DNA of 64,000 nt from Blastocatellia bacterium (GTDB lineage: Bacteria; Acidobacteriota; Blastocatellia; Chloracidobacteriales; Chloracidobacteriaceae). Below, one piece after another: positions 1 to 64,000 of the stretch. Made by a program: the position numbers and the translations under genes. The first letter of the stretch is position 1; each line of letters opens with the position of its first letter. Under the pieces are notes generated by a model. It was not told where the DNA came from. It searched no databases and saw nothing but the letters and a program-made list of their open reading frames with translations. The stretch lies in NCBI GenBank assembly GCA_019695185.1, contig JAIBAN010000006.1, positions 62,001 to 126,000 of the forward strand, written 5' to 3'.

Positions 1-1507
1 GCGGTGGGGCCGGTTGCCACGCCGGAGGTGGTTCCGGAGCCGGGGGCGGAGCCTCAAATTGGGGCATTGGCGGTGGCGGTGGAGCCGGTTGCCACGCCGG
101 AGGTGGCTCATAGGCTGGCGGAGGAGTAAACGCTTGTGCCGGAGGTTGCCACATGGGAACCGGGGTTGGCTCCGGCGTCATGGAAGGTGGTATCTCAAAC
201 TGCACGGGCGGCGGCGGTGGCGGCGCTGGTTGGAATGCGTAAGAGTCTGGGTTATAAGCTGCAGTCGATACGGCTGGTTCGGTCTGTGCGACCGGGGTTG
301 CTGCAAACCCAGAGGGTGCCGGGGCAGGCTCTTCTGCGGCGACTTCAGGTTCAACGGTTGGGGGTTCCGCTGCCGGTTCCGGTTGGGGTTCAGGTTCTGG
401 TTCAGAGATTTCAGCTTGAGGGGCTGGGCTTTCGGGTTGGGGCTCGACGGCTGCCTCTTCCGCGACCACAGCAAACCCGGACGGTTCCGGGGCTGGCGCG
501 GCGGCCTCTTCTGCCTGTGGTTCCACGGCTGATACCGGGTGAACCGGATCCAACGTCTGGGCGGTTTCAGGTACGGATTCTGCAGGGGGGGCCGCGACGG
601 GAACAGGTTCTGGCAGAGCCGGTGGGGCCACAATCGGGGCCGGTGCTGGAGGCACCACCGCAACCGATGTTGGTACTGGTACTGGAACAGGAGTTGGTGG
701 TTCTGGTGCCGCAGCAACCGCAGTTGTTCCACCGATATTGGCGGAACGTCCCCGCACGGAAATCAATTCCACCGTCAACCCGGAAACATTGGTCAGAATT
801 TCAAGTGGTTCCAAGTTGATGGAATCACCTGGTTGGTCACCTGAATCAAGATAGAGGACTGCGGCTGCTTTTCCCCGGACCAGCAACGGCATGCCGGAGA
901 TCCGTTCCGGCAGGGCTTCACCCATCCGTTCCAACACCAATTGGTTATCAGCATGGTCAGTGAGTTGTCCGGAGAATGTGGCTTGACGACTGAGAACCGT
1001 CCGGAGAATGGTATCAGCCTGGAGCGAGATACTGAGTCCGCGAATTGCCTGGTCAGCGGGTTCGTCGCCGAACCCACGGCCGGTCCAGCCCACGACGTTG
1101 CCGGCTTTGACAATAAAGAGGGCGACCCGTGGCGCAAAGCGTCCGGCATGCTGAACCAAGCAGGTCAGAACATCAGCTTGGGTTTGTTTGGTCTGAATGT
1201 CGAGCAGGGCTGCCTTGAGGATTGCCATGTCGGCATTGACCGGTGGCGGCTCCAGTAATTCCGACTGAGGGGCACTTGCCATCCCTGCAGCGAAAATTTC
1301 TTCCACCGAGGTTCGGACCGCTTTCGCAAGCGCTGTATCCTGTTGCAGTTGGTGAAGCTGGGTTTCAGACTGCTCTAAAAATCCATTGAATGCCTGCTGC
1401 ATTTGGGACTGAATCTGAATAACCTGCTGCTGCATGAAATCTGCTTGGTTACGGACCAAGTCAAGAATATGTTTGTGTAACTGTGCCTCAAATTCTTGTG
1501 TCGCCAC
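1..1507 (-). CDS. GAF-like domain protein with proline-rich tail (3' end beyond window)
   Basis: The frame is open from a GTG at 1507 to the left edge, so the C-terminus is missing. A GGAGGAG Shine-Dalgarno lies seven bases upstream of the GTG, which decides the start; no ATG start fits. Residues about 1-70 are Gln-rich and likely helical or coiled. Residues about 85-230 look like a GAF-type sensor fold (a 'PRVALFIVKAGNVVGWTGRGF' style core and a 'GMPLLVRGKAAAVLYLD' strand). After about residue 240 the chain becomes Pro/Ala/Glu-rich, with repeated APPPAWQPAP-like units, which suggests a disordered linker or surface tail. It is the last visible gene of the minus-strand pilus/kinase block, after an FHA-GAF kinase. 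The ligand and function are unknown. The proline-rich part produces several long overlapping spurious frames on both strands. Confidence 0.7.
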   Translation of the reverse strand, partial: MATQEFEAQLHKHILDLVRNQADFMQQQVIQIQSQMQQAFNGFLEQSETQLHQLQQDTALAKAVRTSVEEIFAAGMASAPQSELLEPPPVNADMAILKAALLDIQTKQTQADVLTCLVQHAGRFAPRVALFIVKAGNVVGWTGRGFGDEPADQAIRGLSISLQADTILRTVLSRQATFSGQLTDHADNQLVLERMGEALPERISGMPLLVRGKAAAVLYLDSGDQPGDSINLEPLEILTNVSGLTVELISVRGRSANIGGTTAVAAAPEPPTPVPVPVPTSVAVVPPAPAPIVAPPALPEPVPVAAPPAESVPETAQTLDPVHPVSAVEPQAEEAAAPAPEPSGFAVVAEEAAVEPQPESPAPQAEISEPEPEPQPEPAAEPPTVEPEVAAEEPAPAPSGFAATPVAQTEPAVSTAAYNPDSYAFQPAPPPPPPVQFEIPPSMTPEPTPVPMWQPPAQAFTPPPAYEPPPAWQPAPPPPPMPQFEAPPPAPEPPPAWQPAPP

Positions 1508-1865
1508 GTTTTACTCCTCCCGTTTTTGTTTGGACGGTTCGGATTGAAGTCAGCCGGTGAAAGGGCTGAGGTCGGCACGACGTTGACTTGCTGGACGCCG
1601 GAATATGATGTTGGAACGTTGATAAAACTGGATTTGGTTGTGAAGCCTGGTGAAATGGAGTAGCTATTATGGTAATCCGTAAATTTCTTGTCAACTGCTG
1701 AGAAATAAAGCCTTTTTAGGTTCCGGGTTTTTCCGAATTGAGAATTGAGCATTGAGAATTGAGTCGATTTTTTACCTCACTTGAAAAAGTAAAATCAGTT
1801 GCGTGTCAATCAGGTTTTCCCTGGTGTTTTCCATAATGCTCAATGCTCAATGCTCAATTATAGAA
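1508..1865. other. Intergenic spacer, no gene seen
   Basis: This 358-base gap separates the FHA-GAF kinase from the GAF/proline-rich gene. It carries the SD of the downstream gene and a paired TTGAGAA/TTGAGCA-type repeat (1735-1859). Short frames here have no recognisable features. Confidence 0.6.
1735..1859. repeat. Paired heptamer repeat, TTGAGAA family
   Basis: The left arm 1735-1763 reads GAATTGAGAATTGAGCATTG and onward. The right arm 1835-1859 reads AATGCTCAATGCTCAATGCT and onward, the inverse orientation. The unit is 7 nt with single-base variants, and about 70 nt separate the arms. Confidence 0.75.
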
Positions 1866-3512
1866 TCAGGGTTCGCCCGGAATCGGAATGGTAATTGTAA
1901 AAGTGGTTCCTTTTTCAAGTTCGCTTTGGCAGGTAATGGTTCCGAAATGTCCTTCGATGATCCGTCGGCAGATTCCCAACCCAAGGCCGGTTCCTTCAGC
2001 TCCTTTGGTTGTATAGAAGGGGTCCCAGATTCGATTGATTTGTTCTTTGGAAATACCACAACCCGTATCCCTAACCGAAATGACCGTGTGATTGTCGATC
2101 TCAAGGCACCGAATTGAAATCAGGCCGCCCTGAGGCATGGCCTGAGCTGCATTCCGAAGCAGATTCAGGATCACCTGCATCAGCTTATCCTCGTTGAGGT
2201 AAAATTCCGGATTGGCTTCAAATTTGGTTTCGATACGACAAATCTTTACGACCGGGTCAAACCGGGAGAAACTGAGCGCTTCCTCCAGCACCGGAACCAC
2301 CGGTTTCAGTTCCTTGACAAAGCTGTCTCCGCTTTGTTTGGCGAAGTCGCGGATTTCATTGACCATTGACAACATGCGCTGTTGGGCATTGAGAATAAGT
2401 TGAATCAATTTGCGCAGGTCCTGATCTTGCGTCACCGCCATCAAAATTTCTGCCGCAGTCAGCGTCGTCAACTGATTTTTTAGTTCATGGGCGATGCCGC
2501 TGGAAAATTGTCCCAGAGTGGCGAGCTTTTCCTGGGAAATCAGTTTTTCCTGAGTGGCGCGCAATTCTTCAATCAGATGGAGATTTTCCATGGCCAGTCC
2601 GGCCTGTTGCGTGAGGGCCAGGAAATATTCCAGTTCTTCGTCATTGAACTGCATGTGGGCCATCAGGTTGTCAACATAGCAAACCCCCCAGACCCGATTG
2701 TTGGAACTGATTGGGGCGCACATGACCGAGTGAATGGCCTGCTGGATGATACTTGAATTCAACGCAAAGCGATTGTCAGCCATGGTGTCAAAACTGCGGA
2801 TGGCGACATTTTCGTGAAAGACCTGATCTACAATGGTCCGGCTGGGGTGAACTTTGCCGCCGCTTTCACTGCGACTCCGCTCAACCTGGATTTCCGCCTG
2901 GTTGGTGGCCGGATTTTTCATCAGGATGACGCCTCGTTCGGCTGGCAAAGCCGTCATCACGGATTCAATCAGAACTTCGAACAACTCTTTGACACTGCGG
3001 ACTGCCAGCATTTTTCGCGTCGTGTCATTGAGATTTTTGAGGCGGTTGAGGGTTGCGTCGGTAATGTATTCCGCACTATCCAGCAACGAGGTATTTAAAA
3101 ACCTGGTTTGGTTGTGCGTGATGATGGTCATCAGCTTTTCGGTGCTGTCATCCTGAGTTGAATAGGATGATTCCGTGGTCGGCTCATCTTCGTTGATGTC
3201 AAACACCAAGGTAATAGGGTTGGTATTGCCAAGTTGAACCTGGTCCCCCGGCTCCAGAACATGTTCTGAAACCCGGTGTCCGTTGACAATACAGCCACCG
3301 GTGCTGTTTTTGTCCCGTAAAATAAAATGACCGTCCTGGTACACGATCTCGGCGTGTTGGCGGGAGACGTAAGAATCGTTGATCTGGAGGTTGTTGCTGC
3401 GCAGTCTCCCAATGGTAAATGCCTGGGTATCAATCCGAACCACATGGGTTTGGCCGGCACTGTCAAGATAACTGAGCGTCGCATTGGGAAGGGAAGACAG
3501 GGTCTCCTTCAT
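1866..3512 (-). CDS. FHA-GAF sensor histidine kinase
   Basis: Cytosolic sensor kinase of about 548 residues. An N-terminal FHA domain (about 15-105) has the GR..SNN..I.D..VSRQHAEI signature, which binds phosphothreonine peptides. A GAF domain follows (about 165-305), then a dimerisation helix with the phospho-acceptor His in GIAHELKNQL, then a HATPase domain with N-box LLRNAAQAM, DTGCGIS and GTGLGLGICRR. There are no membrane segments. The start at 3512 was chosen over an ATG at 3551: GAGGAG lies upstream of 3512, and the paralogue at 35220 has a matching N-terminal length. It lies downstream of the PilS-like kinase in the same direction, so it may report on Ser/Thr phosphorylation within the pilus regulon. 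No cognate response regulator is adjacent. Confidence 0.88.
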   Translation of the reverse strand: MKETLSSLPNATLSYLDSAGQTHVVRIDTQAFTIGRLRSNNLQINDSYVSRQHAEIVYQDGHFILRDKNSTGGCIVNGHRVSEHVLEPGDQVQLGNTNPITLVFDINEDEPTTESSYSTQDDSTEKLMTIITHNQTRFLNTSLLDSAEYITDATLNRLKNLNDTTRKMLAVRSVKELFEVLIESVMTALPAERGVILMKNPATNQAEIQVERSRSESGGKVHPSRTIVDQVFHENVAIRSFDTMADNRFALNSSIIQQAIHSVMCAPISSNNRVWGVCYVDNLMAHMQFNDEELEYFLALTQQAGLAMENLHLIEELRATQEKLISQEKLATLGQFSSGIAHELKNQLTTLTAAEILMAVTQDQDLRKLIQLILNAQQRMLSMVNEIRDFAKQSGDSFVKELKPVVPVLEEALSFSRFDPVVKICRIETKFEANPEFYLNEDKLMQVILNLLRNAAQAMPQGGLISIRCLEIDNHTVISVRDTGCGISKEQINRIWDPFYTTKGAEGTGLGLGICRRIIEGHFGTITCQSELEKGTTFTITIPIPGEP

Positions 3513-3783
3513 ACAGTTGTGATACTCCTCAGCAAACGATGCGCTCTGCATCGTAAATTCAGCGTGAAGCAGCGGACAAACTCAAAATGTAAATAAGATG
3601 ACAGGATGGGCCGGGTTACCAGAAGACTCCACATAGTGTACATCGAATGTTTTGTGTTCGGAAACCTCTTTCTCGTTTTTTCTTTGTTATGCTGCAAGAA
3701 TCTTTGGAGGGCGGGCTCTTGGTTTCAGTGATGGCAATGATTAGGCACAGTCAAGTAATAACCGCTAGGCCCTGGTTGGCTGA

Positions 3784-5448
3784 TTAAGGTTCAATCTTTT
3801 CCAAAGGACCCGTGATGCCAGTGTGCGGAAGCTCTTTTTCCGGCAGGCGAATAATGATTTCGGTACCGCTGGTTTGCGCCAGGGCGGTTGCGGGGCTACT
3901 GGTGACGCTGATTCTGCCCTGGTGATCCGATACAATTTGATACACAATCGCCATTCCCAGTCCGGTGCCGCTTGGGCGTGAGGAATTGAAGGGTTCAAAC
4001 ATGCGCTCCAGTTGCTCTTCCGACATGCCCGGCCCGGTGTCATTGAGGCGGATTTCCAGTTCTTTGGTTGAAAGCAAAGCCACCCGGATATCAAGTTTTC
4101 CGCCTTCGGTCATGGCCTGAATGGCATTCCGGGACAGATTCCAGATAACCTGCCGGATTTGGCCGGAATCAGCTACAAACAGGAGAGGGCGGACCGGATT
4201 GATCAGGTTGATTTCATGAACATTTTTGACTTCCGGGCTGTTGCGCAGGAGCGTCAAGGTTTCTTCGACACAAGCTGTGATATCCACCTTCGCCAGTCGG
4301 AGCGGGCTGGGGCGGGCATAGGCCAGAAAATCGCTGATGATACGGTCCAACCGGTCGGATTCACGAACTACGATCTGCATTAGATAGGCTTGGTCCTCAT
4401 TGAGGTCCATTTCGCTTTGGAGCAATTGAATGGAACCTCGCATGGCTGCCAGAGGGTTGCGAATCTCGTGGGCAATGCCCGCCGCCATTTTGCCCAAAGC
4501 TGCCAGCCGGTCCCGCCTTCGGATTTCCTGCTCAAGTTTGATGACTTCGGTTAAATCCTGGAAAGAGAAAACATAACCTGTGATTGAGCCGCCTTCGCTG
4601 ACCAGCGGAGAGGCACTGAACCCCAAATGGACTGACCGGCCATCCTGGGCCTGGCAGTCAATGTCAAAACGAGGGAGTCGTCCCCCTCCCTGGGGCAGGG
4701 AGTTCGTTTTGAAGAGGGGGAGGTAGGACAAATCGCCGAAAATGTCAAAAAAATGCCGTCCCCGGACCCGCGCTGCCCGATACCCGGTAATTTCTTCCGC
4801 CGCGCGGTTAAATGAAAGCAGGGTGCCGGTTAAATCCGTTGTCACCAGGCCGCTGTTGATACTTTGAACAATTCGTTCGTTGAAAGCCCGCAAGTCGGCC
4901 AGAAAACGGGTGGCTGTTTCCAGCTCAGTGTCACTCCGGCGTAATCGTTCAGCCAGTTGCCCTCCCAAAACGGTCAACAGCAACAGGGCAAGGGCATATT
5001 GGGGTAACAGATTCCCCTGGGACAAAATGCTCCCCCGGTTTTCGGGAGGAAGTACTCGAGCCAATAACAAAAGAGCCGCAAAGCAACCCAAACAGGAAAG
5101 ACCGGTCAAAATCACCCCAGACCGTGGTAAGACCATGCTGGCCCCAAGCACAATCACAAGGTACAGCGGAACCAGAGAGAACTCTGAAGCCCGCATCAGG
5201 TAAATCAACCAGGTGGTCAAAAGGACATCCCCCCCCACCTGCAGATATGTCTGGAACTGATACTGTTCTGAAAGCCGCAGCAACAGGTAATAACCAAAAG
5301 AGAGCAGGCTGACCACAACTGAAAAGAGTACCAGCGGACTGGGGTCCAGATTTCGATTAAAGGAAGTGCTGACCAGGATGCCCAGCCCCAGTAAAGTGAG
5401 GACGATCACCAGGCGGGAGATAATAAGACTTAAAACACGGGTATACAT
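3784..5448 (-). CDS. PilS-like membrane sensor histidine kinase
   Basis: About 554 residues. Residues 1-180 hold around six hydrophobic segments starting at MYTRVLSLIISRLVIV. A PAS domain follows (about 200-310, GLVTTDLTGTLLSFNRAAE), then HisKA with AAGIAHEIRNPLAAM, and a HATPase with N-box NLSRNAIQAM, NDTGPGM and GTGLGMAIV. The layout and the position just after pilB-pilT-pilC match NtrB/PilS-family kinases that control pilin transcription through an NtrC-type regulator; no such regulator is present in this window. A longer frame to 5535 (GTG) only translates repeat-like intergenic sequence, so the ATG at 5448 is preferred. pilC is separated from it by a terminator, so the kinase may have its own promoter. 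Confidence 0.85.
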   Translation of the reverse strand: MYTRVLSLIISRLVIVLTLLGLGILVSTSFNRNLDPSPLVLFSVVVSLLSFGYYLLLRLSEQYQFQTYLQVGGDVLLTTWLIYLMRASEFSLVPLYLVIVLGASMVLPRSGVILTGLSCLGCFAALLLLARVLPPENRGSILSQGNLLPQYALALLLLTVLGGQLAERLRRSDTELETATRFLADLRAFNERIVQSINSGLVTTDLTGTLLSFNRAAEEITGYRAARVRGRHFFDIFGDLSYLPLFKTNSLPQGGGRLPRFDIDCQAQDGRSVHLGFSASPLVSEGGSITGYVFSFQDLTEVIKLEQEIRRRDRLAALGKMAAGIAHEIRNPLAAMRGSIQLLQSEMDLNEDQAYLMQIVVRESDRLDRIISDFLAYARPSPLRLAKVDITACVEETLTLLRNSPEVKNVHEINLINPVRPLLFVADSGQIRQVIWNLSRNAIQAMTEGGKLDIRVALLSTKELEIRLNDTGPGMSEEQLERMFEPFNSSRPSGTGLGMAIVYQIVSDHQGRISVTSSPATALAQTSGTEIIIRLPEKELPHTGITGPLEKIEP

Positions 5449-5587
5449 GTTCGAAAATGGGGGTTCCAAAGTTTGGTACTGACTGTGGCAGGAGGGTCCG
5501 CCGCATGGCGGTTGGTGGAATTTTGGCGGTATCACCTTAGAACCGGCCTCAGGTCATACATGCCTGCTCGAATGTATCACCCAAAAA

Positions 5588-5619
5588 CAAAAGGATGAGA
5601 CGCATGTCTCATCCTTTTG
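5588..5619 (-). terminator. Rho-independent terminator after pilC
   Basis: A perfect 14-bp stem (CAAAAGGATGAGAC / GTCTCATCCTTTTG) with a GCAT loop is followed on the minus strand by TTTTTGG. It sits about 40 bases past the pilC stop, so it should end the pilBTC transcript. Confidence 0.8.
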
Positions 5620-5656
5620 GGCGAAGCGTTGCAGGCCAACCGCCGGTTGCTTGAAG

Positions 5657-6886
5657 TTACCGTCCGCCCCCTGCCAGTTTTCCGATCAGGGTGAAGAGCG
5701 GCATATACATGGCGATCACGATTCCGCCGATGGTCACCCCCAGAAACGCAATCATCACGGGTTCCAACAAGGTCAGGAGGTTGGCAACCGCAGCATCAAC
5801 TTCCTGTTCATAAAAATCAGCAATTTTGCTTAACATTGCATCCAAGGCCCCGGTTTGTTCTCCGACTCCGATCATCTGGCACACCATCGGAGGAAACACC
5901 CCGGCGGTTTTCAATGGTTCAACAATGGTTTGCCCTTGTTCAATGGAGGACCGGACTTTGGTAATCGCTTCCCCGATAATGACGTTCCCGGCTGTTTTGG
6001 CCGTGATGTCAAGCGATTCCAGAATTGGAACGCCGCTGGAGAGCAGCGTTGAGAGGGTTCGGGAAAACCGGGCCACCGCGATTTTCAACATGATGCTCCC
6101 AAAAATCGGCAGTTTGAGAATGAGTTGGTCAATCACCCGCTGCCCGCCAGGAGTATTATAGTAAGACTTGATCCCGTAATAAATCATGCCGCAGGCAATC
6201 CCCAACAGCCACCAATAGCTGGCCATGAAATTGCTGATGCCGATCACGATTTCAGTCGGCAACGGTAAGCGTTCCCCTGGGCCGAGCAGACCTTCGAAAA
6301 TCGTTTTAAAAGCCGGGATCACGACGATCATAATGACCGACACGATGATGACGGCCAACCCGATCACCGCTGCCGGGTAGATCAAAGCCGAGATCACGTC
6401 AGATTTCAGTTTAACGATTTTTTCAATATAGGTTGACAGCCGTTGCAAAATAACGTCCAAAATACCGCCCGTTTCACCTGCGGCGACCATGTTGCAGTAC
6501 AAATTGTCAAAAACTTTAGGGTGCCGCATCATCGAATCGGAAAGGGTCATCCCGCTTTCAACGTCTCCCCGAATCTGCAACAAAACCTGTTTGAAATATT
6601 TATTTTCCTGTTGTGACCCAAGAATCTCCAGGCATTGCACCAAGGGCAGACCGGCATCGATCATCACTGAAAACTGTTTGGTGAAGATGGCCAGTTCTTT
6701 GGATTTGACTTTTTGGGAGCCACCCAGCCGGGGGACCGAAATCTCTTTTCCTTTTTCCTTGGCGCTCATGAGCGAGATCTGTTCACGGCGCAAGAGGGCT
6801 TCCAGTTGTTCACGACTGGGAGCAAACTTCTCTCCCACAACAACTTCGTTCAGGCGGTTGCGTCCCTTGTAAACAAACGTTGGCAT
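5657..6886 (-). CDS. pilC: Type IV pilus inner-membrane platform protein PilC
   Basis: 409 residues, normal for PilC/GspF. It begins MPTFVYKGRNRLNEVVVGEK, as is typical of the family, and contains two T2SSF repeats (about 70-190 and 275-395). The second ends in ALLEPVMIAFLGVTIGG-like sequence with long hydrophobic helices at about 170-190, 220-240 and 375-400. It is the membrane platform that couples PilB/PilT ATP hydrolysis to pilin assembly. AGGAG lies seven bases before the ATG. It is third in the pilB-pilT-pilC order on the minus strand. Confidence 0.95.
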   Translation of the reverse strand: MPTFVYKGRNRLNEVVVGEKFAPSREQLEALLRREQISLMSAKEKGKEISVPRLGGSQKVKSKELAIFTKQFSVMIDAGLPLVQCLEILGSQQENKYFKQVLLQIRGDVESGMTLSDSMMRHPKVFDNLYCNMVAAGETGGILDVILQRLSTYIEKIVKLKSDVISALIYPAAVIGLAVIIVSVIMIVVIPAFKTIFEGLLGPGERLPLPTEIVIGISNFMASYWWLLGIACGMIYYGIKSYYNTPGGQRVIDQLILKLPIFGSIMLKIAVARFSRTLSTLLSSGVPILESLDITAKTAGNVIIGEAITKVRSSIEQGQTIVEPLKTAGVFPPMVCQMIGVGEQTGALDAMLSKIADFYEQEVDAAVANLLTLLEPVMIAFLGVTIGGIVIAMYMPLFTLIGKLAGGGR

Positions 6887-6906
6887 AAGTAGCTCCTAAA
6901 AAAGAA

Positions 6907-7010
6907 GTTTTGAGTTTTGAGTTTTGAGTTTTGAGTTTGGTTAAAGTGCAACTGTGAGACTGTTTGGGGAAATCACATCCGGCACCTCAAACCTCAAATC
7001 TCAAACCTCC
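6907..7010. repeat. Paired heptamer repeat, TTGAGTT family
   Basis: The left arm 6907-6938 is GTTTTGA repeated about 4.5 times. The right arm 6984-7010 is the degenerate inverse, ACCTCAAACCTCAAATCTCA and onward. It fills the pilT-pilC spacer. Confidence 0.75.
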
Positions 7011-7018
7011 TTGGGGAT

Positions 7019-8212
7019 TTACCGGCGAATTCCGCCTGGAGGTGGAAATCCGGGCCGAGGCGGAGGACCACCTGGGCCACCTGGGGGTTGAGGGCGTCCG
7101 CCGGGGCCGGGAGGACCGCCTCCCTGCTGGCCGACCAATCCGGAACCACGATTGATCAAATCTTGCAGTTCATCTGCATTGTGGGACCGCTGCAAGGCAA
7201 CTTCAAGTGTGATATTGCGGGAAAAATAATGACTTGCCAGGGCCTGGTTAAAGGTTTGCATGCCAAATTTTTCCTGCCCGGTCTGCATCATGCCATAGAC
7301 TTGGTGGATTTTGTCTTCGCGGATCAGGTTGCGAATGGCTGGATTCGGAACCAGAATTTCCAGTGCCATGCAGCGTCCCTGTCCATTGGCTTTGGGTAAC
7401 AGTGATTGGCACAGCACCCCTTCGAGCACCAAACTCAACTGGGTGCGGACTTGCGACTGCTGGCCTGATGGAAAGATGTCGATGATCCGGTTGATGGTTG
7501 AGTAGGCGGAGTTGGTGTGGAGCGTTCCAAACGTTAAGTGGCCGGTTTCCGCAATACGGAGCGCCGTTTCTACGGTTTCCAAGTCGCGCATTTCCCCGAT
7601 CAGCACCACGTCCGGGTCTTGCCGCAAAGCTGCACGCAGGGCGTTGGAAAAGCTGTGGGTGTCGGCGTGGACTTCGCGCTGGTTGACCAGGCAGTTTTTA
7701 TGTGGGTGCAGAAATTCAATCGGGTCTTCAATCGTGATGATATGATCGTGGCGATCCTGGTTGATTTTGTCAATCATGGCCGCCAAGGTGGTGGACTTGC
7801 CTGAACCGGTTGGTCCGGTCACCAGAATCAATCCGCGTGGTTTTTCGCACAGCTTTCTGACGACGGGAGGCAGGCCCAGTGCATCAAATGTCTTGATTTC
7901 GTAAGGAATAGCCCGGAAAACCGCACCCACTGCGCCACGTTGGTTGAACAAATTGGCCCGAAACCGGGAAAGCCCTTTGATACCGAAGGAAAAGTCCAGT
8001 TCCAGGGTTTCTTCAAACCGGTGCTTCTGGGCGTCAGTCAACACGGAATAGGCAAGCTGTTTGGTGTCGGAAGGCGACATTTCAGGATATTCGAGCGGGC
8101 GCAAATGGCCGTCCACCCGCACCTGCGGCGGCGAATTGGTGGTGATGTGCAAGTCTGACCCACCAAGCTCCGTCATTTTTTTGAGCAATTCACTGAGAAC
8201 CAAATTCGCCAT
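7019..8212 (-). CDS. pilT: Pilus retraction ATPase PilT with Gly/Pro-rich tail
   Basis: 397-residue hexameric ATPase that depolymerises the pilus. Visible motifs: N-terminal SDLHI, Walker A GPTGSGKS (about residue 135), Asp box TIEDPIEFLH, Walker B VVLIGEMRD, His box GHLTFGTLHT. The core ends near residue 355. The last 40 residues are almost only Gly, Pro, Gln and Arg (GGPPGPGGRPQPPGGPGG...), an unusual disordered extension. The ATG at 8212 has a weak AAGGGGG upstream. It follows pilB across a repeat-filled 146-base spacer. Confidence 0.95.
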   Translation of the reverse strand: MANLVLSELLKKMTELGGSDLHITTNSPPQVRVDGHLRPLEYPEMSPSDTKQLAYSVLTDAQKHRFEETLELDFSFGIKGLSRFRANLFNQRGAVGAVFRAIPYEIKTFDALGLPPVVRKLCEKPRGLILVTGPTGSGKSTTLAAMIDKINQDRHDHIITIEDPIEFLHPHKNCLVNQREVHADTHSFSNALRAALRQDPDVVLIGEMRDLETVETALRIAETGHLTFGTLHTNSAYSTINRIIDIFPSGQQSQVRTQLSLVLEGVLCQSLLPKANGQGRCMALEILVPNPAIRNLIREDKIHQVYGMMQTGQEKFGMQTFNQALASHYFSRNITLEVALQRSHNADELQDLINRGSGLVGQQGGGPPGPGGRPQPPGGPGGPPPRPGFPPPGGIRR

Positions 8213-8229
8213 GCGGCCCCCTTTTTATC

Positions 8230-8358
<129 letters not shown>

Positions 8359-8360
<2 letters not shown>

Positions 8361-10200
8361 ACAGAACGGTTTCACGAACTACTTCTTCAATCGTTGTCAT
8401 TCCCTGCATCACCTTGATCAGGCCGCTCCGGCGGAGGGTGAGCATACCCGGATAACCAGGTTTGTCTTCAGTCGCTTTCTTTTTAATTTCAAGGGCTGAA
8501 GCACCAATCAAAATCAATTCGCGGAGGTCATCGGTCATTTCCATGACTTCCATCAACCCCACCCGACCTTTGTAGCCGCTGCCTTTACATTTCGGACATT
8601 CACGCCCGGAGGCGTCACGCCCGGCACCTTCATAAACCGTCATCCCGGCTGCTTCCTCCGGCGTAAAGCCAACTTCCAGCAAGGTCTGCAAGGGAGGTTG
8701 GACCCGCGCCGGGGCTTTGCATTCCGAACACATCCGGCGAATCAGCCGCTGGGCCTGAATCAGGTTGACCGAAGTGGCCACGAGGAAGGGTTCAATTCCC
8801 ATGTTCATCAACCGGCTGACGGTGGAAGGCGCATCATTGGTGTGCAGTGTGGACAGTACCAAGTGGCCCGTCAATGCAGCCTTGACGGCAATTTCAGCAG
8901 TTTCAAAGTCGCGGATTTCCCCCACCAGGATGATATTCGGGTCCTGCCGCAGGAATGACCGCAGGGTGGCGGCAAAGTTCAGCCCGATTTGTTCCTTCAT
9001 CTGCACTTGATTGATCCCGGTGAGGTTGAACTCCACCGGGTCTTCGGCAGTCATGATGTTGGTGTCAGGTGTGTTCAGGCTGGCGAGTGCCGAATAGAGT
9101 GTGTTGGTTTTGCCGGAACCGGTCGGGCCGGTTACGAGCACCATGCCGTAAGGTTTGGCAATCTGCCGTTTGAATCGTTCCAGACTTTGCGCCTCAAACC
9201 CCAGCTTGGTCATGTCAAGCATGAGTTTTTCTTTGTCGAGCAACCGGAGCACGATTTTTTCGCCCCACAAAGTGGGCAGGGTCGAGACCCGGAAATCAAG
9301 GTCGCGGCTCCGACCTTCACGCCGGAGTTTGATTTTGATACGACCGTCCTGGGGCAGCCGTTTTTCGGCAATGTCCAGTTTGGACATGATCTTGATACGG
9401 GATGTCAGTGCATCACGCATCTTGATGGGAGGACGCATGATTTCTTTCAGAATTCCGTCAATCCGGAAGCGGATGCGAAATTCCTTTTCATAGGGTTCGA
9501 TATGAATGTCGCTCGCCCCATATTCGAGCGAATTGACCAGAATCAGGTTTACCAGTTTGACCACTGGAGCTTCGTTGGCATCCTTGGCTCCCGAATCCAG
9601 GTCTATTTCGTCTTCCACCTGTTCAATCACATCCAGTTCGCTGGCTTGGTCATCCTGAAACTCATTCAAGGCATCAGCCAGGGACGTATTTTGCGCCCCT
9701 GTCACCCCCGCATTGGCGGGAGAGTTATACTGTTCATTGAATTGGTTCATCTGTTCGGCCAGAACCAGCCCGCGTTCCTGGGCATAATAGCGGTCCATGG
9801 CCCGGCCCAGGCCGATTTCCGAGACAACCACCTGCTCCACGCTGAGGCCGGTCATAAACTTGATGTCGTCAATGGCAAAGACATTGGCCGGGTCCACCAT
9901 TGCCAGAGTCAGGGTCGAACCATTGCGAGCCAAGGGCAAAACCATGTATTTCCGGGCGGTTTCCTCCGGAATGATTTTGACGGCGTTGGGGTCAATTTCA
10001 AACAAATCCAGGTTGACCGCCGGGACACCATATTGCCGGCTCAAAATTGCGGTGACGCTTTCATCATTGACAAAGCCAAGATTGACGAGAATGGAACCAA
10101 GTCGTCCGCCGTTGGCACGCTGATGGTCAAGGGCTTCCTTGAGCTGTTGAGGAGTAATCAAGTTCTCTTTAATCAGAACTTCGCCGAGCTTCGCGGTCAT
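8359..10200 (-). CDS. pilB: Type IV pilus extension ATPase PilB
   Basis: 613 residues. An N-terminal MshEN/T2SSE_N domain (about 1-150, starting MTAKLGEVLIKENLITPQQL) is followed by an acidic linker with EDEIDLD and the ATPase core. The core has Walker A GPTGSGKTNTL, Asp box TAEDPVEF, Walker B IILVGEIRD, His box GHLVLSTLHTND and the C-terminal zinc pair CSEC / CPKC. It powers pilin polymerisation. The ATG at 10200 follows GGGGA and begins at the family's usual N-terminus; the upstream extension to 10359 is rejected because it would cover the promoter. It is the first gene of the pilB-pilT-pilC run. Confidence 0.95.
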
Positions 10201-10509
10201 GGAATTTTCCCCGAAAAAGACAAGAAAAGCGCTTCGGCAGCACTGGGATTGTGGTGAATTGGACCTGGAATGATTTGGATGTATTAAGCTAATGAGTAGT
10301 GATGCGTTAGACAGCGGGCAGCATAGAGCAAGGCTTGAAAGGATGTCAAGTATGGACACTTTTGCCCAGCCGATTCAAAGTATTTCCAGCTTTTGACTTA
10401 GCCAGGTTTGGAATTTCGGGTTCCGGGTTCTTTTCAAGAGCTTCATTTTGGTATGAAATCACCAAACCTGATGTCGAACATTGAATCTCAAACACCCAGG
10501 ATTCCGAGC
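10201..10509. other. Divergent promoter region between pilB and comEC
   Basis: 309 bases between two divergent genes. It holds the pilB promoter (10320-10349) and degenerate pieces of the AGGGTTC and TTGAATC repeat words (about 10418-10500). No gene was seen. Confidence 0.6.
10320..10349 (-). promoter_or_regulatory. Sigma70-type promoter of the pilB operon
   Basis: The minus strand reads TTGACA, an 18-base spacer, then TATGCT. The -35 is a full consensus match and the -10 matches four of six. It lies about 120 bases upstream of the pilB start. Confidence 0.6.
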
Positions 10510-13308
10510 ATGACCCGACTTCCTGTGGAAAACCTGATGGTTGGCCCAAAATCCTTTCAGTTGCATTTTCAACGGCGTCCTTTGTGGTGGACGGCCTGGG
10601 CAACCGCCTTGGGCATTGTTCTGGCACAGTGGCTGGCCGCCGCACCGGTCTTCTGGGGCGGGATTTGTGCCGCCGGGCTGTGTCTGTGGGGAGGACTGCG
10701 GTTGCGGCGGTGTTCCTCCCTTGGGGGAACCTGTTTGGGGTTGCTCGTGGTGGTCTGGGCGGCAGCCTGGTGGGAGGCCCATCACCAGCGGAAAGCGGCT
10801 GCCCCGGACCGGCTGCGGAATGTGATGACGGTTCATCCGGCGTGGTTTGAGGAGGCGGTAACCCTCACCGGGCGGCTGGCTGGCTGGCCGGAACCGGCTC
10901 CCCGGCGTATCGGTTTTGAGTTGGAGCTGGAGTCTCTTGCGGTTCCCGGTGGTTCTGCCCAGGCAGTTCAGGGCCGGGTCCGTTTGACCTTGGTTTTTTC
11001 GGAAGAGCAAAAAGCCCGTGAATGGGAACGACTTCATCCTTTTCTCGGAGCCCGGTTGCGTCTGGAAGCCCGGTTGACGCGCACCGCCCGCTACCAAAAC
11101 CCCGGCGGGTTTGAATATTCCGAATATCTTGAGGTGGAAGGGGTGGAAGCCGGCGGGCTGGTGACAGGGGATGTCATCCAATTGGCTCCCGGAACCGAAA
11201 CCGGGGTTCGGTCCCGGCTGGGAATGTTGCGGCTGCGAGCCTTTCAATGCCTGGAACGGGATTATGAACCACGGGTGGCGGGAATGCTCATGGCCGCCAT
11301 GTTTGGTTCTCGGTCGTTTCTGGATGCCGGTTGGGCCGAACGGTTTCGCTCCACCAATACCTTTCATCTGCTGGTGATTTCCGGCTCGCATGTGGTTTTA
11401 CTGGGCTGGGCGGTGGCTGGGCTGCTGGGTTGGGTGACCCGGCAGCGGGCAGCGGTGGCCGGAATGGTGGTGGCCGTGGTGTGGGCTTACACTTTCATGG
11501 TGGGAGGCGATGCTCCGGTCATGCGGGCTGCCATTGGATTGACCGTCTGGCAGGTAGCTCGTTTCTGGTATCGCTCGCCGGACCCGCTCAACACTGTGGG
11601 ATGCGCTGTGTGCGTGTTGTTGTGGGTGGACCCGGCCCAATTGCTGCACCCAGGTTTTCAATTGACGGTGGGAGCTGTGGTGGCATTGGTGGCCGGAGTT
11701 GCCCCGCTGGTGCAAAAGCTGGAAATCATCGGGCGGTGGCGACCAACCCGCGCCACTCCTTACCCTCCGAATTGTGTCGCCTGGGTCAGAGGGTTGGCTG
11801 AAATCCTGTATTGGAGCCCCAGCGCTTTTGCTGCTGAAATGCAGGTGGCTCCGGTGACCTACCGGCTGGAAAAAAATGCCTGGGCCGGAAAACTGGAACG
11901 GTTCGGGGTGCCGTCATCCTGGCGGAAGCGATGGTCCTGGGCGGCGGCCTGCCATCTTCAGACTGTGGTTCGGTGGATTGTGGTGCTGCTGCTTGCGTCG
12001 GGGACCGTGCAGCTTGCCCTGTTACCGCTCAGTGCTTTTTATTTTAACCGGGTCGCTCCGGTTGGCTTGGTCACTAATCTGGTTGCGGAGGTGGCCATGG
12101 GGCTGCTCATGGTCGCCACCGGCTTTTATTTTGCAGCAGTCATGTGGGGAGGGAAAACGCTGGCGGTCTGGCTGGTGGCCAAAACCGCGTGGCTGTTTGT
12201 GGGAACCACCGGGTTTTTTCACATAGGAAAATGGGGGAGCTGGCGGGTTCCCCATCTGAGCGGAACGTTTCTTTGGGTGTATGTTGCGTTTGCGCTTGGG
12301 ATGGGCGTCTGGTGGTATCTGGTGAATCGCTGGCAACCATTGGCACCCGTCCGCCCGCCCCGCCGGGGCACCCGCTGGACGCTGGTGCTGGTGCTGGCTT
12401 GGACCGGCGGAACCGGATGGCTGGTCCTCAATCCTCCGCAGCAGTGGTTTCGCCCGGCTCCGGGAACCCTGCGGGTCACCTTTTTGGATGTCGGGCAGGG
12501 AGATGCGACGTTGCTGGAATTTCCTTCGGGTGAATCCATTCTGGTGGATAGCGGGGGACGGCGGGAGTGGCAGCCGCCACCAGCCAATGCGACTGCTTTT
12601 CAGGAAGACACATTGGGGATTGGCGAACGGGTTGTGTCGCGGGCACTGTGGGCACGGGGCATTCGCCATCTGACTGCGATTGTCGGCACCCATGCGGACG
12701 CCGATCATATTCAGGCATTTGGGGAGGTGGTCAAAAATTTTCCGATAGGTACGGCCTACTGTGGCCGGGTGACTGCGGATGCCGTCTTTGCCAATTGGAA
12801 ACAGACCATCGACCGGGCTGGCATTCCCCTGGTTCCTCTGACTGCCGGGAAGCGGATGCGCTTTGGTTCCACCCTGGTCGAAGTGTTGGCACCGGCGGCA
12901 CAATCCGACCTAAACGGGGTGTCGGACAATGATGCTTCGCTCGTCTTGGCTGTCCGGCAGGGTGCGCACCGGTTTCTATTGACTGGTGATATTGAAAAGC
13001 AGGCTGAAACGGAGTTGCGGCTGTCAGGTGCCGACCTCCGCTGTGATGTGCTGAAAGCACCCCATCACGGCAGCCATTCGTCCAGCACATCTGAATTTGT
13101 GCTGGCCACCCATCCCGTTCAGGTGGTTTTTTGTGCGCCCCGGAAATCACCTTATGGGCACCCGCACGCCGATGTGGTGGCGCGGTATCAACAGATGTTG
13201 CCGGGAGTGCAGTTATGGCAAACCGGAATTGACGGAGCGGTTACGTTTGAGACGGATGGAGAGCGCTTGCAAGCGGTCGGTTTTGCTTCAGGCCGACGAA
13301 TTCCCTGA
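10510..13308 (+). CDS. comEC: ComEC/Rec2-type DNA uptake channel
   Basis: About 932 residues, a full-length ComEC: N-terminal hydrophobic segments and soluble DUF4131-like domain (to about residue 230), the Competence membrane domain with HLLVISGSHVVLLGW, and a C-terminal metallo-beta-lactamase-like domain (from about 660) with LDVGQGDATLLEFP, THADADHI and HHGSHSSST. It forms the inner-membrane channel for single-stranded DNA in transformation, in keeping with the neighbouring type IV pilus genes. The ATG at 10510 has AGGA eight bases upstream; a longer TTG-started frame (10408) translates repeat-like sequence. The gene is divergent from pilB and convergent with glnE. Confidence 0.92.
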   Translation: MTRLPVENLMVGPKSFQLHFQRRPLWWTAWATALGIVLAQWLAAAPVFWGGICAAGLCLWGGLRLRRCSSLGGTCLGLLVVVWAAAWWEAHHQRKAAAPDRLRNVMTVHPAWFEEAVTLTGRLAGWPEPAPRRIGFELELESLAVPGGSAQAVQGRVRLTLVFSEEQKAREWERLHPFLGARLRLEARLTRTARYQNPGGFEYSEYLEVEGVEAGGLVTGDVIQLAPGTETGVRSRLGMLRLRAFQCLERDYEPRVAGMLMAAMFGSRSFLDAGWAERFRSTNTFHLLVISGSHVVLLGWAVAGLLGWVTRQRAAVAGMVVAVVWAYTFMVGGDAPVMRAAIGLTVWQVARFWYRSPDPLNTVGCAVCVLLWVDPAQLLHPGFQLTVGAVVALVAGVAPLVQKLEIIGRWRPTRATPYPPNCVAWVRGLAEILYWSPSAFAAEMQVAPVTYRLEKNAWAGKLERFGVPSSWRKRWSWAAACHLQTVVRWIVVLLLASGTVQLALLPLSAFYFNRVAPVGLVTNLVAEVAMGLLMVATGFYFAAVMWGGKTLAVWLVAKTAWLFVGTTGFFHIGKWGSWRVPHLSGTFLWVYVAFALGMGVWWYLVNRWQPLAPVRPPRRGTRWTLVLVLAWTGGTGWLVLNPPQQWFRPAPGTLRVTFLDVGQGDATLLEFPSGESILVDSGGRREWQPPPANATAFQEDTLGIGERVVSRALWARGIRHLTAIVGTHADADHIQAFGEVVKNFPIGTAYCGRVTADAVFANWKQTIDRAGIPLVPLTAGKRMRFGSTLVEVLAPAAQSDLNGVSDNDASLVLAVRQGAHRFLLTGDIEKQAETELRLSGADLRCDVLKAPHHGSHSSSTSEFVLATHPVQVVFCAPRKSPYGHPHADVVARYQQMLPGVQLWQTGIDGAVTFETDGERLQAVGFASGRRIP

Positions 13309-13336
13309 ACGTAACCGGTGCAGGCTTTTGTGTGAT

Positions 13337-13408
13337 GAAACCGCGAAACACGCAAAAAAACGCGAAAAAAAGAGATTCCCTGAAAGTTTTCGCATATTTC
13401 GCGGTTTC
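13337..13408. terminator. Inverted repeat between convergent comEC and glnE
   Basis: A perfect 12-bp inverted repeat (GAAACCGCGAAA 13337-13348; TTTCGCGGTTTC 13397-13408) encloses A-rich copies of CACGCAAAAA/CGCGAAAAA. It lies in the 119-base gap between two stop codons and may act as a bidirectional terminator. Confidence 0.5.
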
Positions 13409-13427
13409 AAAAAATCCCTGCGGTGCT

Positions 13428-16400
13428 TCACTTGCCGGGTTCGGCAAAGACGTGCTGGTAACAGGCCCGGATGGCTTTGGTTTGCTGGGCGTATTCCTCC
13501 TCAAAGACAGAACTGCCCGGCAATTTGAGGAGCCGTGCCAGCGTTTCGGTTTGAGAGGGCAGCCGCGAAGTCCGTCGCTCCGACAGGAGCCGCAAGGCAT
13601 GGTCGAGTTTCCGCAAAAAGCCGTAGCCACTGGTCAGGGTTTGCGCCATTTCCGTTTCCAGGCTGCTGTTTTTTCTTAAATGTTCAATCAGGGCAATTGT
13701 GCCGTAGGTAGGTGGGTCAGGCACTGCATCCCGGATTTGCAGATAGCGGGTAATAAAATAGACATCCACCATCCCGCCGGGGCCGAATTTGAAATCCCGC
13801 TGGGCCTCGCGCCCGCCCCGTTCGGTTTGCAGGCGGCGGCGAATGTCGTCGGTTTCGCCTTGAAGCTGGGCTCCGCGTTCCCGTCCACGGGCGAAAATGG
13901 TTTCCAGGATTTGTTTTTGCAGTTTGGCACCCTGCTCAACCTGCCCGGCCACCGGGCGGATTTTGAGATAGGCGAGGTGTTCCCAGCCGGCTGCCCGTTC
14001 TTGGACATATTGCAGGAATTTTTGTTTTCCCGTGGCGGTCGGGCCATTGCGGCCATCCGGGCGCAGGCGTAAATCGAGCCGATAGAGCATTCCTTCGGAA
14101 GTCAGCGCCGCCAGCAGGTTCGAAACCAGCTCAACCATTTTCATGACTGCCTGGGCGGCAGTGAATTGCGGCGTCGGGGCCGGAGCCGCTTCGTCATAGA
14201 CAATCACCACATCCAGGTCGGAACCGTAATCCAGACCTTGATGGCCCAGGCGACCCAGCCCGAAAATCACCCATTCCGGCATCGGATGTTCAAATTCGTA
14301 TTGGCGGGCCAGTTCCTTGCAGGCAAACCCGCAGGCGGCATCCAGCGCGGCTTCGGCCAGTGCCGTTTGAGCCAGATTGAGTGCCCGCAGGCTGATGCCC
14401 CCAATCACATCGGCCCGTCCGATTTCAAGCAGGGCCACCGTATGCACCCGGCGGAGCGCCGCCATAACCTCGGCGGTCGTGCGACAGGATTCCAGCATAT
14501 TGTTGAATTGCCGGAAAAACTCGGCCCGCGAAAACTCGGCTGGCAGGGGTGGGCGGTTCAGCATGGGCAGCAGGCGCGGATGGCGATTGAGCAGCCCTGT
14601 AAAAAACTCGCCGGATTCACAAAATGCCAGCAACTCATTCCCGGCGGCTGCCGACAGCACCCCGATATGGCGGGCATTGCTGACATGCAGGCGCAAATCC
14701 TTTTCCCAAGCCGGGATTTCCTCTTCATGATGAATCAGTCGGGTGGTGAAATCGCTTTCCAGTGAATCCATTGCCGGAGACTCGGCCTCCAGTCGGGCTC
14801 TGGTATCCCGAATATAGGCCGACCAGGAGGCCAGCACATTCCGCAGTGCGGTCAGAATGCGGGTTGCATCAGTGGAATGTTCCGTCAGGTTTTCGAGCAG
14901 CGACTCCCACACGGGTTGTTCCGTTGGCAGAATCCCGGCATCCGGCATGGCCAGCATCCGGTTGATGCTTTGTTTGAGTGCTTCCTCCGGGGTGGCGGCA
15001 GGCGTTCGCACCAGCGGGCCGGTGGTGGAATCAGCCTTGATTTCAGAAAAAATCCGCTGATAGACGGCAATCACATGGTCCCGCTGGCGGGCCAGGGCCA
15101 GGGCAAACATGCGGGCGGCGTAGGGGCCTTGGTAGCCCATGCGGCGGGCCAGCAGACCCAGCTTCTCCTCGTCAAGCGGAACATTGTGGGTTTGAGCCCC
15201 CTGTTCCATTTGAATCCGATGCTCACAGTTCCGCAAGAATGTGTAGGCTTCGGTCAAACGGGTCCGTTCGGCTTCGGTGAGGTATCCTTTTTCCGCCAGC
15301 CGTTGCAGGGCAATCACGGTTTGGGGCACCCGCAGCCAGGGGTCTTGTCCGCCGTGGGAAACCTGCAATGCCTGGGCAATGAATTCAATTTCCCGAATGC
15401 CTCCTTTGCCGAGTTTGACATTGTAGCCGCCGCTGCGTTCGGCTTGCCGCCGGTCAATTTTCTCTTTTGAAAGCCGCACGTCGCGCAAGGCGTCGGACAA
15501 GGGCTCGGCCCAATAAATCGCATCCCGGATGGAATGCATGAATTCCTCGGCCAGTTCCAAATCTCCGGCACAACCACGGGCGCGGAGCATCGCCAACCGC
15601 TCCCAGTTCTGGGCTTCGTGCCGGTAATAGTGCTCGGCTTCACCGACTGCCACGACCAGCGCCCCGTCTCTGCCACGGGGCCGCAGCCGGATATCCACCC
15701 GAAAGGCTGCTCCCTCAGGCGAAGTCAGCGAACCCACCACCCGCAACAGGTGTTCTGCCAGCCGGGTGAAAAATTCCCGGTTGCGCAGTTGGCCGTCCCG
15801 TCCGCCTTCGGTTTCACCCATGCCGGAAAAAATGAACATCAAATCAATGTCGGAAGCATAATTCAGTTCGCGGCTGCCAAGTTTTCCCAGTGCCAGGATG
15901 GCAAACCGGGCCGGGGTCGTGCGGTTGCGTTCGTCCCGCACCAGCGGCATGCCGTAACGGCCAATCAGGACGGAACGACAATATTCAACCGCATAATCCA
16001 GAATGGCGTCGGCAGTATGGGAAAGTTCCTCGGTGAGTTCCGAAAGGGTACACAGCCGCAGGCAGTCGCGGAGGTAAATCCGGGTCCATTCGCGTCGCTT
16101 GAAGCGAGACAAAATGACCGAAGGTTCCAGTTGCGAATGAACCACCGCCAGCCGGGCCAGTTCCTCGCGCAAGTCTTCAAAGGCACGCATCTCCTGCAAA
16201 TGGATGTCGCGTTCCAGCCAGCTTAAAAATTCGGGCCGCTGAAGCAGGGTTTCACCAATCCAGGTACTGTAGGCAGCCAACGTCAACGCCCAGGAAAAGG
16301 CTTCCGGGCGGCGATACAGACGTTCGGCAATTTTGGGATGTTCGGCGGTCAGGCGTTCGGCAAAACGCCGGGCGGCGGCTTCGTCCGGCAATTGCTCAAT

Positions 16401-16439
16401 GAGCGGTTCAAGCGTGGCGGGAATAATGGGATTGGCCAT
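13428..16439 (-). CDS. glnE: Glutamine synthetase adenylyltransferase/adenylyl-removing enzyme
   Basis: 1003 residues, two tandem nucleotidyltransferase halves as in GlnE. The N-terminal half has LGKLGSRELNYASDIDLMFIF (about residue 200), the adenylyl-removase type. The C-terminal half has GLGRLGHQGLDYGSDLDVVIVY (about 720), the adenylylase type. Both keep the paired metal-binding aspartates. It adjusts glutamine synthetase activity to nitrogen status through PII, in the cytosol. The ATG at 16439 is followed by the expected N-terminus, though no clear SD is visible. The upstream spacer is entirely repeat sequence. Confidence 0.93.
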   Translation of the reverse strand: MANPIIPATLEPLIEQLPDEAAARRFAERLTAEHPKIAERLYRRPEAFSWALTLAAYSTWIGETLLQRPEFLSWLERDIHLQEMRAFEDLREELARLAVVHSQLEPSVILSRFKRREWTRIYLRDCLRLCTLSELTEELSHTADAILDYAVEYCRSVLIGRYGMPLVRDERNRTTPARFAILALGKLGSRELNYASDIDLMFIFSGMGETEGGRDGQLRNREFFTRLAEHLLRVVGSLTSPEGAAFRVDIRLRPRGRDGALVVAVGEAEHYYRHEAQNWERLAMLRARGCAGDLELAEEFMHSIRDAIYWAEPLSDALRDVRLSKEKIDRRQAERSGGYNVKLGKGGIREIEFIAQALQVSHGGQDPWLRVPQTVIALQRLAEKGYLTEAERTRLTEAYTFLRNCEHRIQMEQGAQTHNVPLDEEKLGLLARRMGYQGPYAARMFALALARQRDHVIAVYQRIFSEIKADSTTGPLVRTPAATPEEALKQSINRMLAMPDAGILPTEQPVWESLLENLTEHSTDATRILTALRNVLASWSAYIRDTRARLEAESPAMDSLESDFTTRLIHHEEEIPAWEKDLRLHVSNARHIGVLSAAAGNELLAFCESGEFFTGLLNRHPRLLPMLNRPPLPAEFSRAEFFRQFNNMLESCRTTAEVMAALRRVHTVALLEIGRADVIGGISLRALNLAQTALAEAALDAACGFACKELARQYEFEHPMPEWVIFGLGRLGHQGLDYGSDLDVVIVYDEAAPAPTPQFTAAQAVMKMVELVSNLLAALTSEGMLYRLDLRLRPDGRNGPTATGKQKFLQYVQERAAGWEHLAYLKIRPVAGQVEQGAKLQKQILETIFARGRERGAQLQGETDDIRRRLQTERGGREAQRDFKFGPGGMVDVYFITRYLQIRDAVPDPPTYGTIALIEHLRKNSSLETEMAQTLTSGYGFLRKLDHALRLLSERRTSRLPSQTETLARLLKLPGSSVFEEEYAQQTKAIRACYQHVFAEPGK

Positions 16440-16447
16440 GTTGCGGG

Positions 16448-16612
16448 TCCAGGGTTCAGAGTTCAGGGTCCAGGGTTCAAGATTCAGGGTTCAGGGTTTC
16501 GAATATCAGAAGTTTGAGAGTTGAATCAATTCTCAATTCTCAATTCCCAATTTGAAAGACCCTGAACCCTGAACCCTGAACCCTGAACCCTGAACCCTGA
16601 ACCCTGAACCCT
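16448..16612. repeat. Paired heptamer repeat, AGGGTTC family with nested TTGAGAA arm
   Basis: The left arm 16448-16499 is degenerate AGGGTTC units. The right arm 16560-16612 is a near-perfect run of about 7.5 CCCTGAA units. Between them 16513-16552 carries TTGAGAG/CTCAATT words of the other family. The element fills the whole 184-base spacer between glnE and the aminotransferase. Confidence 0.85.
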
Positions 16613-16623
16613 CGAAGGGTTTT

Positions 16624-18024
16624 TTAGCCGCCGGTCTCGTTGTAATCCGGCTCAAAGAAAGGGTGGCCGCGATGTTGCAACCCCGCTGCAATGGATTCGT
16701 CAAAAATCCGGAGCGCGCAGTCAACCTGTTCTTCGTCAATCACAAACGGCGGAGAGAACCGAATTGAGGATTCTCCGCAGCCCAGCACAATCAAGCCGCG
16801 CAGGAAACATTCCTGTTCAATTTGGTTGCGCAATTCGAAGTCCGCTTTCCTGGTGTTGATGTCTGAAACGAACTCAACTCCAATCATAAGGCCCCGACCC
16901 CGCACATCCAAAATGTATTTGGAATATTTGGTTTGCAGTTTCCGGAGTCCAGCCATCATCCGTTCGCCCATGTCGGCACAGTTCTGCAACAGTCCGCCGT
17001 GCAGCAATTCAAACGTTTTGAGCGAAGCGGCAATTGCCACCGGGTTGCCGCCAAAGGTCGAGGCATGGGCCCCAACGTGCCAGTTCATCATGTCGGCGCG
17101 GGCAATCGTGGCCGAAAGCGGGACACCTGAAGCAATTCCTTTCGCGCTGCAAATCACGTCGGGCACCACATCGTGATGTTCCACTGCCCAGAGTTTGCCG
17201 GTGCGGCCCATGCCGGCCTGCACTTCGTCGCAAATGAGCACGATGCCGGTTTCGTCGCAAATCCGGCGCAGTTCTTTCATAAAGCTTGCCGGTGGAACCA
17301 GATAACCGCCTTCGCCCTGCACCGGTTCGACGATGATGCCGGCTACTTCATCTGCCGGACAGGTGGTTTTGAAGAGGCGGTCTTCAATCACTCGGGCACA
17401 TTCGATGCCATATTCCTCTTCGGTCAACGGCCCGGTGTAGCGTTTGTAATTCGGATAGGGGATATGGGTCACGTCCAGCGCCGCCCGGCCAAAGCCTAGC
17501 CGCTGGGCTGATTTGCTGGAGGTCATCGAAAGCGCGCCCAGGGTCCGGCCATGGAAGCTGCCGAAAAAGGCAATGAATTTCTGCCGCCGCCGGTGAAACA
17601 TCGCCACTTTGATGGCGGTTTCAACCGCTTCGGCTCCGGAGTTGCCAAAGTGAACCCGTTTCGGATGGTCTCCCGGTGTTTCTTTTTCAAGCTTTTCCGC
17701 CAAATCGGAAAGCTGCGGATAGTAGTAGTCGGCTCCGGCGATATGCACGAAATCAGCCGCCTGTTCCGCAATCGTTTTGACGATTTCCGGATGCGCATGG
17801 CCTGTGGCAAGCACGGCGACACCGGCGTTGAAATCCAAGAAGAGATTGCCGTCCACGTCTTCGATGATGGCTCCCCAGCCGCGCTTGATGACAAGCGGAT
17901 AGCTGCGGGTATAGCTCGGCGAGACATAGCGATGGTCTTTTTCGACCACTTCCTTGGCTTTGGGGCCGGGCAACTCGGTTTTGATGTTGGGAAGTTTAAG
18001 TTGAGCAGTTGCGTTTGCAGTCAT
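16624..18024 (-). CDS. Class III PLP-dependent aminotransferase (GabT/ArgD-like)
   Basis: 466-residue cytosolic aminotransferase. Fold-type I class III signatures are visible: GAVIL-type small domain, NSGAEAVETAIK, FHGRTLGALSMT, CDEVQAGMGRTGKLW with the cofactor aspartate-glutamate region, and CSAKGIASGVPL with the PLP lysine. The likely reaction is omega-amino group transfer from 4-aminobutyrate, lysine or acetylornithine to 2-oxoglutarate; the substrate cannot be fixed from sequence. Start at 18024: GGAGG lies ten bases upstream, while the longer frame to 18129 has no support. No other pathway gene is adjacent. Confidence 0.88.
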   Translation of the reverse strand: MTANATAQLKLPNIKTELPGPKAKEVVEKDHRYVSPSYTRSYPLVIKRGWGAIIEDVDGNLFLDFNAGVAVLATGHAHPEIVKTIAEQAADFVHIAGADYYYPQLSDLAEKLEKETPGDHPKRVHFGNSGAEAVETAIKVAMFHRRRQKFIAFFGSFHGRTLGALSMTSSKSAQRLGFGRAALDVTHIPYPNYKRYTGPLTEEEYGIECARVIEDRLFKTTCPADEVAGIIVEPVQGEGGYLVPPASFMKELRRICDETGIVLICDEVQAGMGRTGKLWAVEHHDVVPDVICSAKGIASGVPLSATIARADMMNWHVGAHASTFGGNPVAIAASLKTFELLHGGLLQNCADMGERMMAGLRKLQTKYSKYILDVRGRGLMIGVEFVSDINTRKADFELRNQIEQECFLRGLIVLGCGESSIRFSPPFVIDEEQVDCALRIFDESIAAGLQHRGHPFFEPDYNETGG

Positions 18025-18618
18025 GTTTATGGAACCTCCGATTTTATTTCGGTCAGCGATGGCGACAGGCAAAGTCTGGGCACCGCCGGGATTGACAGGG
18101 AAAGCGTCCGGACCGACCGGACCCCACACATCAGACCTGAAATAAAGGGAAACTAGTCACCAAAGAGGTTCCGGCGCTGCGTGACCGGCAGCAGGCGCAG
18201 CACAACGCGGAGATGCAGAGAATGGACTTCGTAAAACGGGTGCATCGCAAAAACCCTTGCTCGAAAACAGTTTTGTGTCGAAGTTATGGCGAATGTGAGG
18301 AATGAGAAGCGGCAGTATGCCACAATCTTTTGATTTCATCCACGAAGTTTTAAGTTGTTCGTTCAGAGTTCCGTGTTTACGCGGCAGTTTGGAGTTCCGC
18401 CTTCAGGCGGCAGTTTGGAGTTCCGCCTTCAGGCGGCAGTTTGGAGTTCCGCCTTCAGGCGGCAGTTTGGAGTTCCGCCTTCAGGCGGCTTCTACTTCTC
18501 CGCAAAACTCGAAACGTCATTTTGAAATCCAAAGCAGCAGCCTGAAGGCTGAACTCCATGCAGCCGCGTAAACGCGGAACTCCAAACCGCCGCCTGAAGG
18601 CGGAACTCTGAACAGGGG
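18025..18618. other. Intergenic region, repeats only
   Basis: 594 bases between the aminotransferase start and the cupin-gene stop. 18158-18220 holds GC-rich imperfect repeats of CTGCGTGACCGGCAG type, and 18381-18613 holds the 26-nt paired repeat. No coding sequence is supported. Confidence 0.6.
18381..18613. repeat. Paired 26-nt repeat built on a palindrome
   Basis: The left arm 18381-18490 contains about four 26-nt units made of CAGTTTGGAGTT plus the palindromic CCGCCTTCAGGCGG. The right arm 18536-18613 holds degenerate inverse copies. A related copy lies at 41079-41220. Confidence 0.85.
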
Positions 18619-19395
18619 TTATTGTTTTTTCCAGCGGGCGGCAAAAATCCGGGCCTCGGCTTCCAGCGGCTTGGATTGAATATCGAGAAAAGAAAAGCCG
18701 ACATCCGGCCCGTGATAGGTGCTGATGTCAACGCCGCGTGCTCCGCTTTTGCCGGCAGTAAAGGTATGGATGTTGTCGCGCAGGGCTGACAGGGTGTTGA
18801 TACGTCCGGGCGTCAGGATTTCATGATGTGTCTCGCGGACCTGAAATTCCTGGGTTGATGAAAATTCAGGAGCATTGCCGGTTACTTCAAAATTGCGAAT
18901 GCGGGTTTCTCCCTCCAGACAAACCGTGCAGACGCTGGCATTGGGATGGCAATGCGGGGGCAGGATGGCTCCGGGGGCAAGTTTCCATTCCACCATAAAA
19001 AAAGGAACGCCTTTATAGCCGATGCCAAATTCAACCGGGGGGGTGAGTCCTGGAAAAGCTCCCAGTTTGGCCGTGGGCAGGGTTTTCAGATTAAGTCGGG
19101 TGACCAGAGCCGCTATCCAATACAAATAGGCGTCCTGACCACGACCCGAAGTGTCCTGATGCAGTTCCTTGGCGACGGGAAGACACTGTTTGAGAAATTC
19201 CTCCCAGTTCAGCTCGGCGGTGGCTGGAACCGGCGGGGCAGTCGCTGCTTCGGCGGGGAGCCCGAAAGCCACTGCCGCTGCCAACGGCAGCCAGAGCAAG
19301 CGGCGGCGTTGCTCAAACCCTTCGGAAACGACCTCCGGCTGGTCGGTGGGGGCGGTGGTGAAAAGTGAAATTTGGGCCAGTAGTTCATGTTTCAT
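18619..19395 (-). CDS. Exported cupin-domain protein
   Basis: 258 residues. The N-terminus has QRRRLLWLPLAAAVAFGLPAEAATA, an RR-containing export signal (Tat or Sec) placed about 30 residues in. The second half is a cupin barrel with PHCHPNASVCTVCLEG, giving a His-x-His metal site, so it may be a metal-dependent dioxygenase or sensor; the substrate is unknown. The ATG at 19395 has AAAGGAAG upstream; the longer frame to 19554 runs into the AraC gene. It lies 76 bases after the AraC-type regulator in the same direction, a likely two-gene operon. Confidence 0.7.
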   Translation of the reverse strand: MKHELLAQISLFTTAPTDQPEVVSEGFEQRRRLLWLPLAAAVAFGLPAEAATAPPVPATAELNWEEFLKQCLPVAKELHQDTSGRGQDAYLYWIAALVTRLNLKTLPTAKLGAFPGLTPPVEFGIGYKGVPFFMVEWKLAPGAILPPHCHPNASVCTVCLEGETRIRNFEVTGNAPEFSSTQEFQVRETHHEILTPGRINTLSALRDNIHTFTAGKSGARGVDISTYHGPDVGFSFLDIQSKPLEAEARIFAARWKKQ

Positions 19396-19471
19396 GGCGG
19401 GTGCTTCCTTTCCAACTGAAATGTGTGGTTGGCATGGTAGGGAAGTCGCCCGGCAGGCTGCTTCTCGAAAA

Positions 19472-20377
19472 TCACCTTTTTTGCTGGCGGAAGACCATTG
19501 GCGGCACACCCATCCGACCGCGAAAGAGCCAGCTAAACGAACCCTGGCTTTCAAATCCGACCGTGAGACAGATTTCCGTCACGGGCAGGTCGGTATGCTG
19601 CAACAGGCGGCAGGCATGTTCCAGCCTGAGCCCCGTCAGATATTGATGGGGAGACTGACCGAAAATCTGTTTGAACGTGCGCAGGAAATGATTGGGCGAT
19701 AAACAGGCAACTTTGGCGATTTCGGTCAGGGTGAGTGGTTCGGCGGAGGTCGCCGCCATGAAATCCCGCGCCCGATAGACACGGCGGTACAGTTCCTCCC
19801 GCGTGACGGCCCGCACAGCAGGCAGCCGTTCCATTTCCTGGCGTAGCGTGGTTTGCACTCCCAACAGATGAGCCATGATTTCGTGCAATTGCTCCAGCAT
19901 CCAGGCTGGTTCGGCGTGGTGTTGGGAAATTACAGTTCGCAGTTGGTGAAAGGCGGCAGGCAAATCAGCCCGCGGATAGAGGCGTTGGACAAAAGAAACC
20001 GGCGGCCCGGCTTGGTCCGGGTCATCCAGTAACCCTGAGGCCGGTGCGGTCAGTGCACGGCGGACTTCCTGAGCAAACCCCGCTTCGAAGAAAAGGCAAA
20101 ACGATTCAACCGGTTGCGGAGAATCAATGGTCAGCCGGTAGGGCTGTCCTTCGTTCAAAATCAGGTATGACCCATCATCCACCGCATAACGTCCGGTGCC
20201 GGTATCGTAAAAAACCCGCCCCTTGGAAAACGACTTGAGGGACAGCCCGCCTGCCCAATCCGCAAAATAACTCCGACCTGTGGCAGAAATGATATGGGTG
20301 CAACGGCCCTGCGGGTCAAGCAGGTTGGCTTGGGCCGGACGAAACCCGGTGCGGGTTGATTGCAGCGTTAAAATCAT
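19472..20377 (-). CDS. AraC-family transcriptional regulator
   Basis: About 301 residues. An N-terminal cupin-like effector domain (about 20-120, with DGSYLILNEGQPYRLTI) is followed by a C-terminal double helix-turn-helix (about 200-300) with LTEIAKVACLSPNHFLRTFKQIFGQSPHQYL and the second helix VGFESQGSFSWLFRGRMG. The ATG at 20377 lacks a clear SD and alternative starts exist upstream. It probably controls the following cupin gene. The effector is unknown. Confidence 0.85.
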   Translation of the reverse strand: MILTLQSTRTGFRPAQANLLDPQGRCTHIISATGRSYFADWAGGLSLKSFSKGRVFYDTGTGRYAVDDGSYLILNEGQPYRLTIDSPQPVESFCLFFEAGFAQEVRRALTAPASGLLDDPDQAGPPVSFVQRLYPRADLPAAFHQLRTVISQHHAEPAWMLEQLHEIMAHLLGVQTTLRQEMERLPAVRAVTREELYRRVYRARDFMAATSAEPLTLTEIAKVACLSPNHFLRTFKQIFGQSPHQYLTGLRLEHACRLLQHTDLPVTEICLTVGFESQGSFSWLFRGRMGVPPMVFRQQKR

Positions 20378-20641
20378 AATGGAAGTGGCAAATCGGGAAT
20401 GGCAAAGTTGTGCTGTGGGAGGAAGTACGATTCGGGACGGGGACGGTTCCCGCTGCCTGCTCCTTGAAATGAAATTAAAATAAATGCCGGGCCTCATCCC
20501 CTCCCCGGATTTGTCAGGGAAGTATAAGTTCAATTATTTCAACGTGATGAAGCATTTTGGGGCAAGTCTGTACAAGTGGCATCAGGTTTGCAGCGGCGAA
20601 CCTTTGACAGAAATTTAATTTCGTTTGCAAAGGAAGTATGT

Positions 20642-22207
20642 ATGCCGCTTTTTAAGACCATCAGTGCGTCGGTTTTCGGAATTGACGCCAACCTGATTCA
20701 AGTCGAGGTGGACCTTTCACCTCGCGGACAAACCACCGAAACCCAGCCCAACGTGACCATGGTCGGCCTGCCCGATTTGGCCGTTCGGGAAAGCCGCGAA
20801 CGGATTCGCGCCGCCGTCAACAATTGCGGGTTCTTTTTTCCCTTTCAACGGGTAACGGTCAATCTTGCTCCGGCGGACATCCGCAAGGAAGGCTCAGCCT
20901 TTGATTTACCGATTGCGGTTGGGATTCTGGGAGCCAACGGCGAAGTCAAAGACCAACACATGACTGACACCATGCTGGTTGGCGAACTTTCCCTTGACGG
21001 ACGGGTGCGCGCCGTTAAGGGTGCGCTTTCGATGGCGCTCAAAGCCCGTGAAGCAGGCATCAAACGCATCATTGTCCCTTATGAAAACAGCCATGAAACG
21101 GCGGTTGTCAGCGGGTTGCACACCTATCCGGCAGGGACGCTGGCAGAAGTGGTCACGCTCCTGAATTCAGCCGAACTTCCGGCTCCGCTTGCCATCCGGG
21201 CGGAAACCATATTGCAGGACGCCGCCCATGACCACCTTGATTTCCGCGACATTCGGGGGCAGTTCCATGTCCGCCGGGCGTTGGAAGTGGCCACCGCCGG
21301 AGGCCATAACATTCTCATGATTGGTCCGCCGGGGTCAGGCAAGACCATGCTGGCCAAACGGATTTCCGGAATTTTACCGGCTTTGACCTTTGACGAGGCG
21401 CTTGATGTGACCCGTATTCACAGTGTTTCCGGTTTGACTGGCTCCAACGGTCTGGTGACCACGCGTCCGTTCCGCTCGCCACACCACACCATCAGCGATG
21501 CCGGGCTGATTGGCGGCGGGACGGTACCGCGTCCGGGGGAAGTCAGTCTGGCGCATAACGGGGTGTTGTTTTTGGATGAGCTTCCCGAATTTGAGCGCAA
21601 CGTCCTCGAAGTCATGCGGCAACCGCTGGAGGACGGCAAGGTGACGATTTCGCGGGCGGCGGTTTCGCTCACCTTTCCTTCGCGCTTTATGCTGGCGGCG
21701 GCGATGAACCCCTGTCCCTGCGGCTTCTATAATGACCCAACCCGCGAGTGCAAATGCCTGCCGGCCCAGATTCAACGCTATGTGGCCCGGATTTCGGGAC
21801 CGCTGCTTGACCGGATTGACATCCATGTGGACGTGCCGGCGGTCAAGTTCCAGGAGCTGGCCGGAGACACTCCGGGGGAATCATCCACCGCCATCCGGGA
21901 ACGGGTCACAGTTGCCCGCGCCACTCAGCTCGAACGGTTTGCTCATGAAAAAAACGGCCCTGAGAAAGTTTTTTCCAATGCACAGATGGGTCCGCACTTG
22001 ATTCGAAAATATTGTCGTGTTACGGAAGAAAGCAAGAAACTGCTGGAACGGGCGATTGTACGGATGGGCCTTTCCGCCCGTGCTTACGACCGCATCTTAA
22101 AAGTCAGCCGCACGATTGCCGACCTGGAGCAAGCGGCGGAACTGGCTCCGCATCATGTTTCCGAAGCCATTCAATACCGAAGTCTTGACCGGAATTATTG
22201 GACCTAA
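20642..22207 (+). CDS. YifB-family AAA ATPase (Mg-chelatase-like, ComM type)
   Basis: 521 residues. An N-terminal Lon-protease-like ChlI domain (about 20-145, [19 protein letters not shown]) is followed by an AAA+ core with Walker [26 protein letters not shown], Walker [12 protein letters not shown] and a C-terminal Mg_chelatase_C region. In transforming bacteria this family (ComM) is a branch-migration helicase that helps integrate incoming DNA, which fits comEC and the pilus genes here. The ATG at 20642 follows AAGGAAG; the frame upstream to 20576 is not needed. Confidence 0.9.
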
Positions 22208-22210
22208 AAG

Positions 22211-22349
22211 CAGGGTTCAGGGTTCAGGGTTCAGGGTTCAGGGTGTTTCAACAACATATCGCTGTTTGCTTCAAACCAGTTTTGAGTTTTAATTGGTTTT
22301 ACAATCCTCCGAAACGTCCTGAACCCTAAACCCTGAACCCTGAACCCTG
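22211..22349. repeat. Paired heptamer repeat, AGGGTTC family
   Basis: The left arm 22211-22244 is AGGGTTC about 4.5 times, starting three bases after the yifB stop. The right arm 22318-22349 is the inverse (CCTGAAC type). The right arm ends just before the SD of the next gene. Confidence 0.9.
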
Positions 22350-22361
22350 GATGGAGAAGCT

Positions 22362-23162
22362 ATGGATAGCATTTCTGTTCCTACCCCGATGACCCATATT
22401 CAGTTTGCGATTTCCAACCGCGTGGCCTATATCGTGCTTAATCGCCCGCCCATGAACGTGTTGACTATCAAAATGATGCGGGAAATCAATCAAGCCCTGG
22501 ACCAAATCAGCAAACTTTTGCCGGGCGAGGTGTGTTCCATCGTTTTTGTGGCGGCTCCTGGTTCGCAGGCGTTTTCCGCCGGGACCGCCGTCGAAGAACA
22601 TCGCGCCGAAGTTTCCTATCAAATGCTGAATGAATTTCACCTCATTTATCGCAACCTGACCATTTTGGGGAAACCGGTGGTGGGCGTGGTCAACGGGCAG
22701 GCCCTTGGTGGCGGTTGCGAACTGGTTGCCTCGTGCGATTTGGTGATTGCCACACCGAATGCCAAATTTGCCCAGCCGGAAATCCGCCTGGGAGTTTTTC
22801 CACCAATGGCCTCGATTTTGCTCCCGCGTGTCATTGGCGTCCGCCGCACGGCACAGATGCTTTTGACCGGCGAGGTGCTGGATGCCCAGGAGGCGCTCAA
22901 GGCCGGCCTCATCAACTACGTGGTGCCTGAAGACCAACTAGCCACCAAGAGCGAAGAACTCCTCAATGTTTTGCGGGGTTTTAGCGGACCGGTGCTGGAA
23001 TGCGCCCGGCGGGCGCTCCATACCTCAATTCTGAACGATATTGACGAGATTATGGAAAAGCTCGAAGACCAGTATCTTAACCAGTTAATGAGTCTTAAAG
23101 ACCCCCACGAAGGACTGGACGCTTTCCTCAACAAGCGCAAGCCGGTGTGGAAGCATAGGTAA
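22362..23162 (+). CDS. Enoyl-CoA hydratase/isomerase-family enzyme
   Basis: 266-residue crotonase fold. Oxyanion-hole segments FSAGTAVEEH and ALGGGCELVASCD, and the second acidic position in QPEIRLGVFPPMASILLP are visible. The GVFPP loop resembles cyclohexadienecarboxyl-CoA hydratases more than classical enoyl-CoA hydratases, but that is from memory and low confidence. It acts on an acyl-CoA in the cytosol. GGAG lies before the ATG, directly after a repeat arm. Confidence 0.85.
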   Translation: MDSISVPTPMTHIQFAISNRVAYIVLNRPPMNVLTIKMMREINQALDQISKLLPGEVCSIVFVAAPGSQAFSAGTAVEEHRAEVSYQMLNEFHLIYRNLTILGKPVVGVVNGQALGGGCELVASCDLVIATPNAKFAQPEIRLGVFPPMASILLPRVIGVRRTAQMLLTGEVLDAQEALKAGLINYVVPEDQLATKSEELLNVLRGFSGPVLECARRALHTSILNDIDEIMEKLEDQYLNQLMSLKDPHEGLDAFLNKRKPVWKHR

Positions 23163-23166
23163 AGTC

Positions 23167-23279
23167 AGGAGTCTTGAGAGTCTTGGGAATCTCGGGAGTC
23201 TTGGGAGTCTTGGGAGTCACAAGAAACCTTGTCACCTTGTCAGGGCTTGGACTCCCAAGACTCCCAAGACTCCCAAGAC
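23167..23279. repeat. Paired 9-nt repeat, GGGAGTCTT family
   Basis: The left arm 23167-23218 is GGGAGTCTT units and the right arm 23247-23279 is the inverse (ACTCCCAAG). The centre has CCTTGTCACCTTGTCAGG. It fills the gap between two convergent genes and could serve as a terminator. Confidence 0.85.
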
Positions 23280-23293
23280 CCGAAAGACTGTCT

Positions 23294-24556
23294 TTACAAC
23301 GCTTTTCGCGGGGGGACGACGAGGTTCGCCAACAACAATCCGGTCACCAACGAAACGGCAATCAGGACCATTTTGAACGTTGCATCAAGTCCTGTAATCG
23401 TGTCTTTTTCAAGGATTTTGAAGAGTCCGCCCAGTCCGACGCTTCCCGGAACCAGCAATAAGATGCCGGGCACAATCATGACTGCCGCCGGGCGCTGGCA
23501 GAGCCGGTTATAGACATTTCCACCAATTCCCACCAGCAAAGCTCCAAAACCTCCCCCGATATCCGGTCCCAAAACAACGGCTCCCGTGCGTGCGCCGATG
23601 AATGCCAGCAGACTGGTCAGCAAAATCCAGCCGATGTCCTGCGGACGGGCTTTGAGCAGAATCATAAAGCCCACGGCTGCGATGACGAGGGCGACCCAGA
23701 CCGTCCAGGCCGGCAAGGCCGGTGCTGGCGATGCTGAAGCCAGCGGGGGTGCAAATTTTCCGATTTGGTTTCCTATCGCCACACCAAATCCGATTTCGAA
23801 AAAAATCAGGACCGCGCTCATCAGGCGCACCGTACCCGAAACCAGATTGCGCATGGCCAGTTCGGTCATGGCAATGGTCAAGGTAAGCCCCGGAATCAAT
23901 ACAATCAGTCCGGCCAGGGTTGCCACAAAAACCGAAAACGGAGCCAGGAAATGAGCAGCCAAAACGGCCACTGCCGCTGCCAGGATGGCCGCAATGGATT
24001 CAAACACACGGGCCAGGGTGGGATGCGGCCCCAGCACAATCGCCAGAATTCCAATCAACGTGCCAATCAATGTGGCCACCAGGATTTCATTCCAGCCTCC
24101 ACCCAAAAAACGGGAGGCAGCGGCGGACGTCGTCCCAAATGCAATCACGGTGACCAGCGCGCCATAGCGCGAACCGGCAGCCATAATCTCATCCACCCGG
24201 CCTACGCCTCTGGCTGGAGAAACGTCTCCGCGAATGACTTCACCGGCCAAATCATCCAGCAGCACCAGCTTTTCCAGATTGACTTCGCCCGGTTCGACCC
24301 GGACAAAACTGGTCCGCTGCGATTCGGGCGGCCCAAAAGAAACGAAAAGGGAAGTTGGAGCTGAGAAAAAATGCCCTTCGATGCCAAGTTTGCGCGAAAT
24401 CCGGCTCATGGCTTCTTCCAGCCGGTGGGCGGAAGTGCCGTATTGATGCAATGCGCTGGCAAATTTCAGAATGAAGGCAACCGAGGCGGCTTCGTCAAGG
24501 CTTCCGGTCGTGCGAAAAACGGATGGGTTGAGGCGGTCAAGTACGTTCATCAGCAT
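23294..24556 (-). CDS. ThrE-type threonine/serine exporter family protein
   Basis: 420 residues. A soluble N-terminal DUF1212 part (about 20-130, FILKFASALHQYGTSAHRLEEAM) leads into about ten membrane segments forming the DUF1212 and DUF3815 halves fused in one chain. The loop MIVPGILLLVPGSVGL is characteristic of the family. It probably exports small hydroxy-amino acids by proton exchange. ATGs at 24556 and 24550 are both possible and no clear SD is visible. Confidence 0.85.
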   Translation of the reverse strand: MLMNVLDRLNPSVFRTTGSLDEAASVAFILKFASALHQYGTSAHRLEEAMSRISRKLGIEGHFFSAPTSLFVSFGPPESQRTSFVRVEPGEVNLEKLVLLDDLAGEVIRGDVSPARGVGRVDEIMAAGSRYGALVTVIAFGTTSAAASRFLGGGWNEILVATLIGTLIGILAIVLGPHPTLARVFESIAAILAAAVAVLAAHFLAPFSVFVATLAGLIVLIPGLTLTIAMTELAMRNLVSGTVRLMSAVLIFFEIGFGVAIGNQIGKFAPPLASASPAPALPAWTVWVALVIAAVGFMILLKARPQDIGWILLTSLLAFIGARTGAVVLGPDIGGGFGALLVGIGGNVYNRLCQRPAAVMIVPGILLLVPGSVGLGGLFKILEKDTITGLDATFKMVLIAVSLVTGLLLANLVVPPRKAL

Positions 24557-24648
24557 GGTTTCACTTTCGTGAACGTCTTTTACCTGGAAGCACGGAGAGA
24601 TGGCAAATGGTCAGAGCAGGTCTATGAAAGGGCAGGAGAATTTGGAGT

Positions 24649-24693
24649 GCGGCGACTTGTCGCCGCTTTCACTGGGGGCGACTTGTCGCCCCC
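24649..24693. terminator. Two adjacent hairpins sharing a GGCGACTTGTCGCC core
   Basis: GCGGCGAC-TT-GTCGCCGC (24649-24666) and GGGGGCGAC-TT-GTCGCCCCC (24674-24693) are perfect stems with the same core. They lie in a 291-base gap that otherwise shows no gene. Function as terminator is an inference; no strong U-tract follows. Confidence 0.4.
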
Positions 24694-24847
24694 GCTTGAT
24701 TGAAAACTCACAAAAACCAATTCTGACAGGCCGGTCAATCAGGTCAAATTCATCATGCCAAAGGTTTTACTGAGGCACAGGTCCCGGTTCAGGTGAGGCA
24801 TTGGTTTTTCCTTTCTGATGCTAATCCCGAAACAATGACGACACTTT

Positions 24848-25474
24848 TTACTCTTTCCCTGAATGTTTTGGTGCTCCGGATGTCTTTTTTACTGGGACAA
24901 GCTTTTCCTGTTTGAACAGGTAATACTCCTGGCTGTAAGGGTAGGGAATTTGAATCTTCGGACCCTTTTCCCATCTATCGCTGGTTTTCCCGAAATCGGC
25001 TTCGAACTCGCCTTTGCGAAAGACATATCCGTTGAGGAGGCAATTTTCGGCGTCACCCGGAATATGGCGCAGTCGGATAGTCATCTTTTCGCCCTTGTAG
25101 GTGAATTCAAACAACATCCATTCCAGCCCGCAGCCGGTTCGGACCGAATAGCTTTTGGTTCCGGGCGGAACTTCAAGCAGTATCGGTTCCATCTCCTGCA
25201 CCTTCCCACCGGTTGTGTAATTGTCAAAGGTCTGAATTTTGACGGAATCAAATTCCACGGGCTGAATGGTTTCCCCCTTGGGAGTCTTTAAGTTTATCCA
25301 GATATGGTCGCCGCAGCGTTGGGCGAGGGCGGGGGTTGAACCAGCCAGCAGACAAAAAAGAAGGAAGCACCACTTCACATTCTTAATTTTGAAATGCAAA
25401 AGGAGAGGATGAACCCAAAGGTGGTAAAAGAAATCTTGCTTTTCAGATGTTTTAAAAGGGAATGTCATCTTCAT
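24848..25474 (-). CDS. Secreted protein of unknown function
   Basis: 208 residues from the ATG at 25474, which has AGGAGA five bases upstream and overlaps the previous gene by 23 bases. A clear signal peptide, KWCFLLFCLLAGSTPALAQ, starts only at a GTG at 25378, so the mature protein is about 155 residues and the shorter start (176 residues) is a real alternative. The mature part has three spaced Cys (RCGDH, RTGCG, ENCLL) and is probably a beta-rich periplasmic domain. No family recognised. It sits in the AT-richer patch after the PIN gene. Confidence 0.65.
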   Translation of the reverse strand: MKMTFPFKTSEKQDFFYHLWVHPLLLHFKIKNVKWCFLLFCLLAGSTPALAQRCGDHIWINLKTPKGETIQPVEFDSVKIQTFDNYTTGGKVQEMEPILLEVPPGTKSYSVRTGCGLEWMLFEFTYKGEKMTIRLRHIPGDAENCLLNGYVFRKGEFEADFGKTSDRWEKGPKIQIPYPYSQEYYLFKQEKLVPVKKTSGAPKHSGKE

Positions 25475-26740
25475 TCAAGTCTCCTGATTCACCAGAAATT
25501 CCAGTATGTGTCTCATTTGATTGGTGATACAAAGCAAATCTATGTTGATTCCTCAAAAGCCATTCAGTTCCTTTTTGAGTCACTCGACAAGCCCAATAGG
25601 AATCAAATTCTCCTGGCTCTTCATGTAGGGCGATAAAGTCTTTTTTCAAAAGATTATCAATTGCTAAACTGATTCCCAAATCAGTCAGACCCTTATTTCG
25701 AAGTTCACGTTTTATGTCAAAAACGGCAACTGACCCTGTTGGTGCTGGTTGCTCCCCTTTGATAAAGGCAAGGGTATCAACTTCTATTTGACTTAGTAAA
25801 ATGGCGGTCTGTTCTGAGACAGCTTTTCGAAGGGCAAGACGGCGCAACATCGTGGAAGAAAATCCTGCCTCATTGCTTTGAGCTTCTTTCACTTCCCTGA
25901 CTTCATCAATTGCCTTCTGTGTTTCTTGTTGATTTAGGTTAAATAAATTCCGAGCATATTCAATAAATCGTTCTGATTGGTACATATAGAATTTGACCTT
26001 TGCGTACTCATACATATCTCGCCTGATTTCTGGCCGTGGACCAATTGTTTTTCCCTCATGTACCCACCACCAATCATCCTTTTTGTCATCCGTGACAAAA
26101 ATAAGTGGCTTGCCCTGCGTTTTGGCATGTTCTTTTAGCTGTTGCCAAATAATGTAATCCCCGTACTTTTCATTGCCTGGTTTGGCATTATCACGATAAC
26201 CTGGCGGAATCTTATTGGCATAACGACCATCAGCTTCTTTGTAAATCTCATTCAGTTGTTCTTTGGTATAAGCTTCGCCAACCTTGCCTTGAAAAAGATT
26301 GGTCAATTCATCTCGAAGATCATCTGAGGTTTGGAGGTTTCGGTGTTTTTTTTCGCTTTTTCTAAAATTTCATCAATGCTTTTTTCAGCATTAGTTAAAG
26401 TATTTTCAACTGCTTTTGTATCAATAAAGGGGTGCCTTGAATACTCTGACTTGAACTGATTTAGACAGGTTTTTACTAGGGATCGTATTCCTTCATAGGC
26501 TTTTTCTTGCTTAGAGATAACATCGAGCCGATCCTTTTGGTATTCATGGGCGACTTGATAAGGAAGCCAGATTCGGTCATTGAGTTTTTTAAGAATTTCC
26601 ACGAGAATTGTTCGTGTCTCTTCACTATACCGATAGAAGCTAAGAAGTACATTGGTATCAAAGGCAAAAATACAATCCCTCCAAAGCTCTGAAAATTCTT
26701 CGTCAGAAGGCTTGTAATACTCAAAAAACAGATCGCGCAT
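25452..26740 (-). pseudogene. PIN-like (PIN_8/DUF4935) nuclease gene split by a frameshift at an A-AAA-AAC site
   Basis: Two frames make one protein. 26740-26303 encodes residues 1-145 (FAFDTNVLLSFYRYSEETRTI with the first PIN aspartate, then a helical region). 26306-25452 encodes the rest (EKYGDYIIWQQLKEHAKTQGKPLIFVTDDKKDDWWW, the acidic second half of the PIN fold, plus a 160-residue C-terminal domain). The frames join exactly if the ribosome slips -1 at A-AAA-AAC (minus strand 26351-26345), giving a full-length protein of about 430 residues. PIN_8 proteins are putative RNases. Either programmed frameshifting, a recent lesion, or an assembly error in the A8 run explains this. Codon usage is AT-richer than the neighbours, suggesting transfer. 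Confidence 0.75.
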
Positions 26741-27175
26741 ACAATCTCCTTATTGTACTTATTGTAATGTGGGTGCTTTTCTTTCTTTTTCAGCCATTTT
26801 TCAGGTATTTCAACTGCCCGTTACCGAAGGCGGTACTGGCATAAAGACCCGAAACTGAAGAATTGCTGTAGTTTTCCAGAAAAAGTTAGCAAGAACCGGC
26901 AGAAACCCCACGGTTTTAGCCGTGGGATGAATGCCGTCCTATCCCAGGGTGTGGGGATGGGAAATCCCCACAAAAAGGGAATCCAAAGGGAAAAACAGTG
27001 TTTTTCCCGTGGCATCAGGGTGGGTTTGAACCCCACTCTGATGGCAACGGCAGTATGGAAAGCTCAAAGCGAAGTTGCTTTGAGGTGTTCCATGCGCCGT
27101 TCTGAGCAATACATTGAATAGAAAAAAGATAGTTGAGTTTGTTTGAAAGAACAACGACTCAAGTAAACAAAAAGC
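26741..27175. other. Non-coding stretch with a chain of hairpins
   Basis: 435 bases between the PIN gene and the amidohydrolase. 26741-26880 is AT-rich with nothing recognised; 26907-27084 holds five consecutive hairpins (separate entry). A 64-codon plus-strand frame over the hairpins (26927-27121) is probably incidental. Confidence 0.5.
26907..27084. ncRNA. Candidate structured RNA or transposon-end remnant (five hairpins)
   Basis: Stems: CCCACGG/CCGTGGG (26907-26926), GTGGGGAT/ATCCCCAC (26951-26971), GGGAAAAAC/GTTTTTCCC (26988-27008), GCATCAGGGTGGG/CCCCACTCTGATGGC with one mismatch (27012-27045), and CTCAAAGC/GCTTTGAG (27063-27084). The first hairpin with GATGAATGCCG after it resembles IS200/IS605-type element ends, so this may be a decayed end or guide RNA scaffold. 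No tnpA or tnpB is present. Confidence 0.35.
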
Positions 27176-28426
27176 CTATTGCTTCACGACCTTCCCGTTT
27201 TTCATGACAAACGAGACTTTTTTGAGGGTTTGGATATTGTCCAGCGGATTTTCGGGGACGGCAATCAGGTCAGCAAATTGTCCGGCCTTAACCCAGCCCC
27301 GTTCCTTTTCGACTCCCAGGAGTCGGGCCGCGTTGGTTGTCATGGCTTTCAAAATATCTTTGGGTGGGACTCCGGCTTCAACAAAGCTGTCCACATAGCC
27401 GATGGTCAGGGTTCCGAGTGTTTCGCCTTCCATGCGAACCATCACATCCGCACCGAAGGCAATCGTCACCCCAGCCTGATAGGCCCGTTTGAGGCGGTCC
27501 ACCCGGCGGCCATGAATGCGTTTGGCATTGGCTTCGTCCCAGCCAAAACCGCGCAGCACTTTTTCGGTGAAATCCGTGCCAACCAGCGTGACGTTGTTTT
27601 TCTTCATGAGGGCAAAGTCTTCATCATCCAGAAACCAGCCATGTTCAATCGAGGCCACGCCGGCTTCGGCGGCGTTGTGCCCACCCTGTTTGGTCTGACA
27701 GTGGGCAGCCACTTTGACTCCGGCCCGCGCCGCTTCCGCGACAATGAATTTCAGGTCTTCGGTTGAATACATGTATTTTTGGCCGTCAACCACCAGTTTG
27801 ATGACCTGCGAGCCGTAGAAAATGTTCTCCCGAATGGCTTTCCGCAGTTCGTCCGGTGTATCGGCAAAAAAATATTCCGGATTGTCAAGCAGCGGTTTGT
27901 CCACTTTGAGGGAAAACTGCCCGCCGAAGGGCGCAATGATGCGTCCGGCGCAGATGATGGTCGGTCCTGGAACCAGACCTTCTGAAATCGCCCGCCGCAA
28001 CGACACATCCACATATTTTCCGGAATTCCCTACGTCACGGACTGTGGTAAACCCGGCTTCGAGCATTTCCCTGGCATGAGCAACTCCCTGAATCGCCCGG
28101 AAGGAATCCTGGTCAAGAACGGCAGTCACCCAGAAATCACCATCCAGGCGGTCGGACGGAGCCACCGTGCAGAGGTGCGTGTGGGCATCCATCAACCCCG
28201 GCAGGACTACAGAACCTGATAAATCAATCACTTTTGCATCTTTCGGAATCGTCAGGTTCGGCCCGACTTCGGTGATTTTCTGTTTTTCAATCAGAATGAT
28301 TTGATTGACAGTGACGGTGCCGGTTTCCGGGTCAACCAGTTTTCCGGCTTTAACCGCCGTGATTTGTGCCGTTACCGGGAGCGTCAAAAAAAGAAAGGCA
28401 AAGAAAGGGAGGAGGGAGCGAAGCAT
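27176..28426 (-). CDS. Secreted amidohydrolase-family metal hydrolase
   Basis: 416 residues. A signal peptide (MLRSLLPFFAFLFLTLPVTAQ) is followed by the composite beta domain and a TIM-barrel with GLMDAHTHL metal site, VAAHCQTKQGGHNAAEAGVASIEHG, and FGADVMVR carrying the metal aspartate. It resembles imidazolonepropionase-like or prolidase-like hydrolases that cleave cyclic amides or dipeptides in the periplasm; the substrate is unknown. No SD is visible before the ATG, which directly follows a repeat-filled spacer. Confidence 0.88.
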   Translation of the reverse strand: MLRSLLPFFAFLFLTLPVTAQITAVKAGKLVDPETGTVTVNQIILIEKQKITEVGPNLTIPKDAKVIDLSGSVVLPGLMDAHTHLCTVAPSDRLDGDFWVTAVLDQDSFRAIQGVAHAREMLEAGFTTVRDVGNSGKYVDVSLRRAISEGLVPGPTIICAGRIIAPFGGQFSLKVDKPLLDNPEYFFADTPDELRKAIRENIFYGSQVIKLVVDGQKYMYSTEDLKFIVAEAARAGVKVAAHCQTKQGGHNAAEAGVASIEHGWFLDDEDFALMKKNNVTLVGTDFTEKVLRGFGWDEANAKRIHGRRVDRLKRAYQAGVTIAFGADVMVRMEGETLGTLTIGYVDSFVEAGVPPKDILKAMTTNAARLLGVEKERGWVKAGQFADLIAVPENPLDNIQTLKKVSFVMKNGKVVKQ

Positions 28427-28443
28427 GATTTTTTAAGAGAAAG

Positions 28444-28652
28444 TCTTGGGAGTCTTGGGAGTCTTGGGAGTCCTGGGAGTCTTGAGAGTCCTGGGAGTCC
28501 TGGGAGTTTTGAGAGTTTTGAGAGTTTTGGGAATCCAAAGAAGTGAACCGTGGCAGGTCACCAACACTGACAGGTTTTTTTCCTGTCGCCTGTCACCTGT
28601 TACTTGATTTTGACTCCCAAGACTCCCAGGACTCTCAAGACTCCCAAGACTG
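28444..28652. repeat. Paired 9-nt repeat, GGGAGTCTT family (long copy)
   Basis: The left arm 28444-28533 has about ten GGGAGTCTT-type units, with CCTGGGAGT and GAGAGTTTT variants. The right arm 28611-28652 is the inverse. The centre contains GACAGG and CCTGTCGCCTGTCACCTGTT words. It fills the 229-base spacer between two minus-strand genes. Confidence 0.9.
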
Positions 28653-28655
28653 ATT

Positions 28656-29546
28656 TTAGGACTTGGCCATATATTTCTGCGCAAACGGCAGGAAGTATTT
28701 GAGTACCCCTTGCGGGTCTTCAATTTGCGGATAATGGCCGATGCCTTCCAGTAAAATGACATCCGGATTGGGCACCACCTCGCGGTAGCGTTGCGCCATG
28801 TGCGCGCCTGACACGGAGTCGTCCGGGCCGTTGATAAGCCGCATCGGAACAGTTGTTGTTTCCATGGCACCCACCCAGCGGGAACGGGATTTTTTCCGCT
28901 CTTCGATGTAACGGATAATCCGGTGCGAGACATTCATGCCGCCTTTGTACTCCAGCATGGACCAGAATTCATCCAGTTCCGTTTCGGTTGGCTGCGTGTT
29001 TTTGCCAAAGACAGCGGCGAAGTTCCGTTTGAAGGTGTTTTCCGAAATCAGTTTGCTGACAATTGACCCCAGGGGACTCATCAACAGTTTTTGGACCAGC
29101 AGTGCATGATGGACTTCGGGGAAAAGGCCGCCATTCAGAAAACAAATGGATTTGATTCTGATACCATTATGAACCTGACCGTTTTTGCGTCGGTCCTCGT
29201 AGCGGGCCAGCAGTTCCTGTGCGATTGAACCGCCGTAATCGTGTGCCAGGATGTGGACTTCATGGACATCCCAGGTTTTCAAAATCATTTCAAAAAAATC
29301 CGACTGGGCTTGAATCGAATACACATCCTCGTTCGGCTTGTCGGAAAAACCAAACCCCAGCATGTCCGGGGCCAATACCCGAAACCGGGCAGTCAATTCG
29401 GGCCACATTTTGTTCCAGTCCCAGGACGAAGTGGGAAAGCCATGAATGCAGAGCAGCACCTCACCCTGACCTTCGTCCAGGTAGAACACATTGTGAATCC
29501 CGTGGCCGAAATAATTTCCTTTGCTTTTCCAGTCGCTCAGTCGCAT
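28656..29546 (-). CDS. Alpha/beta hydrolase (haloalkane dehalogenase/epoxide hydrolase-like)
   Basis: 296 residues. HGFPTSSWDWNKMW supplies the oxyanion-hole motif, the nucleophile elbow reads HDYGGS with an aspartate nucleophile rather than serine, and the catalytic His is in EGIGHYPQIEDP. The Asp nucleophile points to a dehalogenase or epoxide-hydrolase type mechanism. The ATG at 29546 follows GAGG; the frame to 29744 is an extension over the divergent promoter area. Cytosolic; substrate unknown. Confidence 0.87.
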   Translation of the reverse strand: MRLSDWKSKGNYFGHGIHNVFYLDEGQGEVLLCIHGFPTSSWDWNKMWPELTARFRVLAPDMLGFGFSDKPNEDVYSIQAQSDFFEMILKTWDVHEVHILAHDYGGSIAQELLARYEDRRKNGQVHNGIRIKSICFLNGGLFPEVHHALLVQKLLMSPLGSIVSKLISENTFKRNFAAVFGKNTQPTETELDEFWSMLEYKGGMNVSHRIIRYIEERKKSRSRWVGAMETTTVPMRLINGPDDSVSGAHMAQRYREVVPNPDVILLEGIGHYPQIEDPQGVLKYFLPFAQKYMAKS

Positions 29547-29743
29547 AGCTGATGGTTCCTCGTGATTGATGGCATGATGCTTTGAAATTGGGGATTTCGG
29601 AGGCTGAACTCTAGCGGAAAAACAGCCAGGCTGCACCTTTTCAACAACCAACCTCCCTTTCGGAGCCTTGCCTTGACGCAAGGCGGACGTGGCTGGAATG
29701 ATTTCTTCACCGTTTTTCAATTCCGGCACGTCAAGAGCATACA

Positions 29744-30271
29744 ATGATGATTACAGTTTTGGTGAGTTCCTGCCTGGTTGGCAACCCGGTCCGGTACAAT
29801 GGCGTGGATGTTCCCTGCCCAAGCTCGATTCTGGATGCCTGGAAAGCGGAAAACCGGATTGTCCCGGTTTGTCCGGAAGTCGCCGGGGGGCTTCCGATTC
29901 CGCGCCCTCCGGCAGAAATCCAGGGCGGCACCGGTGCGGATGTACTGCGCGGCACCGCTTCAGTGGCGGATATTGCTGGAAACCTGGTGACGGATTCTTT
30001 TGTGGCTGGGGCGGAAGCCGCCCTGGCTCTGGCCCGACGGCATAACGCCCGGTTGGCGGTCCTCAAGGAAAAAAGCCCGTCCTGCGGCAGCTCCCTGATT
30101 TACGACGGCACCTTTTCCGGCAAAGCCTTCCCTGGTCAGGGCGTCACCACCGCCTTGCTTGAAGCCAATGGGATTCGGGTGTTTTCCGACCTCCAATTGG
30201 AAGCCGCCGCCGCCTATTTACATCAGCTTGAGGAGCAATCCCAGACCAATCCACCCCAAATCGAGGTTTGA
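29744..30271 (+). CDS. DUF523-family protein (TudS-like desulfidase)
   Basis: 175 residues, normal family length. Three conserved cysteines are present: C10 in SSCLVG, C43 in VCPEVAGG and C114 in KSPSCGS. In TudS, a DUF523 2-thiouracil desulfidase, such cysteines hold a 4Fe-4S cluster that removes sulfur from thiouracil, so thionucleobase desulfuration is a plausible role here. The start may be either of two adjacent ATGs. It is divergent from the hydrolase and convergent with the decarboxylase, 34 bases away. Confidence 0.88.
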   Translation: MMITVLVSSCLVGNPVRYNGVDVPCPSSILDAWKAENRIVPVCPEVAGGLPIPRPPAEIQGGTGADVLRGTASVADIAGNLVTDSFVAGAEAALALARRHNARLAVLKEKSPSCGSSLIYDGTFSGKAFPGQGVTTALLEANGIRVFSDLQLEAAAAYLHQLEEQSQTNPPQIEV

Positions 30272-30305
30272 ACCGGATGGCAATTGCGCCACCCGGCTCC
30301 ATTTT

Positions 30306-31685
30306 TTACCTTGAACGCAGACTGGCCTGGGTGGCCTCGTCCAGCAGTTTCCAAATTTCCTCAATCCAGTCCAGATGTTCCGGTTTCATCAAAACCGAAC
30401 GCAGACAGGTGACGGTTTCCCGGTCTGGTTCCATGCCCACGGCGGCACAATCAAAAAAGGAAACCGGCAAATCAGCCAGTGCCAAATGCAGGCTCCGACG
30501 ACCCGCTTCGTGAAAAATTTCCCGTGCCAGAGTTGATGCGGCACTGACGCTGGCAGCCTGTGGGGTCCAGACGACAATATCCAGTTCCGGCGGAAAGGCG
30601 GTCAGAAACCGGGCATCCGCCTGGAGTTTTTCATACAGTCGCAGGGCAGCCTGTCGGGAATATGCCAGGCGACAGGCAAATTCGCCGCCTGGCATTAACG
30701 GAAACCGTTGCAGGGTTGCCCACAACGCCACGGCTGCTGCACCGGGGCGGGAACACTCCAGACTGATTTCACCCAGATGAAGTTCCGTCGAGCTGAAATA
30801 AGTATAGGGTGAGTCGTGTTGGTAAAGCGTTCCCACTGCCGGGTCGCGGAACAGGACGCAGCCACACCCGTAGGGCTGCAAGCCATGTTTATGGGGGTCA
30901 ATCACAAAGGAATCCACGTCTCGGAGGCAGTCAAAGTTGGCACGGGTTTCCGGGTGCAGGTTGTCCGCCAGCGTAAAATAGCCGCCATAGGCTGCATCGG
31001 CATGAAGCCGGAACCCGTATCGCTCCCGCAGTGTGAGCAGGTCTGCCAGTGGGTCCACGGAACCGATGGCGGTGGTGCCCATGGTGGCCACCACCGTTCC
31101 CACATCCCCTTGTTCCAACAGGTTTTCCAGGGCTTTCAGGTCCATTCGGCCCACCCGGTCACAGGAAACTGAAGTAAACGGGAGCCCCAGCACACCGCTG
31201 ATGCGGCTATGGGTGTAGTGGGCCTGGGCCGATGCCACCACTTTTTGGCCGGGCCGAAGCTGTCCGGCAACCCACAAGGCTTCCAGATTGGCCATGGTTC
31301 CACCACCACAGAGGTGCCCCAAATGGTGTTCCCAGCCAATCATCCCGGCCAGTTGTGCCACCGCTTCTTTTTCCAAGGCGGAGCTGGCCCTTCCGCCATC
31401 GAGGGCATGATTGTTTGGGTTGACCCACATGGCCAAGGCATAGGCCAACCGGGCCACAGGATGCGGAGGTTTCAACATTTGACCGGCATAAAGCGGGTGA
31501 AAATAGGGAAAATTGTCCTGTAGCCGGTCGGCGACCTGGAGCAAAATCTGCTCCAGGGCAGCGTGGTCGTCCGGTTCTGCGGAACGGTTGGGCAGTTCGG
31601 AAAATCCGGCTTCAAGTCGTTTCAGGGCCTGTACCAGAAGCGGAACCGCTGAAATGTCGGGAAATGAAAATGGACCGGAGGTCAT
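30306..31685 (-). CDS. PLP-dependent group II decarboxylase-like protein
   Basis: 459 residues. Fold-type I enzyme with HLCGGGTMANLEALWVA, the cofactor segment HADAAYGG, and DPHKHGLQPYGCG containing the PLP lysine. It belongs with glutamate/tyrosine/aromatic amino acid decarboxylases; the amino acid used cannot be read. The ATG at 31685 has AAGGA upstream; the frame to 31886 would cross the divergent promoter and is rejected. Cytosolic. Confidence 0.88.
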   Translation of the reverse strand: MTSGPFSFPDISAVPLLVQALKRLEAGFSELPNRSAEPDDHAALEQILLQVADRLQDNFPYFHPLYAGQMLKPPHPVARLAYALAMWVNPNNHALDGGRASSALEKEAVAQLAGMIGWEHHLGHLCGGGTMANLEALWVAGQLRPGQKVVASAQAHYTHSRISGVLGLPFTSVSCDRVGRMDLKALENLLEQGDVGTVVATMGTTAIGSVDPLADLLTLRERYGFRLHADAAYGGYFTLADNLHPETRANFDCLRDVDSFVIDPHKHGLQPYGCGCVLFRDPAVGTLYQHDSPYTYFSSTELHLGEISLECSRPGAAAVALWATLQRFPLMPGGEFACRLAYSRQAALRLYEKLQADARFLTAFPPELDIVVWTPQAASVSAASTLAREIFHEAGRRSLHLALADLPVSFFDCAAVGMEPDRETVTCLRSVLMKPEHLDWIEEIWKLLDEATQASLRSR

Positions 31686-31811
31686 GCGGAGGGAAATCCT
31701 TTGGCTTGGAAGATATTGTACGGGGCCGCCTGAGCCTGGATTATGCCTGATTCCGGGTGATTTCGGGACAGAATTTGGAGACTTGGTTCTGACATCTGCG
31801 GCTGAAAATGA

Positions 31812-31817
31812 TATGGT
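31812..31817 (+). promoter_or_regulatory. Candidate -10 box for the SpoIIE phosphatase gene
   Basis: TATGGT at 31812-31817, with CTGACA 17 bases upstream (31789-31794), about 50 bases before the ATG at 31866. Confidence 0.35.
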
Positions 31818-31865
31818 GGCACTCGAATTGGCGTTACCCCACCCTTTTTTGCTTCTGTGAAACCC

Positions 31866-34364
31866 ATGAAACCAGCTTCCAGTCAATCATTTAAGTTTTC
31901 ACCAGCTCTTGTGGCAGGTGGTGTTCTGGCATTTGTTGGCCTGAGTCTTTTTGTATGGCTGCGCCATGCCAGTCAGCCTGATTTCGGATTGTTTGCCCTT
32001 TATGACCGGGCTGAGTTGAGTCGCGTTGCTGAAAAATTCGTCCAGAAGCAGACCGGATACCCGGCACCGGGTTATCTTTCACAGGCCGCAGTGTGCAATA
32101 CCTCGGCGATTGAGGAACTGAAACGAAAGGTTTCCGCTGCTGAAATGGAAGCCATCCTGCGTGACAACCGTCTGCCGGTGGCGATTTCCCAATGTTACTG
32201 GGTGCATACTGACGGACGGCTGGCGGTGGCGGTCAATACGGATGTGTGGGGCAATATTGTTGGTTATATACAGCCCAACCCGGCTTTGACTCGCTATGAA
32301 ACGGATGAACCGGACCCTGCCATGCCGGAAAAAGCTTTGGTTCCGCTGGCGGAGAACTTCATCCGACAGGAAATCGGACTGGACTTGGCTTCCTTTCGGC
32401 CACCCACCTGCAAACCCGTGCCGGGCATCAAAAAAGAGTTTGAAATCCGGTGGGAACGCCCACTTCTTCAGACCCCGAGTCTGGTTGAAACAGTGACGGT
32501 TCATGTGCGGGAACGCCGGTTCCGGCTGTTTCAACGACAGGTGGAACTGGTCCAAAAAGAAAAAATCATGGTGGCACCAGTGCAGGGAAATTTTGACATG
32601 GCGCTGCTTACCATGATTGCCACAGGTCCGCGATTCATCCTGATTCCCATCGGGCTTTTTTACCTGATTGGGATTTATCGCAAACAGCGGCTGCTGATGA
32701 ACCTGCCATTCGCCCTGGTGCTCTTGTTCGGATTACTGTTTCTGCTCAATTTTCCCAACATGCTGCCCTCAACCATTTCCCAAGCCATGTTCAACAATCC
32801 CAACACGGTGGGAAATACTCAAGCTGTTGAGGCTTTTTATACTTCGGGAACCCAGATTATTCTGATGACGGTTGTGATTGTGGCGCAAACCGCAATTCTG
32901 GGGCTCATGATGTGTTTCACCTCCCTGATTTCATTTTTGGCGGTGACCCATCTTGAAATAGACGGAGGTTTGGCGCTGTCTGAAACATTTCGGACCTTGG
33001 TGGCGGGCAGGTCCCCAGGGTGGCGGTCACTGTGGCAATCACTGGCCGTGGGGGTTGGCGGAGCCTGGATTCTGCTGGGAATTCAGGCCGTGATTACTTC
33101 CCGATTTCCGCTCAGTGCTTATTCGGTAACTGCTTTTACCGGAATCCGGTTTTTTCTCGATGCTCCGATGCCCAACCTGTTTGGTGTCGTGACTTCATTG
33201 CAGTTTGTCATAACGGCTCTGTTTGATATTCCCTTTGTTTGGCTTTTGCTGACTGTCCGGTTCAAATTGTCGCCCAAAATCGTATGGCCGATTGTCCTGG
33301 TCAGTCATGCCAATCTGTGGCTGTCCGGCGGGTTCCGGTTTTCGTGGAGTGTGTTTCTGACCAGTGCATTGGGGAGCCTGGTTCTGACCTTGATTTTGAA
33401 ACGGTATGGAATCTGGCCTCTGGTTGTCAGTGTCTGGGTCTTTCAATTTCTTTCGGTGGCCTCACTGGCCCAGGAGTTTCCGTTGCTGCATTCCTCACCG
33501 GGGCTGTTCCTGGGACTGGCTTTGCTTCCGGCAGCTTCGTTGCTGCTGGCTCTGCGGCAACCCCAGGACCATACTTTGGACCATACGTTGGTCCCGACAA
33601 TGCTGGACGGATACCTCGAACAGCAACGAATCGAACGACAGCTCACCATTGCGCAAAATATTCAGACCGAGTTTTTGCCCAAAGCCTGTCCGGTTTTACC
33701 CGGTTGGGAGATTGCCGCCCGGAGCGAGCCTGCCCGTGAAGTGGGCGGTGACTTTTATGACTTTCTCGAATTGGAAGGCAGCCGGCTCGGCATCGTGATT
33801 GGCGACATTTCCGGCAAAAGCATTCCCGGCGCACTGTTTATGGTGGTTGCCACAACCGCCTTCCGGAGCTTTGCCGAAGAAAACCCCCAATCCTGTGGCC
33901 GGTTGTTGGAAACCCTCAACAAGTTTTTATATGAGGATATGAAACGTGCCCGGATGTTTGCCGGAGCCGGGTATGTGGTTCTCAATCCCGCTACAGGGGA
34001 ACTTTCCCTGGCGAATGCCGGGTTGCCGCAACCCTTGTTGTACAGTGTGGCTGCCCGTTCAAGCGATTATCTGGATTTGAATGGCATTCCTTTGGGAAGC
34101 ATGCGCAACAGTTCCTATCAGGAAGGCGAAGTGGTCATGAAGATTGGTGACATCCTGGTTTTGGCCAGCGATGGCGTGGTCGAAGCCATGAACCACAAAG
34201 ACGACCAGTATGGCTATGAAGCCTTCCAAAAATTCATTGAAACGCACTCTTATCTGGCGGCCCACGATTTGCTGGATGCCATTTTCAAGTCCGTTTATGA
34301 GTTTGCCGGAGAAACCCCGCAATCGGATGACATTACGGTGGTGGTGGTCAAACGAAAACGGTGA
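31866..34364 (+). CDS. Membrane SpoIIE/RsbU-type PP2C phosphatase
   Basis: 832 residues. One N-terminal membrane helix, a soluble extracytoplasmic region (about 40-240), then eight or more membrane segments (about 255-570), a short coiled stretch (EQQRIERQLTIAQNIQTEFLPK) and the PP2C domain (about 600-830). The PP2C domain has AREVGGDFYDF, GDISGKSIPGAL, LASDGVVEAMN and SDDITVVVV with the metal aspartates intact. Such enzymes dephosphorylate anti-sigma-antagonist proteins. The extracytoplasmic domain is not one I recognise. The ATG at 31866 is preferred to a GTG nine bases earlier. Confidence 0.88.
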   Translation: MKPASSQSFKFSPALVAGGVLAFVGLSLFVWLRHASQPDFGLFALYDRAELSRVAEKFVQKQTGYPAPGYLSQAAVCNTSAIEELKRKVSAAEMEAILRDNRLPVAISQCYWVHTDGRLAVAVNTDVWGNIVGYIQPNPALTRYETDEPDPAMPEKALVPLAENFIRQEIGLDLASFRPPTCKPVPGIKKEFEIRWERPLLQTPSLVETVTVHVRERRFRLFQRQVELVQKEKIMVAPVQGNFDMALLTMIATGPRFILIPIGLFYLIGIYRKQRLLMNLPFALVLLFGLLFLLNFPNMLPSTISQAMFNNPNTVGNTQAVEAFYTSGTQIILMTVVIVAQTAILGLMMCFTSLISFLAVTHLEIDGGLALSETFRTLVAGRSPGWRSLWQSLAVGVGGAWILLGIQAVITSRFPLSAYSVTAFTGIRFFLDAPMPNLFGVVTSLQFVITALFDIPFVWLLLTVRFKLSPKIVWPIVLVSHANLWLSGGFRFSWSVFLTSALGSLVLTLILKRYGIWPLVVSVWVFQFLSVASLAQEFPLLHSSPGLFLGLALLPAASLLLALRQPQDHTLDHTLVPTMLDGYLEQQRIERQLTIAQNIQTEFLPKACPVLPGWEIAARSEPAREVGGDFYDFLELEGSRLGIVIGDISGKSIPGALFMVVATTAFRSFAEENPQSCGRLLETLNKFLYEDMKRARMFAGAGYVVLNPATGELSLANAGLPQPLLYSVAARSSDYLDLNGIPLGSMRNSSYQEGEVVMKIGDILVLASDGVVEAMNHKDDQYGYEAFQKFIETHSYLAAHDLLDAIFKSVYEFAGETPQSDDITVVVVKRKR

Positions 34365-34369
34365 GGCGG

Positions 34370-34521
34370 AATTGAGAATTGAGAATTGAGAATTGAGAAT
34401 GCGAATCAAAGGTTGAAAAAACAAATGAAACAAAGACTGGAGCGCAAGCGTCCCGCTCGCGCTCCAGTCTTTTCAGCTTTTGGGTATGCAACTCTCAATT
34501 CTCAATTCTCAATTCTCAATT
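34370..34521. repeat. Paired heptamer repeat, TTGAGAA family
   Basis: The left arm 34370-34400 (ATTGAGA tandem) starts six bases after the phosphatase stop. The right arm 34492-34521 is the inverse. The centre holds a strong hairpin. Confidence 0.88.
34432..34474 (+). terminator. Rho-independent terminator after the SpoIIE gene
   Basis: AAAGACTGGAGCGCAAGCG pairs with CGCTCGCGCTCCAGTCTTT around a TCC loop, with a single G-T position, and ends in a T run. The A-rich left flank could let it work in both directions. Confidence 0.65.
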
Positions 34522-34699
34522 GACGTAATACCCAGGATTCCCCATCCGGCCTCTCCCAAAATTCCCAGGTGTCCCTTTTTGCCTCAGCCTGAAGATTCGG
34601 TTCTGAACTCCCGCAGGAGTCCGAAAGTAAACTGTAAATATTTGCAAATAAAGTACTTTTGGAGATTTATTGAGATTTTTTCAGGTATCTTGAAAACTT

Positions 34700-34715
34700 T
34701 GGCACGCTGCTTGAG
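34700..34715 (+). promoter_or_regulatory. Candidate sigma54 promoter
   Basis: TTGGCACGCTGCTTGAG matches the -24/-12 pattern TGGCAC-N5-TTGC with one mismatch (TTGA). It lies about 500 bases before the FHA kinase. The region upstream is AT-rich. Only a sequence match; no enhancer site was identified. Confidence 0.35.
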
Positions 34716-34782
34716 TTAGATAAAAAACGTGAAATCTTTTGGTTGTGTGCCAAATATCGGGGAGCGCACGCTGAAGAAATAA

Positions 34783-34837
34783 GCTGGGCGGGTCAAAATC
34801 GTTTCAGGGGGCTGCAAGGATTTTTGACCCGCCCAGC
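34783..34837. repeat. Perfect 16-bp inverted repeat
   Basis: GCTGGGCGGGTCAAAA (34783-34798) and TTTTGACCCGCCCAGC (34822-34837) flank a 23-nt loop. It is either an RNA hairpin soon after the sigma54-like site or a protein-binding palindrome. It belongs to none of the tandem repeat families. Confidence 0.7.
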
Positions 34838-35219
34838 AGTGTTTTTACCCGTATCCAAATCACTGCCTTGCCTCCTGCTTCGCTGTCCCTTGCCGAACTT
34901 TGAGAATGTTGAACTTGCTTTTCCGCTCCTTCCGACATACAAAGCGGGTTCTTTTTCTTCAGTTGAAAGCCAATGTCGTAAATTTTTCGTGAAAGAATTG
35001 ACCGGACATTGTATCTTTCGCAGAACAGTTTTCCCGTCGGCGCAATCCGAAACAAACTCACGCAAACTGCCTCTTCAGAATTTCCATTCAGATGACAGGG
35101 ACTCACGGTGTTGGACAGGGTACCATCCAATGAAACACTGAAGGAATGGCTTTCATTACTTGCGGGTTGTGTAATTTAGGCGGCGGTCGTGTTCATCGCA
35201 AGGGCAGGGAATAGGGTCT

Positions 35220-37154
35220 ATGGACGAAACAAATGCACAAAGTAAGTTTCCCTATGTGATATTTGCCGCAAAAAATCTTCCGCCCACCAAGGTGGAAATC
35301 ACCGGCATGGTGTTTTCAATTGGGCGCGGTGCTGACAACGACCTGCAAATCAGCGACACGTTGATTTCGCGCAAACATGCCGAAATCGTGATTACCCTGG
35401 ATGGTCAATACAAACTCCGTGACCGGGGCAGCAAGTCAGGCACTTATATTCGGGGTGAGCGGGTGGATGAGCGCATTTTGGAGCCCGGCGACGAAATTGT
35501 TCTGGGCGATGCCAGCATTGCCACCCTGCGGTTTGAGTTTCCCAGCCTGACCACAACCGGGCACCTGTCACCCAAAGATACCTCCCGCATTGACTTGCGG
35601 CTGACCGCCCGGCAAACCCGTTTCGTCAACCTGGACCTGTTGCGGCAGCCGGGCTACGTGACCAGCCGCACGTTGGAGCGGCTGACCTCGCTCTATGAAA
35701 TCACCCATGCGTTGTTGCCGCTGCAATTTATCAACGAGTTGACGGAAACCTGGCTTGACGCCCTGTTTCGTTCGTTGCCGGTGGAACGGGGGGCCATCTT
35801 TTTGCTGAATCCGGTTACCCAAAAGCTGGAAATGCTGGCCAGCCGCGACAAAGACAAAAACAAGGATGCCCGCATCAACGTCTCGACCACCATCATTGAA
35901 CAAACCTTTCACGAAAACGTCGCCATCCGGTCGAGCGATGCCATGAGCGACGAACGGTTCTCCTCACAGCAAAGCGTTATTATCCAAAAAATCTGCTCCG
36001 TGCTTTCCGCACCAATTTCCTCAAAGCAGCGGGTGTGGGGCGTCTGTTACCTGTACAGCCACACGCCGGGACTGTTTGATTCGGAAGACCTGGAATTTTT
36101 GATGGCCACCGCCCGTGAAGCCGGTCTGGTGATTGAAAACCTGCGCTTGACCGAAGAATTGCGCGCCACCCAGGAACAACTCATCAAATCCGAACGGCTG
36201 GCGACCATCGGCAAAATCACCTCGTCCATCTCGCACGAACTGCGTAATCGGCTGGCCCTCCTGAGCGGAGCCAAACTGCTCGAAATGAAGTTTGGCAACG
36301 ACCCGGAAGTGAAACAGTTTACCGACATGGTGCTCACTGGTCAGCGCCGGGCGTTGGCACTGGTTGAGGAAATCCGCGAATTTGCCCGCAACCGTCCGTT
36401 GGATTATGAAAAGGCATCGCGGTCCATCACGCCAACCATTGAGCGGACGGTTTCCCTCATGCGGCTGGACCCGATTATTGCCAAACGGAGCCTCCAGTTC
36501 AGTTCCGAGGATGTTCCCAACCTTCAGTTTAATGACGAGAAAATTGAGCAGGTCCTGATTAACCTGATTCGGAACGCCGCCGAGGCCACCCCCGAAAACA
36601 AGGGCATCATCACCGTGACGCTCCGGTTGGAAAGCGGTGATGTGGTGATTCGGGTGGCAGACAACGGTTCGGGTATTCCACCGGAAATCCTGCCTCGTAT
36701 CTGGGAGCCCTTTTTTACCACCAAAGGTGATGAAGGAACCGGTCTGGGGCTTGAAATCTGTCGCCGGATTATTGAGGCCCACGGCGGAACGATTTCCTGC
36801 GAAAGCGAAGTCGGACGCGGAACCTGTTTCATCATCCGGTTGCCCATCCGACCTGAAACCGAAGAATTAAGCCCTGAGTACCTCCAGACTGCCACCTATG
36901 CGCGGGGCGTATCCGATCAGGCCTATCAAAAGGTGGAAAAAGTCCAGACGGTGATTACTCCCGAACGATTGGGAGCCTTGCCCAAGGAATGGCTCACCGA
37001 ATTGAATCAGGCCATGATCGAAGGTGATGTTGAGGCCGCCAACCGGGCCGTTCTCAACGTCCAAACCAAAGACCCCGAACTTGCCGAAGAACTTCGCAAC
37101 TTCGTCAAAAACTATCAGTTTGACGAGATTATCGAGGCGATTGAAAAAATCTAG
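35220..37154 (+). CDS. FHA-GAF sensor histidine kinase with C-terminal extension
   Basis: 644 residues, paralogue of the kinase at 1866-3512. FHA (about 20-115, FSIGRGADNDLQISDTLISRKHAEI), GAF (about 165-310), HisKA with phospho-acceptor SSISHELRNRL, and HATPase with NLIRNAAEAT, DNGSGIPPEI and GTGLGLEIC. A further 90 residues end in LPKEWLTELNQAMIEGD and LAEELRNFVKNYQFDEI, a helical module known from cyanobacterial-type hybrid kinases and absent from the paralogue. AGGG lies before the ATG. No membrane segment is present, so input is by phosphopeptide and GAF ligand. The stop codon TAG is also the first base pair of a repeat arm. Confidence 0.88.
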   Translation: MDETNAQSKFPYVIFAAKNLPPTKVEITGMVFSIGRGADNDLQISDTLISRKHAEIVITLDGQYKLRDRGSKSGTYIRGERVDERILEPGDEIVLGDASIATLRFEFPSLTTTGHLSPKDTSRIDLRLTARQTRFVNLDLLRQPGYVTSRTLERLTSLYEITHALLPLQFINELTETWLDALFRSLPVERGAIFLLNPVTQKLEMLASRDKDKNKDARINVSTTIIEQTFHENVAIRSSDAMSDERFSSQQSVIIQKICSVLSAPISSKQRVWGVCYLYSHTPGLFDSEDLEFLMATAREAGLVIENLRLTEELRATQEQLIKSERLATIGKITSSISHELRNRLALLSGAKLLEMKFGNDPEVKQFTDMVLTGQRRALALVEEIREFARNRPLDYEKASRSITPTIERTVSLMRLDPIIAKRSLQFSSEDVPNLQFNDEKIEQVLINLIRNAAEATPENKGIITVTLRLESGDVVIRVADNGSGIPPEILPRIWEPFFTTKGDEGTGLGLEICRRIIEAHGGTISCESEVGRGTCFIIRLPIRPETEELSPEYLQTATYARGVSDQAYQKVEKVQTVITPERLGALPKEWLTELNQAMIEGDVEAANRAVLNVQTKDPELAEELRNFVKNYQFDEIIEAIEKI

Positions 37155-37270
37155 GGTTCAGGGTTCAGGGTTCAGGGTCTTTATGAACTGAGAATTGACC
37201 ATTGAACATTTAACCTCTGCTTGGAAACCTTTCACCTCCGGCTTTCAAAACCCTGAACCCTGAACTCTGG
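37153..37270. repeat. Paired heptamer repeat, AGGGTTC family
   Basis: The left arm 37153-37178 (AGGGTTC about 3.5 times) starts inside the kinase TAG stop. The right arm 37250-37270 (CCCTGAA) ends just before the next ATG at 37276. The centre has TGAGAATTGACCATTGAACATT, degenerate words of the other family. Confidence 0.88.
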
Positions 37271-37275
37271 AAGCA

Positions 37276-38523
37276 ATGCCTCGCACCCAAGAACTGAAAA
37301 ACATCCTCTGGCTGTTGCTCATCTCCGCTCTGGCCGCCCAACTGATTGTAGAAATCACCGGAATTTCCAAATCCCCGCTTTCGACCATCAAGACTTCGTT
37401 TGAAGACGGCGAAACCTTCCTTTCCTTCGCTTTTATTGGAACCTATTTGATTTATTTGTGGGCCCGCCCCTGCCCGATTGAATTGACCGCCACCACCGTC
37501 TTGGGCGGGCTTTTCAATCTGCTCTTTTATTTTTTCCGGGTTCCGGCGGACCAGACTCCGATGCGGATTGCCGAAACTTTCGGTTATGGGTTGGGAACGG
37601 CAGTCATGGTGATATTGGCGGTGACGGCCTGGCGCGAGCGGGGGGAGGAGCGGGCCTGGCGGCTGGAAACCATGATGAACGGCAGCGTGATTCCGATTTA
37701 CGTCATCCTGGTCGAGTTCTTTCTACGGATAACCTATTTGCGGCTGCATGTTTACGACCGGCTGCTCTATGCCTTTGACACCGCCTACGGTTTGAATTTT
37801 TCGTTTGCCGTCGGGCGGATGTTTATGGCCTCGGACGCCCTCAAACTGTTTTGTCTGGTGATTTATCTGGCCCTGCCGCTGGCTTTTTCAATTCTGATTG
37901 GCATGCAGCAGCGCAACCCGGAGCGTGCTCCGGTCAATGTCTTTATCGCTTTTTTGTCGTTGGGTGCAGTTGGGTTCGTTCTCTATCAGATTTTTCCGGC
38001 CATTGGTCCACGCTATTTTCACGGTGACATCTATCCGTTGGGGGCACCGCCTCCGGCGCTCAACCATGACACTTTTTTGAATCTGGAACCGCTCCGGCGC
38101 AATGCCATGCCGTCGCTGCATACCGCCTGGGTGTTGATTCTGTGGCTGAACTCGCGTTGGTACGCCCGCTGGATGCAGATTTTCTCCGGTATTTTCACCT
38201 TCTTTACGTTGCTCTGCACGCTGGGCATTGGTGAGCATTACATTGTGGATTTGTTTGTGGCTGTGCCGTTGACAGTGGTGGTACAGGCGGCCTGCACCAG
38301 TTTCTTGCCTTTATGGAAAGGCGAGCGCTGGGCCGCGCTGGCTGGGGGAACCGGACTGGTTGCCGTGTGGTATGTCGTGATTTGGTTTTGTACCGGATGG
38401 TTACAACGGTTCCCGGCGCTGACCTGGGGCTTTACCATTGTCACCACTGCTGCTGCTGTTCGGCTGGAGTGGAAACTGGCCCGCAAAGCAAAGGAGCGAT
38501 TGATGGTGCCGAGTGCCTCATAG
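37276..38523 (+). CDS. PAP2-superfamily membrane enzyme (Aur1/inositolphosphotransferase-like)
   Basis: 415 residues with about ten membrane helices. The PAP2_3-type motifs are complete: PRYF, then RRNAMPSLHTAWV (C2-like, His), then GIGEHYIVDLFVAVPL (C3-like, His-Asp), the layout of fungal inositol phosphorylceramide synthase and related lipid phosphotransferases. It may move a phospho-headgroup between lipids; the substrate is not readable. The start follows repeat sequence and no SD is visible. Confidence 0.8.
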   Translation: MPRTQELKNILWLLLISALAAQLIVEITGISKSPLSTIKTSFEDGETFLSFAFIGTYLIYLWARPCPIELTATTVLGGLFNLLFYFFRVPADQTPMRIAETFGYGLGTAVMVILAVTAWRERGEERAWRLETMMNGSVIPIYVILVEFFLRITYLRLHVYDRLLYAFDTAYGLNFSFAVGRMFMASDALKLFCLVIYLALPLAFSILIGMQQRNPERAPVNVFIAFLSLGAVGFVLYQIFPAIGPRYFHGDIYPLGAPPPALNHDTFLNLEPLRRNAMPSLHTAWVLILWLNSRWYARWMQIFSGIFTFFTLLCTLGIGEHYIVDLFVAVPLTVVVQAACTSFLPLWKGERWAALAGGTGLVAVWYVVIWFCTGWLQRFPALTWGFTIVTTAAAVRLEWKLARKAKERLMVPSAS

Positions 38524-38654
38524 CCAGCCGTTCCTGTTATTGCAAATAGTTTAATCGAAAAAAACAAAGAAATTGCCGTGGGCGGGAAAGATGAGGGAAG
38601 ACTTTGAGTTCAATCCAAATTTAAGATTGGAGCAGGCAGGAGGGAACAGCAGGG

Positions 38655-39623
38655 TTAGTTGGTCAGAGCTTCAATCACGGCGGCCTGAAGGCGGGTTTCC
38701 TGGCCGAAGCCGTCGAACCAGAGGGCTCCCGGTTCCCGCCGCCACCAGGTAATCTGGCGCTTGGCATAGTGCCGGGTGTCGGTTTTCATTTGTTCAATGG
38801 CTGATTCGTAGGTCCGCTGTCCTTGCAGGAATTCGATGATGCGGCGGTAGCCATGCGCTCCAAAGGCTTTGGCATCAGGAGGAATTCCGGTTGCCAGCAA
38901 TCCTTTGATTTCTGCCAGCAGGCCGTTTTGCTCCATCAGGTCCACCCGCCGGTTGATTTTCTCGTAAAGCACGTGTCGGGGTGGATTCAACACCACAATC
39001 CGCATCCGCCCGGCGAATTCCGGCGGCTCCGGCAGTTCAGGCTGTTTTTCAGAGATTGGTTTCCCGTTCTGAAAGAAAAATTCCAATGCCCGTGTGACCC
39101 GTGACCAGTCATTCGGAGCCAACTTCGCTGCGGAAACCGGGTCCAGCCGTTTCAGCATCCGGTGTAGATGCGGGGCTCCCCGGCGGGTGAGCATATCCTT
39201 GAGCCGTTGGCGCAGCTCAGGGTCGGTCGGTGCCGCTTCGTCAAAAAGCCGTCCGCGCAGGGCGTTGAGGTAAAACCCGCTGCCGCCAACCAGAATCGCC
39301 ATTTTCCCACGGGCTTCGATGTCTTCAATCATTCGTGCCGCATCCACGGCATAACGACCGGCGGTGTAATTTTCGGTTGGTTCGGCAATATCAATCAGGT
39401 GGTGAGGGATGCCCTGCTGCTCGGCGGGAGGCACTTTGGCGGTTGCGACATACAGGCCGCGATAGACTTGCACCGAGTCAAGGTTGATGATTTCTCCATC
39501 GAAATGATGAGCCACCGCCAAACCCAGGTCACTCTTACCGGAGCAGGTGGGGCCGACGATGACGGGAATCGGAAAGGGTTCAGAGGTCAGGGTTTGGTGG
39601 TCAGGAGTTTCATGGGGCGTCAT
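38655..39623 (-). CDS. miaA: tRNA dimethylallyltransferase MiaA
   Basis: 322 residues. P-loop GPTCSGKS (about residue 25), DSVQVYRGL with the catalytic aspartate, GGSGFYLNAL and the C-terminal KRQITWWRRE are all present. It transfers a dimethylallyl group to A37 of tRNAs that read UNN codons. The first 15 or so residues are encoded by a repeat-like stretch (CAGAGGTCAGGG on the plus strand) and are longer than usual. AGGA lies ten bases before the ATG. Confidence 0.93.
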   Translation of the reverse strand: MTPHETPDHQTLTSEPFPIPVIVGPTCSGKSDLGLAVAHHFDGEIINLDSVQVYRGLYVATAKVPPAEQQGIPHHLIDIAEPTENYTAGRYAVDAARMIEDIEARGKMAILVGGSGFYLNALRGRLFDEAAPTDPELRQRLKDMLTRRGAPHLHRMLKRLDPVSAAKLAPNDWSRVTRALEFFFQNGKPISEKQPELPEPPEFAGRMRIVVLNPPRHVLYEKINRRVDLMEQNGLLAEIKGLLATGIPPDAKAFGAHGYRRIIEFLQGQRTYESAIEQMKTDTRHYAKRQITWWRREPGALWFDGFGQETRLQAAVIEALTN

Positions 39624-39710
39624 GGAAGTATTTTCCTGATTTCAATATTCGGGGCCAGCAAGGTTTCAGGAAAATCAACCCTGAACCCTGAACCCTGAAC
39701 CCTGAACCCT
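39575..39710. repeat. Paired heptamer repeat, AGGGTTC family, left arm inside miaA
   Basis: The right arm 39677-39710 is CCTGAAC tandem about five times in the 94-base spacer. The degenerate left arm 39575-39604 (AGGGTTCAGAGGTCAGGGTT) lies within codons about 7-16 of miaA. Confidence 0.75.
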
Positions 39711-39717
39711 TGAGTTT

Positions 39718-40020
39718 TCACCGCTTCCGCAAATCGCTTCGATAAGCTTCGGAAATGTCCCGGTCATGCTGTTTTTTGTCGCGCGGGCCGCGTTGTTCGT
39801 CGGCTTCGCTGACGCCGCCTCGTCGTCGGAGCAATCGAATGGCCTGGTCACGGACCTTTTTGATTTCGCGGCGACCATCTTCCCATTCAATTTCAACCGC
39901 TCCCGCCTCACCGGAAGTAACAATCCGGACAACTTCGCCGTACATCATTCCGCTCCCGCCCGCATAGGAAATTTCATCACCGATACGGTACTCGAACGTG
40001 CGTTTTTGGTTTCCGCTCAT
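39718..40020 (-). CDS. Small basic protein with SH3/KOW-like core
   Basis: 100 residues. Residues about 10-60 look like a small beta barrel (IGDEISYAGGSGMMYGEVVRIV then VEIEWEDGRREIKKV), as in SH3, Tudor or KOW domains. The C-terminal 40 residues are charged. GAAGGAAAG precedes the ATG with good spacing, supporting expression. It sits just upstream of miaA in the same direction, where many bacteria place hfq, but it is not Hfq. It might bind nucleic acid, as an inference from the fold and charge only. Confidence 0.7.
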   Translation of the reverse strand: MSGNQKRTFEYRIGDEISYAGGSGMMYGEVVRIVTSGEAGAVEIEWEDGRREIKKVRDQAIRLLRRRGGVSEADEQRGPRDKKQHDRDISEAYRSDLRKR

Positions 40021-40044
40021 AACAACTTTCCTTCGGGGGATTGG

Positions 40045-40165
40045 GAATTGAGAATTGAGAATTGAGAATGCTCCATTTTCTTATTCAATTTCGACTTGAT
40101 TCAGGGATTTTGAAGGTGTCTTGAGCTGGAACTCATTCTCAATTCTCAATTCTCAATTCTCAATT
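40045..40165. repeat. Paired heptamer repeat, TTGAGAA family
   Basis: The left arm 40045-40070 is AATTGAGA tandem and the right arm 40134-40165 is the inverse. The right arm runs into the stop codon of the dehydrogenase (40164-40166), as at pilB. Confidence 0.88.
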
Positions 40166-41054
40166 AAAAAAGGTTCATCGGTTTCGGATTTTTGGGGTCC
40201 GTGTAATCGTAAAATCCGCGTCCGGATTTCCGTCCATAAAGTCCGGCAGCCACCATGCGGGTCAGGAGCGACGGCGAGGCGAACCGTTTTTCCTTGAATT
40301 CGTCATACATCACCTGGGTAATGTAGTAAGTCGTATCCACACCCACAAAATCCGTCAATGTAAACGGACCCATCGGGTAGCCGCAGCCCAGTTTCATGGC
40401 GTTGTCAATATCTTCGATGGTGCCAACCCCTTCTTCCAGGGCACGAATGGCATCGAGCATATAAGGCACCAACAGCCGGTTGACGATAAAACCGGTCCGG
40501 TCGCTGGTTTTGACCGTGACTTTGCCCAGTTGTTTCCCAAAAGCATCCACGTGGTCAAAGATTTCAGGGTCGGTCAAAATAGTTTTGACAACTTCCACCA
40601 GCTTCATAATCGGCACCGGATTGAAAAAGTGCAGGCCGACAAAGCGGCGCTGCCGTTCGGCTCCGGTGGCCGTCATCATCTGGGTGATGGAAATTGAAGA
40701 AGTATTGCTGGCGAAAACCGTTTCGGTTTTACAAATGGCATCGAGCTTTTTATAGAGTTCGCGCTTGATGTCCAGGTTTTCGATAATGGCCTCAATCACA
40801 ATGTCACAGTCAGCCAGGGCTGCCAGGTCCATGCTTTTGTGCAGGCGTCCCAGAGCCGCGTCTTTGGTTTCAGCCGTAATCGTGCCTTTTTCGGCAAATT
40901 TTTCGAGCGACTTCTGGATTCCGGCAAATCCTTTGTCGAGCGCCTTTTCATCCGCTTCGACCACAATCGTTTCAAATCCGGCAGTTGCGGCGGTTTGGGC
41001 AATGCCCGAACCCATCAAACCACAACCAATCACACCAACTTTCTTAAATTCCAC
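40164..41054 (-). CDS. 3-hydroxyacyl-CoA (3-hydroxybutyryl-CoA) dehydrogenase
   Basis: 296 residues from a GTG at 41054, which has GGAGG nine bases upstream. The longer ATG frame to 41141 only translates repeat sequence. Rossmann motif GVIGCGLMGSGIAQ, then SNTSSISIT, the active-site GLHFFNPVPIMKLVEV (His) and C-terminal DFVGVDTTYYI are present. It interconverts 3-hydroxybutyryl-CoA and acetoacetyl-CoA with NAD(P), in fatty-acid or butyrate-type metabolism. The enoyl-CoA hydratase-like gene at 22362 could act in the same pathway but is far away. Confidence 0.92.
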   Translation of the reverse strand: MEFKKVGVIGCGLMGSGIAQTAATAGFETIVVEADEKALDKGFAGIQKSLEKFAEKGTITAETKDAALGRLHKSMDLAALADCDIVIEAIIENLDIKRELYKKLDAICKTETVFASNTSSISITQMMTATGAERQRRFVGLHFFNPVPIMKLVEVVKTILTDPEIFDHVDAFGKQLGKVTVKTSDRTGFIVNRLLVPYMLDAIRALEEGVGTIEDIDNAMKLGCGYPMGPFTLTDFVGVDTTYYITQVMYDEFKEKRFASPSLLTRMVAAGLYGRKSGRGFYDYTDPKNPKPMNLF

Positions 41055-41078
41055 AGGGAAGAACCTCCAGGAAGAGTA

Positions 41079-41220
41079 GTTTTGAGTTGTTCGTTCCGCC
41101 TTCAGGCGGCAGTTTTGAGTTCCGCCTTCAGGCGGCGGCATTTACCTATTGACGTTCGCTTTTCTTCGAGCAGCCTCAAGGCTGCCAACCGAACTGCCGC
41201 CTGAAGGCGGAACTCAAAAC
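41079..41220. repeat. Paired repeat, 26-nt palindromic family
   Basis: The left arm 41079-41138 has CCGCCTTCAGGCGG-CAGTTTTGAGTT units and the right arm 41171-41220 the inverse. It is related to 18381-18613, 22 kb away. Confidence 0.85.
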
Positions 41221-41222
41221 TT

Positions 41223-42170
41223 TTAAGCCGTGCGGTATACATCTGCTGCACCCCGTTTTTCAACCCGCAGCCTGCCGTCAGCCACGGCTAAATCCAGATT
41301 GGCCTGGGCTTCAGAAACGGCCAGATAAACATGCACATCCCGCACGGTCGGAAAAAGAAACTGCGCCAGTTCCCACGCCGTCACACCCGGTTTGGAACCG
41401 ACATACTGTAAAACCTTCTGCTGCCGTCGTTCATTATGGCCCACATAGGTATGAAAATGCTCGTGATAGTCCGTAATGTCGTCACCATGCCCGGTTTGAA
41501 TCAGTGTCGGAGCCAGTTCGCGCAACCGGGCAATGGAACACAGGTATTCACTGAGCGCCGGGAAACGCCTAGCTTCGTTATGCGGGTCGGCATGCAGCGT
41601 CGGATTTGGGGAAATATGTTTGAGCAGGGTGTCGGCAGCCAGCAAATGGCGCGAACTTTCCCGCAACAGACAGATACTGCCGGGGGTGTGTCCCGGCGTA
41701 TGCAGCACCCGTAGGGCCGTATGTTGAAACGTCAGTTCGTCTTCGTCTTTGAGCATATCCACATCAGTGAGTTCGCAGGCAAATTCCCGGACCGACAGAT
41801 AGGAGCTTTCAAACTGATGAACCGTGTTGTCCGGGACTCCGGCCTGGGCCAGCAACACCCGATGGCAGGCATAATTGGGATCGCCCAGCAGCCGCGGGGC
41901 ATCCCAGGCATGGATGTAGACACGGGCTCCGGAAACCGCCTGTACCCGTCCAGCCAGGCCGAAATGGTCTGAATGTGCATGGGAAATGACGATGCGCCGG
42001 ATGTCGGTCACCTCGTATCCCACCCGTTTCAACTCCTGTTGGAGGGCCGTCCAGGCTTCCTCAGTATTGGGGCCGACATCCAGCAGGGTCAGCGGAGCCT
42101 GGTCCAGCAGATACACATTAACCGGACCGACGTAAAACGGGGTGGGAATGACGAGTTTGTGAATCTTCAT
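41223..42170 (-). CDS. Metallo-beta-lactamase-fold hydrolase
   Basis: 315 residues from the ATG at 42170. The MBL metal motif SHAHSDHFGL, LHTPGHTPGSICLL, the bridging aspartate in AADTL and QTGHG are present; a C-terminal winged-helix-like region follows (about 240-315), as in LACTB2-type or glyoxalase II-like hydrolases. The longer frame to 42254 contains (RLP)n, which is a repeat translation, so it is trimmed. Substrate unknown. Confidence 0.87.
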   Translation of the reverse strand: MKIHKLVIPTPFYVGPVNVYLLDQAPLTLLDVGPNTEEAWTALQQELKRVGYEVTDIRRIVISHAHSDHFGLAGRVQAVSGARVYIHAWDAPRLLGDPNYACHRVLLAQAGVPDNTVHQFESSYLSVREFACELTDVDMLKDEDELTFQHTALRVLHTPGHTPGSICLLRESSRHLLAADTLLKHISPNPTLHADPHNEARRFPALSEYLCSIARLRELAPTLIQTGHGDDITDYHEHFHTYVGHNERRQQKVLQYVGSKPGVTAWELAQFLFPTVRDVHVYLAVSEAQANLDLAVADGRLRVEKRGAADVYRTA

Positions 42171-42175
42171 AAACA

Positions 42176-42323
42176 GGAGTCTTGGGAGTCTTGGGAGTCT
42201 TGGGAGTCTTGGGAGTCTGAAGAAGTAAACAGTGACAGGATTTTGTCTTGTCACTTGTCACCTGTCACCTGTCACCTGGTTTTGACTCTCAAGACTCTCA
42301 AGACTCCCAAGACTCCCAAGACT
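42176..42323. repeat. Paired 9-nt repeat, GGGAGTCTT family, with CACCTGT centre
   Basis: The left arm 42176-42218 and right arm 42284-42323 are inverse. The centre 42247-42278 is CACCTGT tandem. The centre is similar to that of 28444-28652 (both have AAGAAGT, GACAGG and CACCTGT words), so the copies are related. Confidence 0.9.
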
Positions 42324-42905
42324 TTATTGATTCGGTTTTTCCGGTTGATTGGGGGTCACCCCCGGAGCGGAAGTATCACCCGCCGGAGAGGTTTTCTTCG
42401 TCAGGCCCAGTTTCATCAACGCCTGTGCCGTGGGCATTCCGGTTTCTTTCAATCCATTTGCCCGTTGATAACTGCTCATGGCTTCACGGGTGGCAGTGTC
42501 ATAGGTGCCGGTGACTTCCCCTTGGTAAAACCCGGTCTTTTTGAGAGCCTGTTGGATTTCTGAAACCCGTTCTTCGGGGATTTGTGCCCGGGGCGGTGTG
42601 CGCGGGGCAGCCGGGGCCGCATAGGAGGAATGCCGTCCGCGATGGTGCCGACCTCTGGCTTTCCGGCCATAGGCACGGCGTCCATGCCGGCCAGCCCGAC
42701 TGCGGGAGGCTTTGGAGCCCCGGTTGTGGCGACTGCGGGAGGCTTTGGAACTCCGGCGGGAACTTTTTGAGGCTTTCCCGGCCCGTCGGTTGCGGGGGCG
42801 GGCAAAGGCTTCGTCAGAGAAAAATTCCGGCATGGAGGCGGCCAGTAACAGGGCAATTGCAAAGGCGGCCAGCCAATTGCGGGTAAAGCGGAAAAAGCGA
42901 ATCAT
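42324..42905 (-). CDS. Exported protein with Lys/Arg/Ser-rich linker and peptidoglycan-binding domain
   Basis: 193 residues. The N-terminus is a signal sequence or membrane anchor (NWLAAFAIALLLAASMPEFF); then about 70 residues very rich in Arg, Ser, Lys and His (RRSSKASRSRHNRGSKASRS), likely disordered; then a PG_binding_1-like domain (about 115-175) with QQALKKTGFYQGEVTGTYDTATREAMSSYQ. It probably attaches to the cell wall. GGAG lies nine bases before the ATG at 42905. Confidence 0.8.
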   Translation of the reverse strand: MIRFFRFTRNWLAAFAIALLLAASMPEFFSDEAFARPRNRRAGKASKSSRRSSKASRSRHNRGSKASRSRAGRHGRRAYGRKARGRHHRGRHSSYAAPAAPRTPPRAQIPEERVSEIQQALKKTGFYQGEVTGTYDTATREAMSSYQRANGLKETGMPTAQALMKLGLTKKTSPAGDTSAPGVTPNQPEKPNQ

Positions 42906-43502
42906 TGCGTGTAACTCCAGGTCAATCAGTATGCACCATCGGCTGATTGAGGTCATGCGGAAAGTTATGGAAGGGCCTGACCGGGAAACGGCCAGCCGAT
43001 GGCTGGAAAGAGGCGCATTATAGCCACGCCTGAGGGAAATGCTCAACCAAACCGCTTCAAGTCGGTTCGTTTGAAGGTCCACTCAGGCGTTACCAGGGTC
43101 TCGCCAAACTCAAGCGGGTACCAGGGACTGAGCCCGGTTTGGTTCGGGTTGCGCAAAAGTTGAATGTCCTGTGCCGGCATGTAGCTTTGGGCCAGCAGAA
43201 AGACCTTTTGTCTGGTTCGTGGATTGACTGCCGTGTCCACCACAATCACCGCGTGGCCGGGAAACCCGCCTTGAATGAAGACATCTCCGGCATGCAGGTC
43301 ATGTATATTCGCAACCGGAACCAATTCCCGGCTGAGTGAAGAGGTTCCGGCAAAGGTAAACACCTGATTCAAATATTTGCGAAAAGTCGGATAAGAGACA
43401 TCAAGCTGTTCCGTTTTGACCCAGGAACAGTCGTTTCCATTGACCCGAATGCGATAACCGGCTGCCCATTTTGCATAGTCTGCCCGGAAGCCGTTGGTGA
43501 AA

Positions 43503-43508
43503 TTAAAA
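43503..43508. repeat. Target site duplication, left (TTAAAA)
   Basis: TTAAAA flanks the IS on the left and is repeated at 44986-44991. Confidence 0.8.
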
Positions 43509-44985
43509 CTCAAGTTTAGACAAAATCGTGAGAGTTGCGCAAAAATGAGACTGGCCCAAAACTGTCGGGATGAAAAAAGAACCTGAACAGAAATTGAACC
43601 AGTTCCGAGACGAAATATATCAGACGTTGCAAGGTGCGCGAGACGCGGTCTTTGAAATCATAGATGCGATCACGACGAGTCCGTTGGCGCGGTCGGCGGT
43701 GGAAGTGAGTTTGAGCCCGCATATGGAACGGACCTACAGCAGCGTGTACAAAGGCTTGCAGCGGACCAAACTGGAAGCTGACCAACTGAGGCCGTTGTTG
43801 GTGCGATATGCCGAAAGCCAAGGAGAATTGGTGATTGAGGGAGCGGCGGTTTACGCACTTGATCACAGTCCGTATCCGCGCAAACACGCGCCGACGGTGT
43901 CGGACCGGGGGACGGTGCATGGGGCGGATGGACAAGTCATCGGGCATCACTATTCGTAGCTGGGGCGGGTGTTGTATGGGGTTGGGAGTTGGGTTGGGGT
44001 GGTTGACTGTCAACGGATTGCGACGGACACGACCCCGACCAAAGTGGGCGCGGCACAAATTAAGGAGTTGAAGCGGACCGCCAGGATGGAGGTGCTCATC
44101 ACGGCGGACAGCGAGTATCTGACGGAAGTGGTGCTCGACGAAGCGGATGCCCGCACCCACTTGTTGATTCGGATGAAAGGGAATCGCAAGTTGTTTGGGC
44201 GGCCAGCGGAGCGCCGACCGGGACAGCGCGGAGCGCCCGCGGTCCACGGGCCGAAGTTGAAACTTAATCAGGCGGACGATTTGCCCACACCCGATGTCCG
44301 GGTGCAGGTTGTGGAAGATGACGGGAGTTGGGTTGTGATTTCGGTTTGGAAAAACCGGCATGTCGCCACCCGGCCCAAGCTCGACTTGTGCGCCGTCCGG
44401 ATCGAGCTGTTCAAAGCCAATGGCCAGCGGCGGTTCAAACGTCCGTTGTGGCTGGCCTGGACCGGCTCGCCCGACCAGGACTGGACCACCTTCTGGCGCA
44501 TTTATCTCAAACGGTTCAGCATTGAAGCGGTGCATCAGTTCACCAAAAATTCATTGAGTTGGACCCGTGCCCGGCTGGGTGAAACCACTCGCGAAGAACG
44601 CTGGAGTTGGCTGGTGATGCTCGCCTACTGGCAATTGATCCTCGCGGCTCCGGTGGCCCGCGATCGCTGTCGTCCGTGGGAAAAACCGACGCCGGAGGGG
44701 AAATTGCCGACGCCCGGACGCGTCCAGCGCGACTTCGGACGGATTTTGCTCGTGGTTGGAACACCGGCCCGGATTCCCAAAGTGCGAGGAATTCCGCCCG
44801 GACGGCCATTCGGGCTGCGACCCAAGCCGCGACCACGCTTTGAGATCATCGTCAAAGCCAAAAAAAAGGCGAAAAAGGCGAAAAAAGTCAAAACAGCCGC
44901 TTAAATCACACGGCTGGAATTTTCAATTTGGTTCTTTCGAACTTCCAATTTTGGAGGTTCAAAACTGGTTTTGTCTAAACTTGAG
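43509..44985 (+). mobile_element. Insertion sequence, 1477 bp, DDE transposase family
   Basis: Terminal inverted repeats CTCAAGTTTAGACAAAA (left) and its complement ending at CTTGAG (right) are perfect over 17 bp. The target duplication is 6 bp, TTAAAA. It carries one transposase reading frame and is inserted in the DUF4846 gene. No passenger genes. Confidence 0.85.
43570..44904 (+). pseudogene. IS transposase with an in-frame amber codon
   Basis: One 444-codon frame interrupted only by TAG at 43957-43959. Around it the protein reads HHYS-(stop)-LGRVLYG, where tryptophan (YSWL) is expected, so TGG to TAG is the simplest change. DDE-type residues: D98 in YALDHSPYP, a second Asp in LITADSEYL, and Glu in FSIEAVHQFTK. 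The C-terminus is Lys-rich (KAKKKAKKAKK). It resembles DDE_5/IS701-like transposases; family assignment is tentative. The element is likely inactive unless the amber is suppressed. Confidence 0.8.
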
Positions 44986-44991
44986 TTAAAA
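44986..44991. repeat. Target site duplication, right (TTAAAA)
   Basis: Second copy of the 6-bp duplication, joining the 5' part of the DUF4846 gene. Confidence 0.8.
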
Positions 44992-45446
44992 TGCAGGGCC
45001 TGAAAACTGTTTCCCGTCGCCAGTCCCCGGCTGTAGAGGTATTCCGCCCGCAACCGCATCACGGCATCGGCACATTGCTGTAAATCCATGTCACCCACAT
45101 CAATGTCAAACACGGCGGCATGAGCCGTTTGGTTCCGTTTGTCCTGGCCATTAAAGAGTTTAACCGGCGGCCTGCCTTGTTTGAGCGGCAGATTGCGGAG
45201 CCAGGCCGCGAAGCTGGCGGGCAGGGCGTTTTCCCGGATAAATCCATCTGGCGGAGGAGTCCGGGTGTCCACTGAATTTTGTGCTGAACCTGCCGCTTGC
45301 AACCATTGGAAGGTATTTGGTCGGGTTGGAAGAGGAGGCCCAGTTTGGGGCAAACACAATCCAATTACACACATGCAGGTCAGAAAGCACATACTGCCAC
45401 CTTGTTTGGTTGCACAAAATAACCCAATTTTGCTTTTTTCAGGTGA

Positions 45447-48158
45447 TCAGCGGACCGTAACAAAATTTCGGTATCGTGCGTCGAGCACAATCGCCCGGTA
45501 GCGAAATTGTTTTTCTTGCTGCGCCAACTCTGGTATGCCTCGCCGTAGGATTGCATTTTCGTACTGTGTCTGACTGTTTTCAGGATATACCGTTGCCAAA
45601 TGGCCATAGGCGGCCAGTAATCTGTTTTTTAATGCAGCGTCCCGCGGACTCAGTTGATACATGGCCCGTAATAGGTTGACCCGCTCAAAAAGGTTTTTAT
45701 CCTCAAAAGGACTCCCGGAAGTAAGTCCATCAGAACCCAACTCAATAAGTTTCCGATTCAAGGACTCCATTGTTGGTTGCGCGACTTTGGAACAGGCAGA
45801 GGTCAAATCATAGGTTTGGAAACAGGCACAACGTTCGATTACTTCAGATGGGGATAAGGGTTTCCCTGTAACTATGTTGAACTTTAAAAAGTCGGAGTAA
45901 ACCGACAACCAGCTGGACAAGATGGAAGTGGGGATTTTCGGATCTGAACTGACAAACTCCGTAATTGGAAGGTCATCGGTATTGATGTACCCATGGGTGT
46001 CAATCATTCCGAAGAAATTATTGGTCAAATGCAGACTGTCAAGCAGCCGTGTCCCTTGGCAGGTCAGGCCGGGAATCTGGGCAAGCGGTTGAGCTATATG
46101 AGGTGGCAAAGTCAAGGTGGCAACAGATTGAGGATGGATAGGGGCGTCCGAACAACTCAACATGAAATATCCTGGTGCCAGATAAGTTGCCAAACAATAG
46201 CGGAACACTTGTTTCAAAGAACCGATGACCGCCAGCAAGGCAGTATCATTCATTGATAGCCCGACCCAAGTCATATATACGCCCTTGGGTTCTAGTGCAT
46301 TTTTGACCCGTTGAAAAAACTCGGTGGTATAAATTTTGGAGGCGCTTTCCATATTCGGAACTGAAACCGAATTTAGGATCACGTCATAAGGTTGGGCGAC
46401 TTTGAGCAAAAAGGTCCGTGCATCATCATGAATGACTCGGGCGTGCGGGTTATGCACCAGATCAAAATTTGCATCGGCAAATTCGGGCAACAAATTGATA
46501 ACACCCTCGTTGATTTCAACCGCGTCGGTATGGTCAAACAAGCAGGCAGTCGTTCCGGCGGTAATGCCGGTGCCGATGCCAAACACGCAGGCCCGTGAAC
46601 GTTTTGATGCCACCACTGCCGGCAGGACACCGGAAAGCACTTCAGTCGCGGAGACCCGCCCTCCCTGAATTGCCGTAATACTGGTAAATCCAAGATAAAA
46701 AAGCTTCTTTTCTTTCTCACGGTCGAAATTGACGAAACGTACAATCCCAGCATTGTCACTTCCCCGCCGCACCGTTTGGACGTGTAAGCTGCCAGGAGCC
46801 GAGAGGGTTGGATCCAAGCGATAGTTCGGTGGAAAATGATGTCGGAAGTAGATGCCCGGAGCCAGCGACCAAAGCAGTGAAAGCGTAGTCACGGCAGTAA
46901 TCGGAATCATGAGGTTGAGTTTCCGGTAGGTCGGCCAACCGAGGAGAATCAATAAACCAATTTGGAGCAGGGCAATAACGGTCAACACTTGGCCGACTTC
47001 TTTCAGAAATCGGTTGACGAGTAGGATAAAAACCAGATATCCAAGCGAATTTCCAATCCCGCAGGCAAACATCGCACGGCCAACTTGGTGTGAACTGGCT
47101 TGTAGCTTGGTGAGCAAAATGGGAAGGATTGAGCCAAAGCAGGTAAATGGAATCAGACCTAGCAAGCCCAAAAATGCCATTTTTACTATAACTCGCATCC
47201 CAAGCAGAGAAAAAAGCGAGATTTCTCCCGAAAGTGCTGACATGGTTCCGAGATAGAGGTCCCGAATATCCTGGAAAAACCAAAAACTGATTCCAATCGC
47301 TATCGCTGCCAAATTAACCGCCCGTGGCAGGTCCAGCCAACGCCGGGCCCAGGAACCTAGCGGGAATCCCAACAGAACAAATCCTAAAGTGAGTGTGAAA
47401 ATTTCGCGCCCGGGCGAAAACATTTCCATCGCGGTTCGGGAAAAAATCATTTGAAACAGTGAACTGGCCAGTCCTAAAAGTATTAGTCCAAGTGTGATCC
47501 GCCGGGGAAGGTGCTTGGCCACGGAAGACTGGTTATTGATTCCAATTGTTGCTGCCCGGAGTTCCGGAAAACCAAAATAGAGCAGGAACCCAAGCATCAT
47601 GTTGCCGCCTGCAATCACATAAAGGGTTGTCCGATGGCCCAAAGAGCAAACTAAGATGTATTCAACTGTAAAAATGCTGATGAAAGCCCCGAGATTATAG
47701 AACGCATAGATAAACCGGAACGAGCTCCCGCAGGAGTCTGCTTGCAAGGAGGCCAGATAGTTTGTAAACAGTGGAATGCTCAGTCCAACCAAGATTGCTG
47801 GGAATACGACCAGCACCATGCAGACCCCAACTGTCAGAGAACGACTTTGTCCGATGGTTTGTAAAACGGTTGATTGCTCCAGCAGATTTAAGAACCAGGT
47901 CACGCCTACCGCAGAGGCTCCAACCAGAAATTCCATCAACCACAGATGCTTGCGAAACCTCTCAGCCACCAACGCTCCAAAGGCAATCCCAAATAAAAAG
48001 GTTGCCAGAATGGCTGCATGTACGTGTAGCATATCGCCAAACCTGGAGGTAATCAGGCGGTAATAGAGAATCTCGTAATTGATGCCAAAGGCTCCTGAAA
48101 GGACTGCCAGAAACACCAGCACACCATTCTTGCTTACAGTTGCATTAAGTTTTTCCAT
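45447..48158 (-). CDS. Multi-pass membrane protein with spermidine-synthase-like domain (second of pair)
   Basis: About 903 residues. The first 430 hold about 14 membrane helices in two bundles, MFS-like; then a methyltransferase/spermidine-synthase fold (about 470-730) with FGIGTGITAGTTA and DAVEINEGV; then a helical tail with TPR-like stretches. The usual DxxDP catalytic motif reads YDVILNSVSVP, so both aspartates are missing, and aminopropyl transfer is unlikely. The upstream paralogue ends 23 bases before this ATG (48158). A TTG-started frame from 48188 overlaps that stop and is not preferred. Function unknown; may bind a nucleotide or S-adenosyl compound. Confidence 0.8.
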   Translation of the reverse strand: MEKLNATVSKNGVLVFLAVLSGAFGINYEILYYRLITSRFGDMLHVHAAILATFLFGIAFGALVAERFRKHLWLMEFLVGASAVGVTWFLNLLEQSTVLQTIGQSRSLTVGVCMVLVVFPAILVGLSIPLFTNYLASLQADSCGSSFRFIYAFYNLGAFISIFTVEYILVCSLGHRTTLYVIAGGNMMLGFLLYFGFPELRAATIGINNQSSVAKHLPRRITLGLILLGLASSLFQMIFSRTAMEMFSPGREIFTLTLGFVLLGFPLGSWARRWLDLPRAVNLAAIAIGISFWFFQDIRDLYLGTMSALSGEISLFSLLGMRVIVKMAFLGLLGLIPFTCFGSILPILLTKLQASSHQVGRAMFACGIGNSLGYLVFILLVNRFLKEVGQVLTVIALLQIGLLILLGWPTYRKLNLMIPITAVTTLSLLWSLAPGIYFRHHFPPNYRLDPTLSAPGSLHVQTVRRGSDNAGIVRFVNFDREKEKKLFYLGFTSITAIQGGRVSATEVLSGVLPAVVASKRSRACVFGIGTGITAGTTACLFDHTDAVEINEGVINLLPEFADANFDLVHNPHARVIHDDARTFLLKVAQPYDVILNSVSVPNMESASKIYTTEFFQRVKNALEPKGVYMTWVGLSMNDTALLAVIGSLKQVFRYCLATYLAPGYFMLSCSDAPIHPQSVATLTLPPHIAQPLAQIPGLTCQGTRLLDSLHLTNNFFGMIDTHGYINTDDLPITEFVSSDPKIPTSILSSWLSVYSDFLKFNIVTGKPLSPSEVIERCACFQTYDLTSACSKVAQPTMESLNRKLIELGSDGLTSGSPFEDKNLFERVNLLRAMYQLSPRDAALKNRLLAAYGHLATVYPENSQTQYENAILRRGIPELAQQEKQFRYRAIVLDARYRNFVTVR

Positions 48159-48181
48159 AAAAAGCAGTACACGGGTTGAGG

Positions 48182-50533
48182 CTACCAATTTTCGTCGGGA
48201 GTCCGGAACGCTGACGATCCCTGATGCACAAGATATTCCAGAACTGGACGATCATTCGAATGAAGTACCGGTTCTGGATTGCGCTTGATCTCTTCCAGCC
48301 ATTCTGCTGTGTCACGCATTGCCACGTCTCGCAAGACTGCAAAAAACGTCTCACAGTCTTCTATTCCAAAGCGACGATAAGCTGCCCTCACTTCTGGAGT
48401 CAGCCGCTCAAAATGAAATTCTGGAAGGGGGGCAGCATCATTGCTCATACCGATCAGGACGTAGCTGGTCTGATAGGACCGAACCATCATGAATTTAGGA
48501 AAGACTTGCGAAAATCCTTGAACCAGCATTTTGGTTTGAGGTCCCCAGACCAGTTGAGTATAGACACCGTGAGGGGAGAGTTTGGCTTTCGCTTGTTTCC
48601 AGAAATCCACTGTACACAGGCTGGCTGAACCTGGCAGCCGGGGATCAAGCGGGTTTACCGAAATTATGTCATATTGGCTTTTGGAGGCTGTCAGCCAGCG
48701 GCGCCCGTCACCAGTTATCAACCTGACCTTGGGCTTTTCGTAGAAAGCGTAATTTTCCGAAGCGAAATCCGGTTGGTGCCGTGTCATAAACGGTAGGATT
48801 TCAATCGAAACCAGAGATTGATAATGGGAACCCCATAATGTAAAGGCCCCGGAAGTAATGCCAAAGCCGGTTCCTACGTTGAGCAAATGGGCTGTGTCAC
48901 CAGCCAGCAGCATGGGAATATCGGCTTGCATATGTTGAGCGTAGGTTGTATTGGCCGCACCAAACTTGGCTACCAGTCTCACGTTGTTGTTGGTCGCTGT
49001 GACAAGGCCGGTTGCGTCGCGCGATAAAATCTGGATTCCATAGCGGTCTTCCGTCACTTCCAGTAATTCCTCATTGGGGGGCAGCGGGAGAATGTAGCGT
49101 GGGTAGCCAAGCAGAGCCACCAACATCCAAACCATCAACCCCCCGCCAATTGGTATCCAAATTGACGAATTGGTGAAGAACCGGCGACAAAGAACAATCC
49201 CAAGCACAAAGAACAAGGCACTGTTGATTTTCAAGGTTGTGAGTGTGCCGACTGTCTCAACCAGCACAAAAGTGGTCACCCCTGAGCCCAAAGTCGAGCC
49301 AACGACATTAGCTGCGTAGAGTCGTCCGACCGTGGAGCCCGTGTCCGTGTCCAAGGTTGGAAAATTCATCAAAAGCCAGGGGAAAAACAATCCAGCAGTG
49401 AAGAATGGAAGTGCAAGTTGCGCCAGGAAAACCACTAACGCCAATCCTGGCAGAGTCGGCGGAGCTTCAGCAATCCGGACTGCCGTCGCAGCCAACAGCA
49501 GTTGAAACAAGCCCGAACTGACCAGGATGATCGCCAAACACCGGTCCGGATTGAAAGAAAACCTTTGCTGGGCATACTTTAAGAGCGGACGGCACCACAA
49601 GCTGGCCAGACCGAGAAAAAGCAGTACGCCACACAGCAAGGCGGAAATGGCCAATGAGCGATTTCCTAAAACAAAACGGGAAAGTCGTCCCCAGCACATT
49701 TCAAGTGACAGGACGTTAAATCCGGAAATGGCTGAAAGAGCCAAAAACCAGCCTGTCGAAAGTGATGTGCGTTCAAGCGGAACCGCAGGTTTGTGGATTG
49801 GATCAGTATTGATTGCTTCCGGAAGTGTGGCAGTCACCTTTCGGTCCCAAATCCACAACAGCAACGCCAAGCCGCCAGCCACCCAATTGACCGCCATGGC
49901 CGTCAGCGCTGTCGTTGACAACCCGAACCGTGGAACCAGGATCAGTCCTGGCAGCAACGCCCCAACGGCAGCCCCAGCGGTGTTTAATCCGTACAGCAGA
50001 GTGACCGACCGTGAAGGCAAAACCCAACGTTTGGCAGCTTCCATGATAACCGGAAGCGTTCCTCCCATAAGCACTGTCGCCGGACCAATACAACCCATTA
50101 CAAATCCAATTTGTACCAGGATTCGGAGAAAGGTGTTGTCGGATTGTTGCAGCAGACTGAGTGCCAAGTCTTCAAATCGCAGCAAAAACAAAGAAGAGAG
50201 TGCTCCCAGCAGGCCAATGGCCAACTCCATAACTGCATAGGTCAATAGCGGATAGCGTTGCAAGGGCTGGATTTTTCCTGCCAAGTGGCCACCCAGCGCC
50301 AGGCAAATCAAAAAGATACTAAAGACTGCCGCCATGGACTCAGTGGTTCCGCCAATAATATTGGCAAACTGGTGGGTCCACACGACCTCATACATTAAGC
50401 CAGCGCTCCCTGACAGTAAAAAGATAACCACTAAACCGTCCTGGGGACGTCGCCTGCGGAACCAGTTTGAAACGAAGGCAGCCTCGGAGGAGGCAGGTGC
50501 AAAAGTCGGTTCGAATTGGCTGGTATGTGTCAT
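48182..50533 (-). CDS. Multi-pass membrane protein with spermidine-synthase-like domain (first of pair)
   Basis: About 783 residues, the same architecture: about 14 helices (residues 35-460), then a spermidine-synthase-like fold with LNVGTGFGITSGAFT and VSIEILPFM. The catalytic motif reads YDIISVNPLDP, so the first Asp is replaced by Asn while the DP pair is kept. ATG at 50533 (a TTG frame to 50560 is possible). It is co-directional with the second protein and separated by a very short gap, so the two are probably co-expressed. They share a fold but not close identity. Confidence 0.82.
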   Translation of the reverse strand: MTHTSQFEPTFAPASSEAAFVSNWFRRRRPQDGLVVIFLLSGSAGLMYEVVWTHQFANIIGGTTESMAAVFSIFLICLALGGHLAGKIQPLQRYPLLTYAVMELAIGLLGALSSLFLLRFEDLALSLLQQSDNTFLRILVQIGFVMGCIGPATVLMGGTLPVIMEAAKRWVLPSRSVTLLYGLNTAGAAVGALLPGLILVPRFGLSTTALTAMAVNWVAGGLALLLWIWDRKVTATLPEAINTDPIHKPAVPLERTSLSTGWFLALSAISGFNVLSLEMCWGRLSRFVLGNRSLAISALLCGVLLFLGLASLWCRPLLKYAQQRFSFNPDRCLAIILVSSGLFQLLLAATAVRIAEAPPTLPGLALVVFLAQLALPFFTAGLFFPWLLMNFPTLDTDTGSTVGRLYAANVVGSTLGSGVTTFVLVETVGTLTTLKINSALFFVLGIVLCRRFFTNSSIWIPIGGGLMVWMLVALLGYPRYILPLPPNEELLEVTEDRYGIQILSRDATGLVTATNNNVRLVAKFGAANTTYAQHMQADIPMLLAGDTAHLLNVGTGFGITSGAFTLWGSHYQSLVSIEILPFMTRHQPDFASENYAFYEKPKVRLITGDGRRWLTASKSQYDIISVNPLDPRLPGSASLCTVDFWKQAKAKLSPHGVYTQLVWGPQTKMLVQGFSQVFPKFMMVRSYQTSYVLIGMSNDAAPLPEFHFERLTPEVRAAYRRFGIEDCETFFAVLRDVAMRDTAEWLEEIKRNPEPVLHSNDRPVLEYLVHQGSSAFRTPDENW

Positions 50534-50965
50534 TTGTGTGATTTTATTTGCGGGCAGCAAAAGACTGGCTAGACAGATGGATAATCAAGTGGTTAAGGCA
50601 TTGCCTATGGTTACAAAGGAAAGCAAGACCGGGAGCTTCCTACATTAAAGGCTGGATTAGAGATTGGTCAACCAAAACAGTGGATGGATCCAAGGGATGG
50701 TATTTGTCTTGTTTGGTTTTTTGGAACGGCGAAATTAAGGAAGAGCCTGCAATGCCACTGGACTGGATGAGGAATCTCTCCACAACCAAAGGTGCCATTG
50801 CATCGGCGCAACATCACAGTCACATGGATGTAACAGCGTCTTTTTACAGTCTTGCATTTTACACAGGCGCTTTGATTCTTGAGCAGAAAGGTTCAGTCTT
50901 TGCTACACTCCAAACACAATCGCACTATGGGACTTCCTCAAATTTACCTCAGGCAAGAGTGTTCA
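50534..50965. other. Divergent intergenic region, no gene seen
   Basis: 432 bases between the membrane-protein pair and phoU. A loose TTGAGC-17-GCTACA sigma70-like pair lies at about 50878-50906, upstream of phoU. A 150-codon frame across it (50548-50997) has no support. Confidence 0.45.
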
Positions 50966-51628
50966 ATGGACGTGGATTTGGATCGGCTACGCGATAAAAT
51001 CTTGATTCTGGGCGGGCAGGCTGAAACTGCTTTGTTGCAAGCCACCAAAGCACTGATTCACCGGGATTCGGTATTGGCACAGCAAGTCATTGCTGACGAC
51101 GACGATATTGATTACGTCGAATCTGAAATTGACCAGTTGTGTGTGGATTTACTCCGGGACAAATGCCCTGTTTCAGAGGACTTGCGTTTTATTTTCGGAA
51201 TTGCCCGGACAGCCCCCATCATCGAGCGGATTGCCGACCATGCCGTCAATATTGCCCGGCACGCCCTGAAGCTGAACGACGAACCCCAGCTCAAACCCTA
51301 TGTTGAACTGCCGCGCATGGCGGAACTGGTGCATCAGATGCTGGTTGAGTCACTGGATGCCCTGACCCAGCGGGATGCGGCCAAAGCTTACAAAATTATC
51401 CGCCGGGACCCCGAAGTTGATCGACTCTACGGGCGTATTTTTGATGAACTCCTGCTGTTTATGACCCAGGACTCATCGGCGGTGGTGCGGTCGGTGGAAC
51501 TGCTGTTTGTGGTCAAACACTTTGAACGGATTGCCGATTACGTGACAAATATTTGTGAACAGGTTGTGTTTATCGTCGAAGGACGAATCATCAAACACAC
51601 GAAAGAACCCTGGGAAATTCACCCCTAG
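50966..51628 (+). CDS. phoU: PhoU-type phosphate signalling protein
   Basis: 220 residues, normal length. Two three-helix repeats with the E/D-x-x-x-D metal clusters: DRLRDKILILGGQAETALLQA, ERIADHAVNIARHA and the second-half FERIADYVTNICEQ. PhoU links phosphate transport to the PhoR kinase and sets repression in high phosphate. Starts at 50927 or 50879 are possible but AAGAG sits six bases before 50966. First of a phoU-phoB-phoR-like run; no pst transport genes are adjacent. Confidence 0.9.
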   Translation: MDVDLDRLRDKILILGGQAETALLQATKALIHRDSVLAQQVIADDDDIDYVESEIDQLCVDLLRDKCPVSEDLRFIFGIARTAPIIERIADHAVNIARHALKLNDEPQLKPYVELPRMAELVHQMLVESLDALTQRDAAKAYKIIRRDPEVDRLYGRIFDELLLFMTQDSSAVVRSVELLFVVKHFERIADYVTNICEQVVFIVEGRIIKHTKEPWEIHP

Positions 51629-51674
51629 CCAAGTCGGAAGGCTCACCTCGCCGGCTTTCTTCAAGGTCGTTGTT

Positions 51675-52379
51675 ATGAAGAAAAATATTGTTGTCATTGA
51701 AGACGATGTGGATATTGCGCAGTCCATCCGCTACAACCTGGAACGGGAAGGCGGGTTTCAGGTCCGGGTGGCAACCACAGGCGAAACCGGACTGCGGAGC
51801 GTGCTCGAACATCCGCCGAATCTGATTATCCTGGACATCAACCTCCCCCTCATGAATGGGTTTGAAATCTGCCGCCGGTTGCGCCGGGAGGAGACGACTT
51901 CAGGCGTCCCCATCATTATGCTGACGGCCCGGATGGACGAAACCGACAAGGTACACGGGCTCAGCCTGGGAGCAGACGATTACATCACCAAACCGTTCAG
52001 CATTCGTGAGTTGATTGCCAGGGTCTATGCGGTTTTGCGCCGCAGCGAAAGCGAAACGGCGTCGCCGATTTTTGACGACGGCGTGCTCTTTATTGACTAC
52101 GCCCATTTCATCGTCCGGTGCAACGGTCAGGAAATCAACCTCACCCGCAAGGAATTTGGCCTCCTCAAATTACTGGCGCAAAGCAAAGGCCGGGTGCTGA
52201 CCCGCGAATACCTGCTTGACCGGGTGTGGGGGATTGATTATGACGGTGAAACCCGGACGCTTGATGTCCATATCCGTCGCCTTCGGCAGAAACTGGGGGT
52301 GGAGGGTTACATTGAAACAGCGGTGGGAATTGGGTACCGCTTTGTCGAAAACCGAAAACCGGCGGTTGTTGCGCTTTAG
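51675..52379 (+). CDS. phoB: PhoB/OmpR-family response regulator
   Basis: 234 residues. Receiver domain with D54 in LIILDINLP as phospho-acceptor, acid pocket E9-D10-D11, and conserved T-K (DYITKPF); then an OmpR-type winged helix (about 135-230, LTRKEFGLLKLLAQSKGRVLTREYLLDRVWG and RTLDVHIRRLRQKL). It follows phoU by 46 bases and precedes a kinase, supporting a PhoB assignment, although only the context and family support that name. ATG at 51675; the longer frame overlaps phoU. Confidence 0.88.
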   Translation: MKKNIVVIEDDVDIAQSIRYNLEREGGFQVRVATTGETGLRSVLEHPPNLIILDINLPLMNGFEICRRLRREETTSGVPIIMLTARMDETDKVHGLSLGADDYITKPFSIRELIARVYAVLRRSESETASPIFDDGVLFIDYAHFIVRCNGQEINLTRKEFGLLKLLAQSKGRVLTREYLLDRVWGIDYDGETRTLDVHIRRLRQKLGVEGYIETAVGIGYRFVENRKPAVVAL

Positions 52380-52381
52380 CT

Positions 52382-52493
52382 GAGAGCTGTCAGCATTCAG
52401 CTTTCAGCCCTGCCTCGGCTGCGGAACTTCCAGGTTCAAACCCCATCAACTTAAGCAAAAAAGCTGAAAGCTGACGGCTGAAAGCTGACGGCT
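52382..52493. repeat. Paired repeat, AGCTGAA/GGCTGAC heptamer family
   Basis: The left arm 52382-52408 (GAGAGCTGTCAGCATTCAGC type) and right arm 52461-52493 (AGCTGAAAGCTGACGGCTGA and onward, 7-nt steps) are inverse. It fills the phoB-phoR spacer. Confidence 0.8.
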
Positions 52494-52501
52494 CCAAAAA
52501 A

Positions 52502-53563
52502 ATGAGCTTCATTCCCGAACAACATTCCGAATCACTTTTGCAGGCGGTGCTGGGGTCCTTGCGTGAAGGTATCCTGGTTCTGGATACCGATACCCAAGTC
52601 GTGCTTTACAATCAGGCGGCGGCGGATATTTTCAAAATCCGTTCCGGCGGAGCACGCCGGTTGCTGCGGCTGGTGGATGTCACCCGGCACAAAATCATCC
52701 ATCAGGGATTTCGGAAAGTGTTGGATGAAGGCACCTCGTTCAACAGCGAAATCGAACTCGTCAATGGGCAGGAACGCAACTACAGTTTCCGCGCGACGCC
52801 CCTCCGGTTTTCGCATGAAGAAGGCGTGGCCGGCGTCATCGGCGTCTTTTTTGACGTGACCCAAATCGTGAAGCTGGAGCGGATCCGGCGCGAGTTTTTC
52901 ACCAACTTGTCGCATGAACTGCGCACCCCCCTGACCTCCATCCTGGTTTATGTTGAAACGCTGTTGAGTGGGGCGATTCATGACATTGAGTACAATGTCG
53001 AGTTTCTGGAAATCATCAACAAGCATGCCAAACGGATGCGTAATCTGGTGCAGGATATTTCGGACCTTTCCGCCATCGAGGCCGGGGAAGTGCAAATCAA
53101 CCCGGCGAACATCGAGGTTCACAAATTTGTCGAAACCTTGACGCCGCTGTTTAGCGCGGATGTGACCACCTATCACATCACCTTTACCAATGCCGTCCCG
53201 CCGGGGCTTTGTGTCTGGGCCGACGCTCAAAGCCTGGAGCAAATCCTGGTCAACCTCATCATCAATGCCATCAAATTCAACCAGCCTCAAGGCTCGGTCA
53301 CCGTCGAAGCCGCCACCGCAGGGGACGAAGCGGTGGTGATTTCCGTTCGTGACACCGGAATTGGGATTGAATCCCACCATTTGCCTCGCATTTTTGAGCG
53401 GCTGTACCGGGTGGATAAATCCCGTTCGCAGGAAGTGGGCGGTACGGGACTCGGCTTGGCCATCGTCAAGCATCTGGTTTTGGCGAACAAAGGGGAAATC
53501 ACCGTGGAAAGCGTTCCCACCCAAGGATCCGTCTTTCGGGTAAAATTGCCGACCCGTTTGTGA
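52502..53563 (+). CDS. phoR: PhoR-like sensor histidine kinase, cytosolic
   Basis: 353 residues. PAS domain (about 10-120), then HisKA with the phospho-acceptor in FTNLSHELRTPLTSI, then HATPase with NLIINAIKF, RDTGIGIES and GGTGLGLAIVK. Unlike classical PhoR it has no membrane helix, so it must sense through PAS and PhoU. It is the third gene of the phoU-phoB-phoR-like set; the ATG at 52502 directly follows a repeat arm and lacks a good SD. Confidence 0.85.
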   Translation: MSFIPEQHSESLLQAVLGSLREGILVLDTDTQVVLYNQAAADIFKIRSGGARRLLRLVDVTRHKIIHQGFRKVLDEGTSFNSEIELVNGQERNYSFRATPLRFSHEEGVAGVIGVFFDVTQIVKLERIRREFFTNLSHELRTPLTSILVYVETLLSGAIHDIEYNVEFLEIINKHAKRMRNLVQDISDLSAIEAGEVQINPANIEVHKFVETLTPLFSADVTTYHITFTNAVPPGLCVWADAQSLEQILVNLIINAIKFNQPQGSVTVEAATAGDEAVVISVRDTGIGIESHHLPRIFERLYRVDKSRSQEVGGTGLGLAIVKHLVLANKGEITVESVPTQGSVFRVKLPTRL

Positions 53564-53587
53564 TATGGTGGCGACTCACCATCATGT

Positions 53588-55825
53588 ATGAAGGCGAGTT
53601 CGGCAATGCGGCAATCAGTTTTTCGATTTTCAGGTTTTCATCTTCCCTCCGGAATTTTCTTGCAGTCTGCCAGTGCGGTTCTCTTGTGGTTGTCAATCGG
53701 CACGGCCCCGCTCAGGGCGCAGACCCCCCTTCCTCCCGACCTGCATCAACCCAAAACTCCTCCGGTTTTGAACCGGTTAAGTTCAGCCCAGCGCATCACT
53801 GCCCGTCTGGTGCAGCTTGAAGACCAGCGCAATTACAACGATGAGGAATTTGCCAAATATTTCCGGTTTGGCCATGCCGGTATTCGGCGACGGGTGGCTT
53901 TGGCGGTCGGGCGGATTGGTGACCCGCGAGGTCTGGGGCGGTTGCTGGATTTGATGCAGGATGATGGAAATCCCACCGTCAGAGCGATGGCTGCGTTTGC
54001 TGTGGGCGAAATGGAACATGCAGACGCCCTGGAGCGATTGGTGGAATCCTCCAAAAATCCGCGCGAAACGGTTTTGGTTCGCGGGCGGATTGCCGAGGCC
54101 CTGGGAAAAATCGTCCGTGCCAATCCCAAAAAAGTCACAAACACTGATGACTTTGTAAAATTGCTGAATGCCAATCTGCCGGAACCCAAAGCGAACCTCA
54201 AAGCGGGGAGCGATGAGGAACTGGCTGCACGCCTGACCATCACGGCGTTGCTGCGGATTCCGGCAGCCCAATGGATTCCACCGGTGGCAGGATTGCTCAA
54301 ATCATCCAGCCCGGAGGTGCGCCGCACTGCTGCGATTGCCTTGGCCCGCGTGGTTCCGGCGAAGTTTGAAGCTGCTGGCCAAACGGCTGCCGTTTCACTG
54401 TTCACTGAAGCGCTCAAGGACTCCGACCCGGTGGTACGGTCCGCCGCCGCCCGGATTTTTGCTGCCAAAGGAATTGACCTTCCCACAACGGAACTGAACA
54501 AACTGCTTGGCGATTCCGAGAGCCGGGTGGTGGTCAGTGCGGTGCGTACTCTGGGCGGGCGCGGAGACAGCCGCGTTGTCACCTCTTTGCTGGCGGTTGC
54601 CGATGAACGATTGAAGGTATTTGCCAAAATCCCCGCCGCCGAGCGGGCGCAAGGGGATGGCCTGCCGGTTTTGCTCGAACTGGCGACAGCTTTGGGAACC
54701 CTGAAAGCAAAAGAGGCGCTTCCCTTTCTCAATCAGTTGCGTCGGTTGCCCACCGGTCGGGTTGGCATCAATCCCGAAGTCGAGGTGGCACTGGCACAAA
54801 TTGACGCAAAAAGCTTTTTTGAATTCACACCTGCCGAAGAACCTTCTGCCAAAGACTGGCAGCATGTGGCCGGTTTTTGCACCGGCCTGGGCGAACTGGC
54901 TTCGGCTGAAGCGCTTCAGATTCTGATTGAAATTGCTGAAGGTAAACGGTTTGTCGGACTTGACCCGCGAGCCATGCCGGATGTTCTGCGGGCGCTTGCC
55001 AAACGCAAACCGGAACAACTGGCGGATATTTTACGGGCACAACTCAAAGCGGAGGATGTGCTGGTGCGGGCCACGGCGGCGGAACTGCTGGCTGACACGC
55101 CGCCCAGTGACGACACCTTCCGTCTGCTTTCCATGGCGTTTACCGCTGCTGAAAAAGACGGGATGAATGACGCCAAACTGGCCATTCTGGCAACCCTGGC
55201 CAAATACAACCGGACCGAAACCGCGACGGTATTGGGCAGTGCTTTTCGGGATAATGACTATCTGGTGCGCCGACAGGCCGCTGACCTGCTTAAAACCCTC
55301 AACCCGGAAAAGACGACTGCTTACGAAACGCGGGTTGGCATCAACCGGGTTGAACGGGATTTCAAGGTCTACCAAAAAATCACAACCGTGCCTGGAACCC
55401 TCAATCCGCAGGCGCTGGTCGAAACCACCAAGGGCGAGTTTGTGATTGAACTCTTTCCCGAAGATGCTCCGTTGACGGTTGAAAGCTTTGTCACACTGGC
55501 GGAACGAAACTTCTTCAATGGACTCACTTTCCACCGGGTCGTGCCCAATTTTGTGATTCAGGGCGGCGACCCGCGCGGAGATGGCAACGGCGGCCCCGGC
55601 TATCAGATTCGGTGCGAAATCAACCAGCATCTGTACCAGCGTGGCGCGGTTGGCATGGCGCTTTCCGGTAAAGACACCGGTGGCAGCCAGTTTTTTGTCT
55701 GCCATTCACCGCAACCGCACCTGGACGGAGGCTACACGGTTTTTGGAAATGTGGTCAAAGGCATGGAAGTTGTGGACCGTATCACACGGGGTGACCGGAT
55801 TTTGCAAGTGACAATCATCCAATAG
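53588..55825 (+). CDS. Exported HEAT-repeat protein fused to cyclophilin-type prolyl isomerase
   Basis: 745 residues. An N-terminal signal peptide ([19 protein letters not shown]) is followed by about 500 residues of HEAT-like helical repeats (for example [21 protein letters not shown]) and a C-terminal cyclophilin domain (about 590-740) with [31 protein letters not shown] and [10 protein letters not shown]. Family catalytic residues are present in FHRV, FIQGG and QFFV-like positions. It likely folds or checks secreted proteins. Start at 53588 (or ATG 53606). Confidence 0.9.
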
Positions 55826-55985
55826 GAATCCAGTCCGGAAATCCAGGTGAACCCGACCGGGCCGATGGGCGTAGACGGCATTTCCGCTCATCGGTTTTTT
55901 CTCGTTTTGCTCTCCGTATTTTTTGGAAAGCGGGGGAGGGAACTCGTCCGTTCAAACGGCAGGTTCTTTGCCGACATGTAAAAAA

Positions 55986-57260
55986 ATGAATGAATTAGCT
56001 CACTCGAATGAATCAGGGTATTGGAATTTACTTCGAAACAACCGACCCGTCCGGCAGCTTTGGCTGGCCCAGGTGGTCAGCGAAATGGGAGACTGGCTCA
56101 ACTTTGTCGCGCTGGTCCAGACCATCAAACGCTTTACCCCCAATGCCGAGGCGGTCGGCTGGCTGATTGTGATTCAGATGCTGCCGTTCATGCTGATTGG
56201 CCCGATGGCGGGCATCGTGGCGGACCGGTTCAACCGGCGGCATGTCATGATTGCGGCAGACCTGCTGCGGATGGTGATTGTGTTGGGGTATGCCCTGATT
56301 CAGGAACCGGGGCAATTGTGGCTGCTGTATGTTCTGGCTGGACTTCATTTTTCGGTCACTGCCTTTTTCGAACCGGCACGGGCAGCGCTCATTCCCACCA
56401 TTGCCAAAGGAGAGGAATTACTTTCAGCCAATGCGCTGACCGGTGTCACGTGGTCAATGATGCTGGCCATCGGTGGCGGCTTGGGCGGATTGATTGCCGG
56501 TTTGTTCAGCCCGCGGACGGCTTTTCTGGCGGACGGTGCCACTTTTTTCTGTTCAGCTTTGCTGCTTCTAAGAATGAGCGGAGTCGGTCAGATTGCGCGC
56601 AATCCCCATAAATCCCACACCTCTGATGGCAGCCTCGTGCCGGCGATTCGTTTTTTGCGCGAACACCCCAGAGTTTTTGCAGTGCTCCTGGTCAAAAGCG
56701 GAATTTGTATCACGGCCAGTGGTGTCTGGCTGCTCCAAGTGGTGTATGGACAACGGGTTTTCCCGGTTGGAAATGACGGAGCATTTTCGGTCGGCCTGCT
56801 CTATGGAATGCATGGGTTGGGGGCCTTTTTCGGCGCGATTTTTACCAACCGGTTTGAACAAACCACCATGCGCCGTAGCCTCATTTTGATTTTGGCGGCC
56901 TTTGTCTTCCGCAGTGTGTTCTTTTTTGGTTGGGGAATGGCTGTAAATCTGGCTCAGGTGGCCATTGCGACCCTGTTCATTACCGCCTGCGGCAGCTTGC
57001 TCTGGGTGGTCAGCACCACTTTGTTGCAAATCCTTTCGCCGGATGAAATGCGCGGACGATTGTTTGCCATTGAAAATGCGTTACTCACCTTTTCAATGGC
57101 CAGCGGTACCTTTTTGATTGGCAGGGCGCTTGATGTGTGGCACCTGAGTCCAGCAGTCACTGCCCTGGCAACCGGTGGTGCCGCTTTGACGGTTGCCTTT
57201 CTGTGGCTGATGGTTGTGATGGTGTGGAATCGTCACGAACCGGAGGCTGCTGAAGCCTGA
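55986..57260 (+). CDS. MFS transporter
   Basis: 424 residues, about 12 membrane helices. The first-loop MFS signature is seen as GIVADRFNRRHVM after helix 2-3, and DEMRGRLFAIENAL in the second half. It belongs to the group of MFS efflux proteins related to macrolide/tetracycline exporters; the substrate is unknown. ATG at 55986 after an A-rich stretch without an SD; the frame from 55923 is not supported. Confidence 0.88.
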   Translation: MNELAHSNESGYWNLLRNNRPVRQLWLAQVVSEMGDWLNFVALVQTIKRFTPNAEAVGWLIVIQMLPFMLIGPMAGIVADRFNRRHVMIAADLLRMVIVLGYALIQEPGQLWLLYVLAGLHFSVTAFFEPARAALIPTIAKGEELLSANALTGVTWSMMLAIGGGLGGLIAGLFSPRTAFLADGATFFCSALLLLRMSGVGQIARNPHKSHTSDGSLVPAIRFLREHPRVFAVLLVKSGICITASGVWLLQVVYGQRVFPVGNDGAFSVGLLYGMHGLGAFFGAIFTNRFEQTTMRRSLILILAAFVFRSVFFFGWGMAVNLAQVAIATLFITACGSLLWVVSTTLLQILSPDEMRGRLFAIENALLTFSMASGTFLIGRALDVWHLSPAVTALATGGAALTVAFLWLMVVMVWNRHEPEAAEA

Positions 57261-57302
57261 ATCCATTCACCCTGAAACGCCTGCTTTTTTCCAGTGCCAA
57301 CC

Positions 57303-57345
57303 AGCCTGCCCGAAGAAAGGGCGGGCTCTGTTTTTCTTTTTTCTT
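57303..57345 (+). terminator. Rho-independent terminator after the MFS gene
   Basis: AGCCTGCCC-GAAGAAA-GGGCGGGCT forms a nine-base stem with one T-G pair, followed by CTGTTTTTCTTTTTT. Confidence 0.75.
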
Positions 57346-57546
57346 TCACTGGCTTTCCATGCGGTTTTTTCCCCCTCTGATGTCAGGGTTTTCCTGTATT
57401 GTCAGCTTGGAATGGTTTCGGCATACTCCTGCGGTACCTTCAAAAAAGTCGCTTTATATTATTGCTGAAATATCTGGTTCGGAATCTGAGACAGGCAAAA
57501 AGTTTTCTGAAATATCACGGGCGAACTTGGTTTTAATATCAAAATA

Positions 57547-58779
57547 ATGGGGGTGGCTATGCTCGAATTCCTCCAAAAGCTGTTTGCCAGGGATTTCATG
57601 CCGCATGGTCATTGTTACTTCTGGAGACCTGAAGTCCTGTGGCTGCATGTGCTTTCAGATGTGGTGATTGCACTCTCCTATTATTCAATTCCAATTGCCC
57701 TGCTGTATTTTGTCAGGAAACGAATGGACTTGGCCTTCAAGTGGATGTTTGTGCTGTTCGGGGCTTTTATTTTTTCCTGCGGTACAACCCATATTCTCAG
57801 TGTGTGGGTGATTTGGAATCCGACCTACCGGGTTGAAGGGGTTATCAAATTGGCCACCGCCGGGATTTCACTGGTTACCGCCCACCTGTTGTGGATCCTC
57901 ATCCCCAAAGCTCTGGCCCTCCCCGGTCCATACGAGCTGAAACAAACCAATCTCAAGCTACAGGAAGCTTATGAGTCACTGGAACGCCGGGTTGCCGAGC
58001 GCACAGTGGAGCTGACCGAAACCAATCAACGGCTGCGCCTTGAGATTGAGGAGCATAAACGAACCCAGGCCATTCTTGAAAAACAGAAACAGGAACTGGC
58101 CCGTTCCAATGCCGATTTGCAGCAGTTTGCCTATGTTGCTTCGCACGATTTGCAGGAACCGCTCCGCATGGTTGCCAGCTATACCCAGTTACTGGCCCGT
58201 CGGTATAAAGGAAAACTGGATGCCGATGCTGATGAGTTTATTCATTTTGCGGTGGATGGCGCGACCAGGGTCCAGGAACTGATAAGTGATTTGGTCATGT
58301 TTTCAAAGGTTGGCAGTCAGGCCAAACCTTTTGAGTTAATAGACTGCAACACATCGCTCAACCAGGCGCTGGCCAATTTGAAAGTTGCCTGTGAGGAACG
58401 GAAAGCAGTCATTCATTTCACCCCTCTCCCCACTATCCTGGCTGACCCCAGCCAGATTGTGCTGGTTTTTCAGAACCTGATTGGAAATGCCCTGCGATTT
58501 TGCCATGACGTTCCAATCATTCATATATCAGCCAGACTACAGGACAATGAGTGGGTGTTTAGCGTGAAAGACAATGGAATTGGGATTGAGCCCCGCTTTT
58601 TTGAGCGGATTTTTGTGATTTTTCAGCGCCTGCATACCAAATCGGAGTACCCCGGTAGCGGGATTGGACTGTCTATCTGTAAGCGTATTGTGGAACGTCA
58701 TGGTGGTCGGATTTGGGTGCAATCCGAACCCCAGGTTGGCACCACCTTTTTCTTTTCATTACCTGCCATTGATTCATAA
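57547..58779 (+). CDS. Ethylene-receptor-like sensor histidine kinase
   Basis: 410 residues. Three membrane helices (about 30-120) form an ethylene-binding-type domain: D38, Y45, I75, C78 and H82 line up with Arabidopsis ETR1 D25, Y32, I62, C65 and H69 with one constant offset of 13, so the copper ligands C78/H82 are present. HisKA follows a coiled-coil linker (about 130-190), with H200 in YVASHDLQEPLRM (phytochrome-like), then HATPase with DNGIGIEPRFF and GSGIGLSI. There is no GAF. The start at ATG 57547 is used. It heads an operon with the hybrid kinase and a small receiver. The signal could be ethylene, but other small ligands are not excluded. Confidence 0.85.
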   Translation: MGVAMLEFLQKLFARDFMPHGHCYFWRPEVLWLHVLSDVVIALSYYSIPIALLYFVRKRMDLAFKWMFVLFGAFIFSCGTTHILSVWVIWNPTYRVEGVIKLATAGISLVTAHLLWILIPKALALPGPYELKQTNLKLQEAYESLERRVAERTVELTETNQRLRLEIEEHKRTQAILEKQKQELARSNADLQQFAYVASHDLQEPLRMVASYTQLLARRYKGKLDADADEFIHFAVDGATRVQELISDLVMFSKVGSQAKPFELIDCNTSLNQALANLKVACEERKAVIHFTPLPTILADPSQIVLVFQNLIGNALRFCHDVPIIHISARLQDNEWVFSVKDNGIGIEPRFFERIFVIFQRLHTKSEYPGSGIGLSICKRIVERHGGRIWVQSEPQVGTTFFFSLPAIDS

Positions 58780-58813
58780 AAGAGGTTTATTTTTCAGAAA
58801 GGAGCATTCATCT

Positions 58814-59962
58814 ATGGATCCACTTTCAATCCTGCTGGTGGAGGATAATCCTGGTGATGTCCGATTGCTTGAGTCGTATTTGTGGGAAACTTCCTTCCCC
58901 TGGAAAATGAGACATACAAGTTATCTTGAGAAAGCAATGCAATTGGCTGCCTCCGAGCCATGTGATGTGTGCCTGTTGGACTTATCCCTGCCGGATGGAT
59001 TCGGCCTCGACACCGTGACCAAAATGTGTCTGAGTTGCCCTTTGATGCCGATTGTGGTGATGACCTCCTTGAATGATGAAGGACTGGCCGTGGCTGCTGT
59101 CCGACAGGGAGCGCAGGACTATCTGGTCAAGAATCAATTGAACAGTCAATTGCTGATTCGTTCCATCCGCTATGCCATCGAACGGAAAAAATCTGAAGAG
59201 GCACTGGCTCAGACGGTTTCCGAGTTACGGAAAATGGATGCCTTGAAGGATAAGTTTCTCAGCGTTGTCTCGCATGATTTGCGGAACCCGCTGGCAGTCA
59301 TAACTGGTGTGCTTGAATTGATTGGGTCAGGTTTTTATGGGGCAATTACACCCCTTCAACATGAGGCTGTAAAGGATGCCATTCAATCAGGGGACCGGAT
59401 GAACCGGCTGATTCGGGACCTGCTTGATGTATCCCGGATTGAGGCTGGAACTCTGGTGCTGGAGCGGCACTTGGTTTCACTGCTTATGCTTTTAAAGAGA
59501 ATCGTTTTTGAAGCTGATATTGTTGGCCGGGGGCGAGGGATTCAGGTGGTTGGGGATTGGAAGCCGGAGGATTTGATGATACAGGTTGACCCTGACCGGA
59601 TGACACAGGCGATTGAAAATATTGTGTCCAATGCCCTGCGGTTTGCCAGTCATGAGGTGCAGCTTTCGGTAACGACAGATGCCAATGAGATTCGGATTTT
59701 GATTGCGGATGATGGTCCGGGAATTCCGCCATCGGAGTTATCCAAAATCTTTGACCGGTTTACTCAGGCCGATACCGAACGCTCTAAAGGTGGGCTGGGG
59801 CTCGGTTTATCAGTGGCCCAGGAAATTATTCTGGCTCATGGAGGCCGGGTCTGGGCGGAAAATCTTTCCTATCGCCTGGATACGGACCTTTCAGATCATA
59901 TTTCAGATCATATTTCCGGTGCCTGCTTTACCATCGTCCTGCCATACACAAAGGAGGGGTGA
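58814..59962 (+). CDS. Receiver-histidine kinase hybrid protein
   Basis: 382 residues. An N-terminal receiver with D56 in VCLLDLSLP and acid pocket E10-D11 is followed by a HisKA domain with the phospho-acceptor in VVSHDLRNPLAVI (about 155), then HATPase with NIVSNALRF, ADDGPGIPPSEL and GGLGLGLSVAQE. No membrane segment. ATG at 58814 follows AAAGGAG. It is likely a relay partner of the preceding ethylene-receptor-like kinase. Confidence 0.88.
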   Translation: MDPLSILLVEDNPGDVRLLESYLWETSFPWKMRHTSYLEKAMQLAASEPCDVCLLDLSLPDGFGLDTVTKMCLSCPLMPIVVMTSLNDEGLAVAAVRQGAQDYLVKNQLNSQLLIRSIRYAIERKKSEEALAQTVSELRKMDALKDKFLSVVSHDLRNPLAVITGVLELIGSGFYGAITPLQHEAVKDAIQSGDRMNRLIRDLLDVSRIEAGTLVLERHLVSLLMLLKRIVFEADIVGRGRGIQVVGDWKPEDLMIQVDPDRMTQAIENIVSNALRFASHEVQLSVTTDANEIRILIADDGPGIPPSELSKIFDRFTQADTERSKGGLGLGLSVAQEIILAHGGRVWAENLSYRLDTDLSDHISDHISGACFTIVLPYTKEG

Positions 59963-60426
59963 TGCCCAAGGATGTTCATATTCTACTGATTGAAGACAAT
60001 TTGGGCGATGTTCGGCTGATTCAGGAAACCTTTCGGGAAGCCCAGGTCAAGGGCCAAATTGAGTATGTTACGGATGGGCTGAAGGCCAGTGCCTATTTGT
60101 ATCAGGAACCACCCTATCAACATGCCGTTCGCCCTGACCTGATTCTGCTGGATTTGAACTTGCCCAGGAAAGATGGCCGCGAATTGCTTGTCAAAATCAA
60201 ACAAAACGACAACCTCAAACAGATTCCAGTGTTGGTGCTGTCCACCTCAGAAGATGAAGCTGATATCTGGAAAAGCTATGAGGCACATGCCAATTGTTAT
60301 CTGAAAAAACCGATGAACTTTGACGAGTTTTACCGATTGATTCAGGCCATTGAAATGTTTTGGCTGCAAAAAGCCAAACTGCCTCCGCAACAAAACCCTT
60401 CCACCTTGACTATGGGCACTCATTAA
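59962..60426 (+). CDS. Rcp1-like single-domain response regulator
   Basis: 154 residues, a stand-alone receiver with D64 in LILLDLNLP, E11-D12 and YLKKPMN. The extension between beta1 and helix 2 (YQEPPYQHAVRP) is typical of Rcp1-type regulators that pair with phytochrome kinases. The ATG overlaps the previous stop (TGATG) and has AAGGAGG just before it, so translation is probably coupled. The 3' end overlaps truB by four bases, convergently. Confidence 0.9.
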   Translation: MPKDVHILLIEDNLGDVRLIQETFREAQVKGQIEYVTDGLKASAYLYQEPPYQHAVRPDLILLDLNLPRKDGRELLVKIKQNDNLKQIPVLVLSTSEDEADIWKSYEAHANCYLKKPMNFDEFYRLIQAIEMFWLQKAKLPPQQNPSTLTMGTH

Positions 60427-61376
60427 TCAGCAAAAACCACTTGGGGCCGGGCAACGGCTTGGGCCGCATCAAAGCGCGCAATGCCCAGTAGTTCCCCTGC
60501 CTCGTCACAAACTGCCAGGAACGGCTGATTGGGGGAAAGGTCGGAAACATCAGTTTCGGCTGGTACCGGAATCGGCTGACCATACCGGAACCTCAATTGC
60601 ACTTCCGCATCCACCTGAAACCGGGGCCAATCAGGCAATAGCTCAACCGGTTTGAGAATACACTCCTCTGTTCCCATAATTGCCATCAAATCAGCAACAT
60701 GTTGAATTGTCACGGCTTGTTCAAGCGAAAACGGTCCAATCCGGGTCCGTCGCAGGGCCGTTAAATGTGCGCCACAACCGAGTTTCTCCCCTAAGTCATG
60801 GGCCAGGGTGCGAATATAGGTTCCTGCCGAACAGGAGACCTTGACGAGAGCTTCCGGAAAACCACGCTCTCCGCTACGGAGGAGTTTCCCTTCTTCGGTG
60901 GGAACAATTTCAAGGGAATGAATCTGAATCGGAACTGCTGCCCGAAAGACGACCTGTCCCTGCCGCGCCAGCTTATGAAGGGAAATTCCCTCCAGTTTTT
61001 TGGCCGAAAACATGGGGGGAATCTGTTGTTGCAATCCCAGGAAGGTTTGCAGGGTCGTTTGGACCTGTTCCTCGGTCAGGTCTTCCGGCATTTTGGGCAG
61101 AGTGATGGGCGAACCAGTGTAATCCTGAGTGGTGGTGGCATATCCAAACCGAATCGTGGCTTCATAGGATTTGTCCTTGCCGGTCAGGAATTGTGACAGG
61201 CGGGTGCAATGGCCCAGGCAAATCAACAGCAACCCGGTGGCAAACGGATCCAGTGTGCCGGTATGGCCGATTCGCTTGTTGCGCAGGATGTGGCGCAACC
61301 GGGCTACCACATCATGCGAGGTCATGCCAATCGGTTTATCAATCAGAAGTCCGCCGTGGAGAGGAAGTTTCAGCAT
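60423..61376 (-). CDS. truB: tRNA pseudouridine-55 synthase TruB
   Basis: 317 residues. GLLIDKPIGMTSHDVVARLRH, the catalytic aspartate in GHTGTLDPFATGLLL, the YEATIRFGYATTTQD segment and SCSAGTYIRTLAHDLGEKL are typical. It isomerises U55 in tRNA. A C-terminal PUA-like domain (about 250-310) is present. Its stop overlaps the response regulator end. Its start codon lies just before the intergenic region holding the bufferin promoter. Confidence 0.93.
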   Translation of the reverse strand: MLKLPLHGGLLIDKPIGMTSHDVVARLRHILRNKRIGHTGTLDPFATGLLLICLGHCTRLSQFLTGKDKSYEATIRFGYATTTQDYTGSPITLPKMPEDLTEEQVQTTLQTFLGLQQQIPPMFSAKKLEGISLHKLARQGQVVFRAAVPIQIHSLEIVPTEEGKLLRSGERGFPEALVKVSCSAGTYIRTLAHDLGEKLGCGAHLTALRRTRIGPFSLEQAVTIQHVADLMAIMGTEECILKPVELLPDWPRFQVDAEVQLRFRYGQPIPVPAETDVSDLSPNQPFLAVCDEAGELLGIARFDAAQAVARPQVVFAD

Positions 61377-62082
61377 GGAATATTGAAATTATTTCAGACG
61401 GGGGTGAAATAAAAGTTGCACTTGCCGAATTGTAGCCGCATCACGTCCAACTGAACAAGCCTGATAACTCAAACGAACTATCAAAAAATGAAATTGGCTT
61501 CAGTACGGAAAAGCTCGATTTTTCAAAGACATGCCCCTTTGATGGGGGCTTGGACAGGATAAGCCAGGCAGGTTTTACAAGAAAAAATTTGAAAAAGATG
61601 CGCAAAACACATAGACTGCGGCATCCAAAAAACAACGCATATGCGTATCTGGTGCATCAAGCGCGATATTCCTTCAAAAACAAATACCAGAAAGTTGTAC
61701 GATCACGTGTCCTCCTGTACCAAACCAGGTTTTTTCAGCATGATGAACTGAGCGGGCATTTTCATGTCTGAACCCAGTTTCTGCTCCGGGTTTGTGTCTG
61801 CGGACGTTGCCATTTTTAGATCTTTGCAATCTTTTTAAGTTTTTGCTGTGTGGTCGCTAGGAAGTTTTTCGACCTTGCACAGATAGCGAATTCCACCAGG
61901 CTTTGCCTTGGGGAAACGGGTGGTTGTTCGTCACCCTGAACTACAAAAACGGTTCAAACCCACAGGTTGCATCAGGAGAAGGTGCAGTCGGGAACAACAA
62001 CTTTCGAAACCAAACAATGGATGCGGGTTTTGGGAAACCTTCATCCGACACTTTCACAATCTACACACATAGGGGAATAACT
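61377..62082. other. Intergenic region upstream of the bufferin-type genes
   Basis: 706 bases. A small hairpin GCCCC-N7-GGGGC lies at 61533-61549. 61809-61850 is T-rich and may hold the promoter of the buf genes. Frames of 73 and 60 codons here have no support. No repeat family and no ncRNA was recognised. Confidence 0.5.
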
Positions 62083-62553
62083 ATGAATCGGAGAGAATTT
62101 CTCAACAATTTGATGGGTGCCGCAGTGGCCGGCATGGTGGTTGGTGCTGGTTCTTCAGTGTTTGCGGCTGGCAAAGCCGAATGCAAGAGCAAGTCGAGCT
62201 GCAAAGGCAAGAACGAATGCAAAGGCCATAACGAATGCAAGGGTAAAGGCGGCTGCAAGACCGGCGACGGCGGTTGCAAAGGCAAGAATTCCTGCAAAGG
62301 CAAAGGCGGCTGCAAAACGACTGATTCCAAAGCCGCTGCTCCGGCCAAGCACGAATGCAAAGGAAAGAATGAATGCAAAGGCCAGGGCGGTTGCAAGTCG
62401 GGCGACAAAGGCTGCAAAGGCAAGAACACCTGCAAGGGCAAAGGTGGCTGCAAGTCCGATGCCAAAGCTTCCTGCAAGTCGAAAGACAGCAAGTCTTCCT
62501 GCAAGTCGAAAGACGGCAAATCATCATGCAAAGCTGCTGAAAAGAAGGGCTAG
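62083..62553 (+). CDS. bufA: Bufferin-type RiPP precursor, 17 Cys-Lys pairs, Tat-like leader
   Basis: 156 residues. The leader MNRREFLNNLMGAAVAGMVVGAGSSVFAA has a twin-arginine motif (NRREFL) and a hydrophobic core. The core region from C34 to C149 has 17 cysteines, every one followed by Lys, mostly at six-residue spacing (34, 40, 46, 52, 58, 65, 71, 77, then 92, 98, 104, 111, 117, 123, 131, 140, 149). Motifs such as CKGKNECKG and CKGKGGCK occur in two tandem halves. GGGGA precedes the ATG. The next gene is DUF692, so it is likely the modified, exported copper-binding peptide. Symbol used by similarity to the BufA2 group. Confidence 0.85.
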   Translation: MNRREFLNNLMGAAVAGMVVGAGSSVFAAGKAECKSKSSCKGKNECKGHNECKGKGGCKTGDGGCKGKNSCKGKGGCKTTDSKAAAPAKHECKGKNECKGQGGCKSGDKGCKGKNTCKGKGGCKSDAKASCKSKDSKSSCKSKDGKSSCKAAEKKG

Positions 62554-62714
62554 TTCCTTCTTTTTTGCTTTCATGAGTCGGGAACCGGGGCTTGCCGCCC
62601 TGGTTCTCGGCTATTTTTTTATGGGCTGAATGGTTGTGTTTGTGGCTTTCTTTCAATGAAAACCGCAGATTCCGTTCGTGGGTGCAGGCTTCGAACAAAA
62701 AAGGAAGTTTGGTT

Positions 62715-63575
62715 ATGACGCCGAATCGCTGGAATTTTCCGGACCTGGGTTATGGCATTGGCCTCCGGTCGGTCCACTTTGGTGAGATTCTTGAAACCAA
62801 CCCGCCGATTGATTGGTTTGAAATCATTTCAGAAAATTTTATGGATACCAAAGGGCGTCCGCTTTATGTGCTGGACCAGATTGCCGAACGGTATCCGATT
62901 GTCATGCATGGGGTTTCGCTTTCGATTGGAAGCACCGACCCGTTGGACCTTGAATATCTGCGCAAACTAAAGGAGTTGGCGGCGCGGGTGCGCTCGCCTT
63001 GGGTGTCAGACCACCTGTGCTGGACGGGTGTGCATGGGCAGAATGTGCATGACCTGCTGCCGATGCCGTATAACGAAGAAACCCTGCGCTACACGATTGA
63101 GCGCGTCAAAGCTGTCTCGGAAATTCTGGAGCGACCGTTGGTGATTGAAAACCCATCGTCCTATGTCGAATTTGCCAATTCAACCATGACGGAATGGGAT
63201 TTTCTGGCCCGCTTAGCTGAAGAGTCTGATTGCGGATTGTTGTTTGATGTCAACAATGTGTATGTCAGTTCCTTCAACCACAGTTTTGACCCAAATCTGT
63301 ACATTGACGCCATTCCCCATGACCGGGTCGTGCAATATCATCTGGCCGGACATACCAATAAAGAAACCCACATCATTGATACCCATAACGACCATGTGAT
63401 TGACCAGGTGTGGGAACTGTATCGCCGTTCCTGTGCCCTCAGCGGCGGACGGTCAACCCTGGTTGAATGGGACGACGATATTCCGGATTTGGCGGTGGTT
63501 CATGCCGAAGTGCTGAAAGCCAAGGCACTCCGCTCCCAGACGGCAACGGCAGTGGGAGGTGCGCATGGCGACTAG
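62715..63575 (+). CDS. bufB: DUF692 multinuclear iron oxygenase (BufB/MNIO)
   Basis: 286 residues. TIM-barrel MNIO family, as in MbnB, TglH and BufB. Candidate iron ligands are visible: H65 in VMHGVSL, D99-H100 in VSDHLCW, H112, Glu in VIENPSSYVEF, Asp in LLFDVNNVY, and His in HLAGHTNKE and DTHNDHV. In known systems it converts Cys side chains into oxazolone/thioamide or thiooxazole groups with O2. ATG at 62715 follows AAGGAAG, 161 bases after bufA. It overlaps the next gene by 11 bases. The substrate is very probably the preceding precursor. Confidence 0.9.
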   Translation: MTPNRWNFPDLGYGIGLRSVHFGEILETNPPIDWFEIISENFMDTKGRPLYVLDQIAERYPIVMHGVSLSIGSTDPLDLEYLRKLKELAARVRSPWVSDHLCWTGVHGQNVHDLLPMPYNEETLRYTIERVKAVSEILERPLVIENPSSYVEFANSTMTEWDFLARLAEESDCGLLFDVNNVYVSSFNHSFDPNLYIDAIPHDRVVQYHLAGHTNKETHIIDTHNDHVIDQVWELYRRSCALSGGRSTLVEWDDDIPDLAVVHAEVLKAKALRSQTATAVGGAHGD

Positions 63576-64000
63576 TGTGGCACTCGCAAAAATGCAAAGC
63601 TGGATGCAAACCTATCTGGTTCACTTTGGCACCGAGGAAGAGGCACTTTCTGACGCCAGCCGGGCAGTTGACACATCAGTGGAGGAAGCTGCCCAGTATA
63701 TTTTGCCGACCAAAGACCTGACCGCGATTGACCGGTTGGAAATCTATCGGGTGCAATACCTGATGCGGATGACTGACGCCCTCAAAATTGATTTTTACGG
63801 CATTGTTGATTACCTGGGCGAAGACGATTTCGAGCGGTTGGTTGAACGCTACGTGCAGAAATTCCCATCCCGTAACTACAACCTGGACCGTTTGAGCGAC
63901 CACTTCCCGGAATTTATCCTCCAGGATGAAAAACTGGCCCGGCGTGAGTTTCTGCATGATTTGGCGCGGCTCGAACTGGCTGTGGTTGAGTCATTTGCGG
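63565..64000 (+). CDS. bufC: DUF2063-type partner protein (BufC/HvfC), 3' end beyond window
   Basis: 145 residues visible, open to the right edge. N-terminal DUF2063 pattern: DRLEIYRVQYLMRMTDAL, LGEDDFERLVERYVQKFPSRNYNL, LSDHFPEFIL and LARLELAVVESFA. In HvfC/BufC/MbnC-like proteins this helical part helps recognise the precursor leader and pairs with the MNIO enzyme. ATG at 63565 with GGGAGG upstream overlaps the bufB stop by 11 bases, indicating translational coupling. Confidence 0.85.
   Translation, partial: MATSVALAKMQSWMQTYLVHFGTEEEALSDASRAVDTSVEEAAQYILPTKDLTAIDRLEIYRVQYLMRMTDALKIDFYGIVDYLGEDDFERLVERYVQKFPSRNYNLDRLSDHFPEFILQDEKLARREFLHDLARLELAVVESFA

Follow-up and report, generated by a model that had tools for sequence, protein, structure and literature searches.

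The locus at the end of the window (the whole 64,000-nucleotide stretch of DNA that was analysed) raises the question of what is made from a small gene in which every cysteine is directly followed by lysine, and by which route the product is exported. Bufferins are exported peptides that trap copper and have their cysteines chemically altered by a partner enzyme. The gene, P0003, very probably encodes the precursor of a Buf2-type (Cys-Lys group) bufferin or captophorin as the first gene of a bufABC operon, and its product would be modified and would bind copper after export. The features of the locus are listed in Table 1.

Table 1. Features of the P0003 locus (window positions)
Feature	Position	Strand	Basis
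Shine-Dalgarno-like AGGGGA, 6 nt upstream of ATG	62071..62076	+	sequence
bufA-type precursor gene P0003, 156 aa, 17 Cys, all CK	62083..62553	+	NF050166 BufA2 42.5 bits (cut-off 60), E 5.6e-11
Putative signal/leader peptide MNRREFLNNLMGAAVAGMVVGAGSSVFA: twin-Arg RREF n-region, AAVAGMxxG Buf2 leader motif, A-x-A-like c-region	62083..62166	+	sequence; cleavage site inferred
N-terminal additional CK pair (CKSKSSCK), Cys 34 and 40	62182..62205	+	Cys positions
Buf2 six-Cys domain 1, residues 46-77, CKGHNECKGKGGCKTGDGGCKGKNSCKGKGGC	62218..62313	+	domain comparison
Buf2 six-Cys domain 2, residues 92-123, CKGKNECKGQGGCKSGDKGCKGKNTCKGKGGC	62356..62451	+	domain comparison
Tail repeats CKSKDSKSSCKSKDGKSSCK, Cys 131, 140 and 149, 27-nt tandem unit, SCKSKD-type	62473..62532	+	sequence
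bufB, MNIO maturase, 286 aa	62715..63575	+	NF050167 BufB 361.4 bits (cut-off 310); PF05114 364.6 bits
bufC, DUF2063/RRE partner; start overlaps bufB end, runs past window to L048:2499	63565..64000	+	PF09836 57.5 bits

The precursor gene and its operon

The coding span of P0003 is 62083-62550, with the stop codon extending to 62553. This start was favoured over a TTG start at 61903 because of the Shine-Dalgarno-like AGGGGA in front of it; the longer 216-aa product was rejected on account of that good ribosome-binding site and the absence of a signal at its N-terminus. Cysteines are found at residues 34, 40, 46, 52, 58, 65, 71, 77, 92, 98, 104, 111, 117, 123, 131, 140 and 149, which gives a spacing of 6,6,6,6,7,6,6,15,6,6,7,6,6,8,9,9. 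The sequence-only reading had described every cysteine as CK and most as six residues apart. Both descriptions were borne out: the CK count was 17 of 17, compared to a mean of 4.8 and a maximum of 14 when the mature part was shuffled 100,000 times (simple binomial probability 4e-10 at 28% Lys), and 10 of the 16 gaps were six residues. The "further three" cysteines that it had placed at the end of the chain are, however, the tail residues already counted among the seventeen. All 17 Cys codons are TGC, and the lysine that follows is encoded by AAA nine times and by AAG eight times; since both Lys codons are used, a single DNA repeat unit does not account for the CK rule. Antisense ORFs over the repeats were rejected as mechanical by-products. 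AlphaFold2 predicted a disordered chain with no stable fold (pLDDT 42.7).

P0003 heads an operon in which the MNIO gene and then the DUF2063 partner gene follow directly, an arrangement that matches the bufABC order of described bufferins (PMC12452194). The HvfC model matched the fuller BufC protein with an E value of 9.9e-13. Inspection of the downstream locus revealed no DoxX gene after bufC. This position is often taken by DoxX in other bufferin operons; here a gene for a 611-aa DUF255/DsbH-type thioredoxin-like protein lies directly after bufC on the same strand, just past the window (L048:2739-4574). Upstream, an intergenic stretch of approximately 700 nt (61377-62082) separates the divergent truB gene from bufA, and no Rfam family was matched in 61300-62800.

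Two other MNIO loci were seen in the same genome. At the second locus (L049:4105-6513, G000:C2) the MNIO is preceded by a TIGR04222 membrane protein with (SSCGGG)n at its end, and a small Os1348/NHLP-like protein occupies the partner position after it. After the third MNIO (L050:4477-6438, G000:C12) comes a 293-aa protein whose N-terminal domain is Os1348/NHLP-like, and a precursor was not recognised at that locus.

Buf2 domains, homologues and the lysine-contact residue

The two similar blocks noted from the sequence correspond to a 108-nt direct repeat (62208-62315 and 62346-62453) with 81% nucleotide identity; 20 of its codons are identical, 9 differ synonymously and 6 non-synonymously. Domain comparison showed that each block is a copy of the canonical six-Cys Buf2 domain, with the spacing of 6,6,7,6,6 that is found in the consensus CKGxNxCKGxGGCKTGDNGCKGKNSCKGKGGC, and the proposed growth by duplication was upheld in this form. 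The doubled domains match the published 12-Cys class, which makes up about 10% of Buf2 (PMC12452194), so the six-residue rhythm stems from the Buf2 domain itself. Very recent copying was rejected, as the two domains share 84% amino acid identity with each other compared to 88-97% with domains of the relatives' solo paralogues. Doubled Buf2 domains also were found in other Acidobacteriota families (L120, L121, L123, L126, L134), and the domain, single or doubled, adjoins MNIO genes across Acidobacteriota, Verrucomicrobiota and Planctomycetota.

BufA2 (NF050166) was the best family match of P0003 even though its cut-off was not reached. Clear Buf2 controls also scored under the cut-off (41.2, 38.7 and 34.4 bits, the first and last being canonical six-Cys loci), while a solo relative from the same order passed it (62.5 bits), and the cut-off therefore does not decide the matter.

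The survey of precursors covered genome contigs and 297 genomes of the phylum and yielded dozens of small precursors. An MNIO was present in the same locus for 69 of the 78 non-redundant precursors, and the precursor-MNIO-DUF2063 order recurred in the window's order and across phyla. Five same-order relatives had a P0003-like gene; in four it lay directly before an MNIO that was 72-77% identical, and in the fifth (G012) the contig end cuts the MNIO. In the homologue comparison that the sequence-only reading had proposed, neither a general loss of the CK pairing nor random spacing, which would have refuted the pattern, was seen: the MNIO-adjacent precursors of the order varied in Cys number (6, 6, 9, 16, 17 and 17) but kept the near-regular spacing and had CK at 68 of 71 cysteines. 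In solo paralogues away from MNIO genes CK was found at 43 of 54, a less strict pairing (p = 0.008, not corrected for relatedness). Among these close relatives, with 6 to 17 Cys, the family records a six-Cys metal-binding domain expanding into simple CK repeats.

Two members of the order differ in form. One MNIO-adjacent precursor (L014/L100, G010:C4) consists almost entirely of a (GEKASCK)n array with approximately 14 near-perfect repeats, whose number may vary between strains. In the MNIO-adjacent orthologue L012 (G003:C78), on the reverse strand before the MNIO, the start MKRREFLQ is followed by a stop and the two Buf2 domains lie in another frame; this broken signal represents either real decay or an assembly error.

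The repeat and CK pattern is correct but of a described kind; the precursor itself is long and mosaic. The cysteine count and the CK rule had been put forward as new, but both the Cys-Lys group (PMC12668002) and 6/12-Cys Buf2 (PMC12452194) were already published. MNIOs of the Cys-Lys group have Asp at the position of Phe250 in the Lys-Cys enzyme FonB, and in the published model the substrate Lys contacts this Asp (PMC12668002). The window MNIO has Asp254 at the same site, the Cys-Lys-type signature, and the CK rule is therefore an already described enzyme-substrate match. Of 73 close MNIOs, 52 had Asp at this residue and 14 had Ala. In the solved DUF692 protein 3bww the site is occupied by Phe, in line with the published Lys-Cys MNIOs (PMC12668002); this protein served as the Lys-Cys yardstick in the site comparison because a self-made EGKCG-like query found no match in plasmids and no precursor was found at the Pseudoalteromonas locus.

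Identity and function of the P0003 product

P0003 shares with Buf2 (Buf_6/12Cys, BufA2) bufferins the AAxAGLxxG-type signal motif, the six-Cys domain and the bufABC order, and tandem 12-Cys versions of these are known. Unlike them, it has 17 cysteines that are all CK, whereas canonical Buf2 domains usually end in GGCA, and it carries the extra CK pair, the SCKSKD tail and the twin-Arg n-region. With the Cys-Lys captophorins (PMC12668002) it has in common the Lys after Cys, the Asp of the MNIO and the DUF2063 partner; the difference is that its repeats surround a tandem Buf2 core. The long, many-Cys repeat precursor, the MNIO and DUF2063 genes and the probable use of the signal peptide as leader resemble the Buf_EGKCG or oxazolin (HvfA) type. 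In that family Lys precedes Cys and the published MNIOs have Phe in place of Asp; no EGKCG motif was found in P0003. In the related EGKCG family, long precursors holding as many as 58 Cys are known.

The points counted against Buf2 identity were the BufA2 score below the cut-off, the missing DoxX gene and the lack of a predicted stable fold. By analogy with characterised relatives, the adjacent MNIO is likely to modify the P0003 cysteines serially, as the sequence-only reading had suggested for a single enzyme, and we infer the modification, its chemistry and the copper binding from the same relatives. BufC and BufB would recognise the signal peptide as a leader, and BufB would oxidise the CK cysteines one by one, probably to 5-thiooxazoles, while Asp254 makes contact with the Lys that follows each Cys. 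Once modified, the chain would be exported, lose its signal and bind surplus copper in the periplasm. The array was enlarged as the six-Cys domain was duplicated in tandem and short CK repeats were added, which would provide more metal sites per chain.

It is improbable that P0003 is instead an unmodified, metallothionein-like periplasmic buffer that binds metal through free thiols while the MNIO acts elsewhere. The 17 cysteines, the predicted disorder and the relatives' solo paralogues away from MNIO genes are in keeping with such a buffer, but the recurrent precursor-MNIO-DUF2063 order, the stricter CK pairing next to MNIO genes and the Cys-Lys-type substrate residue of the MNIO all argue against it. 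A bufferin-type RiPP that responds to another metal or stress (zinc, gold, mercury or thiol stress) rather than copper is unlikely, although less so. Other metal roles have been suggested for some bufferins (PMC12452194), and the thioredoxin-like DUF255 gene in place of DoxX would suit a role of this kind; the Buf2-like and thiooxazole peptides described in the literature consulted, in contrast, are linked to copper.

A twin-arginine-like signal

The twin-arginine-like signal was considered the least expected feature of P0003, and it is the part of the precursor that is worth a test. The signal-like segment has a twin-Arg n-region (NRREFLN, resembling S/T-R-R-x-F-L-K), compared to the Sec type of published Buf2. 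Every intact precursor of the window's order begins M[NDK]RR[DE]F, in one case after two extra residues. A motif close to AAxAG[LM]xxG was common to the collected Buf2 signals with an intact N-terminus, whether or not they carried RR. A dual role of the signal peptide as leader has been reported from preliminary data (PMC12452194), from HvfA data (PMC13419390) and by Junger et al. 2026 as far as cited in PMC13419390, and the shared motif fits such a role. What appears to be new, judged from the N-termini, is that in the order's precursors a Tat-like RR[DE]F signal is grafted onto the AAxAGLxxG Buf2 motif. The bufferin landscape paper, which used SignalP 6, described only Sec signals, lipoprotein ones included, and nothing in the open library that was searched reported a bufferin exported by Tat.

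The chances that P0003 is exported by Tat rather than Sec are about even. The N-terminus weakly matched three Tat-related profiles, all below their cut-offs (TIGR01409, 15.3 bits with a cut-off of 16.7; TIGR02811, E = 0.0012; the PetC anchor PF25471, E = 5e-4), whereas the Sec-like controls L068, L072 and L097 matched none of them. It resembles Tat-exported proteins such as Rieske PetC and small formate dehydrogenase-region TAT targets in having RRxF followed by a hydrophobic stretch, but the rest of the protein is unrelated to these. A TatC gene is present in the genome. RRxF was found in 13 of 78 non-redundant precursors, which belong to several lineages and differ in their Arg codons. At least nine cysteines were present in 9 of these 13 compared to 6 of 60 others (relatedness not corrected). 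A scan of the genome itself for MNRR[DE]F returned only P0003 and two unrelated ORFs that lacked a signal-like start, and was uninformative as a control.

These observations have to be set against a reading, given slightly less than an even chance, in which P0003 is equally a Buf2 bufferin but its RR is incidental, the n-region being an NxxDFxK leader motif read by BufC and export proceeding by Sec. Near-RR forms that lack the full twin Arg adjoin MNIO genes in L072 (MNGKDFGK), L114 (MNSRDLAK) and L134 (MNGKDIRK), and Buf2 signals with and without RR were alike in the hydrophobicity of the h-region (p = 0.51). Furthermore, Sec use was shown experimentally for the studied bufferins (PMC12452194). 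The spread of RRxF over lineages and Arg codons, the profile matches absent from the controls and the TatC gene speak against an incidental RR. That an Acidobacteriota bufferin lineage switched from Sec to Tat export, with solo copies as membrane-anchored Tat lipoproteins, is suggested tentatively and falls just short of an even call.

Tat waits for a finished substrate. If this route is used, all 17 cysteines could be modified, and perhaps loaded with metal, before export; such a long precursor of several domains, carrying a twin-arginine signal, would naturally exemplify export that follows completion. Retention of the precursor in the cytoplasm until all cysteines are modified is a stated open problem for bufferins (PMC12452194), and for this lineage the Tat route would answer how long precursors avoid leaving too early.

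Solo Buf2 genes that lie away from MNIO genes were found in same-order relatives (L005, L006, L007, L008 and L009), and none was found in the window's genome. They combine RRDF or RREF with a lipobox (MSGC, MAGC, LTGC or FAGC), which makes them candidate Tat lipoprotein bufferins. One of the five encodes three identical six-Cys domains.
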